A stretch of 64,000 nucleotides of DNA from Cellulomonas wangleii (GTDB taxonomy: Bacteria; Actinomycetota; Actinomycetes; Actinomycetales; Cellulomonadaceae), in the NCBI RefSeq assembly GCF_018388445.1, contig NZ_CP074405.1, forward strand, positions 1,922,001 to 1,986,000, read 5' to 3'. Within the stretch, counting starts at the first letter, position 1; the number at the start of each line of letters is the position of its first letter. Below, in pieces: positions 1 through 64,000 of this stretch. The notes beneath the pieces are model-generated. The model searched no databases. It saw only the letters and a program-made list of their open reading frames with translations, and had not been told where the DNA came from. The position numbers and the translations under genes are program-made.

Positions 1-900
1 GCGCCCGGCGGGAGCGCCTGGGGGAGCGTCTGCGGGAGCGCCCGTAGGGGCGTCGGCGCGCCGCACTGGTGACGGGGCGTCCGTCGCGCCGCCCGCGCCG
101 TCGCGCCGGGAGTCACCCGCGCGGCGGCGCACCGGCACGTCGTGCCACGTGCCCGCGAACGCGTCGTGCACCACGACCCGGCCCAGCAGCGTCCGGCCGG
201 CGCCGCACACGAGGCGGACGACCTCGAGCGCCATCGCCGCACCGGCGGCCGCGCAGACCGCGCCCAGCACGCCGTCGACGGCGCACGGGGGGACGGTGCC
301 GTCCGGCGGCGGGCCGCCGAACACGTCGCGCAGCGTGACGCCCTCACCGACCGGGGGCGTCGACCAGAACGTGCTCACCTGGGCGTGCCCCCGCTGCAGC
401 GAGCCCCACACCCACGGCAGCCCGAGCCCCGCGCACACGTCGTCGAGCAGGTAGCGGGTCGCGAAGTTGTCGCTGCCGTCCACGACGAGGTCGTACCCCG
501 CCAGCAGGGTGCGGGCGTTGTCGGCGTCCAGCCGCACCGGGTGCGCACGGACGTCCAGCGCCGGGTCGAGGGCGCGGACCGCGTCGGCGGCCGAGTCGAC
601 CTTGCGGCGCCCGACGTCGGCCGCACCGTGCACCACCTGGCGCTGCAGGTTGGAGACCTCGACCACGTCGTCGTCGACGATCCCCAGCGTGCCCACCCCC
701 GCGGCGGCGAGGTACAGGAGCACGGGCGAGCCCAGCCCGCCGGCGCCGACGACGAGCACGCGCGCCGCCAGGAGCCGGCGCTGGCCCGCCTCGCCGACCT
801 CGGCGAGCGCCAGGTGCCGCGCGTAGCGGGCCACCTGGCCCGGCGTGAGCGGGGGACCGGGCTCGACGAGCGGCGGGAGCGGGGCGCCCGCGGGGCTCAC
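1..900 (-). CDS. moeZ: MoeZ/MoeB-type sulfur-carrier adenylyltransferase (3' part outside window)
   Basis: ThiF/MoeB/HesA-family enzyme that adenylates the C-terminal glycine of a small sulfur-carrier protein (MoaD- or CysO-type) with ATP. The first ~250 residues show the nucleotide loop VVGAGGLGS, the following VSNLQRQVVH segment, DGSDNFATRY, and the segment PPCAVDGVLG that holds the family's conserved cysteine. The two CxxC zinc pairs of E. coli MoeB are absent, as I recall for actinobacterial MoeZ. After the catalytic domain comes an Ala/Pro/Gly-rich linker still open at base 1, so a C-terminal rhodanese domain may lie outside. The GTG start at 900 overlaps the cupin gene stop by 4 bases. 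Next to a molybdenum nitrate reductase, a molybdopterin role is likely (inference). Confidence 0.85.
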   Translation of the reverse strand, partial: MSPAGAPLPPLVEPGPPLTPGQVARYARHLALAEVGEAGQRRLLAARVLVVGAGGLGSPVLLYLAAAGVGTLGIVDDDVVEVSNLQRQVVHGAADVGRRKVDSAADAVRALDPALDVRAHPVRLDADNARTLLAGYDLVVDGSDNFATRYLLDDVCAGLGLPWVWGSLQRGHAQVSTFWSTPPVGEGVTLRDVFGGPPPDGTVPPCAVDGVLGAVCAAAGAAMALEVVRLVCGAGRTLLGRVVVHDAFAGTWHDVPVRRRAGDSRRDGAGGATDAPSPVRRADAPTGAPADAPPGAPAGR

Positions 901-1238
901 CCGTGCGACCCCGTCGCGACCCCCGTCACCGTGGTCAGCAGCACGACGCTGTCCTCGAGCGCCTGCACGGCGTGCCGCTCGTGGGTGAGCTCCCAGAGCT
1001 CACCGGCGCCGACCTCCTGCTGCACGTCGCCGCCGACCTCGACGCGGACCCGCCCGACCAGCGTCTGCAGGCTGGCGGCGGGCGGCGACGCGTGCTCGCC
1101 CAGGCGGGAGTCGGCGACGAGCGCGATGACGGTCTGGCGCAGCTCGCCGTCGTGCACGACGAGCCGGGCGCTGCGGCCGTGCGGGTCCGTGCGGGCGGCG
1201 TCGAGGAGCTCGGTGGTCAGGGCGTGGAGGTCCGGCAT
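897..1238 (-). CDS. small cupin-domain protein
   Basis: 113-residue protein beginning MPDLHALTTELL. The middle and C-terminal parts read like a single-domain cupin barrel: a VRVEVGGD strand pair, then GAGELWELTHERHAVQALEDS, the pattern of cupin motif 2 with a His near HERHAV. Function is unknown; small cupins bind a metal or small ligand. The ATG at 1238 was chosen because it starts the conserved body; the frame stays open further upstream but that part is Arg-rich and unlike a protein. It overlaps the MoeZ-like gene by 4 bases, so the two are co-translated, and it diverges from narK. Confidence 0.7.
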   Translation of the reverse strand: MPDLHALTTELLDAARTDPHGRSARLVVHDGELRQTVIALVADSRLGEHASPPAASLQTLVGRVRVEVGGDVQQEVGAGELWELTHERHAVQALEDSVVLLTTVTGVATGSHG

Positions 1239-1365
1239 GGGTCGATCCTCGCAGGCGGGTCCACGCTCCGCGTCGCGGCACGCTCGTCCGCCCGCGTCGC
1301 CGGTCCTCCGCCGGACCCCGAACCGCACCCCGCGCCTCGCACCTCACCTCACACCGCGCACCGGG

Positions 1366-1436
1366 CCGGTGTGCGCGGAACGTTCGCGGCGGGTTACCGG
1401 GGGGCCACCCCGGGTGAAACACCGCGTTCCTAGCCT
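1366..1436 (+). promoter_or_regulatory. narK promoter with element shared with nirB
   Basis: Contains, in order, CCGGTGTGCGCGGA (1366), GTTAC (1393), GAAAC (1416) and CCTAGC (1429), where TAGCCT (1431-1436) fits an actinobacterial -10 box. The same four blocks occur with identical spacing before nirB (22711-22781). There is no convincing -35 box, which suggests an activator-dependent promoter. GTnAC and GAAAC resemble GlnR half-sites, but their 23-base phase is one base off the classic 22, so GlnR is only a candidate; NnaR is another. The rest of the 1239-1537 gap shows nothing else I can name. Confidence 0.6.
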
Positions 1437-1537
1437 CGAGCACGACGCCGGCACCACGCGGCGCCCCCGCCGGCCCGGCCGGTACCGACGCCCGACCTCG
1501 CGTGCCCCGCACGCGGCCCGACGCCCGGAGGCTCCCC

Positions 1538-2965
1538 GTGACCCAGACCCCGACGACGCCGCCCGCGGCGGGGGCGTCCACCCCACCCGTCCCGCCGGTC
1601 ACCGGCACTGCCCACGGAGCCGGCGCGGTGGTCCTGACGCCGCCCGGGACGACCCCCGAGCTCGTGCGTCACCGGGGGCGGTGGCTGCACGGGTGGAACC
1701 CCGAGGCGACCGACCAGTGGCAGACCGTCGGGCGGGCCGTCGCCCGGCGCAACCTCGTCCTGTCGATCTTCGCCGAGTTCCTCGGGTTCGCGGTCTGGGC
1801 GCTGTGGAGCATCGTCGTGCCGCAGCTGCCCGCGGCCGGGTTCGCGCTGACGGCCGACCAGATGTTCTGGCTGATCGCGGTGCCGTCGCTGGTGGGCGCG
1901 ACCCTGCGCATCCCGTACACGTTCGCGGTGCCCGTGTTCGGCGGCCGCAACTGGACCGTGGTGTCCGCGCTGCTGCTCCTGGTCCCGACCGGCGCGCTCG
2001 TGTGGGCGGTGCAACGGCCCGACCTGTCGTTCGGTGTCCTGCTGGGCGTCGCGGCGCTCGCGGGCGTCGGCGGCGGGAACTTCGCCTCCTCGATGGCGAA
2101 CATCTCCTTCTTCTACCCCGAGCGGGAGAAGGGCCGTGCACTCGGCCTCAACGCGGCGGGCGGCAACATCGGCACGGCGGCCGTGCAGCTCGCGGTCCCG
2201 CTCGTGATCGTCGCCGCCGCGGGCGTGCAGCTCGAGCGCGCAGGGCTGATGTTCATCCCGCTCGCGGTCCTGGCGGCCGTGCTCGCGTGGCGCCTCATGG
2301 ACAACGTCAAGGACGCGGCGACGGACCCCCGCACCTACGGCTCCGCGGCGCGGCAGCGGCACACATGGATCATCTCGTTCATCTACATCGGCACGTTCGG
2401 CTCGTTCATCGGGTTCTCGGGTGCCTTCCCGACGCTGCTGCGCAACGAGTTCCCGACCATGACGCTCTCGATCGCCTTCCTCGGGGCCCTCGTCGGCTCG
2501 GTCGCCCGTCCGATGGGCGGCATCCTGGCGGACCGGCTGGGCGGTGCGCGGGTGACGATCGCCGCGTTCGCCGTGATGGCAGCGGGCACCGTGTGCGCGA
2601 TCCTCGCGCTACGCGCCGGCTCGTTCCCGCTGTTCTTCGGCTCGTTCCTGGTGCTCTTCCTGGCCACCGGTGCCGGCAACGGGTCCGTCTACCGCATGAT
2701 CCCCGCCGTGTTCCGCCACGGCGCCGGGGACGCGGCCGACCGTGCCCGCCGCGCCAAGGTCGCCGCCGGGTGCCTCGGCATCGCCGGCGCGGTCGGGGCG
2801 GTCGGCGGCTTCCTCATCCCGCGCGGCTTCGCCGTCTCCACCGGTGCGACGGGCGGCATCGAGGCCGCCCTGTGGGTGATCGTCGCGCTGTACGGCGTGA
2901 TGGCGGCGACGACGTGGGCGGTGTACGTGCGCCGCAGTGCGGCGTTCGGCCACGCCGTCATCTGA
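1538..2965 (+). CDS. narK: nitrate/nitrite transporter of the major facilitator superfamily
   Basis: 475-residue membrane protein with about 12 hydrophobic segments. It shows nitrate-porter features: a glycine-rich segment GVGGGNFASSMANISFFYP followed by ERE(K)GRALGLNAAGGNIG, the NarK/NasA signature region, and a second glycine-rich stretch GAGNGSVYRMIP in the other half. It imports nitrate and/or exports nitrite across the cytoplasmic membrane. GTG 1538 is preceded by GGAGG at a good distance and opens the conserved N-terminus; the soluble start is a Pro/Thr-rich cytoplasmic leader. The stop overlaps the nitrate reductase start (TGATG), so transport and reduction are translated together. Confidence 0.93.
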   Translation: MTQTPTTPPAAGASTPPVPPVTGTAHGAGAVVLTPPGTTPELVRHRGRWLHGWNPEATDQWQTVGRAVARRNLVLSIFAEFLGFAVWALWSIVVPQLPAAGFALTADQMFWLIAVPSLVGATLRIPYTFAVPVFGGRNWTVVSALLLLVPTGALVWAVQRPDLSFGVLLGVAALAGVGGGNFASSMANISFFYPEREKGRALGLNAAGGNIGTAAVQLAVPLVIVAAAGVQLERAGLMFIPLAVLAAVLAWRLMDNVKDAATDPRTYGSAARQRHTWIISFIYIGTFGSFIGFSGAFPTLLRNEFPTMTLSIAFLGALVGSVARPMGGILADRLGGARVTIAAFAVMAAGTVCAILALRAGSFPLFFGSFLVLFLATGAGNGSVYRMIPAVFRHGAGDAADRARRAKVAAGCLGIAGAVGAVGGFLIPRGFAVSTGATGGIEAALWVIVALYGVMAATTWAVYVRRSAAFGHAVI

Positions 2966-5900
2966 TGACCGCCACCACGACGACGCAGGACGTGCGCACG
3001 GGGGCGACCCAGGTCGCCACCGTGTGCACGTACTGCGGTGTGGGCTGCGGCATCGTGCTCGACGTCGACGAGCACGGCGCCGTGCGCCGGGCGAGCGGCG
3101 ACCGTTCGCACCCGTCGAACGCCGGACGTCTGTGCACCAAGGGCTCGACCAGCGCGACGGTGCTGACGGCCGGCGGCCGCCTGACGAGCGCGCTGGTGCG
3201 GACCGAGCGCGGGGCGGCGCCGGTGCCCGCGGACGTCGACCGGGCGATCGACGAGGTCGCGCGCCGGCTGCGGGAGATCCTCGACCGCGACGGACCGGAC
3301 GCGATCGCGCTGTACGTCTCCGGGCAGATGAGCATCGAGGCGCAGTACCTGGCCAACAAGCTGGCCAAGGGCTACCTGCGCACGAGCCGCATCGAGTCGA
3401 ACTCGCGGCTGTGCATGGCGAGCGCCGGCACCGGCTACAAGCTCTCGCTGGGCGCGGACGGCCCGCCCGGGTCGTACGACGACCTCGACCACGCCGACGT
3501 CTTCCTGCTCGTGGGCGCCAACATGGCGGACTGCCACCCGGTGCTCTTCCTGCGGCTGCTGGACCGCGTGAAGGCGGGCGCCCGGCTGATCGTCGTCGAC
3601 CCCCGCCGCACCGCGACGGCGGACCGGGCCGACCTGTTCCTGCAGGTGCGCCCCGGCACGGACATCGCGCTGCTCAACGGTCTGCTGCACCTGCTCGTCG
3701 AGGAGGGGGCGGTCGACGAGGAGTTCGTCGCGGAGCACACCGAGGGCTGGGAGGCGATGCCGCCGCTGCTCGCCGACTACCCGCCGGATGTCGTCGAGGG
3801 ACTCACGGGCGTCCCGGCGGCGGACCTGCGGGCCGCGGCGGCGCTCATCGCGGGGGCCACGAGCTGGGTGTCCTGCTGGACGATGGGCCTCAACCAGTCC
3901 ACGCACGGCACCTGGAGCACGAACGCGCTGGTCAACCTGCACCTGGCCACCGGCGCGATCGGGCGCCGGGGCAGCGGGCCGTTCTCGCTGACCGGCCAGC
4001 CGAACGCCATGGGCGGGCGCGAGATGGGCTACATGGGGCCGGGGCTGCCCGGCCAGCGCAGCGTGCTCGACCCCGACGACCGTGCGTTCTGCGAGGACCT
4101 GTGGGGCGTGCCGCGCGGCACCATCCGCGCCGACGGCGCGGGCACGGGCACGATCGACATGTTCCGCCGCATGGCGGAGGGCGAGATCCGCGCGTGCTGG
4201 GTCATCTGCACCAACCCGGTGGCGTCCGTGGGTAACCGGCGCACGGTCATCGAGGGCCTCGAGCGGGCCGAGCTGGTGGTCACGCAGGACGTGTTCGCCG
4301 ACACCGAGACCAACGCGTACGCGGACGTCGTGCTGCCCGCCGCCATGTGGTCCGAGGCGGACGGCGTGATGGTCAACAGCGAGCGGACCATGACGCTCGC
4401 GCGCCGCGCGCTGTCCGCACCCGGGGGCGCGCTGCCCGACTGGCAGCTGATCGCCCGCGTCGCCACGGCGATGGGCTTCGACGGGTTCGCCCACGCGTCG
4501 TCCGAGGAGGTGTTCGCCGAGCTGCGCCGCAGCAGCAACCCGCGGACGGGCTACGACCTGCGCGGCGTCACCTACGAGCGGCTGCGCCGCGGCCCCGTGC
4601 AGTGGCCCGCGGCGCCCGACGGGCCGGCGCGCAACCCGCTGCGCTACCTCAACGACGGTGTGCACCAGCCGCGGCACGTCCGCCAGGACGGCACCGCGCC
4701 GCGCCTCGTGTTCCCGACGCCCAGCGGACGGGCGGTGTTCCACGCCCGCCCGCACGTCGACCCGGCGGAGCTGCCCGACGACGACCACCCGTTCCTGCTG
4801 ATCACCGGTCGGGTCGCCCACCAGTGGCACACCCTGACGAAGACGGGCCGGGTGCCGGCGCTCAACCGGCTGAACCCCGGTCCGTTCGTCGAGGTGCACC
4901 CCGACGACGCGGCGCGGCTCGCGCTGGCGGACGGCGCCTCCGTGGAGGTCGCGTCCCGCCGTGGCCGTGCCGTGCTGCCCGTGGTCGTGACCGACCGCGT
5001 CCGGCCCGGCACGTCGTTCGCGCCCTTCCACTGGAACGACCTGTTCGGCGAGTACCTCAGCGTCAACGCGGTGACCAACGACGCGGTGGACCCGTTGTCG
5101 TTCCAGCCCGAGCTCAAGGCCTGCGCCGTCGCGCTGACGCCGGTCGCGACGCCGGCACCGGCCCCGGACGGCACGGGCGCGGACGAGGCCGACCGCACGG
5201 TCGGGGCAGCGGCCGGGGCTGCGCCCGCGCTGCCGGTGACCGGCGACACCGCGGCCGTCGCTGCCGCCCGCGCGTTCGCGGTGGCACTCGGCCTGCCGGA
5301 GGTCGCGGCGCCCGTGCTCGACGCGGGCGAGCAGCGGTACCTCGCGGGCTTCATCGCAGGCCTGGGGCACGGCGCCCCCGGTGTGCCGGTCCTGCCTCCC
5401 GGTGCGCCCGTGGCCGGGGAGCACGCGCTCTGGGTCGACGGCGTGCTCGCCGGGCTGTTCTCCCGCAGCGGGGGCACCGACCCCGACGGGGCCGGTGCGC
5501 CGGCGCGCGAGCTGGTGGTCCTGTGGGCCTCGCAGACCGGCACCGCCGAGGAGCTGGCCGGCGAGGTCGCCGCCCGGCTCACCGCCGCCACCGGTCGGCG
5601 CGCACGCGTGGTCGCGATGGACGACGTGCTCGCGGCGCCGCCCCGGCGCGCCGACCTGGTGCTCGTCACCAGCACGACCGGCGACGGGGACGCCCCCGAC
5701 AACGGTGCCGCGCTGTGGGAGGTGCTCGCTGACCCCGGCGCGCCGTCCTTCGAGGCGGCGCGGTTCGCGGTGCTCGCGCTCGGCGACCCGTCGTACGACC
5801 GGTTCTGCGGTCATGGGCGGCGCCTCGACGGCCGTCTGGCCGAGCTGGGCGCCCAGCGGTTGGTCCCGCACCTGGAGCGCGAGCCGGGCGACGACGCGTG

Positions 5901-7287
5901 CGTCGACCCGTGGGTCGACGCGCTCGCCGCGGCGCTGCGTGGCGATGACGGCGCGCCCCCCGCGCCCGTCGACGCGACGACCGGTGATGCAGCCGCTGTG
6001 GCGGACGGCGTGGTGGCGCCGGGCGACGCGGGAGCGGTGCCGGGCGGCACCGTGCCCGGGACGGGGTCGCTGCCCGCCGCAGGGCAGGGCGTGTCGCGTC
6101 CCGGTGCCCGGACGGCCCGGGTCGTGGAGCCGGACGCGACGGGCGCACGCGGGACCGGCGAGCGCGCGACCCGGGCGCGACCCGGTCGCGGCCGCTTGGC
6201 GGTCAACCGGCGGCTCGGGGTGGCCGGCTCCGGCAAGGAGGTCCGCCAGGTCGTGCTCGACGTGGGCGACAGCCCGGTGCCGGTGACCTACCGGGCCGGG
6301 GACGCGCTCGCCGTGCACCCCGTGAACGCCGCCGCGCTCGTGGCGGAGTGGCTGGCCGCCACGGGCCTGGACGGTGCCGCGGAGGTGCGCGTGGACGGAC
6401 GTGCGCGCGCCCTGGGCGACGCGCTGCGCACGGACCTGGAGCTGACGCGGCCCGCCACCGGCCTGCTGCGCTTCGTCGCCGACCGGTCCACCGGGGAGGA
6501 CCTCGGCGCGCTGCTGCGGCCCGGCCGGGGCGACGCCCTGCGGCAGTGGCTGTGGGGCCGGCAGGTCGTCGACGTCGTCGCGGCGGCGCAGGTGCGCGCG
6601 TCGGCGCAGGACTGGGCCGACGCGCTGCCCCGGCTGCAGCCCCGGCAGTACTCGATCTCCTCCAGCCCGCTGGTGGACCCGCACCGCATCGCCCTGACCG
6701 TCGGCATCGTGCGGTACACGGCGCCCGGCGGTGCGGCCCGCGCCGGTGCGTGCTCGGGGTACCTGGCAGACGCGGACGCCGCCGCGGACGTCACGGTGCA
6801 CGTGCAGCCCTCACCGCACTTCCACCTGCCCGAGGACGGGTCGGTGCCGGTCGTGATGGTCGGTCCGGGCACGGGCGTCGCGCCGTTCCTCGGCTTCCTG
6901 GCCGAGCGGCGCGCGCGACGCGACACCGGCGACAGCTGGCTCTTCTTCGGCGAGCGGCGCGAGGCCACCGACTTCTGGTACCGCGAGGAGCTCGACGCGC
7001 TGCGGTCCGAGGGCGTCCTGACGCGCCTGGACACCGCCTTCTCCCGGGACCAGCGCACGACCGTGTACGTGCAGGACCGGATGCACGAGCGGGGTGCCCG
7101 GCTGTGGTCGTGGCTCGAGCGCGGCGCGCACGTCTACGTGTGCGGGGACGCCGCGCGCATGGCGGCGGACGTCGACCGGACGCTGCGCGAGGTCGTGGCG
7201 GCACACGGCGGGATGTCGCCCGCCGGTGCGGCGGCGTACGTGACGGCGATGACCCGCGCCCGTCGGTACGTCCGGGACGTGTACTAG
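2965..7287 (+). CDS. nasC: single-chain assimilatory nitrate reductase: molybdopterin subunit fused to diflavin reductase
   Basis: 1440-residue cytoplasmic enzyme expected to reduce nitrate to nitrite with NAD(P)H. Residues 1-~720 are a NasA/NapA-type molybdopterin oxidoreductase: 4Fe-4S ligands C21, C24, C28 and C57, the probable Mo ligand C150 in SNSRLCMAS, and the segment SLTGQPNAMGGREMGYMG. Residues ~745-835 match the N-terminal linker of sulfite reductase flavoproteins. Residues 849-~990 are a flavodoxin domain (WASQTGTAEE), ~992-1070 an Ala/Gly/Pro linker, and ~1075-1440 a CysJ-like FAD/NADP reductase with RQYS 1227-1230, GPGTG 1300-1304 and a C-terminal aromatic Tyr. This gives a complete electron path (NADPH-FAD-FMN-FeS-Mo) in one chain, replacing separate NasB/NasC subunits. 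No frameshift was seen. Coenzyme preference is inferred. Confidence 0.93.
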   Translation: MTATTTTQDVRTGATQVATVCTYCGVGCGIVLDVDEHGAVRRASGDRSHPSNAGRLCTKGSTSATVLTAGGRLTSALVRTERGAAPVPADVDRAIDEVARRLREILDRDGPDAIALYVSGQMSIEAQYLANKLAKGYLRTSRIESNSRLCMASAGTGYKLSLGADGPPGSYDDLDHADVFLLVGANMADCHPVLFLRLLDRVKAGARLIVVDPRRTATADRADLFLQVRPGTDIALLNGLLHLLVEEGAVDEEFVAEHTEGWEAMPPLLADYPPDVVEGLTGVPAADLRAAAALIAGATSWVSCWTMGLNQSTHGTWSTNALVNLHLATGAIGRRGSGPFSLTGQPNAMGGREMGYMGPGLPGQRSVLDPDDRAFCEDLWGVPRGTIRADGAGTGTIDMFRRMAEGEIRACWVICTNPVASVGNRRTVIEGLERAELVVTQDVFADTETNAYADVVLPAAMWSEADGVMVNSERTMTLARRALSAPGGALPDWQLIARVATAMGFDGFAHASSEEVFAELRRSSNPRTGYDLRGVTYERLRRGPVQWPAAPDGPARNPLRYLNDGVHQPRHVRQDGTAPRLVFPTPSGRAVFHARPHVDPAELPDDDHPFLLITGRVAHQWHTLTKTGRVPALNRLNPGPFVEVHPDDAARLALADGASVEVASRRGRAVLPVVVTDRVRPGTSFAPFHWNDLFGEYLSVNAVTNDAVDPLSFQPELKACAVALTPVATPAPAPDGTGADEADRTVGAAAGAAPALPVTGDTAAVAAARAFAVALGLPEVAAPVLDAGEQRYLAGFIAGLGHGAPGVPVLPPGAPVAGEHALWVDGVLAGLFSRSGGTDPDGAGAPARELVVLWASQTGTAEELAGEVAARLTAATGRRARVVAMDDVLAAPPRRADLVLVTSTTGDGDAPDNGAALWEVLADPGAPSFEAARFAVLALGDPSYDRFCGHGRRLDGRLAELGAQRLVPHLEREPGDDACVDPWVDALAAALRGDDGAPPAPVDATTGDAAAVADGVVAPGDAGAVPGGTVPGTGSLPAAGQGVSRPGARTARVVEPDATGARGTGERATRARPGRGRLAVNRRLGVAGSGKEVRQVVLDVGDSPVPVTYRAGDALAVHPVNAAALVAEWLAATGLDGAAEVRVDGRARALGDALRTDLELTRPATGLLRFVADRSTGEDLGALLRPGRGDALRQWLWGRQVVDVVAAAQVRASAQDWADALPRLQPRQYSISSSPLVDPHRIALTVGIVRYTAPGGAARAGACSGYLADADAAADVTVHVQPSPHFHLPEDGSVPVVMVGPGTGVAPFLGFLAERRARRDTGDSWLFFGERREATDFWYREELDALRSEGVLTRLDTAFSRDQRTTVYVQDRMHERGARLWSWLERGAHVYVCGDAARMAADVDRTLREVVAAHGGMSPAGAAAYVTAMTRARRYVRDVY

Positions 7288-7423
7288 GCGTGCGAAAAGG
7301 CCTGCAGAGGGCGTGCCGGCCGTCCGACAAATGGACGTGCGTGCAGGTCGACCGTCCAGGGAATGTCCGCACGGACGTCGGGCCGCTGCCGGGGTGCGCG
7401 TCCTGCGCGAGCGCGGCGATCCT

Positions 7424-7801
7424 TTACAGCGAGTCGCCCCAGCGGTACCCGAGAAGGGCGAGCAGCACGGCCACCACGAGCACGCCGATGCCGTAGGCGA
7501 GCGCGACGCCGTATTTCTTCTGCCGCACGAGCTGGACGAGCTCGTAGCTCGCGGTGCTGAACGTCGTGTAGCCGCCGAGGAATCCCGTGCCGACCGCGGC
7601 GCTCACGTCGGTCGAGGCCAGGTCGCCAGCGACCAGCCCGGTGAGGAACCCGAGGACGAACGAGCCGGTCAGGTTGATCACGGTGGTCGGCCACGGGAAG
7701 GCGGACGTGGTACGCGAGCGCACCAGCGCGTCGACGACGTACCGCGTGCAGGCGCCGATGCCGCCGGCGACGACCACGAGCAGGAACAGGCCCGGCGTCA
7801 T
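7424..7801 (-). CDS. crcB: CrcB/Fluc fluoride channel, second of pair
   Basis: 125-residue four-helix membrane protein of the CrcB/Fluc family, which forms antiparallel dimers that let fluoride leave the cell. Seen here are the N-terminal GGIGACTRYVVD (family GxxGAxxRY), the NLTGSFVLGF segment and GTGFLGGYTTFSTASYE, the hallmark TTFST break that lines the pore. ATG at 7801 overlaps the upstream crcB stop in ATGA. Two consecutive crcB genes usually encode a heterodimer with fixed opposite orientations. No fluoride riboswitch was found upstream of the pair. It converges with the nitrate reductase gene. Confidence 0.93.
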   Translation of the reverse strand: MTPGLFLLVVVAGGIGACTRYVVDALVRSRTTSAFPWPTTVINLTGSFVLGFLTGLVAGDLASTDVSAAVGTGFLGGYTTFSTASYELVQLVRQKKYGVALAYGIGVLVVAVLLALLGYRWGDSL

Positions 7802-8334
7802 GACGTCCTCCCGTGGGCGGGGCTGGTGTCGGCGTGTCCCTCGATGCGCCGCAGCTCGTGCGCGTCGGGCTGGTGCGGGTGCAGCCGTGAGCCGAGCGCG
7901 ATGCCGGCGAGCGTCGCCAGGGCACCCACCACGACCGTGCCCAGCGCGTACAGCACGGCCACGCCGCCGCGGGAGTGGTCGAGCAGGACCGCGGTGTCGG
8001 TGGCCAGGGAGCTGTACGTGCTCAGGCCGCCGCAGAACCCGGTGCCGACGAGCAGCTTGAGCCGGCCCGCCAGCGGCGTGCCCGGCAGGGCGCGGGCGAC
8101 GCCCTCGTACAGGTAGCCGAGCACGAAGGCGGCGAGCAGGTTGACCAGCGGGATGACCACCGGGACCTCGTCGACGTCCGGCACGGCGAGCGAGAGCCCT
8201 TCGCGCGCGGCGACTCCGGCCGCTCCGCCGAGCAGCACGAGCCCGACTGCCGACCATCGCAGCGTGACGTGGCGGGGCGCCGCGTGCGGCGTGCCGCCGG
8301 CGGGAGGGGGAGCACTCCCCGGTGCCTGAGCCAT
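7798..8334 (-). CDS. crcB: CrcB/Fluc fluoride channel, first of pair
   Basis: 178-residue CrcB homologue, longer than its partner because of an Ala/Pro-rich N-terminal tail (first ~25 residues) and a charged His-containing C-terminal tail. Family features: GGAAGVAAREGL, LVNLLAAFVLGYLYE and GTGFCGGLSTYSSLATD (STYSS in place of the partner's TTFST). ATG 8334 begins the conserved frame; the ORF extends upstream but that part is Arg-rich and crosses a repeat. The 4-base overlap with the next crcB points to a heterodimeric channel with asymmetric tails. Confidence 0.92.
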   Translation of the reverse strand: MAQAPGSAPPPAGGTPHAAPRHVTLRWSAVGLVLLGGAAGVAAREGLSLAVPDVDEVPVVIPLVNLLAAFVLGYLYEGVARALPGTPLAGRLKLLVGTGFCGGLSTYSSLATDTAVLLDHSRGGVAVLYALGTVVVGALATLAGIALGSRLHPHQPDAHELRRIEGHADTSPAHGRTS

Positions 8335-8395
8335 GGGCGCCAGCGTAGGGCGAGAAAAGCTCCGGCGCGCCCTTTGACGGGCCGTCGCGCAAGCG

Positions 8396-8459
8396 AATCG
8401 ATTCATTTGGCCACATGTCCAGGGATGGTGCGGCGAAGGGAAATCGATTCATTTGACCA
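8396..8459. repeat. two direct copies of an 18-base element, LacI-operator-like
   Basis: AATCGATTCATTTGGCCA at 8396 and AATCGATTCATTTGACCA at 8442 differ at one base and lie 46 bases apart. Each core AATCGATT is palindromic and fits the AANCGNTT core bound by LacI-family proteins. GTCCAG-rich words follow both copies and recur at 8545 and near 7353. The site sits between divergent crcB and ureA. No LacI gene is present in the window. Apart from this and the ureA promoter, the 8335-8634 gap is featureless to me. Confidence 0.55.
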
Positions 8460-8554
8460 GGCGTCCAGAGAATGCCACCGGTGTTGTTCTGCTGCTCGTC
8501 CGGGCGAATGCGCGAACAGTTCGCCGTGATCAGGTGGGGGTACTCGTCCAGAAG

Positions 8555-8582
8555 TTGTCCTTAATGGTCGTCGGTGTATGGT
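8555..8582 (+). promoter_or_regulatory. putative promoter of the urease operon
   Basis: TTGTCC (8555-8560) and TATGGT (8577-8582) are separated by 16 bases, a good match to a housekeeping actinobacterial promoter. Predicted transcription would start near 8589, giving a leader of about 46 bases before ureA. Confidence 0.5.
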
Positions 8583-8634
8583 CGGCAAGAGCGCAGGTGG
8601 GCTGCGCAGTTCTCTTCCGAAAGGTCGCCGCACC

Positions 8635-8940
8635 ATGGATCTGACACCTCGTGAAAGGGAGAAGCTCTACGTGTACCAGGTGGCCCAGCTGGCCCGGCAA
8701 CGCCGCGAGCGAGGCACCAAGCTGAACGTCAGCGAGGTCCAGGCGCTGGTCTCGGAGGCGATCATCGAGGGCGCGCGTGACGGCAAGTCCGTCGCGGAGT
8801 GCATGGAGCTCGGCAAGCACGTCGTCGCCGAGTCCGACTGCATGCCCGGCGTCAGGGAGCGGGTCTCGCTGCTGCAGGTCGAGGCGACGTTCCCCGACGG
8901 CAGCAAGCTGGTCTCCTGTCACGACCCCGTGTCGGCCTGA
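8635..8940 (+). CDS. ureA: urease gamma subunit
   Basis: 101 residues, the standard length for a separate UreA. The N-terminus MDLTPREREKLYVY, the central LNVSEVQALVSEAIIEGARD and GVRERVSLLQVEATFPDG are the characteristic UreA blocks. The subunit assembles with UreB and UreC in the cytoplasm into the nickel enzyme that hydrolyses urea to ammonia and carbamate. ATG 8635 was chosen over an in-frame upstream start because it matches the family N-terminus; a weak AAGG lies about 9 bases upstream. It is followed after 2 bases by the CbiX-like gene, which separates it from ureB. Confidence 0.95.
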   Translation: MDLTPREREKLYVYQVAQLARQRRERGTKLNVSEVQALVSEAIIEGARDGKSVAECMELGKHVVAESDCMPGVRERVSLLQVEATFPDGSKLVSCHDPVSA

Positions 8941-8942
8941 GC

Positions 8943-9806
8943 ATGGCCGGCTCCCACGTCCGACCAGTGCTGGTCGGCGGGCACGAGAGCGCGCGGGGGG
9001 CCGACCTCGAGCGGCTCCGCGGTGCCCTGCCGGGCGCCGCCGTGTGCGCGCCGGGGCGCTCGCTGCAGGACGCGGTGCGGGCGGGCCTCGCGGCCGGCCC
9101 GGAGCCCGTCGTCGTCCTGCCGATGACGTGGGGGCGCGACCCGGTGATGGTCGCCGACACGGCGCGCACGCTGCGCTGGCTGGCCGCGGGGTCCGGCAGG
9201 GGGCGGATCGCGCTGGCGGACCAGTTCGGGACGGTCGACCACCTGGTGGCGCTGCTGCGGGCCGCGGCGACGCGAACCGCCGCACGGCACCCGGGGGCGG
9301 GTCTCGTGCTCGCCGCACCCGGGGCCGACCCGTTCGACGACGCGGAGCTCCACCGGGTGGCGCACCTCGTGCGGACGTTCGGGACGGGGCTGGAGATCGG
9401 TGTCGCGTGCGTCGTCACCGACGCCGACCTCGCCCGTGCGGTCCACCGCGTGCGCCTGCTCGGCGCGCAGGACGTCGTGGTCGTGCCGGCCGGCTTCGCC
9501 GCCGCGGCGCCCTCGGCGGACGCGCTCGACGGCGCCGCCTTCTTCGGCCCGCTGCTGTCGGACACCGCGCTGCTGCGGATCGTCCGGGAGCGTCTGGCCG
9601 CGGCGGAGCACGACCTGCAGCACGGTCACGACGGCATCGAGGACGGGCTCGAGGCCGACCACGGACACGGCTACGCGCACTCGCACGCCGGCCTGGAGGG
9701 GGCCGGCCACGAGCACCCGCACGGGCACGGACACCCGCACACCCACCCGCACCGCGCCGCACCCGTCGCTCCGGCGTCCGGTGCGCCCGCACCCGCCCGC
9801 GCCTGA
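8943..9806 (+). CDS. CbiX/SirB-like chelatase-family protein with histidine-rich tail inside the urease operon
   Basis: 287 residues. The first ~215 resemble the CbiX/SirB family (class II chelatases that insert Co, Fe or Ni into tetrapyrroles): a start strand ending in VLVGGHES, where H is the usual first metal ligand, and VVVLPMTWGRDPVMV where the second ligand His of the family (GxHvxxDIP region) would be but is missing. Residues ~222-272 hold 15 histidines in a run of GH, HPH and HGHG units, typical of nickel-storing tails. It lies 2 bases after ureA and 42 before ureB. The operon has no ureE. I infer a nickel-handling accessory protein rather than a sirohydrochlorin chelatase; a canonical chelatase is encoded at 28205. 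Confidence 0.75.
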   Translation: MAGSHVRPVLVGGHESARGADLERLRGALPGAAVCAPGRSLQDAVRAGLAAGPEPVVVLPMTWGRDPVMVADTARTLRWLAAGSGRGRIALADQFGTVDHLVALLRAAATRTAARHPGAGLVLAAPGADPFDDAELHRVAHLVRTFGTGLEIGVACVVTDADLARAVHRVRLLGAQDVVVVPAGFAAAAPSADALDGAAFFGPLLSDTALLRIVRERLAAAEHDLQHGHDGIEDGLEADHGHGYAHSHAGLEGAGHEHPHGHGHPHTHPHRAAPVAPASGAPAPARA

Positions 9807-9848
9807 CGCGGACACCCTCGAACCGACCACGGAACGTGAGGAACCACG

Positions 9849-10265
9849 ATGCTCGGCAGCCCGCAGTACCACCACAACGACCAGGACATCGAGATCAACG
9901 CGGGGCGCGAGAAGGTCACCCTCCTCGTGGCCAACACCGGCGACCGCGCCGTGCAGATCGGGTCGCACTTCCACTTCTTCGAGGTGAACCGCGCCCTGAG
10001 GTTCGACCGTGAGAAGGCGTACGGGATGCACCTGGACATCCCGGCCGGCAACGGCGTCCGGATCGAACCGGGCGACACCCGCGAGGTGACGCTCGTCGCG
10101 TACGGCGGCGGCCGCCGGGTCGTCGGGTTCAACAACCTCGTCGACGGGGGCCTCGACTCCCGCCAGACGCGTCTGGACGCGCTGCGTCGGCTCGCCGAGC
10201 GCGAGTTCGCGAACGGGACGCCGGAGCAGCCGGCAGCCGGCACGAAGCACGAGGGGGAGCACTGA
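9849..10265 (+). CDS. ureB: urease beta subunit
   Basis: 138 residues. Contains the UreB core: [31 protein letters not shown], and the block from [10 protein letters not shown] through RIEPGDT to VGFNNLVDG. The C-terminal ~30 residues extend past the core in a charged, low-complexity tail. UreB packs against UreC and completes the active-site entrance. The stop TGA shares a base with the ureC start (TGATG). A ribosome site GAGGAACC lies just before the ATG. Confidence 0.95.
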
Positions 10266-11989
10266 TGGCGATCATCCCGCGCAAGCAGTACACGGACCTG
10301 TACGGCCCCACGGTCGGGGACAAGGTCCATCTGGCCGACTCGAACCTCGTGATCGAGATCGAGCACGACTTCAGCGAAGGGCTCTACGGCGACGAGGTGG
10401 TCTACGGCGGCGGGAAGACCGCACGCGACGGCATGGCGGCCGACCCGCGCACCACCTCGGCGCAGGGCGTGCTGGACCTGGTCATCACCAACGCGATCAT
10501 CCTCGACCCCGTGCTCGGCGTCCTCAAGGGGGACATCGGCGTCAAGGACGGCAAGATCGCCGGTATCGGCAAGGCCGGGAACCCCAACCTCCAGAACGGT
10601 GTCGACCCCCGCCTGGTGGTCGGCCCGGGGACGGAGCTCCTCGCCGGTGAGCACCTGATCGCCACCGCGGGCGGCATCGACGCGCACGTGCACTACATCT
10701 CACCCCAGCAGGGGGACACGGCGATCTGCGGCGGCATCACCACGCTGTTCGGCGGGGGCACCGGCCCCACCGACGGCACGAACGGTGTCACCACCACACC
10801 CGGCGTCTGGAACCTGCACCGCATGCTCGAGGCGGCGGAGGACATGCCCGTCAGCATGGGCTTCTACGGCAAGGGCAACGGCTCGTTGCGCCCGGCGCTC
10901 GAGGAGCAGGTCGAGGCCGGGGCGGCCGCCCTGAAGGTCCACGAGGACTACGGGACGACCCCGGCGGCCCTGAGCAACGCCCTGTCCGTGGCGGACGACT
11001 ACGACGTCCAGATCACCGTGCACACGGACAGCCTCAACGAGGCGGGCTACGTCGAGGACACGATCTCCGCGATCGACGGCCGCACCATCCACACGTTCCA
11101 CACCGAGGGTGCGGGTGGCGGCCACGCGCCGGACATCATGAAGCTGGCCGGGCACCCGAACGTGCTGCCGTCGTCGACGAACCCGACGCTGCCCTACACC
11201 GTGAACTCCGTCGACGAGCTCCTCGACATGGTGATGGTCTGCCACCACCTGTCGCACGACGTCCCCGAGGACGTCGCGTTCGCGGACTCCCGCGTCCGTG
11301 CCGAGACGATCTCGGCCGAGACCGTGCTGCACGACGAGGGCGTCATCTCGATGTTCTCGTCGGACTCCCAGGCGATGGGCCGGATCGGCGAGTCCTTCAC
11401 GCGGGCGTTCCAGACCGCCCACCACAACAAGGACAAGCGCGGCAAGCTGCCGCAGGACGCCGAGGGCAACGACAACTTCCGTGTGCTGCGGTACCTCGCC
11501 AAGATCACGATCAACCCGGCGATCACGTGCGGCATCTCCGACTACGTCGGGTCCCTCGAGGTCGGCAAGATCGCCGACATCGTGCTGTGGCCGGTCGGGT
11601 CGTTCGCGGCCAAGCCGAAGATGGTCCTGCAGGGTGGCCTCGTCAAGTGGGCCGTCATGGGGGAGCCGAACGCCTCGCTGCCGACGCCGCAGCCGGTCTT
11701 CTACCGGCCGATGTTCGGGTCGTTCGGCAGGGCGCAGCAGAGCACCCGGGTGACGTACATGTCGCAGGCGGCCGTCGAGGCCGGTGTCCCGGACAAGCTG
11801 GGCCTGGAGAGCACGGTGCTGCCGGTGCGCCGCACCCGCCAGCTCGGCAAGGGCCACATGGTGCGCAACGGCTCCCTGCCCGTCGTCGACGTGGACCCCG
11901 AGACGTACAAGGTGACGCTCGACGGGGAGCCGGCCCACATCGAACCGGCGCAGACGCTGCCCATGACCCAGCTCTTCTTCCTGGCCTGA
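10265..11989 (+). CDS. ureC: urease alpha subunit (catalytic)
   Basis: 574 residues, full length. All nickel-centre residues are visible: H141 and H143 (DAHVHY), the carbamylated lysine K224 (LKVHED), H253 (VHTDS), H279 (FHTEG) and D367 (SSDSQAMGR); the mobile-flap pair C326-H327 (MVCHHL) is intact. The enzyme hydrolyses urea to ammonia and carbamate in the cytoplasm and should be active if nickel delivery works. It is translationally coupled to ureB and followed after 8 bases by ureF; the ureE gene that often lies here is absent. Confidence 0.98.
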
Positions 11990-11997
11990 GGAGCACG

Positions 11998-12690
11998 GTG
12001 GCGACCGACGTCCGGGCGCTGCTCATGAGCCTGCAGCTGTCCGACTCCGCGTTCCCGAGCGGCTTCTACACGATGTCGCACGGTCTCGAGGGGTTCAGCC
12101 AGGCGCGGCTGGTCGACCACGGGGGGGTGGTCGGCCTGCTGCGCGGGCTGCTGCTGCACGGGGTGGGCCCGGGCGACGCGACAGCGCTCGCCCGGGCCCA
12201 CGAGGCCGCGACCGCGGGCGACTGGGAGCAGGTGCACCGGGTCGACCGTCTGCTGTTCGCGTCCAAGCTCAACGCCGAGATGCGCCGGGCGTCCGTGCGC
12301 AGCGGGCACCAGCTGACGGACGTGGCGGGGGTCGCGGTCGGTGGTCCGGTGATCGGGACGTGGGCGCACGCGATCGCGGCGAAGGAGTCGCCGGGGTGCC
12401 AGCCGGTCGCCACCGCGGTGGTCTACGCGGCGACGGGTGTCGAGACGACCGCGGCGGTCGCGTCCGACCTCGCGGCGTTCGCGATGAGCGTGCTGGGGGC
12501 CGCGCTGCGCCTGCGGCTCGCAGACCACCGCGAGGTCCAGGTGGCGCTGCACGCACTGGCGCCGGTGATCGAGCAGGCGGCCGACGAGGCGGTCGCCCGT
12601 GACCTCGACGACATGGGTGGCTGCGTCCCCCTGGCGGACGTGATGTCGGCGCAGCACGAGCGTGCCGAGGCGCGCCTGTTCGCGAGCTGA
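11998..12690 (+). CDS. ureF: urease accessory protein UreF
   Basis: 230-residue, mostly helical protein. Family marks are LQLSDSAFPSGFYTMSHGLE near the N-terminus and SKLNAEMRRASVRSGHQL in the middle. UreF bridges UreD and UreG on apo-urease and acts on the UreG GTPase cycle during nickel insertion. GTG 11998 lies 8 bases after the ureC stop with GAGGAG overlapping the ureC stop as ribosome site. A 37-base gap precedes ureG. Confidence 0.92.
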   Translation: MATDVRALLMSLQLSDSAFPSGFYTMSHGLEGFSQARLVDHGGVVGLLRGLLLHGVGPGDATALARAHEAATAGDWEQVHRVDRLLFASKLNAEMRRASVRSGHQLTDVAGVAVGGPVIGTWAHAIAAKESPGCQPVATAVVYAATGVETTAAVASDLAAFAMSVLGAALRLRLADHREVQVALHALAPVIEQAADEAVARDLDDMGGCVPLADVMSAQHERAEARLFAS

Positions 12691-12727
12691 CGACGTGCCG
12701 GCGGATGCCGGCAGGACGGAGACGAGG

Positions 12728-13363
12728 ATGAACGAGAACGTGTTGCGGGTCGGCATCGGTGGCCCGGTGGGCTCCGGAAAGACCGCCCTGACCGAGGCGC
12801 TGGTGCCCCGGCTGATCGCCGTGGGCCGGCGCCCGGCCGTGATCACCAACGACATCTACACGCAGGAGGACGCGCACCACGTGCGGCGCGAGCTCGCGGG
12901 CGTGCTCGACCCCGAGCGCGTGGTCGGCGTCGAGACCGGCGCGTGCCCGCACACCGCGGTGCGCGACGACCCGACGATGAACCTGGCGGCCGGTGCCGAG
13001 ATGCTCGAGCGGTTCCCGGACGTCGACACGCTGCTGTACGAGTCGGGCGGCGACAACCTCACGCTCACGTTCTCCCCGGCGCTCGTGGACGTGTTCGTCT
13101 TCGTCCTCGACACCTCGGAGGGCGAGAAGATGCCGCGCAAGCGGGGGCCGGGCATCACGGACTCCGACATCCTCGTCATCAACAAGATCGACATCGCGCA
13201 GTACGTCCGCACCGACCTGGGCGTCATGGAGTCCGACGCCTACCGGGTCCGCGACGGCAAGCCGGTCGTGCTGACCAACTCGCTCACCGGCGAGGGCGTC
13301 GACGTCCTGCAGGACCAGATCCTGGCCATGTGGGACGAGCGCAGCCGCGCCCTGGTGCCGTGA
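12728..13363 (+). CDS. ureG: urease accessory GTPase UreG
   Basis: 211 residues. The P-loop is G12-T19 (GPVGSGKT), the metal-binding CPH motif is C73-P74-H75, then ESGGDNL and the base-recognition NKID. UreG dimerises on GTP and nickel binding through the CPH motifs and passes nickel to UreDF-urease. The N-terminus lacks the His-rich stretch some UreG proteins carry, so nickel storage must be elsewhere; the CbiX-like protein is the obvious candidate. ATG 12728 has GGACGGAGACGAGG upstream. The stop overlaps the ureD GTG. Confidence 0.96.
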   Translation: MNENVLRVGIGGPVGSGKTALTEALVPRLIAVGRRPAVITNDIYTQEDAHHVRRELAGVLDPERVVGVETGACPHTAVRDDPTMNLAAGAEMLERFPDVDTLLYESGGDNLTLTFSPALVDVFVFVLDTSEGEKMPRKRGPGITDSDILVINKIDIAQYVRTDLGVMESDAYRVRDGKPVVLTNSLTGEGVDVLQDQILAMWDERSRALVP

Positions 13364-14397
13364 GCGCAGACCTCGCTGCCCAGCCGGCCACGCCCGCCGT
13401 CCCGACGCGCCCGCGGGCGCGTCGGGACGAGGGTGTGCCCCCCGGCGGGCCGGTGCCGGCGTACGGGGGCCACCACCTGCAGCCGGCGTACTACGAGCCG
13501 CGGCGCGTGCCCCGGGAGGTCGCCCGTTTCGCCGGCGTGCCCACCATGCTGCCCACGGGCAGCCCGGGCAAGGTCGGCATCCTCGACCTGGAGTTCGCTC
13601 TCACCGGCCACGGCACCGAGCTGGTGGAGCACTACCAGAAGTCGCCGCTGCAGATCATGCGCCCGCTCTACTACGACCCGCAGCGTCCCGACATGCCGTA
13701 CCTCTACCTCATGTCCACCGGCGCGGGCGTGCTGCAGGGGGACCGGCTGCGGACCGACCTGCGGTTCGGGCCCGGCACCAGCGCCTACGTCACGACCACG
13801 GCGTACACGCGGGTGCTGCGCATGGAGGCCGACTACGCGGTGGCGCTCACGACCGTCGAGGTCGGCGAGGACGCGTACGTCGAGTACCTGCCGGAGCCGG
13901 TCGTCATGTTCCTCGACGCACGCCTCTACCAGAGCACCCGGCTGATCGTCGCGGAGTCGGGGACGCTCATCGCCGGTGAGACCCTGCTGGCCGGGCGGCT
14001 GGCCCGCGGCGAGCGCCACCGGTACGCGGCGCTGGCCTCCGACGTCGAGATCCGCCGTCCGGACGGGACCGTGCTGGCGCTCGACCGGGTACGCCTGACG
14101 CCGCAGGACGGCGGGACCGGCGGCCTGGCGGTGCTCGCCGACCACGACGTGCTGGGCATGCTCTACGTCGTCACGCCGCTGGCGACGGCCCGCGAGCTCG
14201 CCGACCTGCTGCACGCCGAGCTCGCCGACGCGCCCGACGTCCTGCTGGGCGTCAGCGCCCTGCCCGGCGACGTCGGCGCCTGGGTCCGGATCGTCGGCGA
14301 CGCGACGGCGCCCGTCACGCACGCGACGGCGCGCGCGTGGCGGGCGCTGCGGCTGCACCTGACCGGTGCGCCCGCGCCGCTGGTGCGCAAGACCTGA
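13360..14397 (+). CDS. ureD: urease accessory protein UreD
   Basis: 345 residues. After a variable ~60-residue Pro-rich N-terminus the family core appears: GKVGILDLEFALTGHGTELV, QKSPLQIMRPLYYDP, STGAGVLQGDRL, TTTAYTRVLRMEADYA and YVEYLPEPVVMFLDA. UreD (UreH) is the scaffold that binds apo-urease and channels nickel from UreG. GTG 13360 overlaps the ureG stop by 4 bases. A perfect hairpin 3 bases after the stop separates it from the transporter. Confidence 0.94.
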   Translation: MSADLAAQPATPAVPTRPRARRDEGVPPGGPVPAYGGHHLQPAYYEPRRVPREVARFAGVPTMLPTGSPGKVGILDLEFALTGHGTELVEHYQKSPLQIMRPLYYDPQRPDMPYLYLMSTGAGVLQGDRLRTDLRFGPGTSAYVTTTAYTRVLRMEADYAVALTTVEVGEDAYVEYLPEPVVMFLDARLYQSTRLIVAESGTLIAGETLLAGRLARGERHRYAALASDVEIRRPDGTVLALDRVRLTPQDGGTGGLAVLADHDVLGMLYVVTPLATARELADLLHAELADAPDVLLGVSALPGDVGAWVRIVGDATAPVTHATARAWRALRLHLTGAPAPLVRKT

Positions 14398-14400
14398 GCC

Positions 14401-14420
14401 GGACGGGCCCCGGCCCGTCC
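14401..14420 (+). terminator. hairpin between ureD and urea transporter
   Basis: GGACGGGCC and GGCCCGTCC form a perfect inverted repeat with a 2-base centre. No T-run follows, so it is more likely an attenuator or mRNA-stabilising hairpin than a full terminator. Confidence 0.4.
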
Positions 14421-14453
14421 ACGTCCCACCCGACCGCACGTCAGGAGAGCGTC

Positions 14454-15380
14454 ATGGCAGCAACGACGTCGCCGAACATGTCCTCGAGGGCCGGCTCCGC
14501 GCTGGACCCCCGCGCGCTCGCGGACGGGCTGTCGCAGATCTTCTTCCAGCGCAACGTGTGGACGGGCCTGCTCATCCTGGCCGCGTTCGTCGTCGCGGAC
14601 TGGCGCATGGCGCTGCTCGTCGTCATCGGCACGATCGCCGGGACGCTCACCGGGGCGCTCATCGGGGCGGACGACGTGCCGCTGGGCATGCAGGGCTTCT
14701 GCGGCGCGCTGCTGGGCGCCGCCGTCTACACGGCGCTGGGCAGCCAGGGCTGGGCCTACCCGATCGCGTTCGTCGGCGGCATCGCGTGCGCGTTCGTCAC
14801 CTGGTTCTTCGTGCGTCTGTTCGCCAGCCAGCCCTTGAAGCGGTTCGCGCTGCCCGCGACGACGGCACCGTTCTGCGTCGTCGCCGGGGTCATGCACGCG
14901 ACGACCGCGAGCCTGCAGGAGCGCTCGCCCGCCGTGCACGTCACCGACGGCACCGTGGGCACGTACCTGCGCTCGCTGCTCACGAACGTCTCCGAGGTCG
15001 TCCTGGTGAGCAGCGTGTGGGCCGGCGCGCTGATCCTGCTGGGCCTGTTCATCGCCTCGTGGAAGGTGGGGCTCGCGGCCGTGATGGGCAGCGTCGTGGG
15101 CAGCCTGTGCGCGTTCGCGCTGGGGTGGTCCGAGTCGGACATCGGCGAGGGCCTGGCCGGCTACTCCGGGGTCCTGACCGCGATCGCGCTGTCGGTCGTG
15201 TTCCTGCGCAGCAGCGCCGCGTCCTGGATCTACGCCGCCGTCGGCACGGTGGTGACCGCCGTGGTGACCCTGGCGCTGAACGACGCGACCGACGCCCCGC
15301 ACTACACGTGGCCCTACATCCTCACGACGTGGGTGTTCCTGATCATCGCGTCGGCCGTCCCCGCCCTGCGGCGGCCATGA
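14454..15380 (+). CDS. urea transporter (UT family)
   Basis: 308-residue membrane protein with about 10 hydrophobic segments in two similar halves, as in the UT/Yut channel fold. Each half carries the family-like stretch: GLSQIFFQRNVWTGLLIL then MQGFCGALLGAAVY early, and GEGLAGYSGVLTAIALS late. It should let urea enter down its gradient. ATG 14454 has TCAGGAGAG upstream. Its position directly after ureD fits urea uptake feeding urease. Its stop codon overlaps the next gene (ATGA), which couples it to the pseudo-ATPase/YhgE/FUSC cassette. Confidence 0.88.
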   Translation: MAATTSPNMSSRAGSALDPRALADGLSQIFFQRNVWTGLLILAAFVVADWRMALLVVIGTIAGTLTGALIGADDVPLGMQGFCGALLGAAVYTALGSQGWAYPIAFVGGIACAFVTWFFVRLFASQPLKRFALPATTAPFCVVAGVMHATTASLQERSPAVHVTDGTVGTYLRSLLTNVSEVVLVSSVWAGALILLGLFIASWKVGLAAVMGSVVGSLCAFALGWSESDIGEGLAGYSGVLTAIALSVVFLRSSAASWIYAAVGTVVTAVVTLALNDATDAPHYTWPYILTTWVFLIIASAVPALRRP

Positions 15381-16339
15381 CGGTCGACGCGCCGCGGCCG
15401 CCCGCCGGGCGGGTCGCTCGCCGCGCCCGCCGGGACGCCGTCCGGCACCCGCCGCCCCCCACAGCGGGCCCGGTGCGGCTGACGCTGGACGACGTGCACG
15501 TCACCGGCCGGCACGGGCCCATGCTCGACCTGCCCGGCCTGACCTTCGGCACAGGGGAGTGCGTGCTGCTGGCGGGTGATCCGGGGGAGGGCCACACGGC
15601 GCTCGCGCTGGTCGCGACCGGTCGGCTCTCCCCGCACACCGGGACCGTCACGCTGACGACGGCCGACGGCGCCAGCACCACGACGCCCGCGGCGCTGCGC
15701 GCGCTGACCGCTGTGGTGGACCTGCCCGAGGTCTCCGAGCCGGACGACGTGCTGACGGTCGGCACCGTCGTGGCCGAGGAGCTCGCGCTCGCGCGTCGGC
15801 CCAGCAGCGCCCGCGCTGCGCGCGAGTGGCTCGCGGACCACGACATGGCCGACCGGCTCGGGACGCGCGTGGCCGAGCTGGACGGGCCGCGGCGCACCGC
15901 GCTGCTGACCTCCCTGGCGTCCGAGCGGCCGGGCGTGCGGCTGCTGGTGCTGACGCTGCCCGACCGTCACGGCGGCGACCCGTCGGGCTGGTGGGCGATC
16001 GCGCAGGCGTTCGCCGCCCGCGGCCTCGGGGTGCTGGTGCAGTGCACGCGGGCGTCGGCGAACCACCTCGGCGTACCCGTGGCCGGCACCCGGGGCGACG
16101 CGGCGGGACGGGCCGCCCACGTCGAGGTGACACGCACGGCGCCCGGCGTGCGGCGGACGGCGGACGACGTGACGACAGGGGAGCTGCCCGCCGTGGGCGG
16201 CACGCCCGACGACGCGGTCGACGGCACGCCTGACGACCCGCCTGACGACCCGCCTGACGACCCGCCCGACGACCCGCCCGACGACCCGCCCGACGACCGA
16301 CCCGACGACCCGCCGCCGGGAGAGGGGCGTGCGTCGTGA
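15377..16339 (+). CDS. degenerate ABC-type ATPase with Pro-Asp repeat tail
   Basis: 320 residues. Residues ~32-230 keep the layout of an ABC nucleotide-binding domain, but every catalytic motif is altered: the Walker A is GDPGEGHT (67-74), with His73 in place of the essential Lys; the signature site reads LDGPR instead of LSGGQ; the Walker B reads LLVLTLPD (189-196), lacking the Asp-Glu pair. ATP hydrolysis is therefore unlikely. Residues ~276-313 are a TPDDPPDD repeat. The start overlaps the transporter stop (ATGA) and its stop overlaps the YhgE/Pip gene (GTGA). I infer a regulatory or scaffolding partner of the YhgE protein. The fold call rests on motif spacing only. Confidence 0.7.
   Translation: MTVDAPRPPAGRVARRARRDAVRHPPPPTAGPVRLTLDDVHVTGRHGPMLDLPGLTFGTGECVLLAGDPGEGHTALALVATGRLSPHTGTVTLTTADGASTTTPAALRALTAVVDLPEVSEPDDVLTVGTVVAEELALARRPSSARAAREWLADHDMADRLGTRVAELDGPRRTALLTSLASERPGVRLLVLTLPDRHGGDPSGWWAIAQAFAARGLGVLVQCTRASANHLGVPVAGTRGDAAGRAAHVEVTRTAPGVRRTADDVTTGELPAVGGTPDDAVDGTPDDPPDDPPDDPPDDPPDDPPDDRPDDPPPGEGRAS
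16229..16312 (+). repeat. seven tandem 12-base units encoding Pro-Asp-Asp-Pro
   Basis: Units of CCTGACGACCCG (three copies) then CCCGACGACCCG (four, one with a final A) run without gaps inside the pseudo-ATPase gene. Copy number is a multiple of codons, so expansion or contraction keeps the frame. The neighbouring copies are nearly identical, which points to recent slippage. Confidence 0.85.
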
Positions 16340-18402
16340 TCATCGCGCGCCTCACCGGCACCGAGCTGCGCCGCCTCGCCGCGGGGACCCTCCCCAAGCT
16401 GGCGCTCCTGGCGCTCGTCGTCATCCCCTCGCTGTACTCGGGGCTGTACCTCTTCGCGAACGAGGACCCGTACGGCCGGCTGGACCACGTCCCGGCCGCC
16501 CTGGTCGTGCGCGACCGCGGTGCGACGACCACGGACCCGGAGGACGGCAGCACCCGCCGGGTGGACTACGGGCAGGAGGTCGCCGACCGCCTGGCCGACG
16601 GGCGCGGCGGGTTCCGCTGGGTGCGGACCTCCCAGGCGGAGGCCGAGGCCGGGGTCCGGTCCGACCGGTTCGACGCGGCCCTGATCATCGGGCCGTCCTT
16701 CTCGCAGGACCTCGTCTCGTCCGCCGAGTACCGCCCGCAGCAGGCGAGCCTGACGCTGGTGACCAACGACGCCAACAACTACCTGTCCACGACCATCGCG
16801 GACACGATCGCCGACGACGTGCGCGACGCCATCGCCACCCAGGTGGGGACGCAGGCCGCGACGGTGTTCCTGCAGGGCTTCGGCTCCATCCACACCAACC
16901 TCGCCCAGGGCGTCCAGGGTGCGGACCGGCTGGTCGACGGCGCCGGTGAGCTGGCGACAGGGACCGCGGAGCTGGTGGGAGGGACGGGGCGCCTGGCGTG
17001 GGGGGCGCAGGAGGCATCCCGCGGCGCGGCCGAGCTGGCGGGCGGTCTGGACACGCTGCGGGCGGACACCCGCGGGCTGCCGGACGCCACACGCCGGCTG
17101 GCCGCGGGCGCGGCGAAGGTGGCAGCGGGTGACGACGAGATCGAGAGGGTCGCGACACAGGTCGAGGCGGCCGCGGCGAGGGCGACGGCCGAGGCGCAGG
17201 CTGCGGCGAGAGCGGCGGAGGAAGGTGCCCGGCGGTTGGAGGAGCGACGCGGGACGGACGAGGGGCAGGATCTCGACGCTGCGTTGCTGGCTCTCGACGA
17301 CGCGCGAGCGGTGGTCCAGGACCAGCTGAACGCCCTGCAGGACGAGGGCTACCTCACGCCCGAGCAGGTCCAGGCCCTGACCGATCCCGTCCCGAGGCTG
17401 GAGGGCGAGCTCGCCTCGGCCCAGGCGGCCCTGCACCAGGCGACCACCGACCTGAGGGCGCTCGACATCGGCGCCCGGGAGGTCGCACAGGGCGACGCGG
17501 CGCTCGCGGAGGCCGCGCCGAGGCTCGCGCAGGGCATCGCCTCCGCGGCCGCCGGCGCCGGTCGGCTCTCGTCGGGCACCGCGCAGGTGTCCCAGGGCGC
17601 CGAGGAGCTCGCCATCAGCAGCGTCACGCTGCACAACGGCACGAACCAGCTGGCGTCCGGGGTCACCGAGCTGCGCGACGGCCTGCAGTCCGGGCTGGAA
17701 CGGATCCCGGACCTCGACCAGCAGACGGAGCGCGACACGGCGCGCACGATCGGCGACCCCGTGCGGGTGGCCGACGACCAGCTCGCCCGCGCCGGCAGCT
17801 ACGGGGCGGGCCTGGCCCCGTTCTTCATGTCGCTGGCCACCTGGATCGGCGGGTACGTGCTGTTCCTGCTCGTGCGGCCGCTGTCCCAGCGGGCGCTCGC
17901 CGCCGGCGCCCCGGCGTGGCGCACCGCGCTGGGCGGGTGGCTGCCGGCGGTGGTCCTCGGGGCGGGGCAGGTGGTGCTCATGACCGCCCTGGTCGCGTTC
18001 GCGCTGGACATCCGGCCCGTCTACGGCGCCTACACGGTGCTCCTGCTCCTGCTCGCGTCGGCGGCGTTCATCGCGGTCCTGCAGGCGCTGAACGTCTGGT
18101 TCGGCGCCGTCGGGGAGTTCCTGGGCCTCGTGCTCATGCTCGTGCAGCTCGTCACGGCCGGCGGGACCTTCCCGTGGCAGACGATCCCCGAGCCGCTGCT
18201 GTCGGTGCACCGCCTGCTGCCCATGTCGTACACCGTCGACGGGCTGCGGCAGACGCTCTACGGCGGCGACCTGGCGAGCGCCGCCGGTGACGCCGCCGTC
18301 CTGGCCGGGGTCCTCGTCCTGGGCCTGGCGGCCACGACGTGGGCGGCGTACCGGCGCCGCACGTGGACGCCCAACCGCCTGCAGCCCGAGCTGGTGCTCT
18401 GA
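16336..18402 (+). CDS. YhgE/Pip-type membrane protein
   Basis: 688 residues. One N-terminal membrane helix (about 18-38: LALLALVVIPSLYSGLYLF) is followed by NEDPYGRLDHVPAALVVRD, the YhgE/Pip hallmark. A large extracytoplasmic part (~50-490) is built of Gly/Ala-rich, coiled-coil-like repeats containing GAGELATGTAEL- and GAAELAGGLD-type units. Five membrane helices (~505-670) close the protein and resemble an ABC-2 permease. Relatives include phage-infection protein Pip and the ESX-associated EsaA-like proteins; function in actinomycetes is unclear, possibly envelope export. GTG 16336 overlaps the pseudo-ATPase stop, which suggests the two form one complex. Confidence 0.85.
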   Translation: MIIARLTGTELRRLAAGTLPKLALLALVVIPSLYSGLYLFANEDPYGRLDHVPAALVVRDRGATTTDPEDGSTRRVDYGQEVADRLADGRGGFRWVRTSQAEAEAGVRSDRFDAALIIGPSFSQDLVSSAEYRPQQASLTLVTNDANNYLSTTIADTIADDVRDAIATQVGTQAATVFLQGFGSIHTNLAQGVQGADRLVDGAGELATGTAELVGGTGRLAWGAQEASRGAAELAGGLDTLRADTRGLPDATRRLAAGAAKVAAGDDEIERVATQVEAAAARATAEAQAAARAAEEGARRLEERRGTDEGQDLDAALLALDDARAVVQDQLNALQDEGYLTPEQVQALTDPVPRLEGELASAQAALHQATTDLRALDIGAREVAQGDAALAEAAPRLAQGIASAAAGAGRLSSGTAQVSQGAEELAISSVTLHNGTNQLASGVTELRDGLQSGLERIPDLDQQTERDTARTIGDPVRVADDQLARAGSYGAGLAPFFMSLATWIGGYVLFLLVRPLSQRALAAGAPAWRTALGGWLPAVVLGAGQVVLMTALVAFALDIRPVYGAYTVLLLLLASAAFIAVLQALNVWFGAVGEFLGLVLMLVQLVTAGGTFPWQTIPEPLLSVHRLLPMSYTVDGLRQTLYGGDLASAAGDAAVLAGVLVLGLAATTWAAYRRRTWTPNRLQPELVL

Positions 18403-18423
18403 CCCACCGACGAGGAGACGCCC

Positions 18424-21400
18424 GTGGACGTGCTGTGGCTGGTGCTGGGCGTGGTCGTCCTTCTCGGCACGCTCCTCGACGTCTTCCTCACGGCGCTCAA
18501 CTACGACGAGTCGGGGTTCCTGGCGGCGCCGATGACGCGGCTGCAGTGGCGCAGCCTGCGGGCGGTCACCCGGCGGCTGCCGCGACGCTGGCGCCCGACG
18601 GCGCTGCGGCAGGTCACCGGCCTGCAGGTGGTCCTCACGATCGTGCTGTGGGTCTTCGGCACGGTCGTCGGCTACGGGCTCGTCTACTACGGCCTGATGA
18701 CGCCGACCGCGTTCTCCGTCTCGGGGACGGGAGCGTCGCTGGACCTGTTCAGCGCGCTCTACTTCAGCGCCGCCCAGCTGTCGACGGTCGGCGGCTCGTC
18801 GTTGACGGCGGAGACCGACCTGCTGCGCTTCCTCAGCATCACCGAGACCTTGACGGGCGTGCTCCTGCTGTCCCTGGTCCTCACGTACCTGCTCGGCGTG
18901 TACTCGGTGATCGGTGACCTCAACAGCCTGTGCACCCGGTTCGTCACCGCGGAGCGCGGGGCGGGGTCCGCCGTCGCGAGCATCGCCCCGTACTTCCGCG
19001 ACGGTCAGCCCAACGGGCTCGACGGGCACCTCGACGACGTCGGCGACGCCTTCGGGTCGTACACCGACGGGCTGCGGCTGCACTTCGCGGCGTACTACTT
19101 CCAGAGCGGGCGGGACCAGTTCGCCCTGCCCTACGCGCTGCGCATGACCGGGGGGACGATCGCTGCGCTGCGCTGGGGCCTGCCCACCGGGCACCCCGGG
19201 GCCGCCGTGCCCCGGCTCGAGCCGCTGACCTTCGAGCTCCTCGAGTTCGGGGACTACCTGCAGCGCCGGCTCCGCTGGACGAGCACCGACGTCCCTGAGG
19301 TCGTCGACGCGGAGCGCTTCGCCCGGATCGCCGACGGTGAGGTGCCGGACGACGTGAGCGGGGTGTGGGCGGCCCGGTTCCTGCAGCTCGACCAGGACAT
19401 GGCCACTCTCGCGGGCGTGCGGCCCGGCGCCGACCCGGCCGACACGTACCGGCGGTACACCGGCTGGCTGCCGTTCGCGTACCGGTCGCAGCAGGTCAGC
19501 GTCGCCGTCGCACGCGACCTCGACTACCAGCCGGTGATCGTCACCGACCAGCCGGTCTCGATCCTGCACCCGCAGGGCGCGCTGTCGCTGCGCGGCGTCG
19601 AGGAGTACCTGTCCGGCCCGCCCGAGCCGACGCGGCCGGACGCCGCCGGGCGGCGGGCCGTGTCCCGGTGGCACACCTTCCTGCGGGAGCACGTCGCGCA
19701 GGTCGACCCGGGTTACGCGCGGCTGCGCGCGGCCACCCGTGCGCTGCTCGCGGCCGTGGGGGCCGCGCTGACGGGCTACCTCCTGCTGCGGGCCCTCGGC
19801 GAGGACGTCCTGACGCCCGCGCTGTTCGGCGGCTTCGTCGGCATGCTGAGCGCGGGCATCGCGGTGGACCGCACGGTGCGCGCGCGTCGCGCCACGAGCG
19901 TCCTGCTCCTCGTGCCGGTGGTCGTCGTCGTCGTGCTCGGCGCCCTGGTGTCCGGCTCGCCGGTGTGGACCGCGGTGCTCGTCGTGGTCGTGGCCGTCGC
20001 CGGCACCTGGATGGCCCGCTTCGGGCCCCGGTGGGCGGCCCTGGGCCGCACGACCTTCATGGTCTACTACTTCGCCCTGATCCTGCGCCTGGAGCTGTCC
20101 GACGTCGGGTTCTACCTCGCGACGGCGGCTCTCGGCGTGGCCTGGGGCTTCCTGCTCACCAACGTCCTCCTGCCCGAGCGTCCCGTCCGGGTCCTGCGCG
20201 CGGGCATCAGCGGCTACCAGCGTGAGCTCGTCGCGTCGATCGACACGCTCGTCGACGCCGTCTCCTGGGCGCGCTGGGACCCCGACGTCAGGAAGCGCGT
20301 CGCGGTGGACCAGCGCCGGCTCACCCGCGGGGCGGCGTTCATGACGGGCCAGCTCACGGGCCCGCCGGAGGCGACAGGGCTCGAGCCGCGGCAGGCCGTG
20401 GGGCTGCGCCTGCGGCTCCTGGACACGACCCTGTCCGCGTCGCACCTGGTGGGTGCGGCCCGGGACGTGACGGGCACGGCGGTGTCGCTGGAGCTGCGCG
20501 GGCGGCTGGCAGGCCGCCTCGAGCTGCTGCGGGCGCACCTGCAGCAGCTCGCCGCGGGCCACGACGCCGCAGCTGCGCGCGAGGCCTCCACGCCCCGGGT
20601 CGACCCCTGGGACGCGCCGCCGCCGCCCGCGCAGTGGCCCGCACCGGCGCGTGCGCTGTGGCGCTCGATGAACGAGCTGTACGAGGTGGCGGCCGGGCTG
20701 AGCGCCACGCTCCGCACGGTCGTGGAGCCCGCGACGGGGACAGACCGGGCCGCGGCACCGGACGCCCCGGTCCCGGCCGGGCGTGGCGCCCCTGACCGGG
20801 GGTCGGCGGACGCCGACGCCGACGCGGACGCGGACGCGGACGCGCTGGAGGAGCTCGACTGGAACGGTGCGGACCCGCAGGCGACCGGCCTGCACCTGTC
20901 GTCGGTGACCCGCCGCTCGGCTCAGGCCGGCATCGCGGTGGGCGCCGCGCTCGTCATCGCCGAGCTCCTGTCCTCCTCCCACCAGTACTGGGCGACCCTC
21001 GCGGCCTACCAGGTGCTCGGCGGCACCGACGGGGAGACGCGCCTCAAAGGGCTGCAGCGCGTCGGTGGCACCGTCGTGGGCGCGGTGATCGGGTTCGGCG
21101 TGGCCATCTGGTCGGGCCACGAGCCGTGGGTGCTGGTCCCGCTGCTGGCCGTCGCCGTCTTCGCCGCGACCTACTACAACCGGGTCTCCCCGGCGGCGTC
21201 GGTCCTGTGGCGCACGATGCTGTTCGCGGTCGTCTACGAGTTCCTCGGCCGGCTCACGCCCGTCGCGCTGGAGCTGCGCGTGCTCGAGACGCTGCTGGGT
21301 GCGGCGGCCGCCGTGGTGGTCGCCTGGCTCGTCCTGCCGACCCGGACCGCAGCCGTCCTCGACAAGGACACGACACAGCTCGTGCGGGACCTCGCGGCGC

Positions 21401-21912
21401 TCGTGACGACGGCCGTCGGGCACCTGGAGTCCGGCAGGTCGGTGTCGACGAAGGCGATGCGCGAGCGGGTGCTCGTCGCCGAGCGCGAGGCGCGGGGCGT
21501 CTCCGCCACCGCCGCCCCGCTGCGGCGGGCGGCGGGCGCGTCCGCCGCAGCGGGTGTCGAGGCGCGGCTGACCGCGTTGTGGGCGCTCACCTACGACACC
21601 CGCTACCTGGTGCGGAACGTCGAGGCGGCGATCCGCGCGGGCTCGACCCGCGAGGCGCGTGACTGGGCCGCGGTGCGCACGACGCTGCAGGTCAACTTCA
21701 CGGCGCTGCTCGACGTCCTCACCGGCCGCCTGCCGACCGAGGTGCGGCCCGACCTGCCGGAGACCGGGGTCGCGGACGCTCCCGCGGGCAGCCCTCTCGA
21801 GGGCATCGGGCGCCGTCTCGAGCGCATCAACGACACGCTCGTCCTGCTGGTGCAGACCGCCTCGCCCGGGGTGGTCGACCGGCAGGAGGACGACGGACGC
21901 GTGGACGCCTGA
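18424..21912 (+). CDS. ion-channel-like domain fused to a double FUSC-type exporter
   Basis: 1162 residues. Residues 1-~165 look like a channel pore unit: membrane helices near 3-22 and 62-88, a re-entrant pore segment with STVGG at 120-124 (potassium channels normally carry TVGYG), and a helix ~136-160. A soluble stretch with several hundred residues follows. Two FUSC/aromatic-acid-exporter membrane blocks are at ~445-590 and ~835-975; the second has QYWATLAAYQVLGG and LKGLQRVGGTVVGAVIG, the family signature. Between them lies an Asp-Ala repeat (codons 795-807). GTG 18424 follows the YhgE stop by 21 bases. I infer an envelope efflux or stress protein acting with YhgE. The substrate is unknown. 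Confidence 0.75.
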   Translation: MDVLWLVLGVVVLLGTLLDVFLTALNYDESGFLAAPMTRLQWRSLRAVTRRLPRRWRPTALRQVTGLQVVLTIVLWVFGTVVGYGLVYYGLMTPTAFSVSGTGASLDLFSALYFSAAQLSTVGGSSLTAETDLLRFLSITETLTGVLLLSLVLTYLLGVYSVIGDLNSLCTRFVTAERGAGSAVASIAPYFRDGQPNGLDGHLDDVGDAFGSYTDGLRLHFAAYYFQSGRDQFALPYALRMTGGTIAALRWGLPTGHPGAAVPRLEPLTFELLEFGDYLQRRLRWTSTDVPEVVDAERFARIADGEVPDDVSGVWAARFLQLDQDMATLAGVRPGADPADTYRRYTGWLPFAYRSQQVSVAVARDLDYQPVIVTDQPVSILHPQGALSLRGVEEYLSGPPEPTRPDAAGRRAVSRWHTFLREHVAQVDPGYARLRAATRALLAAVGAALTGYLLLRALGEDVLTPALFGGFVGMLSAGIAVDRTVRARRATSVLLLVPVVVVVVLGALVSGSPVWTAVLVVVVAVAGTWMARFGPRWAALGRTTFMVYYFALILRLELSDVGFYLATAALGVAWGFLLTNVLLPERPVRVLRAGISGYQRELVASIDTLVDAVSWARWDPDVRKRVAVDQRRLTRGAAFMTGQLTGPPEATGLEPRQAVGLRLRLLDTTLSASHLVGAARDVTGTAVSLELRGRLAGRLELLRAHLQQLAAGHDAAAAREASTPRVDPWDAPPPPAQWPAPARALWRSMNELYEVAAGLSATLRTVVEPATGTDRAAAPDAPVPAGRGAPDRGSADADADADADADALEELDWNGADPQATGLHLSSVTRRSAQAGIAVGAALVIAELLSSSHQYWATLAAYQVLGGTDGETRLKGLQRVGGTVVGAVIGFGVAIWSGHEPWVLVPLLAVAVFAATYYNRVSPAASVLWRTMLFAVVYEFLGRLTPVALELRVLETLLGAAAAVVVAWLVLPTRTAAVLDKDTTQLVRDLAALVTTAVGHLESGRSVSTKAMRERVLVAEREARGVSATAAPLRRAAGASAAAGVEARLTALWALTYDTRYLVRNVEAAIRAGSTREARDWAAVRTTLQVNFTALLDVLTGRLPTEVRPDLPETGVADAPAGSPLEGIGRRLERINDTLVLLVQTASPGVVDRQEDDGRVDA
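20806..20844 (+). repeat. Ala-Asp hexanucleotide repeat
   Basis: About six GCSGAC units encode alternating Ala-Asp residues in the linker between the two FUSC halves. An acidic flexible hinge is the simplest reading. Confidence 0.7.
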
Positions 21913-21983
21913 GCAGGCGGTCCCCGACGCACCGCCGGCGGCCCCCGCGCGGCGGGGACGGCCGGGTGGTCGCCTGACAGGCA

Positions 21984-22029
21984 GGACGGCCGTGCAGCGC
22001 GGTCCGTGGACCGCGGCGCACGGCCGTCC
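21984..22029. terminator. bidirectional terminator hairpin
   Basis: GGACGGCCGTGC pairs with GCACGGCCGTCC, and inside them CGCGGTCC pairs with GGACCGCG around a GT centre, giving a long near-perfect hairpin between the convergent channel-FUSC and DUF1269 genes. It likely ends both transcripts. Confidence 0.7.
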
Positions 22030-22042
22030 CGAGGGCCAGGCG

Positions 22043-22540
22043 TCAGACGTCCTCCTGGAACGCCTCGCGCAGCTTGGCCTCCTCCTCGGAGGACAGGTTC
22101 GTCGCGAGCAGCTCGCCGTGGATGCCCTGCTCCCGCAGCGAGGCGACGATCCGGTCGGGGACCTCGCCGGAGGTGAGCAGGAAGAGCGCGGACGTGCCCG
22201 GCGTGACCTTCTCGCGCACCTGCTTGATGAAGTTGTCGTCGATGCCCACGTCCGTCAGGGCCCCGCCGATGGCGCCCGCGGCCGCCCCCACGATCACCCC
22301 GACCAGGGGGATGAAGAACAGCAGGCCGAACAGCAGGCCCCAGAACGTGCCGCCGAGGGCGCCGACCGCCGCGAGGTTGTGCGACTGGCGCGTCTTCGGC
22401 TTCTTCTTGTCCGGCTCCCACGACACCGTGGCGGCGTCCTGCACGTCGATGAGGTGCTGCGTCTGCAGGGCGAGGACCGCGTCCTCCGCCTGCGCCGCCC
22501 CCTCCGGGGTCTCGAACTTCCACACGCTCAGAGTGGCCAC
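22043..22540 (-). CDS. DUF1269-type membrane protein
   Basis: 165 residues. N-terminal ferredoxin-like half (ATLSVWKFETPEGAAQAED, VSWEPDKKKPK), then a Gly/Ala-rich hydrophobic hairpin (LGGTFWGLLFGLLFFIPL and VGAAAGAIGGALTD), then a C-terminal half with DDNFIKQVREKVTPGTSALFLL. This order matches DUF1269 proteins, whose role is unknown; the short glycine-rich hairpin could insert in the membrane. It is divergent from nirB, sharing the 22541-22847 gap, and convergent with the FUSC gene. Confidence 0.8.
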   Translation of the reverse strand: MATLSVWKFETPEGAAQAEDAVLALQTQHLIDVQDAATVSWEPDKKKPKTRQSHNLAAVGALGGTFWGLLFGLLFFIPLVGVIVGAAAGAIGGALTDVGIDDNFIKQVREKVTPGTSALFLLTSGEVPDRIVASLREQGIHGELLATNLSSEEEAKLREAFQEDV

Positions 22541-22710
22541 CGTCGTCTCCTCGTCCGGGCCGGTCCGTCGCCCCGCCCGGCGTCACGCCGGGCAGGCCGG
22601 GGCCCGACCCCAGGGTCGCCGTCGGGTCGGCGCCGCGCCTCATCCGGCACGGGTGATCGTCGTGCCGCGCCGGCGCGGTCGCCCCGCGCGCCCTCACACG
22701 GCGACCGACC

Positions 22711-22781
22711 CCGGTGTGCGCGGACGGTTCCGGAGGGGTAACGCACGGGCGTGCTCGGCGGAAACACGCCGGCCCTAGCGT
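22711..22781 (+). promoter_or_regulatory. nirB promoter with element shared with narK
   Basis: CCGGTGTGCGCGGA (22711), GTAAC (22738), GAAAC (22761) and CCTAGC (22774) repeat the narK pattern with the same offsets (27, 23 and 13 bases). TAGCGT (22776-22781) is the likely -10; the leader to nirB would be about 60 bases. The remaining gap from 22541 holds nothing else I recognise. Confidence 0.6.
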
Positions 22782-22847
22782 CGTCGGCAGGCGCGGCGCC
22801 CGGCCCGCCCGTGACGACCGCCCCGGTCCCAGCCCCTGGAGGGTCCC

Positions 22848-25409
22848 ATGGACGCACAGCGCCACCTCGTGGTCGTCGGCGGCGGCATGGTCGCCCAGCG
22901 TCTCGTCGAGGCCCTGCGTGACCGTGACGCCGACGGTGTCTGGCGGGTCACGGTCCTCGCCGAGGAGCCACGGCGGCCGTACGACCGCGTCGCGCTCACG
23001 AGCTTCTTCTCGGGCAGGGCCCCCGAGGACCTGGCGCTGGGTGACGCGACGCTGTGGGACGACCCGCTCGTCACGCTCGTGCGGGGGGACGCCGTGACCG
23101 CGGTGGACCGCGCCACGCGGACCGTCACGGCCGCGTCGGGACGCACGCACCGCTACGACCACCTCGTCCTGGCCACCGGCTCGTCCGCGTGGGTCCCGCC
23201 CATGGAGGGCGCCGACCTCGACGGCGTCTTCGTGTACCGGACGCTCGACGACGTCGCGGCCCTGCGCGGCCACGTCACCGCGCTCGCCGCGGAGCGCACC
23301 GTGCGGGGCGTCGTGCTGGGCGGCGGGCTGCTCGGGCTGGAGGCCGCCGGCGCGCTCGACGCGCTGGGCGCCCGCGCCACGGTCCTGCAGGTCGACACGC
23401 ACCTGATGTCGGCCCAGGTCGACCTCGGCGGCGGCGAGGCGCTGCGGCGCCTGGTCAACCGGCTGGGCATCGGGGTCCGCACACAGTCGCGCACGACCCG
23501 GCTGCTGCCGCACCGCAGCGGCGGCGTGGGGCGCGTCGAGCTCGCCGACGGCACGCGCCTGGACGCCGACGTGGTCGTCGTCGCCGCCGGCGTGCGTCCC
23601 CGCGACGAGCTCGCCCGCGACGCGGGCCTGCCGATCGGCCCGCGCGGCGGCGTCGTCGTCGACGACACGTGCCTGACCGACGACCCGGACGTGTCCGCGG
23701 TCGGTGAGGTCGCGTGCATCCACGGTGCCTGCGTCGGTCTGGTCGCGCCCGGCTACACGATGGCCGAGGTGACGGTGGACCGCCTGCTCGGCGGCGCCGC
23801 CGTCTACCCGGGGGCCGACACGGCCACCAAGCTCAAGCTCGCGGGCGTCGACGTCGCCAGCTTCGGGGACGCGTTCGCCCGCACCCCCGGTGCGCTCGAG
23901 GTCGTCTGGGCCGACCCGGTGGGCGGTGTGTACAAGAAGCTCGTCCTGTCCGACGACGCCCGCACCCTGCTCGGCGGCGTGCTGGTCGGTGACGCCACGG
24001 CGTACGCGAGCCTGCGGCCCATGGTGGGACGTGAGCTGCCCGGCGACCCGGCCGCGTTCCTGCTCCCGGAGGGCGGGACCGGTGCACCGGACCTCGAGCT
24101 GCCCGACGACGCGGGGGTCTGCTCGTGCAACAACGTGTCGGCCGGTGCGGTCCGGCACGCCGTGGCCGAGCAGGGCTGCCACGACCTCGGCGCCGTCAAG
24201 GCGTGCACCCGCGCCGGGACGAGCTGCGGGTCCTGCCTGCCGCTGGTCAAGAAGCTCATGACCACCGAGCTGGCCAAGCTCGGCGTGACGGTCAGCAGCG
24301 CGCTGTGCGAGCACTTCGCGCTCTCGCGCGCCCAGCTGTACGACGCCGTCCGGGTCGCGGGGCTGCGCACGTTCACCGAGGTGCTCGAACGGTTCGGCTC
24401 GCACGGTCGAGGCTGCGACATCTGCCGGCCCGTCGTCGCCTCGATCCTCGCGACCACGGCCCCCGCGCACGTCCTGGACGGTGAGCGTGCCGCCCTGCAG
24501 GACACGAACGACCACGTCATGGCGAACCTGCAGAAGGACGGCTCGTACTCGGTCGTGCCGCGCATGGCGGGCGGCGAGGTCACCCCCGAGGGGCTCATCG
24601 CGGTCGGTGAGATCGCCCGCGACTTCGGTCTCTACACCAAGATCACCGGCGGTCAGCGCATCGACATGTTCGGCGCCCGCATCGACCAGCTCCCGCTGAT
24701 CTGGCGTCGTCTGGTCGACGCCGGGTTCGAGTCCGGCCACGCGTACGGCAAGTCGCTGCGGACCGTGAAGTCGTGCGTCGGGTCGACGTGGTGCCGCTTC
24801 GGGGTGCAGGACTCGGTCGCGCTCGCGGTCATGCTCGAGCTGCGGTACCGCGGGCTGCGCTCCCCGCACAAGATCAAGCTGGGCGTCTCGGGCTGCGCGC
24901 GCGAGTGCGCCGAGGCCCGCGGCAAGGACGTCGGCGTCATCGCGACCGACAACGGCTGGAACCTGTACGTCGGCGGCAACGGCGGGTTCACGCCGCGGCA
25001 CGCGCGACTGCTCGCCGAGGACCTCGACACCGACACGCTCGTGCGGACGATCGACCGCTTCCTGCTCTACTACGTGCGCACCGCGGACCGGCTGCAGCGC
25101 ACGGCGCCGTGGATCGAGGAGGTCGAGGGCGGCCTCGACGGCGTGCGTGCCGTCGTCCTGGACGACTCCCTGGGCCTCTGCGCGGACCTCGACGAGCAGA
25201 TGGCGCGCCACGTGGCCGACTACGAGGACGAGTGGCGAGCCACCCTGGACGACCCCGAGAAGCTCCGGCGGTTCGCGTCCTTCGTCAACGCCCCCGACGT
25301 CGCCGACCCCTCGCTCGCCTACGTCCCCACCCGGGGGCAGGTGCGCCCCGCGACCCACGACGAGCGCGCCGTGCTCGTCGCCGGCACCACCCTGGAGGTC
25401 CGCTCGTGA
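22848..25409 (+). CDS. nirB: NAD(P)H-dependent nitrite reductase, large subunit
   Basis: 853-residue cytoplasmic enzyme subunit that reduces nitrite to ammonium by six electrons. Residues 1-~400 are a FAD/NAD(P)H oxidoreductase (VVVGGGMVAQ, LGGGLLGLEAA). A BFD-like 2Fe-2S site uses C425, C427, C460 and C463. The C-terminal half is the siroheme/4Fe-4S domain with C643, C649, C683 and C687 in SCVGSTWC and GCARECAE. Length and order match NirB. ATG 22848 is preceded by GGAGGG. Four 4-base overlaps tie it to nirD, siroheme synthase, nnaR and the chelatase, so cofactor synthesis rises with the enzyme. Confidence 0.97.
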   Translation: MDAQRHLVVVGGGMVAQRLVEALRDRDADGVWRVTVLAEEPRRPYDRVALTSFFSGRAPEDLALGDATLWDDPLVTLVRGDAVTAVDRATRTVTAASGRTHRYDHLVLATGSSAWVPPMEGADLDGVFVYRTLDDVAALRGHVTALAAERTVRGVVLGGGLLGLEAAGALDALGARATVLQVDTHLMSAQVDLGGGEALRRLVNRLGIGVRTQSRTTRLLPHRSGGVGRVELADGTRLDADVVVVAAGVRPRDELARDAGLPIGPRGGVVVDDTCLTDDPDVSAVGEVACIHGACVGLVAPGYTMAEVTVDRLLGGAAVYPGADTATKLKLAGVDVASFGDAFARTPGALEVVWADPVGGVYKKLVLSDDARTLLGGVLVGDATAYASLRPMVGRELPGDPAAFLLPEGGTGAPDLELPDDAGVCSCNNVSAGAVRHAVAEQGCHDLGAVKACTRAGTSCGSCLPLVKKLMTTELAKLGVTVSSALCEHFALSRAQLYDAVRVAGLRTFTEVLERFGSHGRGCDICRPVVASILATTAPAHVLDGERAALQDTNDHVMANLQKDGSYSVVPRMAGGEVTPEGLIAVGEIARDFGLYTKITGGQRIDMFGARIDQLPLIWRRLVDAGFESGHAYGKSLRTVKSCVGSTWCRFGVQDSVALAVMLELRYRGLRSPHKIKLGVSGCARECAEARGKDVGVIATDNGWNLYVGGNGGFTPRHARLLAEDLDTDTLVRTIDRFLLYYVRTADRLQRTAPWIEEVEGGLDGVRAVVLDDSLGLCADLDEQMARHVADYEDEWRATLDDPEKLRRFASFVNAPDVADPSLAYVPTRGQVRPATHDERAVLVAGTTLEVRS

Positions 25410-25825
25410 CGACGCTCGACGACCGCGCCACGACCTGGCTGACCGTGTGCCGGCGGCACGACCTGGCGTACGAGCGCGGCGCCGCAGCCCTCGTCCCCGA
25501 CGAGGTGGACGGGCAGCCCGTCCTCACCCAGGTCGCGCTGTTCCGGCTGCTCGACGAGCGCGTGCTCGCCGTGCAGCAGCTCGACCCGTTCAGCGACGCC
25601 CACGTGATCGCGCGCGGCATCGTCGGCACACGACGCGTCGAGGACGCCGACGTGCCGACCGTGGCGTCGCCGATGCACAAGCAGGTGTTCGACCTGGTCA
25701 CCGGTCGGTGCCTCGAGCGGGCCGGCAAGCAGCCCGTCGCCGGGCACGGCCCGGACCTGCGCACCTGGCCCGTGCGGGTCCTCGAGGGGGACGTGCAGGT
25801 CGCGGTCGCCGGGGGTGCCTCATGA
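25406..25825 (+). CDS. nirD: nitrite reductase, small subunit
   Basis: 139 residues with a Rieske-like fold of the NirD type: RLLDERVLAVQQLDPFSDAHVIARGIVG and ASPMHKQVFDLVTGRCLE align with the Rieske loops but the Cys and His cluster ligands are missing, as is normal for NirD. It supports NirB assembly or activity. GTG 25406 overlaps the nirB stop (GTGA), and its stop overlaps the siroheme synthase start (ATGA). Confidence 0.93.
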   Translation: MTTLDDRATTWLTVCRRHDLAYERGAAALVPDEVDGQPVLTQVALFRLLDERVLAVQQLDPFSDAHVIARGIVGTRRVEDADVPTVASPMHKQVFDLVTGRCLERAGKQPVAGHGPDLRTWPVRVLEGDVQVAVAGGAS

Positions 25826-27090
25826 CCACGCTGCTCGGCGTGGAGCTGGCCGGGCGGGTCGTGCTCGTGGCCGGTGGGGGACCGGTCGCCGCCCGCCGGG
25901 TGCAGGCGCTCGCGGACGCCGGTGCGCTCGTGCACGTGGTCGCGCCGCACGTGTGCGAGCCGCTGGCCGACCTCGTCGTCGCGGGTTCGGTCCGCTGGTC
26001 CGACCGTGAGGTCGCCGAGGACGACCTCGACGACGTGTGGCTCGCGCACACCGCGACGGGGGACCGGGTGACCGACCTGGCCGTGGTCGCCTGGGCCACG
26101 GCACGCCGCGTGTTCTGCGTCGACGCGGGCGGTCCGCGGCGGCCCGCCGCCGGGACCGCCCGCACCCCGGCGACCACGCGGGCCGGGGACGTCCTCGTCG
26201 GGGTCGTCTCGACCGCCGGCGCCGACCCGCGGCGCAGCGTGCGGGTGCGCGACTGGCTCGCGGCGCACCTGCGCACCGGCGCGGTCGACCTGCGACGACG
26301 ACGCGCTGCACCCGACCGGGGGCGCGTCGTGCTGGTGGGCGGCGGCCCGGGGGACGTGGGGCTGCTCACCGTCGCGGGCCGACGTGCGCTCGCCGAGGCG
26401 GACGTCGTCGTCGCGGACAGGCTCGGACCGACCGACGTGCTCGACGAGCTGCCCGCGGACGTCGAGGTCATCGACGTCGGCAAGTCGCCCGGGCACCACC
26501 CGGTCCCGCAGGACGAGATCAACCGGCTGCTCGTGGAGCAGGCCCAGCGCGGGCGGGTCGTCGTGCGCCTCAAGGGTGGGGACCCGTTCGTGTACGGGCG
26601 CGGCGGCGAGGAGGTGCAGGCCTGCCGCGCGGCAGGGGTCCCGGTCACCGTGGTCCCCGGGGTGAGCAGCGCGTTCGCCGCCGCCGCGGCGGCAGGCATC
26701 CCGCTGACGCACCGCGGGGTCGTCGGCGCCGTGCACGTGATGAACGGCACGGACGGCTGGTCGGCCGCGGCGCTGACCGGGCTGCGGGACCGCTCGTGCA
26801 CCGTCGTCGTCCTCATGGGGGTCGCGGCGCTGCCGGGACTGGTGCGCGACGCGCTGGCCGGCGGGGTCGACCCGGACCTGCCGGTCGCGGTGGTGGAGCG
26901 GGCGACCCAGGACGACCAGCGCGTGACGCGCGCGCCCCTGCACGCCGTCGCTGCGGAGGCCCGGGCACGGGGCGTGGCCGCCCCGGCCGTGGTCGTGCTG
27001 GGCGACGTCGCGGCGGCGGGGCTGCTCGACGTCCCGACCGGTGGCGCCCTCGAGCCGTCCGGCGCCGGTTCCACGACAATGGGCGCGTGA
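25822..27090 (+). CDS. cysG: siroheme synthase: precorrin-2 dehydrogenase fused to uroporphyrinogen-III C-methyltransferase
   Basis: 422 residues. Residues 1-~155 are a CysG-like NAD domain (LVAGGGPVAARRVQALADAG). Residues ~170-410 are the SAM-dependent methyltransferase: LVGGGPGDVGLLTVAGRRAL, VGKSPGHHPVPQDEIN, RLKGGDPFVYGRGGEE and VPGVSSAFAAAAAAGIPLTHR. It turns uroporphyrinogen III into sirohydrochlorin, the precursor of the siroheme in NirB. Iron insertion may be done by the separate chelatase two genes on. It overlaps both neighbours by 4 bases. Confidence 0.95.
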   Translation: MTTLLGVELAGRVVLVAGGGPVAARRVQALADAGALVHVVAPHVCEPLADLVVAGSVRWSDREVAEDDLDDVWLAHTATGDRVTDLAVVAWATARRVFCVDAGGPRRPAAGTARTPATTRAGDVLVGVVSTAGADPRRSVRVRDWLAAHLRTGAVDLRRRRAAPDRGRVVLVGGGPGDVGLLTVAGRRALAEADVVVADRLGPTDVLDELPADVEVIDVGKSPGHHPVPQDEINRLLVEQAQRGRVVVRLKGGDPFVYGRGGEEVQACRAAGVPVTVVPGVSSAFAAAAAAGIPLTHRGVVGAVHVMNGTDGWSAAALTGLRDRSCTVVVLMGVAALPGLVRDALAGGVDPDLPVAVVERATQDDQRVTRAPLHAVAAEARARGVAAPAVVVLGDVAAAGLLDVPTGGALEPSGAGSTTMGA

Positions 27091-28208
27091 CGGCCGAGAT
27101 GATCGACCAGACGCTGGCGGGGTGCGTCGTGCTCGTCACGGCGGACCGCCGCGCCGCGGAGCTCAGCGCCGCCCTGGCACGCCGCGGCGCCACGATCCGT
27201 CACGCGCCGGCCCTGGGCATGGTGCCCCACACGGACGACGCGCTGCTGCTCGCCCGCACGCGCGACCTGCTGGTCGACCCGCCGGACACGGTCGTCGTCA
27301 CCACGGGGATCGGGTTCCGCGGCTGGGTGGAGGCCGCCGACGCCGCCGGCGTGGCCGACAGCCTCGTCGACGTGCTGCGCGGCACCCGGATCGTCGCGCG
27401 CGGCCCCAAGGCGCGCGGCGCCATCCAGGCGGCGGGGCTCAGCGCGGACTGGGTCGCGGAGTCCGAGACCAGCGCCGAGATCGCCGAGACGCTGCTCGAC
27501 GAGGGCGTGGCGGGCCGCGACATCGTCATCCAGCACCACGGCGCCGGCGCCGACGGCCTGGACGAGGCGTTCGCGCTCGCCGGGGCGCGGGTGCGCAGCC
27601 TCGTGGTCTACCGGTGGGGCCCGCCGCCCGACCCCGCGCTGGTGCGCGACTCGGCGCAGGCCGTCGCGGACGGCGAGATCGACGCCGTGGTCTTCACGTC
27701 GGCGCCCGGCTCGGCGGCGTGGCTGGCAGCCGCGGACGACGCCGGCGCGATGGACGGCGTCCTGCGGCGGTACCGCTCGGGTGCCGTGGTCTTCGCGGCG
27801 GTCGGCCCGGTGACCGCCAAGCCGCTCGTCGACGTGGGCATCGACCCGCTGGTGCCCGATCGCGGCCGGCTCGGATCGCTCGTGCGGGCCGTTGTGACGC
27901 ACTACGGCGGTGTGGACGCGCTCGACACGGTCGCCGGCCCGCTGCGCGTGCGGCGGGCGGCGGCGGTGCTCGACGGGCGCGTGCTGCCGCTGTCGCGCAC
28001 GGGCCTGGAGGTGCTGCGCGTCCTGGCGCACGCCCGGGGCTCGGTGGTGCCGCGCGAGCGCGTGTTGGCCGCCCTGCCGGGCGTCTCGTCCGACCCGCAC
28101 GCCGCCGAGGTCGCGATCGCGCGGCTGCGCGACGCGGCCGGGAGCCGCGCCCTCATCCGCACGGTGGTCAAGCGCGGCTACCGCCTCGAGCTCCAGGAGC
28201 AGGCATGA
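27087..28208 (+). CDS. nnaR: HemD-like regulator with winged-helix DNA-binding domain (NnaR type)
   Basis: 373 residues. Residues 1-~265 are a uroporphyrinogen-III synthase fold (LVTADRRAAELSAALARRG, ARGPKARGAIQAAGL, VFTSAPGSAAWLAAAD). Residues ~285-370 are an OmpR-type winged helix (LSRTGLEVLRVLAHARGSVV, then HAAEVAIARLRDAAGSRALI and VKRGYRLE). This domain pair matches NnaR of Streptomyces and its mycobacterial counterpart, a nitrate/nitrite assimilation activator that works with GlnR. Here it is inside the nitrite operon it would control, a likely autoregulatory loop. Whether it still makes uroporphyrinogen III is unknown. Confidence 0.88.
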   Translation: MTAEMIDQTLAGCVVLVTADRRAAELSAALARRGATIRHAPALGMVPHTDDALLLARTRDLLVDPPDTVVVTTGIGFRGWVEAADAAGVADSLVDVLRGTRIVARGPKARGAIQAAGLSADWVAESETSAEIAETLLDEGVAGRDIVIQHHGAGADGLDEAFALAGARVRSLVVYRWGPPPDPALVRDSAQAVADGEIDAVVFTSAPGSAAWLAAADDAGAMDGVLRRYRSGAVVFAAVGPVTAKPLVDVGIDPLVPDRGRLGSLVRAVVTHYGGVDALDTVAGPLRVRRAAAVLDGRVLPLSRTGLEVLRVLAHARGSVVPRERVLAALPGVSSDPHAAEVAIARLRDAAGSRALIRTVVKRGYRLELQEQA

Positions 28209-28951
28209 CCTCGTCCGCCACCGCGCCCGTCCTCATCGGCTGCTCGCACGGGACCGACAGCGTCGCGGGACGCGAGGCGATCGCCTCGATCCTCGCCGAC
28301 GTCGTCGCGGCCCGGCCCGGGCTCGACGTGCGCGAGGCGTTCGTCGACGTGCAGCAGCCGGAGGTCGACGACGTCGTCACCGACGCGCTGGGCGAGGCAC
28401 CGGCCGTCGTGGTGCCGCTGCTGCTGTCCGTGGGGTTCCACGTGAAGGTCGACGTGGCCCGCGCGGTGGACCGGCCCGGTGCGGCGGCGGCCCGGCCCAT
28501 GGGCCCCGACCCGCGCCTGGTGGAGATCCTCGCCGACCGGCTCCTGGCCGCGGGCCTCGGGGACGGGGACGCGGTCGTGCTCGCGGCCGCCGGGTCCAGC
28601 GACCCTGCCGCCGCCGCCGCGGTGCGTGACGTCGTCGACGCGCTCGCGCAGCACCTGGGCCGGCCCGTCACCGTCGGGTACGGGTCGGGCGCCCACCCCC
28701 GCGTGCCGGTCGCCGTGGCGGCGGCGCGCGCCGGGCTCGCGCCGGGCGGGCGCGTCGTGGTCGCGTCCTACCTGCTCGCCCCCGGCTACTTCCTCGACCG
28801 CGTGCACGAGGCGGGCGCGGACGTCGTGACGGACCCGCTGGCGCCGGACCCGCGGCTGGCCGCGATCGCGCTCGACCGGTACGACGAGGTCAGCGGGCAC
28901 GCGGCGTCGTCGTGGCCCTCGCCGCAGCGGGCGGCCGGCGCGCGTCGCTGA
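28205..28951 (+). CDS. sirohydrochlorin chelatase (CbiX/SirB family)
   Basis: 248 residues in two similar halves. The first half has both metal-ligand histidines of the family: SHGT near residue 14 and GFHVKVD near residue 80. The second half repeats the fold (LAAAGSSDPAAAAAV, SYLLAPGYFLDRV) without them, as in SirB/CbiX. It would insert iron into sirohydrochlorin to finish siroheme for NirB. ATG 28205 overlaps the nnaR stop. Compare the CbiX-like protein at 8943, which has lost the second His and gained a His tail. Confidence 0.9.
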   Translation: MTSSATAPVLIGCSHGTDSVAGREAIASILADVVAARPGLDVREAFVDVQQPEVDDVVTDALGEAPAVVVPLLLSVGFHVKVDVARAVDRPGAAAARPMGPDPRLVEILADRLLAAGLGDGDAVVLAAAGSSDPAAAAAVRDVVDALAQHLGRPVTVGYGSGAHPRVPVAVAAARAGLAPGGRVVVASYLLAPGYFLDRVHEAGADVVTDPLAPDPRLAAIALDRYDEVSGHAASSWPSPQRAAGARR

Positions 28952-29064
28952 GCCCGCTCGGCCCGCGGGGCTCGCGTGTCGGCGGAGCGCGCACGTGCCC
29001 CCGGTGGAGGACGGCGGCCGGTCGTGGGATCGTCGAGGGCACCACCACCCGGAGAGCAGGTCGA

Positions 29065-29874
29065 GTGACAGCCATGAGCGAGCCGGTCCGTCCGGAGCCC
29101 GCGCCGGCAACTCCCGGGCGGTCGCACCTCGTCTCCGTGGTGGTCCCGGTGCGCGACGACGCCACGCACCTCGACGCCTGCCTCACCCTGCTGGCCCGCC
29201 AGACCCGGCTCCCCGACGAGGTCGTCGTGGTCGACAACGCGTCCACCGACGCCAGCGTCGAGGTCGCGCTGCGGCACGGTGCGCGCGTGGTGCACGAGCC
29301 GCGTGTCGGGATCCCGGCCGCGGTCGCCACCGGGTACGACGCGGCCCGCGGCGACGTGCTGATGCGTCTCGACGCCGACTCCCGACCGGGACCCGGGTGG
29401 GTCGAGCACGCGGTGCGCGTGCTCGACGACCCCGAGGTCGATGCGGTCAGCGGGTGGGGACGGTTCGACGTGCCCCGACCCTGGGGGGCGCTCCTCGCAC
29501 ACGTGTACCTCGGGTCGTACTACCTGCTGGGCGCCCTCGCCGCGGGCCACGGCGTCATCTGGGGGTCGTCGGCCGCGCTGCGTGCGGAGTCGTGGCGCCG
29601 TGCCCGCGCGCACGTGACCCGCACCGAGGACGTGCACGACGACCTCGACCTGGCGATGGCGCTCGGCCCCGGTGCGCGGATCGTCGTCGACCGCTCGTGG
29701 CACGTGGGCGTGTCGGCGCGCTCCGTGCGCCCCGGGCGGCAGTGGGTGGCGCGGTTCGGACGGGCGTTCCGGACGCTGGGGCGGCAGTGGCGTGTGCTCC
29801 CGCCGTGGCGGCGCTGGGAGGTGCGGCTGCGGGGCTCCGCACCCGGCGTCCCCGCCGGCCGCGCGCGGCCCTGA
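29065..29874 (+). CDS. family 2 glycosyltransferase
   Basis: 269 residues. GT2 (GT-A fold) features: SVVVPVRDDATHLDACLTLL, VVVDNASTDAS, and the metal site LDADSRPGPGW (DxD); a later TEDVHDDLDLAMAL is in the place of the acceptor-side ED motif. One hydrophobic stretch (LGSYYLLGALAAGHGV) could touch the membrane. Acceptor and sugar are unknown. GTG 29065 and ATG 29074 are both in frame; GGAG at 29051 and AGG at 29058 favour the GTG. It lies 113 bases beyond the chelatase and may be an independent unit. It converges closely with the phosphatase gene. Confidence 0.82.
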   Translation: MTAMSEPVRPEPAPATPGRSHLVSVVVPVRDDATHLDACLTLLARQTRLPDEVVVVDNASTDASVEVALRHGARVVHEPRVGIPAAVATGYDAARGDVLMRLDADSRPGPGWVEHAVRVLDDPEVDAVSGWGRFDVPRPWGALLAHVYLGSYYLLGALAAGHGVIWGSSAALRAESWRRARAHVTRTEDVHDDLDLAMALGPGARIVVDRSWHVGVSARSVRPGRQWVARFGRAFRTLGRQWRVLPPWRRWEVRLRGSAPGVPAGRARP

Positions 29875-29890
29875 CGACGACGGCGGCCCG

Positions 29891-31363
29891 TCACCGGGGG
29901 GCGGGGTCCAGGGCGTCCTGGCCCTCCGTCGTCCACTGCACCATCAGCAGCGTCGCGTCGTCCTGCAGCGCGCCCTGGTGATGGTCGAGGATCGCCGCCA
30001 CCACGCGCCGGGTCACCTCCGGCAGCGGCGTGCCCTCGGCGGCCGTCCGCTGCAGCACGTCGACGAGCCCGCCGAGCCCGAACGTCCGGCCCGTCCGGTC
30101 ACGGGCCCGGGTGATCCCGTCGGTGTGCACGACGACGGTGTCACCCTGCTGCAGGTGCTCCTCACCGACCGTCGTGCTGCGCACGTCGATCCCCAGCAGG
30201 GGTCGGCGTCCGTCGTCGAGCTGCTTGACGACCTTGCCCGCGCGCAGCAGCAGGGGGGCGGGGTGCCCGGCCGAGAGGTAGCGCAGCCGCCCCGTCAGCA
30301 GGTCGAGCTCGGCGACGACGGCGGTGGCGAACACGTTCCCGGCGAAGTGCTCCGCGACGGTGCCGTGCACGGCCTCCACCTGCTCGAACAGGCCCGCACC
30401 GGCCCGCCGCGCCGCGCGGTAGGCCGAGACCGCCGCGGCCACCGCCAGGCCGGCGCGCAGGTCGTGACCGGTCGCGTCGAGCACGGCGAACTGGGCACGG
30501 GTCGCGCTCAGCGCGTAGTCGAAGAGGTCACCGCCCATGTCGTGCGCCGGTTCGACGCGCCCCGCGACCAGCACCCGGCCCGTGCCGGCGGTCGACGGCG
30601 GCAGCAGCCGGTGGATCAGCTCCGCGCGGGCGCTGCGGGACCCGGCCGGGTGGGTCACCTCCAGCGCGTCGCCGTACGAGGCGAGCGCCGTGACGAGGTG
30701 ACCGAGGTAGTGGGCGAGCCACCAGCAGTGGCGGTGCAGGTTGGGGTCGTCGAGGTCCGCCGGGTCGGCCAGCATGACGTCGAGCACGCCCACACGCTCC
30801 GCGCCGTCGACGACGGGCACCCACAGCCGTGCCTGCCCGTCCTCGCTGACCGCGGGCTGGGTCTGCAGCACCCGGTACGCCCGCCCGGGCAGGGTGCCGT
30901 CCACCGACAGCGGCTCGCGGCCGTGGCCCGGGCCGCCGGGCAGCGGGACCAGGGTGCGGGCCCCGTCGTCCGCGAGGTAGAGCACGGGGACGACGCCGAG
31001 GTGACGTCCGGCCGCGTCGATCGCCGCGGGCAGGGAGTCCGGCGGGGACAGGTGCGTGTCGCGCAGCAGCGTGACCAGGGCGGCGAGCGGGCCACCCTCG
31101 GGCTCCGCGGCGCGCAGGGGGCGCGAGTAGGGGGCCCGGTCGCTCCCCGTGATCCGGTCCAGCTCCTCGTTCACCGCCAGTGCGACACGGTCCCGCTCCC
31201 GCACCGGCAGGTCCGACGTCCCGTCGAGGAACTCGGCGAGGTCGGCGGGACCCGCCTGGCCACCGAGGGCGAAGTACCGCACCCACAGCTCCTCCGGCTC
31301 CAGGCGGGTCCGGCCGAACGCGGCACGGATCCGCCGGCGCTGGCGGTCGGCCGCCGTCGTCAC
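29891..31363 (-). CDS. GAF-domain SpoIIE/RsbU-type PP2C phosphatase
   Basis: 490 residues. Residues ~100-230 look like a GAF sensor (VVPVLYLADDG, ARLWVPVVDGAERVGVLDVM). Residues ~260-480 are a PP2C phosphatase of the SpoIIE class: DMGGDLFDY and VLDATGHDLRAG hold the metal aspartates, then LSAGHPAPLLLR, VHTDGITRARD and DDATLLMVQW. Such enzymes dephosphorylate anti-anti-sigma factors in partner-switching stress pathways. GTG 31363 overlaps the ANTAR gene stop by 4 bases, so the two act together. No anti-sigma or antagonist gene lies nearby. Confidence 0.9.
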   Translation of the reverse strand: MTTAADRQRRRIRAAFGRTRLEPEELWVRYFALGGQAGPADLAEFLDGTSDLPVRERDRVALAVNEELDRITGSDRAPYSRPLRAAEPEGGPLAALVTLLRDTHLSPPDSLPAAIDAAGRHLGVVPVLYLADDGARTLVPLPGGPGHGREPLSVDGTLPGRAYRVLQTQPAVSEDGQARLWVPVVDGAERVGVLDVMLADPADLDDPNLHRHCWWLAHYLGHLVTALASYGDALEVTHPAGSRSARAELIHRLLPPSTAGTGRVLVAGRVEPAHDMGGDLFDYALSATRAQFAVLDATGHDLRAGLAVAAAVSAYRAARRAGAGLFEQVEAVHGTVAEHFAGNVFATAVVAELDLLTGRLRYLSAGHPAPLLLRAGKVVKQLDDGRRPLLGIDVRSTTVGEEHLQQGDTVVVHTDGITRARDRTGRTFGLGGLVDVLQRTAAEGTPLPEVTRRVVAAILDHHQGALQDDATLLMVQWTTEGQDALDPAPR

Positions 31364-32085
31364 CGGCCGGCCACCTGACGTGCGTGCGCGGTGAGCACGC
31401 GCGCCGCGACCTGGTGGACGCCGGTGCGCTCCTGCTCGGCCCGGGCCGCCAGGTGCGCGAGCGCTGCCTGCTCCGTCAGCCCGTCGCGCCCCATGAGCAG
31501 CCCGGCCGCGCGCTGCAGGGCGTCGCGCTGCACCAGCACGCTGCGCACGTCCTGCGACAGGCGTCCCGCGTCCCGGAAGGTCCGGGCGCTGGCGAGCAGG
31601 AGCGCACCCTGCGCCGCGAACAGGTTCACCGTCGTCTCGTCCCGGGACGCGAACGCGTGCGGCTCGTGCGCGTAGAGCTTGAGCGAGCCCACCGCGAGGT
31701 CACCGGCCACCATCGGTGCGCTGAGCACCGACGCCACGTCCAGCGCCGCCACCTCCTGCGCCCAGCGCGGCCACCGCAGCTCGGTCGCCACGACGTCGAC
31801 CCGCACCGCCCGGCGGGTCAGCCACGCGGTGAGGCAGGGGCCCTCCGCCAGGCGGTACTGCACCGCGTCGGCGGTCTCGACGAGCGTTCCGGTGGCCGCC
31901 GTCGTGGTGCCGCCGTGGCCCTCGTCGCGGTCACGGTCGACGACCGTGATGCCCGCCCCGCACGCCGCGGGCACCGCCTGCAGGAGCGTGGCCGTCAGCA
32001 GGTCCAGGACCTGGTCGACCGCGCGGTCCGTGAGCATCAGCCCGGATGCACGGGCCACCACGTGCTCCAACGGCGAACCGGCCAT
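31360..32085 (-). CDS. GAF-ANTAR RNA-binding antiterminator
   Basis: 241 residues. GAF domain ~15-165 (AACGAGITVVDRD, LAEGPCLTAWLTRRAVRVD, VLSAPMVAGDLAVGSLKLYA). C-terminal ANTAR domain ~175-235 (RDALQRAAGLLMGRDGLTEQAALAHL), a three-helix module that binds paired hairpins in nascent RNA to prevent termination. ATG 32085 gives the conserved N-terminus. The downstream phosphatase overlaps it. The 185-base gap to 32270 should carry its promoter, but I see no clear boxes. The RNA target is not visible in the window. Confidence 0.88.
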   Translation of the reverse strand: MAGSPLEHVVARASGLMLTDRAVDQVLDLLTATLLQAVPAACGAGITVVDRDRDEGHGGTTTAATGTLVETADAVQYRLAEGPCLTAWLTRRAVRVDVVATELRWPRWAQEVAALDVASVLSAPMVAGDLAVGSLKLYAHEPHAFASRDETTVNLFAAQGALLLASARTFRDAGRLSQDVRSVLVQRDALQRAAGLLMGRDGLTEQAALAHLAARAEQERTGVHQVAARVLTAHARQVAGR

Positions 32086-32270
32086 GATCGCGCCCCCTCG
32101 TGCGGGCCACGCCGACGTGGCGCCGCACCCTCCGACCATAGGACGCACCGCAGGGCGCCGCCGCTCGTCCGTGCCGGGGCAGGACCGGCGTGCGCAGAGC
32201 GCGCGGCCGGCTCGCCGAGGCGACCGTGGCGCAGCCCTCCGGGCACCCCGCACCGTCGACGTGCCGGTCC

Positions 32271-33824
32271 TCAGGGTCGCGCGGCCGGTCCGTGCGGGGC
32301 AGCGGCGTCGTGGGGCAGCAGCACCTGCGCGCCGTGCACCCGCACGAGCGTGCCCTGCCGGTGCAGCCGCTCCACGGTCGCGTCGTCGAAGCCGTTGCCC
32401 GTCGCCCGGACCAGCACGGCGGCGGTCCCGGACGTCAGGTAGGCCACGGCGTCGTCCTGCCAGCGGCTGTTGCGGGACCGCGGGACGGGGCGTCCCCGGT
32501 CGTCGCGGTCGCCGACGACGTACGTCTGGCCGGAGACGTCGACACGGGTCCGGCAGCCGCGCTCCTCGTCCCGGGACAGGACGTCGAGGACCGCCAGCAC
32601 GCCGGGGGAGTCCGCACGCACGCAGCCCTGCTCCGGGAGCAGCCCACGGACCTCGGCGACGGCGAGCGTCTCCGGTGGCGGCGGGCGCAGCGCCGCCGTC
32701 GGGAGCCCTAGCGCCCCGACGGTCAGCGCCGCCGCCCAGGCCCGGGGGCCGGCCCACGCGGGCCGACCGCCCGGGACCAGCGACACGGCGGCGGCCACCA
32801 CCAGCACCACCGCCGCGGCGCTGTACGCGGCGTAGTTGACGTAGAACGGCGGCGAGACCAGGAGTACGGCGACCTGCGTCCCGAGGACCGCCACCCACAG
32901 CCGTCCCCGGCGCCCGCACCAGGCGACGACCGCGGCGACCGCGACCGCCACGCACACCACGACCGTCCACGCCGCGCGTGTCCCGGGAGGCTGCGGCTCG
33001 AGTGCGGTGCCCACACCGGTGATCCCCTCGAGCCGCTCACCCGTCGTGGTGCCCGACCGTGGCCGGCCCAGCTGGGCGAGCAGCACGAGCCGCACCAGTG
33101 CGCCGGGGGAGGCCAGCGCGAAGGGCAGCAGGACGAGCAACGAGGACCCGGTCGCCGCGCCCGCGACGTGCACCGCCGAGCGCGTCCCCTGCGTCCACGC
33201 CTGCCAGGCGAGCACCACGAGGACGGGGACGACGTTCCAGATCTTGACGACGGGGCCGACGCCGAGCACGGCGCCGCCGGCGTACAGCCACCACCGGGAC
33301 GTGTCGGGTGCGCGCGCCCGCAGCAGGAGGCAGACGGCGCCCAGCAGGGTCAGGGTGCCGAGCGGCTCGAGCAGCGTGAGGCGCTCCCCGCGCGCGGCGG
33401 CGGAGGAGACGGCGTACAGCGCGCCCGCCACGACGGCAGCAGCCGTCCCCCAGCGCAGGGCCAGCCGCGTGACGAGGAGGGTGCTGACCGCACCGACGGC
33501 CATGAAGGCGACGCGCGCGGCGGCGAGGGCGTTCGGGTCGCTGGTCCACCGCGTCAGCGCGGCGAACGGCGCCAGCGCGAGCACCACACCGGGCGGGTGC
33601 AGCAGCAGGAAGTCGCGGTACGGCATCCGGCCGTGCACGAAGGCGACGGCCGAGGAGAAGTACACGCCGTCGTCGTACCCGTGGTACCCGCGGACGCCGC
33701 CCGCGCCCCCGACCAGGTGCCAGCGCACGACGAACGCGAGGGCGCCGGCGGCGCAGGCGACCACCCACCCCGTGCGGCCACCGCCCCGGGTGCGCGTGGG
33801 GGACGAGTGGCCGGCTCGTACCAT
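32271..33824 (-). CDS. GT-C type integral membrane glycosyltransferase
   Basis: 517 residues with about 11 membrane helices. After the first helix comes YHGYDDGVYFSSAVAFVHGR then MPYRDFLLLHPPGVVLA, the acidic-pair loop and PxxD-HPP pattern of GT-C/GT39-like polyprenyl-phosphate-sugar transferases. The C-terminal ~130 residues form an extracytoplasmic domain. It would transfer a sugar to cell-wall glycan or protein outside the membrane; the substrate is unknown. ATG 33824 was preferred to one 48 bases upstream because the extra residues look non-coding. It diverges from the GH31 gene. Confidence 0.78.
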   Translation of the reverse strand: MVRAGHSSPTRTRGGGRTGWVVACAAGALAFVVRWHLVGGAGGVRGYHGYDDGVYFSSAVAFVHGRMPYRDFLLLHPPGVVLALAPFAALTRWTSDPNALAAARVAFMAVGAVSTLLVTRLALRWGTAAAVVAGALYAVSSAAARGERLTLLEPLGTLTLLGAVCLLLRARAPDTSRWWLYAGGAVLGVGPVVKIWNVVPVLVVLAWQAWTQGTRSAVHVAGAATGSSLLVLLPFALASPGALVRLVLLAQLGRPRSGTTTGERLEGITGVGTALEPQPPGTRAAWTVVVCVAVAVAAVVAWCGRRGRLWVAVLGTQVAVLLVSPPFYVNYAAYSAAAVVLVVAAAVSLVPGGRPAWAGPRAWAAALTVGALGLPTAALRPPPPETLAVAEVRGLLPEQGCVRADSPGVLAVLDVLSRDEERGCRTRVDVSGQTYVVGDRDDRGRPVPRSRNSRWQDDAVAYLTSGTAAVLVRATGNGFDDATVERLHRQGTLVRVHGAQVLLPHDAAAPHGPAARP

Positions 33825-33897
33825 CCAGCCAGCGTCGCAGCGGGTGCCCGGGGTCGCCACAGGGCACGGCACGCCGTGGGCGGCGGGTGGCGCAACC

Positions 33898-33903
33898 TAT
33901 GAT
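33898..33903 (+). promoter_or_regulatory. -10 box upstream of GH31 gene
   Basis: TATGAT is a near-consensus -10. Transcription would begin near 33910. An in-frame GTG at 33909 could give a leaderless, 31-residue longer protein, but the ribosome site before 34002 argues against it. Confidence 0.5.
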
Positions 33904-34001
33904 CGCGAGTGGCCCTGACCACGTGCGACGTCGCCGTCGCCGTCCGGGCACCCCTCTCCACCGTTGCAGGGGCCGCGCCCCGGCGGGAAGGACGCAGCCC
34001 T

Positions 34002-36041
34002 GTGACGCACGTGTTCGACACCGGAGCCGGCACCCTCGTCTGGCGCGGCGACGGCGAGACCCTCGTGGTCGAGCCGTGGGGCCGTGACAGCGTGCGCGTG
34101 CGCTCGGCGCTGGGCGACGTCGTCGACGCCGACTGGGCGCTGCTGCCGCCGGACCCCGCGGCGCACGCCGACGCGCACGTCGTGGTGGACGGGTCGACGG
34201 CGACGCTGACCAACGGCCGCATCCGGGTCGTCGCGACGGCCACCAGCGGCAAGGACTGGCAGACCGGCGCCCTCGCGCACGACTGCCGGCTCGCGTTCGA
34301 GGACGCCGACGGCCGGCCCCTGTTCTCCGAGGTGCCGTCGGGCGGCGCCCTGAAGGTGCGGGCCCGCACGTACCGGCCGCTGCCGGGCGGCGGCGTGCAG
34401 GCCGGGCTCGCGCTGCGGACCCCGGCCGACGAGCACCTGGCGGGCATGGGGCAGTACCAGCAGGACCTCGTCGACCTCAAGGGCAGCACGCTCGAGCTCG
34501 CGCAGCGCAACTCGCAGGCCAGCGTGCCGTTCGTGCGGTCCAGCGCCGGCTACGGGTTCCTGTGGCACAACCCGGCGATCGGTCGCGCGACGTTCGCGGC
34601 CAACCGCACCGAGTGGACGGCGGAGGCCTGCCGTCAGCTCGACTACTGGGTGACCGCGGGCGCGACGCCGGCGGACGTCAGCCGGCGCTACGCCGAGGCC
34701 ACGGGCCACGCGCCGATGATGCCCGAGCACGGGCTGGGGTTCTGGCAGTGCAAGCTGCGCTACGCGAGCCAGGCCGAGCTGCTGGCGGTCGCACGCGAGC
34801 ACGTGCGCCGCGGCCTGCCGCTCGACGTGATCGTCGCGGACTTCTTCCACTGGCCGCACCTGGGCGACTACCGGTTCGAGGACGAGTTCTGGCCGGACCC
34901 GGCGGCGATGGTCGCCGAGCTGCGCGAGCTGGGCGTCGAGCTCATGGTGTCCGTCTGGCCGCAGGTGTCGTTGCAGTCGGAGAACTTCGCCGAGATGTCG
35001 CGGCGCAACCTGCTCGTGCGCACGAACCGCGGTATCGACGTGCAGATGTGGTTCGGCGGCCCGAGCCGGTTCGTCGACGCGACGAACCCCGACGCCCGCC
35101 GGTTCCTGTGGGACCGGTGCCGGGAGGGCTACGCGCGCCACGGCATCCGCCTGTTCTGGCTGGACGAGGCCGAGCCCGAGTTCGGCGTCTACGACCACGA
35201 CGCCTACCGGTTCCACGCCGGGCAGGGGACCGAGGTGGCCAACTGGTACCCGCAGGCCTTCTCGCGGGCGTTCTTCGAGGGGCAGACGGCCGACGGCGAG
35301 CACGAGGTCGTCAACCTCGTGCGCTGCGCGTGGGCGGGGTCGCAGCGCTACGGCGCGCTGGTGTGGTCGGGTGACATCCACTCCGACTTCCCCACGCTGC
35401 GGCGCCAGATCGTCGCCGGGGTCCACATGGGTGCCGCCGGGATCCCGTGGTTCACCACCGACATCGGCGGGTTCGGGGGCGGCCGCACGGACGACCCGGC
35501 CTTCCACGAGCTGCTCGTGCGCTGGTTCCAGGTGGGCACCTTCCTGCCGGTCATGCGGCTGCACGGCGACCGCGTCCCGGCGAGCCCGGTGCGGGCCGCG
35601 GACGGCTCGGAGCGCAACCCCACGGGGGCGGGCAACGAGCTGTGGTCCTTCGGCGACGCCGTGTACGACGTGCTGGAGCACTACGTGCACCTGCGCGAGG
35701 AGCTGCGCGACTACACGCGCGAGCTCATGGCCGCCGCGCACACCGACGGTCAGCCGGTCATGCGCGGCCTCGCGCACGAGTTCCCGGACGACCCGTGGGC
35801 GTGGCGGGTGGCGGACCAGTACCTGTACGGGCCGTCGCTGCTCGTCGCCCCCGTGCTGGAGGCGGGTGCGACGTCCCGTCGGGTCTGGTTGCCGCCGCGG
35901 GCGACGTGGACGTCGCTCGTGACGGGGCAGGTGCACGACGGCGGGCAGTGGCTCGACGTCGAGGCCCCGCTCGCGACCCTGCCGGTCTTCGCGCGCGACG
36001 GTGCGCTCGCGCACCTCGTCGGCCGCGTCCCGTCCGCCTGA
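34002..36041 (+). CDS. glycoside hydrolase family 31 (alpha-glucosidase/alpha-xylosidase type)
   Basis: 679 residues. N-terminal galactose-mutarotase-like beta domain (~1-190), then the (beta/alpha)8 barrel. The nucleophile is D388 in FWLDEAEPEFG and the acid/base D458 in VWSGDIHSDF, both in GH31 context; FLPVMRLHGDR and the C-terminal beta-sandwich start GPSLLVAPVLEAG also fit. No signal peptide, so it acts in the cytoplasm on imported oligosaccharides. Length and the WLDEAEPE form suggest an alpha-xylosidase (YicI-like) or alpha-glucosidase; I cannot decide. GTG 34002 has GAAGGAC 8 bases upstream. No sugar transporter is adjacent. Confidence 0.9.
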   Translation: MTHVFDTGAGTLVWRGDGETLVVEPWGRDSVRVRSALGDVVDADWALLPPDPAAHADAHVVVDGSTATLTNGRIRVVATATSGKDWQTGALAHDCRLAFEDADGRPLFSEVPSGGALKVRARTYRPLPGGGVQAGLALRTPADEHLAGMGQYQQDLVDLKGSTLELAQRNSQASVPFVRSSAGYGFLWHNPAIGRATFAANRTEWTAEACRQLDYWVTAGATPADVSRRYAEATGHAPMMPEHGLGFWQCKLRYASQAELLAVAREHVRRGLPLDVIVADFFHWPHLGDYRFEDEFWPDPAAMVAELRELGVELMVSVWPQVSLQSENFAEMSRRNLLVRTNRGIDVQMWFGGPSRFVDATNPDARRFLWDRCREGYARHGIRLFWLDEAEPEFGVYDHDAYRFHAGQGTEVANWYPQAFSRAFFEGQTADGEHEVVNLVRCAWAGSQRYGALVWSGDIHSDFPTLRRQIVAGVHMGAAGIPWFTTDIGGFGGGRTDDPAFHELLVRWFQVGTFLPVMRLHGDRVPASPVRAADGSERNPTGAGNELWSFGDAVYDVLEHYVHLREELRDYTRELMAAAHTDGQPVMRGLAHEFPDDPWAWRVADQYLYGPSLLVAPVLEAGATSRRVWLPPRATWTSLVTGQVHDGGQWLDVEAPLATLPVFARDGALAHLVGRVPSA

Positions 36042-36089
36042 GGGGCGCCGCCGCGCAGCCGGTGAAGGTTCGGGATCCGAGCCGTCCCG

Positions 36090-36671
36090 TCAGCTGCGCA
36101 CCCCCAGCACCGCGGCCACGGCGGGCGGTAGGGCCCCGGCCGGCGAGGACGCGCCACCCAGCGCGCCGCCGGCCATCGCACCGTCGCGCAGCAGCACGAT
36201 CCTGTCGGCGATCCCCTCGGGGTCGTGCGCGCCGGTGTCGGCGACGAGCCCCACGAGGCTTGTCCGGAACCAGGCCCGGTGCGCGGCGACGAGGCGCCGC
36301 ACCGGGTGCTCGGGGTCGCGGTACTCGGCCGCGGCGTTGAGGAACGGGCACCCGCGGAACCCGGGGGCCGTGACGTCGTCCCGCACGCGGGCCGCCAGCA
36401 GCAGGAGGGGGTTGCGCCGGTCGCGCGCCGCGTCGCGCACGACGTCCGCGAGGACCGTGCGCTCGTGCTCGGCCCGCCGGCGCAGGTGCGCGAGCACGAG
36501 ATCGTCCTTCGACGGGAAATGCCGGTACAAGGTCATGCGGGTGGTTCCGGCGAGGACGACGACGTCCTCGATGCTGACGTCCCGGGCGCCCCTGTCATAG
36601 AACAGCACGTCCGCCGCGTCGAGAATTCTCTCCCTCGGGGCGGGTGGTCGGGGGGTCGCGACGGTCGTCAA
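36090..36671 (-). CDS. TetR-family transcriptional regulator
   Basis: 193 residues. N-terminal helix-turn-helix (ERILDAADVLFYDRGARDVS, then VVVLAGTTRMTLYRHFPSKDDLV) is typical of TetR; the C-terminal ligand domain has RGCPFLNAAAEYRDPEHPVR, a pattern of one TetR subgroup. It starts with TTG at 36671, supported by a strong AGGAGGT ribosome site. A perfect inverted repeat over its own -10 box (36705-36726) implies autorepression. It lies between GH31 (convergent) and the opp operon (divergent) and could control opp. Confidence 0.9.
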   Translation of the reverse strand: MTTVATPRPPAPRERILDAADVLFYDRGARDVSIEDVVVLAGTTRMTLYRHFPSKDDLVLAHLRRRAEHERTVLADVVRDAARDRRNPLLLLAARVRDDVTAPGFRGCPFLNAAAEYRDPEHPVRRLVAAHRAWFRTSLVGLVADTGAHDPEGIADRIVLLRDGAMAGGALGGASSPAGALPPAVAAVLGVRS

Positions 36672-36704
36672 GCCGCTACCTCCTGACGGCCAGGCGCCCG
36701 GCCG

Positions 36705-36726
36705 TTCCGCACTCTACGTGGCGGAA
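36705..36726. promoter_or_regulatory. putative TetR operator over the tetR -10 box
   Basis: TTCCGC-N10-GCGGAA, a 22-base inverted repeat of the size TetR dimers bind. The spacer contains, on the minus strand, TAGAGT (36716-36711), a plausible -10 for the regulator gene 40 bases upstream of its start. Confidence 0.55.
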
Positions 36727-36911
36727 TGCCCGACGCGCATGCGGTCCTCGGGGCGGGCCGCACGGCGACCGACCCTGCCGTCGCCCGTGGGGGCGACCCG
36801 GGGTCGTGGCGCACAAGAATGGTCAGTATCGCCGCCGCGGGCCTTTGATGTCGGTCGTGTAAATACCCGGGCGCAGTTCAGTAACAGCGTGCCTTGCGGG
36901 CGCAGGAGGTG

Positions 36912-36940
36912 TGTGACGGCGGGAGCGCTTCGCCTACTGT
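36912..36940 (+). promoter_or_regulatory. putative opp operon promoter
   Basis: TGTGAC (36912-36917) and TACTGT (36935-36940) are spaced by 17 bases. The start would be near 36947, giving a leader of about 80 bases. The preceding part of this 357-base gap includes a locally A/T-richer patch around 36,840-36,890 with no feature I can name. Confidence 0.5.
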
Positions 36941-36942
36941 CC

Positions 36943-36966
36943 GGCGCGTCCCACCACGGACGCGCC
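36943..36966. repeat. inverted repeat at the opp transcription start
   Basis: GGCGCGTCC-CACCAC-GGACGCGCC is perfect over 9 bases per arm and begins 2 bases after the -10 box. It may be an operator or a 5' mRNA hairpin. It does not match the TetR repeat at 36705. Confidence 0.55.
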
Positions 36967-37028
36967 ACCCCTCGCGGACGGCGCCACCGCCGGCGGCACA
37001 CCCGACCCGCCTTGCACCGGAGGAACAC

Positions 37029-38657
37029 ATGAGAACCAGGCGCCCCACCGCCCTCACCGCACTCGGCCTGGCCGGGGCGCTCGCCCTCACGGCGTGCGCC
37101 TCCGACGGTGACGACGGCGGCTCGGACACGAGCACGGCGGACGCGGGCGGGGGCGTCGTCACCGTCCACAACGGTGAGCCGCAGAACCCGCTGATCCCGA
37201 CCATGACCAACGAGGTCTTCGGGGCGCTGGCGGTGCAGAACCTCTTCGCCGGGCTCGTGTACTACGACGCCGAGGGCGCCGTGCACGACGAGGTCGCCGA
37301 GTCGATCGAGTCCGACGACAACCTCACCTGGACGATCACGATCGCCGACGGGTGGACGTTCAGCGACGGGACGGACGTCACCGCCGAGAGCTTCGCGAAG
37401 GCGTGGGACTACGGCGCCGCGCTCGACAACAAGCAGAGCCTGTCGTACTTCTTCGAACCCATCGAGGGCTTCTCCTACGATGAGAACGTCTCCCTCATCG
37501 AGGCCGGCGGCCTGGTCGTGGAGGACGACAGCACGCTCGTCGTGAAGCTCAGCCAGCCCGAGTCCGACTTCCCGATCCGGCTGGGCTACGCCGCGTTCTT
37601 CCCGCTGCCGGAGGTGTTCTTCGAGGACCCCGAGGCCTTCGGCGAGGCGCCGGTCGGCAACGGCCCGTACATGCTGGAGTCCTGGGAGCACGACCAGGCC
37701 ATCACCCTCGAGCCGAACCCCGAGTACGCCGGTGAGCGGACGCCGCAGAACGGCGGCCTCGAGCTCGTCGCGTACACCGACGAGGACTCGGCGTACAACG
37801 ACCTGCTCGGCGGTCAGCTCGACATCATCAAGAACGTGCCCTCGTCGGCCTTCGCGACGTTCGAGGACGAGCTCGAGGGCCGCTCGGTCAACCAGCCGGC
37901 CGCCGTCATCCAGGTGCTGACCGTGCCGCAGTGGCTGCCCGAGTTCCAGGGCGAGGCGGGCCTGCTGCGCCGGCAGGCGGTGTCCCACGCGATCAACCGC
38001 CCCGAGGTGACCGAGACGATCTTCTCCGGGTCGCGCACCCCGGCCACGGACTTCACGTCGCCGGTGATCGACGGCTGGACCGAGGACATCCCCGGCAACG
38101 ACGTCCTGGACTACGACCCCGAGCTCGCGGTCGACCTGTGGGCGCAGGCCGAGGCGATCACGCCGGTGGGCGACTACACGCTCCAGATCGCCTCGAACGC
38201 CGACTCCGACCACCAGACGTGGGTCGACGCGGTCTGCAACAACATCCGCACCGTGCTCGAGATCGGCTGCGAGTTCTACCCGTACCCGACATTCGACGAG
38301 TACCTCGACGCCCGCGACGCGGGTTCGGTGCCGGGCCTGTTCCGCGGTGGCTGGCAGGCCGACTACCCGGCCATGAGCAACTTCCTCGGCCCGATCTACG
38401 GGACCGGTGCAGGCTCCAACGACGGCCAGTGGTCCAACGCCGACTTCGACGCCAAGCTCGCCGAGGCGAACGGGGCGGACGACCCGGAGGCGGCCGTGGC
38501 CCTGTACCTCGAGGCCGAGTCGATCCTGTTCGAGCAGCTGCCGGGTATCCCGCTCTGGTACAACAACGCGACCGGCGGCTGGGCCGACACCGTCGAGAAC
38601 GTCGAGTTCGGCTGGGACTCGGACCCGATCCTCTACCAGGTCACCAAGAGCGAGTGA
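37029..38657 (+). CDS. oppA: peptide ABC transporter substrate-binding lipoprotein
   Basis: 542 residues, family SBP_bac_5. A signal peptide ends in the lipobox LTAC (Cys about residue 20), so the protein is lipid-anchored outside the membrane; a Gly/Ser/Asp-rich linker follows. Core marks: DGWTFSDGTDVTAESFAKAW, VGNGPYMLESWE and RRQAVSHAINRPEV. The Asp/Glu-rich composition fits a secreted actinobacterial protein. ATG 37029 has GGAGGAA upstream. It is first of oppA-oppB-oppC-oppDF. Oligopeptides are the likely ligand; other solutes are possible. Confidence 0.92.
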   Translation: MRTRRPTALTALGLAGALALTACASDGDDGGSDTSTADAGGGVVTVHNGEPQNPLIPTMTNEVFGALAVQNLFAGLVYYDAEGAVHDEVAESIESDDNLTWTITIADGWTFSDGTDVTAESFAKAWDYGAALDNKQSLSYFFEPIEGFSYDENVSLIEAGGLVVEDDSTLVVKLSQPESDFPIRLGYAAFFPLPEVFFEDPEAFGEAPVGNGPYMLESWEHDQAITLEPNPEYAGERTPQNGGLELVAYTDEDSAYNDLLGGQLDIIKNVPSSAFATFEDELEGRSVNQPAAVIQVLTVPQWLPEFQGEAGLLRRQAVSHAINRPEVTETIFSGSRTPATDFTSPVIDGWTEDIPGNDVLDYDPELAVDLWAQAEAITPVGDYTLQIASNADSDHQTWVDAVCNNIRTVLEIGCEFYPYPTFDEYLDARDAGSVPGLFRGGWQADYPAMSNFLGPIYGTGAGSNDGQWSNADFDAKLAEANGADDPEAAVALYLEAESILFEQLPGIPLWYNNATGGWADTVENVEFGWDSDPILYQVTKSE

Positions 38658-38662
38658 CGCGC

Positions 38663-38696
38663 GGTCCCGGCGCCGCCGACCCGCGGCGCCGGGACC
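38663..38696 (+). terminator. strong hairpin between oppA and oppB
   Basis: GGTCCCGGCGCCGC and GCGGCGCCGGGACC form a perfect 14-base stem with a 6-base loop (CGACCC), 5 bases after the oppA stop. No T-run. It probably stabilises the oppA mRNA or limits read-through so that the binding protein exceeds the permease. Confidence 0.65.
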
Positions 38697-38739
38697 CGTC
38701 CACCCGCTCCGTGACGGAACCACCGGAAGAGACGTCGGC

Positions 38740-39666
38740 ATGCGCTGGTACATCGGCCGCAGGGTCCTGCAGGTCATCCCCGTCTTCCTCGGCGCCACCC
38801 TCCTGCTCTACGCGCTGGTGTTCCTGCGCCCGGGTGACCCCGTGCTCGCGCTCGGCGGCGAGCGCGGCCTGCCCGAGGCCGTGCAGGAGCAGATCCGTGC
38901 GGAGTTCCACCTGGACGAGCCGTTCCTCGTCCAGTACCTGCTCTACCTCAAGGGCATCGTCACGCTCGACCTCGGCGTCACGTTCACCGGCCGTGAGGTC
39001 ACGGAAGTCATCGCCCAGGCGCTGCCGGTGACGTTCCAGCTCGCCCTCATGGCGCTGGCCATCGAGGCCGTGCTCGGCGTCGGCTTCGGACTCCTCGCCG
39101 GGATGCGCAAGGGCGGGCTGTTCGACTCGACGGTCCTCGTGCTCAGCCTGCTGGTGATCGCGGTGCCGACGTTCGTCCTCGGCTTCGTCCTGCAGATCGT
39201 CGTCGGGGTCAACCTGGGCTGGCTGCCGATCACCGCCGGCCGTGACCCCGACGTCGTCAGCCTGCTGATGCCGGCGTCCGTCCTCGCCGCGACGTCGTTC
39301 GCGTACGTGCTGCGCCTGACCCGGACGTCGGTGCAGGAGAACCTCTCCGCCGACTTCGTGCGCACGGCCCGCGCCAAGGGCCTGTCCCGCACACAGGTCA
39401 CCGGGCGGCACGTGCTGCGCAACTCGCTCATCCCGGTCGTGACGTTCCTCGGTGCCGACCTCGGCGCTCTCATGGGCGGGGCGATCGTCACCGAGGGGAT
39501 CTTCAACATCCACGGCGTCGGGGGCACTCTCTACGACGCCATCACGCGCGGCGAGAACGTGACCGTCGTGGCGCTGACCACCGTGCTCGTGCTCGTCTAC
39601 ATCGTCGCCAACCTCGCGGTCGACCTGCTGTACGCCGCGCTGGACCCGAGGATCCGTTATGCCTGA
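38740..39666 (+). CDS. oppB: peptide ABC transporter permease (OppB type)
   Basis: 308 residues, six membrane helices. Typical DppB/OppB start (RWYIGRRVLQVIPVFLGATL) and the cytoplasmic coupling loop VRTARAKGLSRTQVTGRHVL (EAA motif). RPGDPVLALGG after helix 1 is also usual. It forms the channel with OppC. ATG 38740 begins the family N-terminus. Its last 8 bases overlap the oppC start. Confidence 0.93.
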   Translation: MRWYIGRRVLQVIPVFLGATLLLYALVFLRPGDPVLALGGERGLPEAVQEQIRAEFHLDEPFLVQYLLYLKGIVTLDLGVTFTGREVTEVIAQALPVTFQLALMALAIEAVLGVGFGLLAGMRKGGLFDSTVLVLSLLVIAVPTFVLGFVLQIVVGVNLGWLPITAGRDPDVVSLLMPASVLAATSFAYVLRLTRTSVQENLSADFVRTARAKGLSRTQVTGRHVLRNSLIPVVTFLGADLGALMGGAIVTEGIFNIHGVGGTLYDAITRGENVTVVALTTVLVLVYIVANLAVDLLYAALDPRIRYA

Positions 39667-40642
39667 CGCCCCCCTCAGCACCGGTGCCGTCGACGCCGTC
39701 CGCACCGCACCGCGACCCGGTCAGGAGCACATCGCCCGTCCGGCCTCCGACGACGAGCTCGGCGCCGTCGACGCCGTCCGTACGACGAGCGCGCCCGCGG
39801 GGTTCTGGCGCGAGGCGTGGCACGGCATGCGCCGACGCCCCCTGTTCTGGGTGTCCGCGCTGCTCATCGTCATGGTCCTGCTGGTGGCCGCGTTCCCCGG
39901 TCTGTTCACGTCGATCGACCCGCGCACGTGCGCCCTGTCCGACGCCCTGGACGCCCCCCGGGCCGGGCACCCCTTCGGGTTCGACCGTCAGGGGTGCGAC
40001 ATCTTCTCGCGCACCGTGCACGGCGCCCGGGCCTCGGTGATCGTCGGCGTGCTCACCACGCTGCTCGTCGTCGCGGTGGGGACCACGGCGGGTGCGCTCG
40101 CCGGGTACCTCGGAGGGTGGGCGGACACGCTGCTGGCCCGCGTGACGGACATCTTCTTCGCGATCCCCCTCGTGCTCGCCGCCATCGTCATCATGAGCCT
40201 GTCCACCCGCCGGACCGCCCTGACGGTGGCCCTGGTGCTGGCGTCCTTCGGCTGGCCGCCGATCGCGCGCATCGCGCGCGGCACCGTGATGTCCGTCAAG
40301 AACGACGAGTTCGTCACGGCCGCGCGGTCCCTGGGCATGAGCAGGCCCGGCATCCTCCTGCGGCACGTGCTGCCGAACTCCGCGGCACCGGTCATCGTCT
40401 ACGCGACGGTGGCCCTCGGCACGTTCATCGTGGCCGAGGCGACGCTCAGCTTCCTGGGCATCGGGCTGCCGCCGTCGGTCGTGTCCTGGGGCGGGGACAT
40501 CTCGCAGGGGCAGGGCGCCATCCGCACGAACCCGGAGATCCTGCTGTACCCCGCCGGGGCGCTGGCCCTGACGGTCCTCGGCTTCATCATGATGGGCGAC
40601 GTCGTGCGCGACGCCCTCGACCCGAAGGCGCGCACCCGATGA
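39659..40642 (+). CDS. oppC: peptide ABC transporter permease (OppC type)
   Basis: 327 residues. A cytoplasmic N-terminal segment of about 60 residues contains two imperfect copies of GAVDAVRT, then the OppC_N helix (FWVSALLIVMVLLVAAFPGL) and five more helices. PFGFDRQGCDIFSRTVHGAR and the coupling loop FVTAARSLGMSRPGILLRHV are the expected DppC/OppC marks. The repeat GAVDAVRT is a small curiosity of the tail. It overlaps oppDF by 4 bases (ATGA). Confidence 0.93.
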   Translation: MPDAPLSTGAVDAVRTAPRPGQEHIARPASDDELGAVDAVRTTSAPAGFWREAWHGMRRRPLFWVSALLIVMVLLVAAFPGLFTSIDPRTCALSDALDAPRAGHPFGFDRQGCDIFSRTVHGARASVIVGVLTTLLVVAVGTTAGALAGYLGGWADTLLARVTDIFFAIPLVLAAIVIMSLSTRRTALTVALVLASFGWPPIARIARGTVMSVKNDEFVTAARSLGMSRPGILLRHVLPNSAAPVIVYATVALGTFIVAEATLSFLGIGLPPSVVSWGGDISQGQGAIRTNPEILLYPAGALALTVLGFIMMGDVVRDALDPKARTR

Positions 40643-42354
40643 GCACCCCCACCCCCCGGACGCCGCTCGACCCGGACGCCCCGCTCCTGGAGATCCGTGG
40701 GCTCGAGGTGGCGTTCGCCACCGCCACCGGCCCGGTGCACGCCGTGCGCGGTGCCGACCTGACCGTCTACCCGGGTCAGTCCGTCGCGATCGTCGGTGAG
40801 TCCGGGTCCGGCAAGTCGACGACCGCGCACGCGATCATCGACCTGCTGCCCGGCACGGGCCGGGTCACCGGTGGCAGCATCCGCTTCGCGGGTCGTGAGC
40901 TCGTCGGTCTCGGCCGCCGGGAGGTCGAGGCGCTGCGCGGCGACCAGATCGGCCTGGTCCCGCAGGACCCGATGTCGAACCTCAACCCCGTGTGGAAGAT
41001 CGGCTCCCAGGTCGAGGAGGCGCTGCGCGCCAACGGGTTCGTCGGCACGCGGGCGGCGCGCCGCACCCGTGTGCACGAGCTGCTCACGGAGGCGGGGCTG
41101 CCGGACGCCGGTGCGCGTGCCGGCCTCTACCCGCACGAGTTCTCCGGCGGCATGCGCCAGCGCGCGCTCATCGCGATCGGTCTGGCATCACGCCCGCGGC
41201 TGCTCATCGCCGACGAGCCGACGTCCGCCCTCGACGTGACCGTGCAACGGCAGATCCTCGACCACCTCGACACCCTGACCGCCGACCTCGGCACCGCGGT
41301 CCTGTTCATCACGCACGACCTCGGCCTCGCGGCCGAGCGCGCCGAGCACCTCGTCGTGATGTACCGGGGTGAGGTCGTGGAGTCCGGGCCGGCGCGCCGG
41401 ATCCTGGCCGATCCGCTGCACCCGTACACCCGCCGGCTGGTGGCCTCGGCGCCCTCGCTGTCGTCGCGCCGGATCCAGGTCGCCCACGCCCGCGGCGAGC
41501 AGCCCGTCGACGACCTCCTCGCGCGGCACGCCGACGAGCCCGAGGCGCGGCGCGACGAGGTCGTCGTGGCCTCGCACCTGACGAAGGTGTTCCGCACCCG
41601 TGGCCGTGGTGCGCGAGCGACCGGCTTCACGGCCGTGGACGACGTGAGCTTCACGCTCGCCCGTGGCCGCACGCTGGCCCTGGTGGGGGAGTCCGGCTCG
41701 GGCAAGTCGACCGCGGCGAACATGGTGCTCGGCCTGCTGGAGCCGACGGCCGGGACGGTGCTGTTCGACGGGCAGGACGTCGGCGGGCTGACCCGGCGGG
41801 AGCAGCTCGCGTTCCGCCGCCGGATCCAGCCGGTGTTCCAGAACCCCTACGGGTCGCTCGACCCGCAGTACTCGGTCTACCGGTCGCTCGAGGAGCCGCT
41901 GCGCGTGCACCGGGTCGGGGACCGCCCGGCGCGCGAGGCGCGCGTGCGCGAGCTCCTCGACATGGTCGCCCTGCCGCACGACGTCATGCGACGGTTCCCG
42001 GCCGAGCTGTCCGGGGGGCAGCGCCAGCGGGTCGCCCTCGCACGGGCGCTCGCGCTCGCGCCCGAGGTCGTCGTGCTCGACGAGGCCGTCTCGGCGCTCG
42101 ACGTGCTGGTGCAGGCGCAGGTCCTCGACCTGCTCGCCGGACTGCAGCGCGAGCTGGGCCTGGCGTACCTGTTCATCACCCACGACCTCGCCGTGGTGCG
42201 CCAGATCGCGGACTCAGTCGTCGTCATGCGCGAGGGCAAGGTCGTCGAGCACGCCCCGACGGACGACGTGTTCGACGCCCCCCGGGAGCAGTACACGCGG
42301 GACCTGCTCGCCGCGATCCCCGGTGCGGGGCTGGCGCTGCCCGCGGGGCGCTGA
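40639..42354 (+). CDS. oppDF: fused peptide ABC transporter ATPase (OppD-OppF in one chain)
   Basis: 571 residues with two complete ABC domains. The OppD-like half has Walker A G53-S60, signature FSGGMRQR and Walker B LLIADEPTSALD; the OppF-like half has Walker A G350-S357, LSGGQRQR and VVVLDEAVSALD (Pro replaced by Ala after the catalytic Glu). Both halves keep all catalytic residues, so both sites should hydrolyse ATP. The oligopeptide C-terminal region (PLHPYTRRLVASAPSL) joins the halves. The last gene of the operon, followed by hairpins. Confidence 0.95.
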   Translation: MSTPTPRTPLDPDAPLLEIRGLEVAFATATGPVHAVRGADLTVYPGQSVAIVGESGSGKSTTAHAIIDLLPGTGRVTGGSIRFAGRELVGLGRREVEALRGDQIGLVPQDPMSNLNPVWKIGSQVEEALRANGFVGTRAARRTRVHELLTEAGLPDAGARAGLYPHEFSGGMRQRALIAIGLASRPRLLIADEPTSALDVTVQRQILDHLDTLTADLGTAVLFITHDLGLAAERAEHLVVMYRGEVVESGPARRILADPLHPYTRRLVASAPSLSSRRIQVAHARGEQPVDDLLARHADEPEARRDEVVVASHLTKVFRTRGRGARATGFTAVDDVSFTLARGRTLALVGESGSGKSTAANMVLGLLEPTAGTVLFDGQDVGGLTRREQLAFRRRIQPVFQNPYGSLDPQYSVYRSLEEPLRVHRVGDRPAREARVRELLDMVALPHDVMRRFPAELSGGQRQRVALARALALAPEVVVLDEAVSALDVLVQAQVLDLLAGLQRELGLAYLFITHDLAVVRQIADSVVVMREGKVVEHAPTDDVFDAPREQYTRDLLAAIPGAGLALPAGR

Positions 42355-42360
42355 CGGGGG

Positions 42361-42381
42361 TGACGTCGGCCGCCGACGTCA
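42361..42381. repeat. 21-base perfect inverted repeat after oppDF
   Basis: TGACGTCGGC, one C, GCCGACGTCA. It starts 7 bases after the oppDF stop and stands just before the terminator hairpin; it may assist termination. Confidence 0.6.
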
Positions 42382-42393
42382 CCGGACAGCAGA

Positions 42394-42423
42394 AGAGCCG
42401 TCCCGGACCTCCGGGACGGCTCT
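42394..42423. terminator. terminator between opp operon and tRNA cluster
   Basis: AGAGCCGTCCCGG pairs perfectly with CCGGGACGGCTCT around a 4-base loop. It lies between the convergent opp operon and tRNA-Val(GAC) and can serve both. Confidence 0.75.
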
Positions 42424-42439
42424 CGCTGGGTGATGCTGG

Positions 42440-42511
42440 TGGGCGATACTGGGATCGAACCAGTGACCTCTTCCGTGTCAGGGAAGCGCGCTACCGCTGC
42501 GCCAATCGCCC
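42440..42511 (-). tRNA. tRNA-Val (GAC)
   Basis: 72 bases without CCA. Acceptor GGGCGAT pairs with ATCGCCC, anticodon arm CTTCC-CTGACAC-GGAAG gives anticodon GAC, and the T-arm has GGTTCGATCC. Last of a Gly-Cys-Val cluster in transcription order. Confidence 0.97.
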
Positions 42512-42529
42512 ATGGGGGGAGTACATGCG

Positions 42530-42600
42530 AGGTGGAGACGGGATTCGAACCCGTGTATACGGCTTTGCAGGCCGCTGCCTCGCCTCTCGGCCACTCCACC
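42530..42600 (-). tRNA. tRNA-Cys (GCA)
   Basis: 71 bases without CCA. Acceptor GGTGGAG pairs with CTCCACC; the anticodon loop CTGCAAA gives GCA; T-arm GGGTTCGAATCCC. The discriminator base is T/U, as expected for tRNA-Cys. Confidence 0.97.
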
Positions 42601-42649
42601 GCTGAGACCGCAGTCCACAACGGTTGGGTACCGATGGGGATAGCCTCCG

Positions 42650-42721
42650 AGCGGACGACGGGATTCGAACCCGCGACCCTCACCTTGGCAAGGTGATGCT
42701 CTACCACTGAGCCACGTCCGC
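42650..42721 (-). tRNA. tRNA-Gly (GCC)
   Basis: 72 bases without CCA. Acceptor GCGGACG pairs with CGTCCGC; anticodon arm TCACC-TTGCCAA-GGTGA gives GCC; T-arm GGGTTCGAATCCC. First gene of the cluster. Confidence 0.97.
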
Positions 42722-42870
42722 GCGTCAGTTCCGCCGTTTCACCGGCGTTCCTGGTGCGTCGAAGACTCTAGACGACAACATCGGTGAGAGTCCAACCGGC
42801 CCCTCACCAGCGTGTCCGCGGGCGCGTTCCGTGGCTCCTGCGAGCGGCCCGGACGCCCGTCGGGCCTGGG

Positions 42871-42876
42871 TAGGTT
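42871..42876 (+). promoter_or_regulatory. -10 box of a leaderless pabB transcript
   Basis: TAGGTT ends 6 bases before the GTG start of pabB, so transcription should begin at or next to the start codon. No ribosome site is present. Confidence 0.5.
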
Positions 42877-42882
42877 GAGCCC

Positions 42883-43968
42883 GTGCCCAGCCCGTCCGCA
42901 GCGCCCGTCCCCGCCCCCGGTGAGGCGTGGTTCGGGGGGCGCCACGCCCGGGGGGTCGTCGAGCACGCCGATCTGCGGGCCCGGCCGGACGCGACGGCGG
43001 CACCGGGCTGGTGGGCGGTCGTGGGGGAGTTCGAGGGCCGTGTCGACGCGTGGCGCTTCGCCGACGTGCGCCCGGCGGCCGTTGCGCAGGGTGCGTCGCA
43101 GGCCTGGCAGGGGCCGCCGCGCGCGGCCTGGACGTCGTCGCTGGACCGTGCCGGCTACGTGGCCGCGGTGGAGCGGGTCCGCGCGCACGTGCGCGACGGG
43201 CTGGTGTACCAGGCGAACGTCTGCCGCGTGCTGTCCGCGCCGCTGCCCGGCGGCGACGGCCGTGAGCCCGCTGCGCGTGCCCTGGGCGCCCGTCTCGCGG
43301 CCGGGAACCCGGCGCCGTACTCCGGGGGCGTCCACGTGCCCTTCGGGGGCCCTGTGGCGCCGGGGTGGGTCGTCACGGCCTCGCCCGAGCTCTTCCTGCG
43401 CGTGCGGGACGGCGTCGTCACGTCGGCGCCCATCAAGGGCACCGCGGCCACGCCCGCCGGTCTGAGCGCCAAGGACCGCGCGGAGAACGTGATGATCACC
43501 GACCTCGTGCGCAACGACCTGCAGCGCGTGTGCCGGCCGGGGACCGTGCGGGTGACCGACCTGCTGGCCACCGAGCAGCACCCTGGGCTGGTGCACCTCG
43601 TCTCGACCGTCGCCGGCGACCTGCTCCCCGAGGTCCGGGACGCACCGGACGGTCTCGCCCGGCTGCTCGCCGCGACCTACCCGCCGGGCTCGGTGTCCGG
43701 GGCGCCCAAGAGCTCGGCGCTCCGGGTGATCGCGGAGCTCGAGCCCGTCCCGCGCGGCCCGTACTGCGGCCTGGTCGGATGGGTGCACGTGGCCGGGGAC
43801 GGCACCTGGTCCGCCGAGCTCGCCGTCGGCATCCGCACCTTCTGGTGGCGTGACGACGTCCTGCGCTTCGGCACCGGGGCCGGGATCACGTGGGCGAGCG
43901 ACGCCGCGGCGGAGTGGGACGAGACCGAGCTCAAGGCCGCCCGACTGGTCGCGCTCGCGTCGCGCTGA
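42883..43968 (+). CDS. pabB: aminodeoxychorismate synthase component I
   Basis: 361 residues of the chorismate-binding family. The active-site lysine motif PIKGT is at 183-187 (PabB has Lys here; anthranilate synthase has Ala), followed by KDRAENVMITDLVRNDLQRV, HLVSTVAGDL and the C-terminal FGTGAGITWASDA. It aminates chorismate on the way to p-aminobenzoate and folate. The N-terminal domain is short (~90 residues), and the glutaminase partner PabA is not in the window. GTG 42883 looks leaderless. pabC follows 32 bases on. Confidence 0.9.
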   Translation: MPSPSAAPVPAPGEAWFGGRHARGVVEHADLRARPDATAAPGWWAVVGEFEGRVDAWRFADVRPAAVAQGASQAWQGPPRAAWTSSLDRAGYVAAVERVRAHVRDGLVYQANVCRVLSAPLPGGDGREPAARALGARLAAGNPAPYSGGVHVPFGGPVAPGWVVTASPELFLRVRDGVVTSAPIKGTAATPAGLSAKDRAENVMITDLVRNDLQRVCRPGTVRVTDLLATEQHPGLVHLVSTVAGDLLPEVRDAPDGLARLLAATYPPGSVSGAPKSSALRVIAELEPVPRGPYCGLVGWVHVAGDGTWSAELAVGIRTFWWRDDVLRFGTGAGITWASDAAAEWDETELKAARLVALASR

Positions 43969-44000
43969 CGACCGGCCGCGCGGGCGCGGCCGGTGGCAGG

Positions 44001-44873
44001 ATGGCCGGCGTGGACGTGACCATCTGGGCCGACGGCCGGCTGCGCACCCCGGACGAGCCGGTGCTCACGGCCGTCGACCACGGCGTGACAGTCGGCGACG
44101 GTGTCTTCGAGACCTGTGCCGTGCACCACGGCGTCGCGTTCGCCCTGACCCGGCACCTGGCCCGCCTGGAGGCGTCCGCGCGGGGGATGGGGCTGCCGGC
44201 CCTGCCGCTGGACGACGTGCGTGCCGGCGTGCGCGCGGTGCTCGCCGCGGCGGGGGAGCGCGCGGGGCGCCTGCGGATCACCGTGACCGGCGGTCCGGGT
44301 CCGCTGGGCACGCAGCGCGACGCGCCGCACGAGCAGCGCCCCGTGGTCGTCGTGGTCGCAGGTCCGGCGGCCGCGGCCGAGGTCGCCCGCGCGGTGCGGG
44401 TGCCGTGGGTCCGCAACGAGCGCTCACCGCTGGCCGGGCTGAAGACCACGTCGTACGGCGAGAACGTCGTGGCGCTCGCCCGCGCCCGCGAGCACGGCGC
44501 CGACGAGGCCCTCCTGGCCGACACCCGGGGGCGCCTGTGCGAGGGCACCGGGTCCAACGTGTTCGTCGAGACCGCCGGGGAGATGCTGACGCCCGCGCTG
44601 GAGACCGGCGCGCTGGCGGGCATCACCCGCGAGCTCGTGCTGCTGTGGGGGCGTGAGGCCGGGCTCCCGGTGCGCGAGGCCCGTCCCGACGAGCTGCCGT
44701 GGGAGGTGCTGGACGACGTGGCCGCCGGGCGCGCCCACCTGGCGCTGACGGGGTCCGTGCGTCACGTCACCCCGGTCGTGCGCCTCGACGACGTGGACGT
44801 GACGCCCGGACCGCTGTCGCAGGAGGCCCGGCGCGTGTTCCTCGAGCGGCTGCCCCAGGACCTGGACCCGTAG
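44001..44873 (+). CDS. pabC: aminodeoxychorismate lyase (class IV PLP enzyme)
   Basis: 290 residues. The PLP lysine is in GLKTTSYGENV, followed by ADEALLADTRGRLCEGTGSN, and the N-terminus has DHGVTVGDGVFET, all marks of the branched-chain aminotransferase/ADC lyase family. It releases pyruvate from aminodeoxychorismate to give p-aminobenzoate; pairing with pabB supports this over an aminotransferase role. The start is uncertain: ATG 44001, or GTG 44010, which sits 7 bases after CAGGAT and would suit a leaderless transcript beginning MDVTIWADG. Confidence 0.88.
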   Translation: MAGVDVTIWADGRLRTPDEPVLTAVDHGVTVGDGVFETCAVHHGVAFALTRHLARLEASARGMGLPALPLDDVRAGVRAVLAAAGERAGRLRITVTGGPGPLGTQRDAPHEQRPVVVVVAGPAAAAEVARAVRVPWVRNERSPLAGLKTTSYGENVVALARAREHGADEALLADTRGRLCEGTGSNVFVETAGEMLTPALETGALAGITRELVLLWGREAGLPVREARPDELPWEVLDDVAAGRAHLALTGSVRHVTPVVRLDDVDVTPGPLSQEARRVFLERLPQDLDP

Positions 44874-44920
44874 GCCCCTGCGGAGCCGGACGGTGGCGGG
44901 CCCCGGACGACCGCACGGCT

Positions 44921-44962
44921 GGACGACGACGCGCCCGGACGACGACGCGCCCGGACGACGAC
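44921..44962. repeat. 16-base tandem repeat, 2.6 copies
   Basis: GGACGACGACGCGCCC at 44921 and 44937, then the first 10 bases again at 44953. Non-coding, between pabC and its terminator. Confidence 0.8.
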
Positions 44963-44990
44963 AGCCGGCCCCGCGCGTGCGGGACCGGCT
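44963..44990. terminator. terminator between pabC and SsgA-like gene
   Basis: AGCCGG-C-CCCGC-GCGT-GCGGG-A-CCGGCT: a 12-pair stem with one mismatch between two convergent genes. Confidence 0.65.
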
Positions 44991-45014
44991 GGAGCCGTCG
45001 GGTGGTGCCGCGGG

Positions 45015-45443
45015 TCAGGCGGTGAGCAGGGCGGCGATCAGCGCCGTGATCTCGCCCTCCATCTTGTCCGACTCCGCGCCCACGGGGACGAGGGACTCGG
45101 TCGCGGCGAGGAACCGCAGCAGCGGCTCCGTCGGCGCCGCCAGCAGCGCGCTGCCCTCGACGCCCGAGAGCGACACGAGGGTGTAGTCGGGGTCGTCGTC
45201 GCGCCAGACCTGCACGTCACCGGTGCCGGCCGGGGCGTCGGCGACCGCGTGCACGCCCTGGGCGAGCAGCTCGCGGCCGAGCAGCCACGTCGACATCGTG
45301 TGGGCGCCCGTGAAGACGGCGCGCACCGTGTAGGGGTCGGTGGTGCGGAAGCAGAGCTCCGCGGACACCGGGATGACGGTCGCATCGGACCCGATGAGCT
45401 GCATGGCGACGACCTCGATGACGTCGTACGACGATCCCGTCAT
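45015..45443 (-). CDS. SsgA-like (SALP) cell-division/sporulation regulator
   Basis: 142 residues, the usual SALP length. Features are AELCFRTTDPYTVRAVF, WLLGRELLAQGVHA, DVQVWRDDD and EGSALLAAPTEPLLRFL, which match the SsgA/SsgB family that localises FtsZ in streptomycetes. The likely equivalent here is SsgB, the most widespread member; the exact type cannot be decided. ATG 45443 has a strong AGGAGGA ribosome site. Transcribed alone, convergent with pabC. Confidence 0.88.
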   Translation of the reverse strand: MTGSSYDVIEVVAMQLIGSDATVIPVSAELCFRTTDPYTVRAVFTGAHTMSTWLLGRELLAQGVHAVADAPAGTGDVQVWRDDDPDYTLVSLSGVEGSALLAAPTEPLLRFLAATESLVPVGAESDKMEGEITALIAALLTA

Positions 45444-45826
45444 CGGGTCCTCCTGTCGCGTGGTGGTGCCCGCACGGGCCCGTGGACTCACATCATGGCA
45501 GGACCGATGTCCCATTGGACCGTTGCTTGCCCACAGTTCACCCGCCCGGACCCTTTCACCTTGATGGAAAACGTTGCCCATCGCACGGGAGGGTGCAGAT
45601 CGCGACAAGCTGCCCGGTCGCGGCGCCGGTCGTGAGACCCGTCGTGAGCACGTCGGGGCGCTCCTGCGCAGGGCTCCACGGGCCGGCGCGGCACGCCGAC
45701 GACGAGGTCGGTTCGGCGTTCGGGCCGACGTCCGCTAACATCGTCTCCCGTGCCGCCCACGGGTGGTTCGCCGGTGGTCTGCCCCGAGGGGCTGGGCCGT
45801 CGACGGACCCGGACGGCGCACGCAGC
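45444..45826. promoter_or_regulatory. intergenic region with promoter for tRNA-Val(CAC)
   Basis: 383 bases without a convincing gene. TAACAT at 45736-45741 is a good -10 on the plus strand, about 85 bases before the tRNA; the -35 is poor. The left part should contain the promoter of the SsgA-like gene, with some A/T-richer sequence around 45,520-45,580 but no clear boxes. Confidence 0.4.
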
Positions 45827-45898
45827 GGGCGATTGGCTCAGTGGTAGAGCGCCTCGTTCACACCGAGGAGGTCACTGGTTCGAACCCAGTATCGCCCA
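45827..45898 (+). tRNA. tRNA-Val (CAC)
   Basis: 72 bases without CCA. Acceptor GGGCGAT/ATCGCCC is the same as in tRNA-Val(GAC) at 42440; anticodon arm CCTCG-TTCACAC-CGAGG gives CAC; T-arm GGTTCGAACC. Followed by a strong terminator. Confidence 0.97.
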
Positions 45899-45904
45899 CC
45901 CGCT

Positions 45905-45940
45905 CGACGACGCCCCGGCCTGATGGCTGGGGCGTCGTCG
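45905..45940 (+). terminator. tRNA-Val(CAC) terminator
   Basis: CGACGACGCCCC and GGGGCGTCGTCG form a perfect 12-base stem with a 12-base loop, 7 bases after the tRNA. Confidence 0.75.
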
Positions 45941-46008
45941 TGTCCGGACCGGGTGGGCCCGGCGGGTCGTGGCCGCCGAGGACCGCACCCGTCCCGCCGC
46001 CCGCGGGC

Positions 46009-46191
46009 TCAGGCGGCAGGCACCAGGGCGGTGCGGGCGGCGCGGTCGATGACGCCGGCGACCACGTCCGGACGCGTGAGGTACGCCGCGTGGTTCCCCT
46101 CCACCTCGGTCACCTCACCTCGCGCGGGCAGCTCGCGTCCGTGCTGCTCGGGGACCGCGCCGGCCGGGGCGTGCACCGAGGTCGGCAACCG
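46009..46191 (-). pseudogene. C-terminal remnant of an alpha/beta-hydrolase
   Basis: Reading the minus strand to the TGA at 46009-46011 gives about 60 residues, ending with [17 protein letters not shown] and VVAGVIDRAARTALVPAA. This is the usual C-terminus of an alpha/beta-hydrolase with the catalytic-His context [10 protein letters not shown]. Upstream the frame loses family likeness and runs into nadE within ~25 codons, so the rest of the gene is gone. The frame is too short to be a whole enzyme. It accounts for most of the 315-base gap 45899-46213. Confidence 0.5.
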
Positions 46192-46213
46192 CGGGCCGTG
46201 CCAGACTCGCGAC

Positions 46214-48283
<2,070 letters not shown>

Positions 48284-48292
48284 CCCGCCTCT

Positions 48293-48319
48293 GCACCCCG
48301 GTCGGCGACGGCGGGGTGC
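48293..48319 (+). terminator. nadE terminator
   Basis: GCACCCCG and CGGGGTGC pair perfectly around an 11-base loop, 10 bases after the nadE stop. Confidence 0.6.
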
Positions 48320-48341
48320 GCCTCCGGCCGACCGCGGTCGG

Positions 48342-48347
48342 TAGCAT
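48342..48347 (+). promoter_or_regulatory. -10 box for the thrS operon
   Basis: TAGCAT fits the -10 consensus; no clear -35. The leader to thrS would be about 80 bases. I looked for a T-box specifier hairpin and did not find one. Confidence 0.4.
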
Positions 48348-48433
48348 CGACCTGGCCCGTGTCGACGACCGCCGACCCGTGCCGCCGACCCGCCGCGACC
48401 CGCGGAGCGGGCAGACCCGAGGAGCTCACGAAC

Positions 48434-50446
48434 GTGCCCGAGCAGATGACCCTGACCGTCGACGGCGTCGAGACCCCGGTCGCGCAGGGCACGACGGGCG
48501 CCGAGCTGTTCGCCGACCGCCGGGACGTCGTCGTCGTCCGCGTCGACGGCGAGCTGAAGGACCTCGCTGCGCCGCTGGCGTCCGGCGCGGTGGTGGAGCC
48601 GGTGACCATCGACTCCCCGGACGGGCTCGCGGTGCTGCGGCACTCGGCCGCCCACGTGCTCGCGCAGGCGGTGCAGGAGGTCAACCCGAAGGCGCGGCTC
48701 GGCATCGGCCCGCCGATCACCGACGGCTTCTACTACGACTTCGACGTCGAGACCCCGTTCACCCCCGAGGACCTGAAGGCCATCGAGAAGGTCATGGGCC
48801 GGATCGTCAAGGAGGGCCAGACCTTCCGGCGGTGGGAGGTCACCGAGGCGCAGGCGCGCGAGGAGCTCGCTGCCGAGCCGTACAAGCTCGAGCTCATCGG
48901 GCTCAAGGGCGAGGCCGGGGACACCGACGGCGCGTCCGTCGAGGTGGGCCTCGGCGGGCTGTCGATCTACCAGAACGTGCGCGGCGCCGGGCGGGAGTCC
49001 GAGACCGTCGTGTGGCAGGACCTGTGCCGCGGTCCGCACCTGCCCTCCACCCGCCTGATCGGCAACGGCTTCCAGCTCACCCGGTCCGCGGCCGCCTACT
49101 GGCGCGGGTCGGAGAAGAACCCGCAGCTGCAGCGGGTCTACGGCACCGCGTGGCCGACCAAGGACGAGCTCAAGGCCTACCTCGAGCGGATCGCCGAGGC
49201 GGAGCGCCGTGACCACCGGAAGCTCGGCAACGAGCTCGACCTGTTCTCGTTCCCCGAGGAGATCGGGTCCGGCCTGGCGGTCTTCCACCCCAAGGGCGGC
49301 ATCATCCGCATGGAGATGGAGGAGTACTCGCGCCGCCGGCACGTGCAGGCCGGCTACTCCTTCGTGAACTCGCCGCACATCACCAAGGAGCAGCTCTTCC
49401 AGATCTCGGGCCACCTGGACTGGTACGCCGACGGCATGTACCCGCCCATGCAGCTCGACGCGGAGTACCACGAGGACGGCACGATCCGGCGCGAGGGGCA
49501 GAACTACTACCTCAAGCCCATGAACTGCCCGATGCACAACCTCATCTTCGCCTCGCGCGGGCGGTCGTACCGCGAGCTGCCGCTGCGGCTCTTCGAGTTC
49601 GGCACCGTGTACCGGTACGAGAAGTCCGGCGTCGTGCACGGCATGACCCGCGCGCGCGGCTTCACCCAGGACGACGCGCACATCTACTGCACGCGCGAGC
49701 AGATGAAGGACGAGCTGACCAGTCTGCTCACCTTCGTCCTCGACCTGCTCAAGGACTACGGGCTCGACGACTTCTACCTGGAGCTGTCGACCCGCAACCC
49801 CGAGAAGTCGGTGGGCTCCGAGGAGGTCTGGGAGGAGGCGACCGAGACCCTGCGCGAGGTCGCCGAGGCCTCGGGCCTCGACCTCGTGCCGGACCCGGGC
49901 GGCGCCGCCTTCTACGGCCCCAAGATCTCGGTCCAGGCCAAGGACGCCATCGGCCGCACCTGGCAGATGTCGACCATCCAGCTCGACTTCAACCTCCCCG
50001 AGCGCTTCGAGCTCGAGTACACCGCCCCCGACGGCACCCGGCAGCGCCCGGTGATGATCCACCGCGCCCTGTTCGGCTCGATCGAGCGGTTCTTCGCCGT
50101 GCTGACCGAGCACTACGCCGGGGCGTTCCCCGCCTGGCTCGCCCCCGTCCAGGTGCTGGCCGTGCCGGTCGCCGAGCCGTTCGAGCCGTACCTCGACGAG
50201 GTGGTCTCCCGCCTGCGCGCCCAGGGGATCCGTGCCGAGGTCGACCGCTCCGACGACCGCTTCGGCAAGAAGATCCGCAACGCCTCGACGCAGAAGATCC
50301 CGTTCGTGCTCATCGCCGGCGGGGAGGACGCCGAGGCCGGTGCCGTCTCCTTCCGCTACCGCGACGGCCGGCAGGACAACGGCGTGCCCGTCGACGTGGC
50401 GGTCGAGCGGATCGTCGCGGCCGTCCGCGACCGCGTGCAGGTCTGA
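48434..50446 (+). CDS. thrS: threonine-tRNA ligase
   Basis: 670 residues, full-length class II synthetase. N-terminal TGS domain (~1-65), the second editing-like domain ([24 protein letters not shown]), the catalytic core with [50 protein letters not shown], and the anticodon-binding domain. The catalytic Cys-His-His zinc site is intact. GTG 48434 was chosen over ATG 48446 because AGGAG stands 9 bases upstream. It leads thrS-HIT-pgsA-patA-pimA, an order conserved in actinobacteria. Confidence 0.97.
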
Positions 50447-50449
50447 GCC

Positions 50450-51022
50450 GTGCCCTCCTCCGACGACGTGGAGGTCGAGCCCGCCGACGCCTTCGCCGGC
50501 GTCCCGGACGGGCTCGACCGCCTCTGGACCCCGCACCGCATGGCCTACATCGGCGGGCAGGACAAGCCCGCGGACGACTCGCCGGGGGACGGCTGCCCGT
50601 TCTGCCGCATCCCCGGCCTGCCGGACGAGCAGGGGCTCGTCGTGCACCGCGGCGCGGTCGCCTACGTGGTGATGAACCTCTACCCGTACAACTCCGGGCA
50701 CCTCCTGGTGTGCCCGTACCGGCACGTCGCGGACTACACCGAGCTCACGCCGTCCGAGGTCGCGGAGGTGGCGGACCTCACGCGCACCGCGATGCGGGTG
50801 GTGCGCGACGTGCTCGCGCCCGACGGCTTCAACCTCGGCATGAACCAGGGGCAGGTCGCGGGCGCGGGCATCCAGGCGCACCTGCACCAGCACGTCGTGC
50901 CCCGCTGGGGTGGCGACGCGAACTTCCTGCCGATCGTGGCGCGCACGCGCGCGCTGCCGGCGCTGCTCGGCGACACGCGTGAGGCGCTCGCCGCCGCGTG
51001 GCCCGCCACCACGAAGGGATGA
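50450..51022 (+). CDS. HIT-family nucleotide phosphorylase (Ap4A type)
   Basis: 190 residues. The catalytic histidine triad is H144, H146 and H148 in AHLHQHVV; GHLLVCPYRHVADYTEL and the zinc pair CPFC near residue 49 place it with mycobacterial Rv2613c, a diadenosine tetraphosphate phosphorylase. It probably scavenges Ap4A, which synthetases such as the adjacent ThrRS make. GTG 50450 is 3 bases after the thrS stop. Confidence 0.88.
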   Translation: MPSSDDVEVEPADAFAGVPDGLDRLWTPHRMAYIGGQDKPADDSPGDGCPFCRIPGLPDEQGLVVHRGAVAYVVMNLYPYNSGHLLVCPYRHVADYTELTPSEVAEVADLTRTAMRVVRDVLAPDGFNLGMNQGQVAGAGIQAHLHQHVVPRWGGDANFLPIVARTRALPALLGDTREALAAAWPATTKG

Positions 51023-51029
51023 CGGACGC

Positions 51030-51641
51030 GTGCTGAGCCGACTGCGCGGGGTGATGACGCGGCTGTGGACGCCGCTCGCCGACGCGCTCCTGCGCCGGGG
51101 GGTGTCGCCGGACGCCGTGACGATCACCGGGACGCTCGTCGTCGTCGTGACGGCCCTGTGGGCGTTCCCCACGGGTCACCTGCTGCTCGGTGGCCTGCTC
51201 ATCGCCGTCTTCACGCTCACCGACTCGCTCGACGGGGTGATGGCGCGGCGCGCCGGGCGCAGCAGTCCCTGGGGGGCGTTCCTCGACTCCACGCTCGACC
51301 GCTTCGGTGACGGCGCGATCTTCGCCGGCCTCGTGCTCTGGTACACCGGCGGCGGCGGCTCGCGGCTCACCGCCGTCCTCGCGCTCGCGTGCCTGGTGCT
51401 CGGCTCGATCGTGCCGTACGCCCGGGCGCGTGCCGAGGGCCTGGGCATGACGGCCGCGGTCGGGATCGCCGAGCGCGCCGAGCGGCTCGTGGCCGTGATC
51501 GTGGCGACGATCCTGGTCGGCGCCGGGCTGCCCGACGTCGTCATGACCGTCGTCCTGGGGCTGCTCGCGGCTGCGTCGGCGGTCACGGTGGTGCAGCGCA
51601 TGGCCACGGTCCGTCGCCAGGTGCGGGAGGCGGCCCCGTGA
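51030..51641 (+). CDS. pgsA: phosphatidylinositol phosphate synthase (CDP-alcohol phosphatidyltransferase)
   Basis: 203 residues with about six membrane helices. The catalytic signature D-x2-D-G-x2-A-R-x8-G-x3-D-x3-D is exact: D65, D68, G69, A72, R73, G82, D86 and D90. With patA and pimA next to it, the product is probably phosphatidyl-myo-inositol phosphate, the base of PIM lipids, made from CDP-diacylglycerol at the inner membrane. GTG 51030 is 7 bases after the HIT stop. Overlaps patA by 4 bases. Confidence 0.93.
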   Translation: MLSRLRGVMTRLWTPLADALLRRGVSPDAVTITGTLVVVVTALWAFPTGHLLLGGLLIAVFTLTDSLDGVMARRAGRSSPWGAFLDSTLDRFGDGAIFAGLVLWYTGGGGSRLTAVLALACLVLGSIVPYARARAEGLGMTAAVGIAERAERLVAVIVATILVGAGLPDVVMTVVLGLLAAASAVTVVQRMATVRRQVREAAP

Positions 51642-52630
51642 TCGACGTCGCCCGCGCCTACCACCTCGCGTGGCGCGTCGGCCACCGGGTCCCCGGCGTC
51701 GTCGTGCGCGGGCTGAGCACGCTCGGCGCGGACGTCGCGTGGGCGCGCCGCGGGTCCGGCGTGCGGCGCCTCGAGGCCAACCTCGCCCGGGTGCGCCCCG
51801 AGCTGGACGAGCGTGCGCTGCGTCGGCTCTCGCGCGCGGGCATGCGCTCGTACATGCGCTACTTCGGTGAGGCGTTCACGCTGCGCGCGCTGAGCACGGA
51901 CCAGCTCGCGGCCCGGGTGCGGGTCGAGGGCCTGGAGAACCTCCTGCCGCACCTCGACGAGGGGCGGCAGATCGTCGTCGCCCTCGGGCACACGGGCAAC
52001 TGGGACCTCGCCGGCGCCTGGGCGGCCGCTCACGTCGCGCCGGTCACGACCGTCGCGGAGCGGCTGAAGCCCGAGGAGCTCTTCCAGGAGTTCCTCGCCT
52101 TCCGCGAGAGCATCGGCCTGCGGATCATCCCGCTGACCGGTGGCGGCGACGTGTTCCGGCAGCTGGTGCACGTCACCCGCACCGGACCCGGGCTCCTGCC
52201 GCTGCTGGCGGACCGCGACCTCACGGCCAAGGGCCTCGAGGTCGACCTCTTCGGGCAGCGCGCGCGGGTGGCGGCCGGGCCGGCCGCGCTGGCGGTGACC
52301 ACCGGCGCGCCGCTGGTCGCCGCGTCCATCAGCTACGAGCGGCTGCGTCGTGCCCGGCGGCGGGCGGCCGGCGGGCCGTGGGGGATCGTCGTGCGCTTCA
52401 GCCCTCGCATCGAGGTCCCCGCGGACGCGCCCCGCGCCGACAGGGTGCACGCCCTGACGCAGGCGTGGGTGGACGTCCTCGCCGATCAGATCCAGGCACA
52501 CCCCCAGGACTGGCACATGCTGCAGCGCGTGTTCGTCGCGGACCTCGACCCTGCCCGCGACGCGGCTCGCCGCGCGACGGGGGAGCCGGCTGCGGGCGAC
52601 GACGCCCTGGGCCCGGAGACCGCCACGTGA
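51638..52630 (+). CDS. patA: phosphatidylinositol mannoside acyltransferase
   Basis: 330 residues of the lysophospholipid (LpxL-like) acyltransferase family. The HxxxxD-type site is in LGHTGNWDLAGAWAA; LLPLLADRDLTAKGLEVDLFG and GAPLVAASISYERL are further family marks. It acylates a mannose of PIM on the cytoplasmic face, as Rv2611c does. GTG 51638 overlaps pgsA (GTGA) and its stop overlaps pimA. Confidence 0.92.
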   Translation: MIDVARAYHLAWRVGHRVPGVVVRGLSTLGADVAWARRGSGVRRLEANLARVRPELDERALRRLSRAGMRSYMRYFGEAFTLRALSTDQLAARVRVEGLENLLPHLDEGRQIVVALGHTGNWDLAGAWAAAHVAPVTTVAERLKPEELFQEFLAFRESIGLRIIPLTGGGDVFRQLVHVTRTGPGLLPLLADRDLTAKGLEVDLFGQRARVAAGPAALAVTTGAPLVAASISYERLRRARRRAAGGPWGIVVRFSPRIEVPADAPRADRVHALTQAWVDVLADQIQAHPQDWHMLQRVFVADLDPARDAARRATGEPAAGDDALGPETAT

Positions 52631-53832
52631 CCAGCACCCGCCCCCTGCGCGTGGGGATCGTGTGCCCCTACTCCTTCGACGTGCCCGGGGGCGTGCAGTT
52701 CCACGTCCGGGACCTGGCCGAGTCGCTCATCGGGCGTGGCCACGAGGTGTCGGTGCTCGCTCCCGCGGCCGACGACACCCCCGTCCCGCCCTACCTGGTC
52801 GCGGCCGGCCGCGCGGTCCCCGTGCACTACAACGGGTCCGTCGCGCGGCTCACGTTCGGCCCCGTGACGGCCGGCCGGGTGCGGCGCTGGCTGGCCGCCG
52901 GCGAGTTCGACGTGCTGCACCTGCACGAGCCCGTCACGCCGAGCCTCGGCATGCTCGCCCTGTGGATCGCGGACGGCCCGGTGGTGGCGACGTTCCACAC
53001 CTCGATCGTGCGGTCCCGCTCCCTGCAGATGGCGTACCCGCTCGTCCGTCAGTCCCTGGAGAAGATCTCCCTGCGGATCGCGGTCTCGGAGGACGCGCGG
53101 CGCACGCTCGTCGAGCACCTGGGCGGCGACGCGGTGGTGATCCCCAACGGGGTGTGGGTCGACACCTTCGCGAACGCCGGCACGGACCCCCGGTGGACCG
53201 GCACGCCGCAGGCGCCGACCGTGGCGTTCCTCGGCCGCCTCGACGAGCCCCGCAAGGGGCTCGCCGTGCTGCTGCGCGCCGTCACGACCGTGCTCGACAC
53301 GTACCCGGGTGCACGGTTCCTCGTCGCGGGCAGCGGTGACACGGGCCAGGAGCAGGCGCGTGAGCTGCTGGGTGACCGGGCCGGCGCGGTCGAGTTCCTC
53401 GGCGGCGTCAGCGAGGAGGACAAGGCGCGGCTGCTGTCCTCCGTGGACGTCTACTGCGCGCCGCAGACCGGCGGCGAGAGCTTCGGCATCGTCCTGGTCG
53501 AGGCGATGGCGGCCGGGACGACGGTGGTCGCCAGCGACCTGGGCGCGTTCGCGCGCGTGCTCGACGACGGGGACGCCGGCGTGCTGTTCCGCACCGGTGA
53601 CCCGGCGGACCTCGGCGCCACCCTGGTGCGGGTGCTCGGCGACGCCGCCCTGCGCGAGCGGATCAGCGCGCACGCGTCGCGCGTGGTGCGCCGCTACGAC
53701 TGGTCGGCGGTGACCGACCAGGTGCTCGCCGTCTACGAGATGGCGGTGGCGGGTCGCGATGCGCCCGTCGGCGAGGACCCGTCGTCGCTGCGCGGCGCCC
53801 GCCTGCTCGAGCTGCGGCGGAACCGCACGTGA
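52627..53832 (+). CDS. pimA: phosphatidyl-myo-inositol mannosyltransferase
   Basis: 401 residues, GT4 (GT-B fold). N-terminal VGIVCPYSFDVPGGVQFHV with the flexible glycine loop; HLHEPVTPSLG; FHTSIVRSRSLQMAYP; C-terminal FLGRLDEPRKGLAVL and the E(x7)E site in GGESFGIVLVEAMAAGT. It transfers mannose from GDP-mannose to PI, the first step of PIM synthesis. Overlaps neighbours on both sides by 4 bases. Its presence indicates an envelope with PIM-type lipids. Confidence 0.95.
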   Translation: MTSTRPLRVGIVCPYSFDVPGGVQFHVRDLAESLIGRGHEVSVLAPAADDTPVPPYLVAAGRAVPVHYNGSVARLTFGPVTAGRVRRWLAAGEFDVLHLHEPVTPSLGMLALWIADGPVVATFHTSIVRSRSLQMAYPLVRQSLEKISLRIAVSEDARRTLVEHLGGDAVVIPNGVWVDTFANAGTDPRWTGTPQAPTVAFLGRLDEPRKGLAVLLRAVTTVLDTYPGARFLVAGSGDTGQEQARELLGDRAGAVEFLGGVSEEDKARLLSSVDVYCAPQTGGESFGIVLVEAMAAGTTVVASDLGAFARVLDDGDAGVLFRTGDPADLGATLVRVLGDAALRERISAHASRVVRRYDWSAVTDQVLAVYEMAVAGRDAPVGEDPSSLRGARLLELRRNRT

Positions 53833-54506
53833 CGGGCGCGATGGACGGCACGGCCGTCCTGGTGGTCGTCGGCGTCGTGCTGCTGGCGCTGTGGCTGGTG
53901 TGGGTGCGCGCCAGCCGGCTGGACCGACTGCACCGCAAGGTGGCGGCGTCTCGCGCGGTGGTCGACGCGCAGCTCGTCCGGCGTGCGACGGTGGCGTCGG
54001 AGCTGGCCACCAGCGGCCTGCTGGACCCCGCGAGCTCGGTGGTGCTGGGTGAGTCGGTGTGGGAGTCGCTGACCGCCGCGGGCGCGGTCGACGTGCCGGC
54101 GGGGCTGCTGCCGCCCGACGTGCACGAGGTGCTCGGCGCCCCGGACGCGCCGGGTGAGCCGGTGGACCGGTCCCAGGTGGAGAGCGAGCTCACGGCAGCG
54201 CTGCGCGAGATCCTGGACGACGCCGACGAGGTGGCCGCGCTGGCCACCGACCCGCTCGGCGCCCGGCTGCTGGGCGACCTGGCCGCCGCCTGGTACCGCG
54301 TGCAGCTGGCGCGTCGGTTCCACAACGAGGCCGTCGCCCAGACGCAGCGCGTGCGCCGAAGCGCCTCGGTGCGGCTGCTACGGCTCGCGGGGCACGCGCC
54401 CGAGCCGCGCACCCTCGAGCTCGACGACGCGTGGCCCCACGGCCTGGCACGGCCCGGCGAGAGCGCACGGCCGGTGCCCCCGGAGGTCGGCGCGACCGGC
54501 GCCTGA
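53829..54506 (+). CDS. LemA-like membrane-anchored protein of the PIM operon
   Basis: 225 residues. One N-terminal membrane helix (VLVVVGVVLLALWLVWV), then an amphipathic helical region beginning RASRLDRLHRKVAASRAVVD, AQLVRRATVASELA, similar to LemA proteins (N-terminal anchor plus long helices). The rest is acidic, helical, and ends in a Pro/Gly-rich tail. Function unknown; mycobacteria carry a different membrane protein at this spot. GTG 53829 overlaps the pimA stop, so its product is likely made along with the PIM enzymes. Confidence 0.65.
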   Translation: MTGAMDGTAVLVVVGVVLLALWLVWVRASRLDRLHRKVAASRAVVDAQLVRRATVASELATSGLLDPASSVVLGESVWESLTAAGAVDVPAGLLPPDVHEVLGAPDAPGEPVDRSQVESELTAALREILDDADEVAALATDPLGARLLGDLAAAWYRVQLARRFHNEAVAQTQRVRRSASVRLLRLAGHAPEPRTLELDDAWPHGLARPGESARPVPPEVGATGA

Positions 54507-54557
54507 CGCGCGCTGTCCGCGTGCCGGTCGTCCGTCCACCGCCGGGGTCGTCCTGCC

Positions 54558-54563
54558 TAGGAT
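54558..54563 (+). promoter_or_regulatory. -10 box upstream of pdxS
   Basis: TAGGAT in the 159-base gap before pdxS; the -35 region is weak. The leader would be about 95 bases. Confidence 0.4.
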
Positions 54564-54665
54564 GGATGTGTCCCCGACCACGGCGGCCGGCGTCCGGCGT
54601 CGCGCCGTGCCGCCGGGCACCGCGGCAGGCGGGCCCCCCGCCACCACCGATCGAAGAGGTCTGAC

Positions 54666-55574
54666 GTGACCCAGAACTCCCAGCCCGCCGCCGGCGAGGT
54701 CGGCACCGCGCGCGTGAAGCGCGGCATGGCCGAGATGCTCAAGGGCGGCGTCATCATGGACGTCGTCACCCCGGAGCAGGCGAAGATCGCCGAGGACGCG
54801 GGCGCCGTCGCCGTCATGGCGCTCGAGCGGGTCCCCGCGGACATCCGGGCGCAGGGCGGCGTGGCGCGCATGAGCGACCCCGACCTCATCGACGGCATCA
54901 TCTCGACGGTGTCCATCCCGGTGATGGCCAAGGCCCGCATCGGGCACTTCGTCGAGGCGCAGGTGCTGCAGGCGCTCGGCGTCGACTACGTCGACGAGTC
55001 GGAGGTGCTGACGCCCGCCGACTACGCGCACCACATCGACAAGTGGGCGTTCACCGTCCCGTTCGTCTGCGGCGCGACGAACCTCGGCGAGGCGCTGCGG
55101 CGCATCACCGAGGGCGCGGCGATGATCCGCTCCAAGGGCGAGGCCGGAACCGGTGACGTGTCCAACGCGACGACGCACATGCGCACGCTGCGCGACGAGA
55201 TCCGCCGGCTGACGTCCCTGCCCGAGGACGAGCTGTACCTCGCGGCCAAGGACCTGCAGGCACCGTACGAGCTGGTCAAGGAGGTGGCGACGGCCGGGAA
55301 GCTGCCCGTCGTGCTCTTCACCGCCGGCGGCATCGCGACGCCTGCGGACGCGGCCATGATGATGCAGCTCGGCGCCGAGGGCGTGTTCGTCGGCTCGGGC
55401 ATCTTCAAGTCCGGCAACCCCGCCGAGCGCGCCGCGGCCATCGTCAAGGCCACCACGTTCCACGACGACCCGGACGTCATCGCCAAGGTGTCCCGCGGCC
55501 TGGGTGACGCCATGGTCGGCATCAACGTGGACGACGTGCCGGTGCCGCACCGGTTGGCCGAGCGGGGCTGGTGA
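54666..55574 (+). CDS. pdxS: pyridoxal 5'-phosphate synthase lyase subunit
   Basis: 302 residues, standard PdxS length. A (beta/alpha)8 barrel: [74 protein letters not shown] and [15 protein letters not shown]. It condenses ribose 5-phosphate, glyceraldehyde 3-phosphate and ammonia from PdxT to PLP. GTG 54666; GAAGAGG upstream. The Nudix gene overlaps its stop. Confidence 0.97.
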
Positions 55575-56146
55575 GCACGACCGGCCCGCACGGCGCCGAG
55601 GTGGGTGGCGCGTCGGCCGCCGTGTTCGGGAGCGACTGGGTCCCCGGCCCGGACGGCCTGCTGCACCGGCGCGCCGCCCGCGTCATCCTGCTCGACGAGC
55701 ACGACCGCGTCCTGCTCGTCCGCGGCCACGACGTCGACCTGCCGGAGCGGTCGTGGTGGTTCACGGTGGGCGGTGGCATCGACGCGGGGGAGACGTCCCG
55801 GCAGGCCGCGGTGCGGGAGGTCCGCGAGGAGACGGGCATCGTGCTGGCGCCCGACGAGCTGGTGGGCCCGGTGTACACGCGGTCCGCGCTGTTCGACTTC
55901 GCCGCCCGGACGTGCCGGCAGGACGAGGACCTGTACCTCGCCCGCGTGCCGGCGACCGACCTCGTGACGACGCGCGACGGCTGGACCGCGGTCGAGCTGG
56001 ACGTCCTCGACGAGCTGCGGTGGTGGGACCTCGACGAGCTGGACCGCGTCACGATCGAGGTGTTCCCGGCCGGGCTCCCCGAGCTCGTGCGGGCCGTCCT
56101 GGTGTGGGACGGCACGACGCGCCACCTCGGTCTCGTCGAGGAGTGA
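55571..56146 (+). CDS. Nudix hydrolase
   Basis: 191 residues. A complete Nudix box spans residues 68-90 (G68, E74, R82-E83, E86-E87, G89), followed by a beta-rich part with [22 protein letters not shown]. The substrate cannot be read from sequence. GTG 55571 overlaps the pdxS stop by 4 bases, so it is made with PLP synthase; a clean-up or phosphate-ester role near PLP is possible but unproven. Confidence 0.88.
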
Positions 56147-56185
56147 CGCGTCGCGGGCGGCCCCCCGCGCCGTGCGTACTGGTCG

Positions 56186-56217
56186 GTAACATCCCGGTCA
56201 CGTCACCCGGCTAGCGT
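56186..56217 (+). promoter_or_regulatory. promoter of the aminotransferase gene with GlnR-like half-sites
   Basis: GTAAC (56186) and GTCAC (56197) are separated by exactly 6 bases, as GlnR half-sites are. The -10 TAGCGT (56212-56217) lies 15 bases after the start of the second half-site, the same distance as GAAAC to TAGCGT at nirB. The ATG follows the -10 by 7 bases, so the mRNA looks leaderless. Confidence 0.4.
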
Positions 56218-56224
56218 CCGGCGC

Positions 56225-57433
56225 ATGCCTCGTGCCGCCGCCTCCTCGCCCGTCGCCCGGATCCCGCGGTCGGGCATCCGCACCCTCATGGACCTCGCGC
56301 TGGGTGACCCGAGCGCCATCCACCTCGAGATCGGCGAGCCCGACGCGGGTCCCGCCGAGCACGTCGTGGCGGCGGTCGCCGCGGCCGCGCGGGACGGACG
56401 CACCGGGTACACCTCGAGCACGGGCCTCGTCGAGCTGCGCGTCGCGGCGGCCGAGCGCGTCGCGCGCACCCACGGACGTCCCACGTCGCCCGACGAGGTC
56501 GTGGTGACCCACGGCGCGATGCACGGGCTGGCCATGGCCATGGCCACGCTGCTCGCCCCGGGTGACGAGGTGCTGCTGCCCGACCCCACCTTCCCGAACT
56601 GGGACATGGCGGCCGTCGCGGCCGGTGCCGCCGTGCGCACCTACCCGGCGCACGCGGCCGCCGGCTTCGTGCCGGACCCTGCCGAGGTGGCGTCGCGCGT
56701 GACACCGCGCACCCGCGCGCTCGTCGTGTGCTCGCCCAACAACCCCACGGGGGCGGTGTACCCGCCCGACGTCGTCGCAGGGCTGGTCGAGGTCGCACGG
56801 CGCCACGACCTGTGGCTGCTGTCGGACGAGTGCTACGAGGCCATCACCTTCGACCGCCCGCACGTCAGCCCGCTCGCGTACGACACGGACGGGCGGGTCC
56901 TCGGGTTCTTCAGCGTCTCCAAGACCTACGCGCTGACGGGCTGGCGCACGGGTTGGGTCGTCGTCCCCGCGCCCGACGTCGTCGAGGCGCTCGGCCACCT
57001 GGCCGAGGCGACCGTCGCCTGCCCGTCGACGCCCGGGCAGGTGGCGGCGCTGGCCGCGCTCACGGGGCCGCAGGACGGCGTCGCGGACGCCGTGGCGTCC
57101 TACCGGGAGCGGCGGGACGCCGCGTGCGCGCTCCTGGCGCGCCGCGGCGTGGCGCACGTCGTGCCCGACGGCGCGTTCTACCTCATGGTCGACGTCGGGA
57201 CCTCCGACACCGATGCCTTCGCCCGGGGCCTGCTGGCACGTCGGCACGTCGCGGTCGCGCCCGGGTCGACCTTCGGGACGGCCGCCGCGGGGATGGTGCG
57301 GGTCTCGCTCGCGGCGCCGCGGGACCAGCTCCTGCTCGGGCTGGAGCGGCTGGCCGACGAGGTGGCGGACCCCACGGGCGCTGCCGGGCGGCCCCTCGCC
57401 GTGGTCGGGCCGGCCGCGGTCGAGGACGCCTAG
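56225..57433 (+). CDS. PLP-dependent aminotransferase, class I/II
   Basis: 402 residues, fold-type I. Shows [65 protein letters not shown] and the PLP lysine in [15 protein letters not shown]; the C-terminal Arg is in MVRVSLA. Aspartate or an aromatic amino acid is the likely donor, but the substrate is not fixed by sequence. It sits between pdxS and pdxT, with its own leaderless promoter, so a PLP user is placed inside the PLP synthesis locus. Confidence 0.9.
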
Positions 57434-57436
57434 GAT
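57431..57436 (+). promoter_or_regulatory. -10 box before pdxT
   Basis: TAGGAT overlaps the aminotransferase stop and ends 8 bases before the pdxT GTG, suggesting an internal leaderless start. Confidence 0.4.
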
Positions 57437-57444
57437 CGGCCACC

Positions 57445-58056
57445 GTGACCCCCACCATCGGTGTGCTCGCCCTGCAGGGCGACGTCCGCGAGCACCTGGC
57501 GGTGCTCGGCTCCCTCGGCGTCGGCGCGGTCGCGGTGCGCCGCCGCAGCGAGCTCGACGCCGTGGACGCGCTCGTGCTGCCCGGGGGTGAGTCGACGACG
57601 ATCGACAAGCTGCTGCGGGCGTTCGAGCTGGACGGCCCCGTGCGGGACCGGCTGGCCGGCGGCATGCCCGCCTACGGGTCGTGCGCCGGCATGATCCTGC
57701 TCGCCGACCGGATCATCGGCGGCATCGAGGGGCAGCGCACGCTCGGCGGCGTCGACATCACCGTGCGGCGCAACGCGTTCGGGCGGCAGGTCGACTCCTT
57801 CGAGACGGACCTCGTCCTGGACGGGGTGGAGGAGAGCGCGCACGACCCGGTGCACGCCGTGTTCATCCGGGCGCCCTGGGTCGAGGAGGTGGGACCCGCA
57901 GCCACCGTCGTCGGACGCGTCGCGGAGGGCCCCGCCGCCGGTAGGATCGTTGCGGTGCGCCAGGGCCCGCTGCTCGTGACCTCGTTCCATCCCGAGGTGA
58001 CCGGGGACCCGAGGGTGCACCGACTGTTCGTGCAGATCGTCCGCGACAGCCTGTGA
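57445..58056 (+). CDS. pdxT: pyridoxal 5'-phosphate synthase glutaminase subunit
   Basis: 203 residues, type I glutamine amidotransferase. The oxyanion region LPGGEST, nucleophile Cys in [12 protein letters not shown] and catalytic His-x-Glu in SFHPEV form the triad. It supplies ammonia to PdxS. GTG 57445 has no ribosome site and follows a -10 box. The next gene, yebC, begins 86 bases on. Confidence 0.96.
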
Positions 58057-58142
58057 CGTCGCGGATCCCCGGCCCGCCCGCACCTGGGCGGCGCCCCGGG
58101 AGCGACGCGGGCGGATCAGCGGAGACGAAGGGGTAACGAGCC

Positions 58143-58898
58143 ATGTCGGGTCACTCCAAGTGGGCCACCACCAAGCACAAGAAGGCCGTCATCGACGCGA
58201 AGCGGGGCAAGCTCTTCGCCAAGCTCGTCAAGAACGTCGAGGTGGCCGCCCGTACGGGCGGCGGTGACCCCGCGGGCAACCCGACGCTCTTCGACGCCAT
58301 CCAGAAGGCCAAGAAGTCGTCCGTCCCGAACGACAACATCGACCGTGCCGTCAAGCGCGGCTCCGGCCAGGAGGCCGGCGGCGCGGACTACCAGTCGATC
58401 ACGTACGAGGGCTACGGCCCCGGCGGTGTCGCGGTGCTGGTCGAGTGCCTGACGGACAATCGCAACCGGGCCGCGTCCGACGTGCGGGTGGCCTTCACGC
58501 GCAACGGCGGCCAGATGGCCGACCCCGGGTCGGTCCAGTACATCTTCAGCCGCAAGGGCGTGGTCATCGTCCCCAAGGAGGGCACCGACGAGGACGCCGT
58601 CATGGAGGCCGTGCTCGAGGCGGGCGGCGAGGAGGTCACCGACCTCGGCGAGTCGTTCGAGGTGCTGAGCGAGGCCACCGACCTGGTGCCCGTGCGGACC
58701 TCCCTGCAGGAGGCCGGCATCGACTACGACTCGGCCGACGTCGTGTGGTGGCCGTCGACGCAGATCGAGGTCGACGCCGACGGCGCCCGCAAGATCCTGC
58801 GGCTGATCGACGCGCTCGAGGACTCCGACGACGTGCAGAACGTGTACGCCAACTTCGACGCCTCCGACGAGGTCATGGCCGAGCTCGACGCCGAGTGA
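58143..58898 (+). CDS. yebC: YebC/PmpR-family (TACO1-like) protein
   Basis: 251 residues. Family blocks: [77 protein letters not shown]. Described as a transcription regulator and, more recently, as a translation factor that helps ribosomes at proline-rich stretches; the proline repeats of this proteome make the latter attractive. ATG 58143 has GGGGTAACG upstream, a weak ribosome site. Conserved just before ruvCAB. Confidence 0.95.
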
Positions 58899-58924
58899 CG
58901 CACCGCACCCTCCCGGGTGCGCGC

Positions 58925-58956
58925 ACGGGCCCCGCCACCGGTGTGGCGGGGCCCGT
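58925..58956 (+). terminator. yebC terminator
   Basis: ACGGGCCCCGCCA pairs perfectly with TGGCGGGGCCCGT around a 6-base loop, between yebC and ruvC. Confidence 0.75.
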
Positions 58957-58986
58957 CCTGCGTCCGGCGGCTGCGACGATGGCCGC

Positions 58987-59553
58987 GTGCGCGTGCTCGG
59001 AGTGGACCCCGGCCTGACCCGGTGCGGCCTCGGCGTCGTCGACGGGCTGCCCGGACGGCGCGCCCGTCTCGTGCACGTGTCGGTCGCGCGCTCCGACCCC
59101 GCGCTCGACGTCGACCAGCGGCTGCTCCTCATCGAGCGCGCCCTCGAGGAGTGCATCGAGGAGCACGCGCCCGACACCGTGGCGGTCGAGCGCGTCTTCG
59201 CGCAGCACAACGTGAGCACCGTGATGGGGACCGCGCAGGTCGCCGGCCTGGCCATGGTGGCGGCGGCCCGTCGCCGCATCCCCGTCGCCCTGCACACGCC
59301 CAGCGAGGTCAAGGCCGCGGTCACGGGGTCCGGCCGTGCCGAGAAGGCGCAGGTCCAGACGATGGTCGCCCGGCTGCTCGGCCTGGACGACCTGCCGCGG
59401 CCCGCGGACGCCGCGGACGCCCTCGCCCTGGCGATCTGCCACCTGTGGCGCCCGGCGGGAGCGCTGGGGGCACCGCAGCGCGAGCCCGGGGCCCTCACTC
59501 CCGCGCAGCGCCGGTGGGCGGAGGCGGAGCAGGCGGCGCGCCGCCGGGGGTGA
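58987..59553 (+). CDS. ruvC: Holliday junction endonuclease RuvC
   Basis: 188 residues. Acidic active-site residues: D7 in [14 protein letters not shown], Glu in [11 protein letters not shown], and the Asp pair in [14 protein letters not shown]. It resolves Holliday junctions with RuvAB. GTG 58987 lies 6 bases after GACGAT, a weak -10, and has no ribosome site, so it may be leaderless. The 76-base gap to ruvA is non-coding. Confidence 0.95.
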
Positions 59554-59629
59554 CGGCTCGCGTGTCGTTCGTACAGGTGTTCGCCCGGGTGTGGCACAGT
59601 GTCCCGGTCGACGACGGGAGGAGCGCGCG

Positions 59630-60238
59630 GTGATCGCGTCGGTGCACGGGACCGTGCTGGCGGTACGGCTGGACTCGGCCGTCCTCGAGGTCGGTGGTGT
59701 GGGTCTGCTGGTCCAGGCGACCCCGGCGACGCTCGCCGGTCTGCGCGTCGGGCAGCCTGCGCGGCTCTTCACGTCCCTCGTGGTGCGCGAGGACTCCCTG
59801 ACCCTGTTCGGCTTCGCCGACGACGACGAGCGCGACGTGTTCGAGACCGTGCAGACGGTCTCGGGCGTCGGGCCGCGCCTCGCGCTGGCGATGCTGGCCG
59901 TGCACACCCCGGACGGGCTGCGCCGTGCGGTCGCGGACGAGGACCTGGCGGCGCTCGTGCGGGTGCCGGGCATCGGACGCAAGGGTGCGCAGCGCATCGT
60001 CCTGGAGCTGGGGGAGCGTCTGGGGGCGCCCGCGCCCACCGGCGCCGCCTCCGCCCCGCTGTCGGCCGACCACCGCGAGCAGGTCGTCGAGGCCCTCGTG
60101 GGCCTCGGCTGGCCGCTGCGGGCCGCGCAGGACGCGGTCGCGGCCGTGCTCGACGGCACCACCGGCCCGGTCGGCGCCGACGAGGTGCCCGGCGTGCTGC
60201 GCGCCGCCCTGCGCTCGCTGGGGAGCGCCCGTGCCTGA
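59630..60238 (+). CDS. ruvA: Holliday junction DNA helicase subunit RuvA
   Basis: 202 residues. Domain I OB-fold ([22 protein letters not shown]), domain II helix-hairpin-helix pairs ([14 protein letters not shown] and [16 protein letters not shown]), and a C-terminal RuvB-binding domain after a Pro/Ala linker. It holds the four-way junction for RuvB. GTG 59630 has GGGAGGAG upstream. The stop overlaps ruvB by 8 bases. Confidence 0.96.
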
Positions 60239-61316
60239 GGACGCGACGGACCCCCTCGGCGGCGGACGCATCGAGGTGGGGGAGCCCGACGCCTTCGACG
60301 CCGGCTCGGTGGTGCGTCCCGCCGCGGACGAGCCGGAGCGTGCCGCCGAGGCGGCGCTGCGGCCCCGTCGGCTGGAGGAGTTCGTCGGGCAGCGCGTCGT
60401 GCGAGACCAGCTGTCGCTGGTGCTGGAGGCGGCGATGGCGCGGGGGCGGGCACCGGACCACGTCCTGCTGTCGGGCCCGCCGGGCCTCGGCAAGACGACG
60501 CTGGCGATGATCATCGCCGCCGAGCTCGGCGCGTCGCTGCGGGTCACGAGCGGGCCGGCCATCCAGCACGCGGGCGACCTGGCCGCGGTGCTGTCCTCCC
60601 TCGACGAGGGGGAGGTCCTGTTCATCGACGAGATCCACCGGCTGGCCCGCCCGGCGGAGGAGCTGCTGTACGTGGCCATGGAGGACTTCCGGGTCGACGT
60701 GGTGGTGGGCAAGGGGGCGGGCGCCAGCGCGATCCCGCTGTCGCTGCCGCCGTTCACCGTCGTCGGTGCCACGACCCGGGCGGGACTGCTGCCGGCGCCG
60801 CTGCGCGACCGGTTCGGGTTCACCGGCCACCTCGACTTCTACGCCGACGACGAGCTCGAGCGTGTGCTCGTGCGGTCCGCCGGGCTGCTGGGCGTGCCGC
60901 TCGACGCCGAGGCCGCGGCCGAGATCGCGTCGCGCTCGCGCGGCACGCCGCGCATCGCGAACCGGCTGCTGCGCCGGGTGCGCGACTGGGCACAGGTGCG
61001 CGGTGACGGCCACCTGTCGCTGGACGCCGCCCGGTCGGCGCTGGCGGTCTACGAGGTCGACGAGCGCGGGCTGGACCGGCTGGACCGTGCTGTCCTCGAC
61101 GCGCTGTGCCGCCGGTTCGGTGGCGGCCCCGTCGGCCTGACGACGCTCGCGGTGGCGGTCGGCGAGGAGCCCGAGACGGTCGAGACGGTGGCCGAGCCCT
61201 TCCTCGTGCGGGAGGGCCTGGTGGGGCGCACGCCGCGCGGCCGCGTCGCCCTGCCACCGGCGTGGGAGCACCTCGGGCTGGCGGTCCCCGTGGCCTCGGA
61301 CACGCTCTTCGGCTGA
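60231..61316 (+). CDS. ruvB: Holliday junction branch-migration ATPase RuvB
   Basis: 361 residues, AAA+. [12 protein letters not shown], Walker A in [16 protein letters not shown], Walker [10 protein letters not shown], sensor I GATTRAG, arginine finger region PLRDRFGF, and a C-terminal winged helix ([16 protein letters not shown]). It pumps DNA through the RuvA tetramer. GTG 60231 lies inside the end of ruvA. Confidence 0.97.
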
Positions 61317-61368
61317 GCGCGCGGCGCCCTTCGGGCACCGGGTGGGAACGTCGCAGGACCCTGGGACG

Positions 61369-61397
61369 TTGGAGCGGCGGGCCGCGGCGCCTAGACT
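61369..61397 (+). promoter_or_regulatory. yajC-secDF promoter
   Basis: TTGGAG (61369-61374) and TAGACT (61392-61397) are spaced by 17 bases. Start near 61404, leader about 34 bases. Confidence 0.55.
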
Positions 61398-61437
61398 GCG
61401 GCGGACGTCTGACACGAATGCGGAGAACCACCACCCC

Positions 61438-61824
61438 ATGGACTACTCGTTCCTCATCATCATGCTGCTCGCGTTCGCCGCGCTGTGGTTCATGTCGAGC
61501 CGCACGCGCAAGCAGCAGCGCGAGGCCGCCGAGCTGCGGAACAACCTGGAGGTGGGGGACGAGGTCATGACCGCCTCCGGGCTCTTCGGGACCGTCACGG
61601 CCATCGACGGCGACGTCGTCACGCTCGAGTCCACGCCCGGCACGCAGACGCGTTGGCTGCGCGCCGCGATCGGGCGCCGCACCGAGGCCGTCGTGGGTGA
61701 GCAGCCGTCCGAGACCGAGGACCCCGCCGTCCAGGACGAGCCCGTGGTGGACGTGCCCGACGACCTGTCCTCCCTGCCGCCCGAGCCCCCGACGACGCCG
61801 GACGACCGTCGCGACGACAAGTGA
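61438..61824 (+). CDS. yajC: preprotein translocase subunit YajC
   Basis: 128 residues. One N-terminal membrane helix (DYSFLIIMLLAFAALWFM), then RTRKQQREAAELRNNLEVGDEVMTASGLFGTV in the cytoplasm, and an acidic Pro-rich tail. It associates with SecDF and the Sec channel. ATG 61438. A hairpin separates it from secD. Confidence 0.93.
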   Translation: MDYSFLIIMLLAFAALWFMSSRTRKQQREAAELRNNLEVGDEVMTASGLFGTVTAIDGDVVTLESTPGTQTRWLRAAIGRRTEAVVGEQPSETEDPAVQDEPVVDVPDDLSSLPPEPPTTPDDRRDDK

Positions 61825-61830
61825 CCCACC

Positions 61831-61854
61831 GGCCCGGGCGATGACGCCCGGGCC
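61831..61854 (+). terminator. hairpin between yajC and secD
   Basis: GGCCCGGGCG-ATGA-CGCCCGGGCC, perfect 10-base stem. Likely attenuation or mRNA processing rather than complete termination. Confidence 0.5.
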
Positions 61855-61908
61855 CCGACCCCACCGGCCGGTCCTCCCGGGCGGTGCGCGCACGAGAGAA
61901 GAACTCCG

Positions 61909-63693
61909 TTGGCCCCTCCTCCCCGCCGCCGTGAACGGCCGGTCCGTACGCTCGTCATGCTCGGGCTGCTGGTCGTCGCGCTGTTCGCGTCGATCCTCGC
62001 CGGCACCCGCTGGAGCGACGCGTCCCTGACGCCGAACCTCGCGCTCGACCTCGAGGGCGGGACGCAGATCATTCTCGAGCCCGTGCCCGAGGCCAAGGGC
62101 GACGTCACCTCCGAGACGATCAACCAGGCGATCGCGGTCATCCGCCAGCGCGTCGACGCCTCCGGCGTCGCCGAGGCGGAGATCACCAGCCAGGGTGGCG
62201 ACAAGATCGTCGTCGCGCTGCCGGGCCGTCCCGACAAGGAGACCCTCGACCTGGTCCGCACCTCGGCGCAGATGGAGTTCCGTCCGGTCCTCGTCATGGG
62301 GGCCCCTGCGGCGACGCCGCAGGACCCCGCGGCGTCCCCGGCGGCCGACCAGCCGACCAAGGAGTCCCCGGACGGGCCGAGCGACATCGCGTACTACGTG
62401 ACGCCCGAGGTGCAGCAGGAGTTCGACGCCCTCGACTGCACGCTGCCCGAGAACCGGGCCGGTGGCGCCCCCGGCGACCCCGACACCGCGTTCGTCGCGT
62501 GCGACCAGGAGGGCCTGGCCAAGTACATCCTCGGCCCGGTCGAGATCCCCGGTGCGGACATCAAGAGCGCGACGTCCGGCATGGGGACGACCTCCACGGG
62601 TGCCTCCACGGGCCAGTGGGTCGTCAACCTGGAGTTCACCGGCGCCGGCACCCCGAAGTTCACCGAGGTCACGACGCGCCTGGCGAGCCAGACCCCGCCG
62701 CTCAACCAGTTCGCGGTGGTGCTCGACGCGCTGGTGATCTCCGCCCCGTCGGTCAACGAGGTCATCCCCAACGGCCAGGCGCAGATCTCCGGGTCGTTCG
62801 ACCGCGAGTCCGCGGCGACGCTGGCGAACCAGCTGAACTTCGGTTCGCTGCCCATCAGCTTCACGGTCCAGAGCGAGCAGCAGATCTCCGCGACGCTCGG
62901 CTCCGAGCAGCTCCAGAAGGGCCTTCTCGCGGGTGTCTTCGGGCTGCTGCTGGTCGTCGTGTACTCCCTCTTCCAGTACCGCGCGCTGGGCCTGGTGACG
63001 GTCGCCTCGCTGCTCGTGGCGGCACTCGTGACCTACGGGGTCATCACGCTGCTGTCCTGGCTGCAGGGCTACCGCCTCTCGCTGCCCGGTGTCGCCGGCC
63101 TCATCGTGGCGATCGGCATCACGGCCGACTCGTTCATCGTGTACTTCGAGCGCATCCGGGACGAGCTGCGGGACGGCCGGGCCCTGGGTGCCGCGATCGA
63201 GAAGGGCTGGGAGCGGGCGCGTCGCACGATCCTGGCGTCCGACGCGGTGAACTTCACCGCCGCGATCGTGCTGTACCTGCTCGCGGTCGGCGGCGTGCGG
63301 GGCTTCGCGTTCACCCTCGGCCTGACGACGGTGGTCGACCTGCTCGTCGTGTTCCTGTTCACGCACCCGCTGATGGTCCTGCTGGGCCGTACCCGGTTCT
63401 TCTCCGAGGGGCACCCCGCCTCCGGGCTCGACCCGCGCCGCCTCGGCGTCGACGTGCTGCGGTACGGCGGCCGCGGCCGCGTGGTCACGCCGGGCCAGCG
63501 CACGGCGGGTGCACCGGCCCCCGAGTCCGCACGCGAGCCGGTCTCCGTCGGCAGCGGTGGCGGCCTGACCATTGCCGAGCGCCGCGCCGCGGCCCGTGCC
63601 GCGCAGTCGGCTGCGGCACCACCGCCGGACGCACCGCCCGCGTCCGGGACCGACGAGCCCGCCGCCGAGCGCGCCGAGGGGAGCGACCGCTGA
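61909..63693 (+). CDS. secD: protein translocase subunit SecD
   Basis: 594 residues. Six membrane helices: one after residue ~10 and five in ~340-500. The periplasmic P1 domain begins TPNLALDLEGGTQIILE; helix 4 region has GLIVAIGITADSFIVYFERI with the Asp required for proton-driven pulling. A long Ala/Pro-rich C-terminal tail is present. TTG 61909 is the start; AGAGAAGAA upstream. The P1 domain carries a Pro/Ala insertion (about 130-150). Coupled to secF through TGATG. Confidence 0.95.
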   Translation: MAPPPRRRERPVRTLVMLGLLVVALFASILAGTRWSDASLTPNLALDLEGGTQIILEPVPEAKGDVTSETINQAIAVIRQRVDASGVAEAEITSQGGDKIVVALPGRPDKETLDLVRTSAQMEFRPVLVMGAPAATPQDPAASPAADQPTKESPDGPSDIAYYVTPEVQQEFDALDCTLPENRAGGAPGDPDTAFVACDQEGLAKYILGPVEIPGADIKSATSGMGTTSTGASTGQWVVNLEFTGAGTPKFTEVTTRLASQTPPLNQFAVVLDALVISAPSVNEVIPNGQAQISGSFDRESAATLANQLNFGSLPISFTVQSEQQISATLGSEQLQKGLLAGVFGLLLVVVYSLFQYRALGLVTVASLLVAALVTYGVITLLSWLQGYRLSLPGVAGLIVAIGITADSFIVYFERIRDELRDGRALGAAIEKGWERARRTILASDAVNFTAAIVLYLLAVGGVRGFAFTLGLTTVVDLLVVFLFTHPLMVLLGRTRFFSEGHPASGLDPRRLGVDVLRYGGRGRVVTPGQRTAGAPAPESAREPVSVGSGGGLTIAERRAAARAAQSAAAPPPDAPPASGTDEPAAERAEGSDR

Positions 63694-64000
63694 TGGCCAC
63701 GGGATTCGCCCAGTGGGGCAACGACCTCTACACGGGCCGCCGCTCGTACGACATCGTCGGCAAGCGGCGCAGGTGGTACGCCATCTCGCTCGTGCTCGTC
63801 CTCATCTCCGCGGTGCTGCTCGTCAAGCCGGGCCTCAACCCCGGCATCGAGTTCCGCGGCGGCTCGGAGTTCATGGTCTCGGGTGTGCCCACCGACGACC
63901 AGCAGCTCGCGGTCGACACGGTGCAGGCCGTCTCGCCCGAGGAGGCCCCGCGCGTCACGACGGTCGGCGGCAGCTCGCTGCGCATCCAGACGGCCGAGCT
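63693..64000 (+). CDS. secF: protein translocase subunit SecF (cut by window end)
   Basis: The first ~102 residues are seen: a cytoplasmic start (NDLYTGRRSYDIVGKRRRWY), helix 1 (AISLVLVLISAVLLV) and the periplasmic beginning PGLNPGIEFRGGSEFMV, the SecF hallmark. It partners SecD. The ATG shares a base with the secD stop. Confidence 0.95.
   Translation, partial: MATGFAQWGNDLYTGRRSYDIVGKRRRWYAISLVLVLISAVLLVKPGLNPGIEFRGGSEFMVSGVPTDDQQLAVDTVQAVSPEEAPRVTTVGGSSLRIQTAE

Follow-up and report, generated by a model that had tools for sequence, protein, structure and literature searches.

Membrane pathways dedicated to a urease operon are known from the UreI-type urea channel, and the disposal of ammonium and bicarbonate during fast urea entry is a question tied mostly to Helicobacter. 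The window analysed here, a 64,000-nucleotide stretch of Cellulomonas wangleii DNA, contains a urease operon that ends in a large fusion protein, which we call channel-FUSC. This protein likewise appears to be a membrane route that serves one urease operon. However, UreI is a channel for urea, whereas in the window urea entry is assigned to a UT-type transporter and channel-FUSC would serve the exit of products. We take the two families to be unrelated.

Several described families resemble parts of the proteins encoded here. The C-terminal half of channel-FUSC matches the FUSC/aromatic acid exporter family (PF13515, PF04632, PF06081; YccS-like) above cut-off, but the protein differs from that family in its fused N-terminal ion-channel domain and its tie to urease. 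Plant ALMT/QUAC1 anion channels are also similar in fold, although channel-FUSC is bacterial, is 9-13% identical to them in fold alignments, carries a fused cation pore and scores below the Pfam ALMT cut-off (17.5 bits against 20.6). Unlike the NaK and KirBac cation channels, it has the filter TVG[G/T]S, and its pore is followed by FUSC. A second membrane protein of the operon shares TIGR03061 and TIGR03062 with the YhgE/Pip family (phage infection protein, with N-terminal relatives in EsaA and YueB), but differs in having a partner gene for a pseudo-ABC protein. A paper on enterococcal PIP describes the domain as having no known function (PMC4999554).

Layout of the urease locus

The operon lies on the forward strand and begins with ureA (8635..8940), which has homologues at the same place in related loci. 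Between ureA and ureB is a gene for a CbiX-like protein with a His-rich C-terminal tail (8943..9806; PF01903, 18.2 bits, cut-off 22). The 120 homologues listed have a median of 13 histidines within their last 60 amino acids, and the protein is a candidate nickel chaperone. Downstream are ureB (9849..10265), ureC (10265..11989), ureF (11998..12690; PF01730, 107.8 bits), ureG (12728..13363) and ureD (13360..14397), whose start was set by analogy with a related locus (L048) and overlaps the ureG stop. The names ureB (from homology and gene order), ureC, ureG and ureD (the last two from family and gene order) are presumed. Next come the UT-type urea transporter (14454..15380; PF03253, 208.6 bits), the pseudo-ABC ATPase (15377..16339), the YhgE/Pip membrane protein (16336..18402; ABC-2-like) and channel-FUSC (18424..21912). 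Two CrcB/FluC-type genes are divergent from ureA on the reverse strand (7424..7801 and 7798..8406, spanning 7424..8406; PF02537, 89.6 and 70.1 bits), and such a pair is present at 10 of 11 channel-FUSC urease loci.

An earlier note had described the last four genes as running head to tail, and this holds: the pseudo-ABC start overlaps the transporter's stop codon (ATGA), a GTGA overlap follows, and then a 21-base gap. Its reading of the three products as an ABC domain with ruined catalytic motifs, a YhgE/Pip protein and a 1162-residue fusion was likewise confirmed, the fusion by its Ion_trans_2 and FUSC_2 matches. A simple scan, of a kind ill-suited to GC-rich actinobacteria, detected no promoter-like site and no forward-strand terminator-like site from ureA to position 21912. 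The genes from ureA through channel-FUSC are likely made as one transcript.

Channel-FUSC and its urease lineage

The N-terminal part of channel-FUSC (residues 1-181; 18424..18966) contains a two-helix pore domain of the Ion_trans_2 type (24.4 bits, cut-off 22.5), with the pore at residues 54-171 and the filter at about 121-125. Two further parts follow. The second (20884..21912) is a FUSC/ALMT-like half and is recognised by Pfam as FUSC_2 (66.8 bits, cut-off 25.6) and FUSC (32.6 bits, cut-off 30.9), with ArAE_1 also matching. The middle part (residues 400-830; 19621..20913), in a further departure from the FUSC family, has no Pfam match; it has a helical bundle in the structural model and is a candidate first FUSC half by position only. 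Some homologues carry precomputed PF11744 matches, and the closest solved structures by profile are QUAC1/ALMT12 and NaK. In an alignment of the window's protein with 54 of 63 homologues, TVG occurs in 54 of 55 sequences and the K+-selective TVGYG in none; conservation is highest in the pore and second helix (0.79 and 0.78). By sequence profile and predicted structure, channel-FUSC is a putative NaK/KirBac-like cation pore fused to an ALMT/QUAC1-like FUSC body in one chain. Among 72,556 plasmid records, we detected no match to it at E 1e-30.

Of 81 genomes of the genus, 7, the window's own included, carry the window's type of ureC (78-100% identical); these 7 also have channel-FUSC, which is absent from the 74 others (Fisher 2.9e-10, kinship ignored; 72 of the genomes are at least 90% complete). 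A second urease type, with ureC 52-54% identical to that of the window, is the sole urease, without channel-FUSC, in 13 of the genus's 20 urease genomes, and urease in itself therefore does not require channel-FUSC. In each of the 11 distinct full-length loci channel-FUSC lies no more than 6.5 kb from ureC, and the gene arrangement varies; three further entries (L051, L053 and L054) duplicate the contigs of L050, L049 and L048. Genome names presumed here are Georgenia faecalis (G067), C. shaoxiangyii (G226), C. xiejunii (G265), Actinotalea (G126), Oerskovia (G155), Sanguibacter (G168) and Cellulomonas sp. KH9 (G260).

More widely, 14 of the 63 channel-FUSC homologues (contig size known for 62) lie on a contig equal in size to one bearing a CbiX-like homologue, among the 120 listed of 258. 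Six of these shared contigs are of 15-70 kb, and five are little informative because they exceed 1.6 Mb; Leifsonia kafniensis, whose contig is of the latter size, has channel-FUSC and the CbiX-like gene at locus tags 03900 and 03940. Together, these distributions make a strong case that channel-FUSC is a companion of one actinobacterial urease lineage, although the linkage may partly reflect block transfer of the locus.

The pseudo-ABC and YhgE/Pip pair

The YhgE/Pip protein scores above cut-off for TIGR03061 (133.3 bits against 96.15) and TIGR03062 (206 against 102.2), whereas its score for type VII EsaA is below that model's cut-off (TIGR03929, 34.9 bits against 122). Its pseudo-ABC partner scores 21.3 bits against ABC_tran, under the cut-off of 25, and has a Pro/Asp-rich tail modelled with low confidence; the predicted fold is that of an ABC domain, with EcfA as the top PDB match (Foldseek, E 6.4e-11). 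Walker A reads GDPGEGHT, the LSGGQ signature is replaced by AELDGPRRT, and LVLTLPDR lacks the catalytic glutamate at the aligned position, so the Walker A lysine, signature and glutamate are all absent.

Related partner domains were compared starting from 54 YhgE ORFs. Two had no upstream ORF, the upstream ORFs of L024, L045 and L047 were omitted, and L048 and L054 are one contig, which leaves 48 distinct domains, or 49 with the window. In four of them (L013, L014, L020 and L023) a histidine lies one column off the H-switch, and loss of the H-switch is not claimed there. Three loci for which the simple gene caller gave no YhgE ORF (L028, L031 and L044) are uncounted, and an Actinotalea pair (L079) is outside both this comparison and the identity correlations below. 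If the pair were a working ABC exporter, using ATP through atypical motifs or a second ATPase, the predicted ABC fold would be expected, as would the Walker A lysine kept in 6 of the 49 domains and the Walker B aspartate kept in several. However, none of the 49 has LSGGQ or a catalytic glutamate at the aligned positions, and the window's protein lacks the lysine too, which makes such an exporter very unlikely. Motif loss on this scale indicates that the pair probably works without normal ATP hydrolysis, and the pseudo-ABC subunit may then support the YhgE/Pip protein structurally or act as its sensor.

A decaying pseudogene was also considered for the pseudo-ABC gene, and was ruled out by residues conserved across 37 sequences (the window and 36 of 110 homologues) and by a dN/dS of 0.33 with its closest relative. 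More distant relatives give values up to 0.72, which we attribute to saturated synonymous sites in DNA of high GC content, and the test is firm for the closest pair only.

The pair is found (E < 1e-17) in 27 of 119 genomes of the same order, in all 27 with a YhgE/Pip match adjoining, and a TetR-type gene lies within three genes of 29 of the 54 YhgE ORFs. Of these 27 genomes, 2 encode a full-length channel-FUSC and 25 do not. The pair is thus a stand-alone two-gene unit that occurs in many actinobacteria and that several lineages carry at this urease locus.

The earlier note had proposed that the pair assembles with channel-FUSC into a single membrane complex, made together with urease and possibly acting in export or envelope stress. 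The three genes are contiguous at 5 of the 11 channel-FUSC loci, and 7 of these urease loci include the pair. Over six loci, the pairwise identities of pseudo-ABC track those of channel-FUSC (Pearson 0.90; 0.55 for YhgE with channel-FUSC), and in Nocardioides sp. zg-DK7169 pseudo-ABC and channel-FUSC are on contigs of equal size (392 kb). Their co-occurrence in zg-1228 says little, because the contig is the whole 4.05 Mb chromosome. Such associations are what a complex would predict, but the pair is at the opposite end of the operon from channel-FUSC in the Georgenia and Actinotalea loci (directly after UT in the latter), and the stretches read at the remaining 4 do not contain it. Three strains (G193, G247 and G200) have lost channel-FUSC and the window's urease type and all keep the second type; their relic loci retain an intact pair, 88-95% identical among them, amid remnants of the genes of the urease locus, which in two of the strains include pieces of channel-FUSC. 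These strains are close kin, so a single loss event may be responsible.

The loci are also mosaic: between the window and one relative (G264), dS is 0.07 for ureC but 0.62 for channel-FUSC, and between the window and the presumed C. xiejunii, YhgE is 80% but channel-FUSC 51% identical. An obligate three-protein complex was rejected in view of the 25 genomes without full-length channel-FUSC, the 4 loci without the pair in the stretch read and the relics, and any single complex of the three is improbable. Two separable membrane modules behind one urease operon are the likely arrangement. The link to urease that the earlier note had drawn is strong for channel-FUSC and moderate for the pair.

Possible roles of channel-FUSC

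When the UT protein admits urea rapidly and urease hydrolyses it, ammonium or potassium might leave through the cation pore of channel-FUSC, and bicarbonate, carbamate or another anion through its FUSC body, so that exit of ionic products would limit the osmotic and alkaline load. We tentatively favour a role of this kind, as an exit path for ionic urease products, in which the ions, direction and gating are all putative. More specifically, one polypeptide that combines a cation pore with an ALMT-like path for anions could form a dedicated ammonium/bicarbonate exit, a paired-ion relief valve for one urease lineage. We found no such valve for any urease system in the searches made, and this narrower form of the idea is doubtful.

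Because FUSC proteins are named for small-acid export, the cargo of channel-FUSC could instead be organic. The protein would then export an organic acid or toxic metabolite in the manner of aromatic acid exporters, as its FUSC_2, FUSC and ArAE_1 matches suggest. The N-terminal domain might merely sense ions or voltage and gate export, and the urease link would reflect shared habitat or regulation. Strongest conservation in the pore and second helix, a nearly invariant TVG and linkage to a single urease type are less easily explained in this way, and we consider organic acid export somewhat unlikely. Channel-FUSC might also serve metal homeostasis for a nickel enzyme, or fluoride homeostasis, together with the FluC pair, the His-tailed CbiX-like protein and the importer of some loci, all of which cluster with this urease type. 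The importer is present at just 3 of 11 loci, and we know of no nickel path through a K-channel-like pore or an ALMT-like body; a homeostatic role is therefore quite improbable. Anti-phage defence was rejected as a function for pseudo-ABC, YhgE/Pip and channel-FUSC, since none matched a PADLOC family at E 0.01.

Product exit through channel-FUSC in one urease lineage, combined with an independent pseudo-ABC/YhgE unit, is an overall interpretation that we hold at close to even probability. If it is correct, a two-pore fusion that occurs and disappears with one urease type makes product disposal testable in harmless soil actinobacteria. The broad set of pseudo-ABC and YhgE/Pip pairs may also offer an entry point to a membrane family with a domain that, according to the paper on enterococcal PIP, has no known function (PMC4999554).

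The channel-FUSC fusion and its urease

The genes for a urea transporter (14454-15380), a pseudo-ABC ATPase (15377-16339), a YhgE/Pip membrane protein (16336-18402) and channel-FUSC (18424-21912), a 1162-residue fusion of a NaK/KirBac-like pore and a FUSC body, lie where the earlier note placed them: the first three overlap by ATGA and GTGA, and a 21-base gap follows. Pfam and NCBIfam bear out the family assignments. From ureA (starting at 8635) to channel-FUSC, all genes are on the plus strand and separated by short gaps. A simple scan after 8607, weak evidence in a GC-rich actinobacterium, detected neither an internal promoter-like site nor a plus-strand terminator-like site.

Channel-FUSC occurs in 7 of 81 genomes of the genus (G000, G199, G213, G226, G260, G264 and G265), and ureC of the window's lineage (10265-11989; 78-100% identical, hereafter window-type) is present in exactly the same seven, in a comparison that ignores kinship. 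A second type of ureC (52-54% identical) is found in 18 places: 5 belong to genomes that also carry the window type, and the other 13 to genomes that lack channel-FUSC. The window's own genome has a second urease locus (L061, 763000-782000), whose ureC is 53% identical and which lacks channel-FUSC; its neighboring genes resemble those of a urea ABC importer of the UrtABCDE kind. In the family sample, channel-FUSC is present in 4 of 81 genomes, those of the window, Oerskovia, Sanguibacter and Actinotalea.

Channel-FUSC and window-type ureC are at most 6.5 kb apart in all 11 distinct full-length loci read (the window, L009, L048, L049, L050, L052, L055, L056, L057, L058 and L059). Moreover, 14 of 63 channel-FUSC homologues apparently share a contig, matched by equal size, with one of 120 listed homologues (of 258) of the CbiX-like protein encoded between ureA and ureB (8943-9806). 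Six of these contigs are 15-70 kb, and in Leifsonia kafniensis the two locus tags are 03900 and 03940.

Gene arrangements vary among the 11 loci. The urea transporter, the pseudo-ABC/YhgE pair and channel-FUSC are contiguous in five (the window, L048, L055, L057 and L059), and a FecCD-type importer lies between transporter and channel-FUSC in two (L056 and L058). Channel-FUSC is divergent from ureA in L049 and L050, immediately precedes it in the same orientation in Actinotalea (L052), and lies upstream of it beyond a FluC gene pair in Georgenia (L009). At the opposite end of these last two loci, the pseudo-ABC/YhgE pair follows the transporter (L079) or the transporter and importer (L008).

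The pseudo-ABC/YhgE pair

The earlier note proposed that the pseudo-ABC, YhgE/Pip and channel-FUSC proteins form one membrane complex, possibly an export or envelope-stress system made together with urease. The features it described are real; an obligate complex of the three is not supported. A pseudo-ABC match (E < 1e-17) was detected in 27 of 119 same-order genomes, the window's own included, and adjoins a same-strand YhgE/Pip match in all 27; full-length channel-FUSC is present in two of these, the window's genome and Georgenia faecalis (G067). Seven of the 11 urease loci with channel-FUSC also include the pair; in the other four it is missing from the stretch read (L049, L050, L056/L080 and L058/L072). 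It is a general unit that often joins window-type urease loci without being tied to them. Among 54 YhgE ORFs in the loci read, 29 have a TetR-type gene (Pfam check on four proteins) within three genes, and none of the urease-linked ORFs among the 54 does (L008, L048/L054, L055, L057 and L059).

The Walker A lysine is kept in 6 of 49 distinct partner ABC domains, and neither LSGGQ nor the catalytic glutamate at the aligned position is found in any. In the window's subgroup (37 sequences), a nearly invariant histidine replaces this lysine, and Walker B ends in an invariant PDR. These patterns argue that catalysis has been lost across partner ABC domains generally. The predicted fold is that of an ABC domain, and the window's pseudo-ABC protein is maintained under selection.

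Locus histories and natural loss

Window-type urease loci are mosaic. Between the window and G264 (Cellulomonas; ureC at L055 4069-5793), ureC is 99% identical (dS 0.07) and channel-FUSC 70% (dS 0.62), a contrast that probably reflects a recent exchange confined to the urease part. Between the window and G265, YhgE is 80% identical and channel-FUSC 51%. Pairwise identities, for few loci and with kinship left in, correlate at 0.85 for pseudo-ABC and YhgE (9 loci), 0.70 for ureC and channel-FUSC (11 loci), 0.55 for YhgE and channel-FUSC (6 loci), and 0.90 for pseudo-ABC and channel-FUSC (6 loci); this last value disfavors a clean split into two modules.

Among genomes of the genus that lack channel-FUSC, the top YhgE relatives come from G193, G247, G200 and G216. 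G216 is a 3.3 kb contig, and the loss comparison covers the other three. In these, the pair is intact amid fragments of urease-locus genes (relic loci L062, L063 and L064): FluC, CbiX-like and the channel-FUSC end in G193; CbiX-like and urea transporter in G247; and ureA, urea transporter and the channel-FUSC end in G200. These strains have lost the window-type urease and channel-FUSC and retained the pair, possibly in one event, because they are close kin. All three have the second urease type. The reverse case is G199 and G213, which keep window-type urease and channel-FUSC, with the pair missing from the stretch read.

Other genes of the urease locus

The CbiX-like protein has a histidine-rich tail, and 119 of its best 120 homologues (of 258 found) have at least eight histidines in the last 60 residues. 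A plain read-through of the window's urease locus brought up no ureE. The CbiX-like protein may be the nickel chaperone of window-type urease. In three loci (L008 10106-13055, L056 and L058), the urea transporter is followed by a FecCD permease, a binding protein and a true ABC ATPase (Pfam for L008; the others named by likeness to it), which are possibly a nickel importer.

Fluoride inhibits urease, and a CrcB/FluC-type fluoride channel gene pair (window 7424-8406) accompanies window-type urease in 10 of 11 loci (the window, L009, L049, L050, L055, L057/L071, L059, L072, L079 and L080; the L048 stretch ends short of that position). A DUF1269 protein repeatedly flanks window-type urease loci, including relics (window 22043-22540, L008 6569-7084 and L009 10659-11174). 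In several Cellulomonas loci, the gene after channel-FUSC or after the pair encodes a large AAA-LuxR regulator (L057 2779-5373, L059 16218-18671, L062, L063, L064 and L065), as assigned by Pfam for L059 and by likeness of protein starts elsewhere.

The domains of channel-FUSC are known; their fusion and its linkage to urease were not found described in the literature searched. The urease-bound channel-FUSC fusion is the main finding, and the general pseudo-ABC/YhgE pair is the second.
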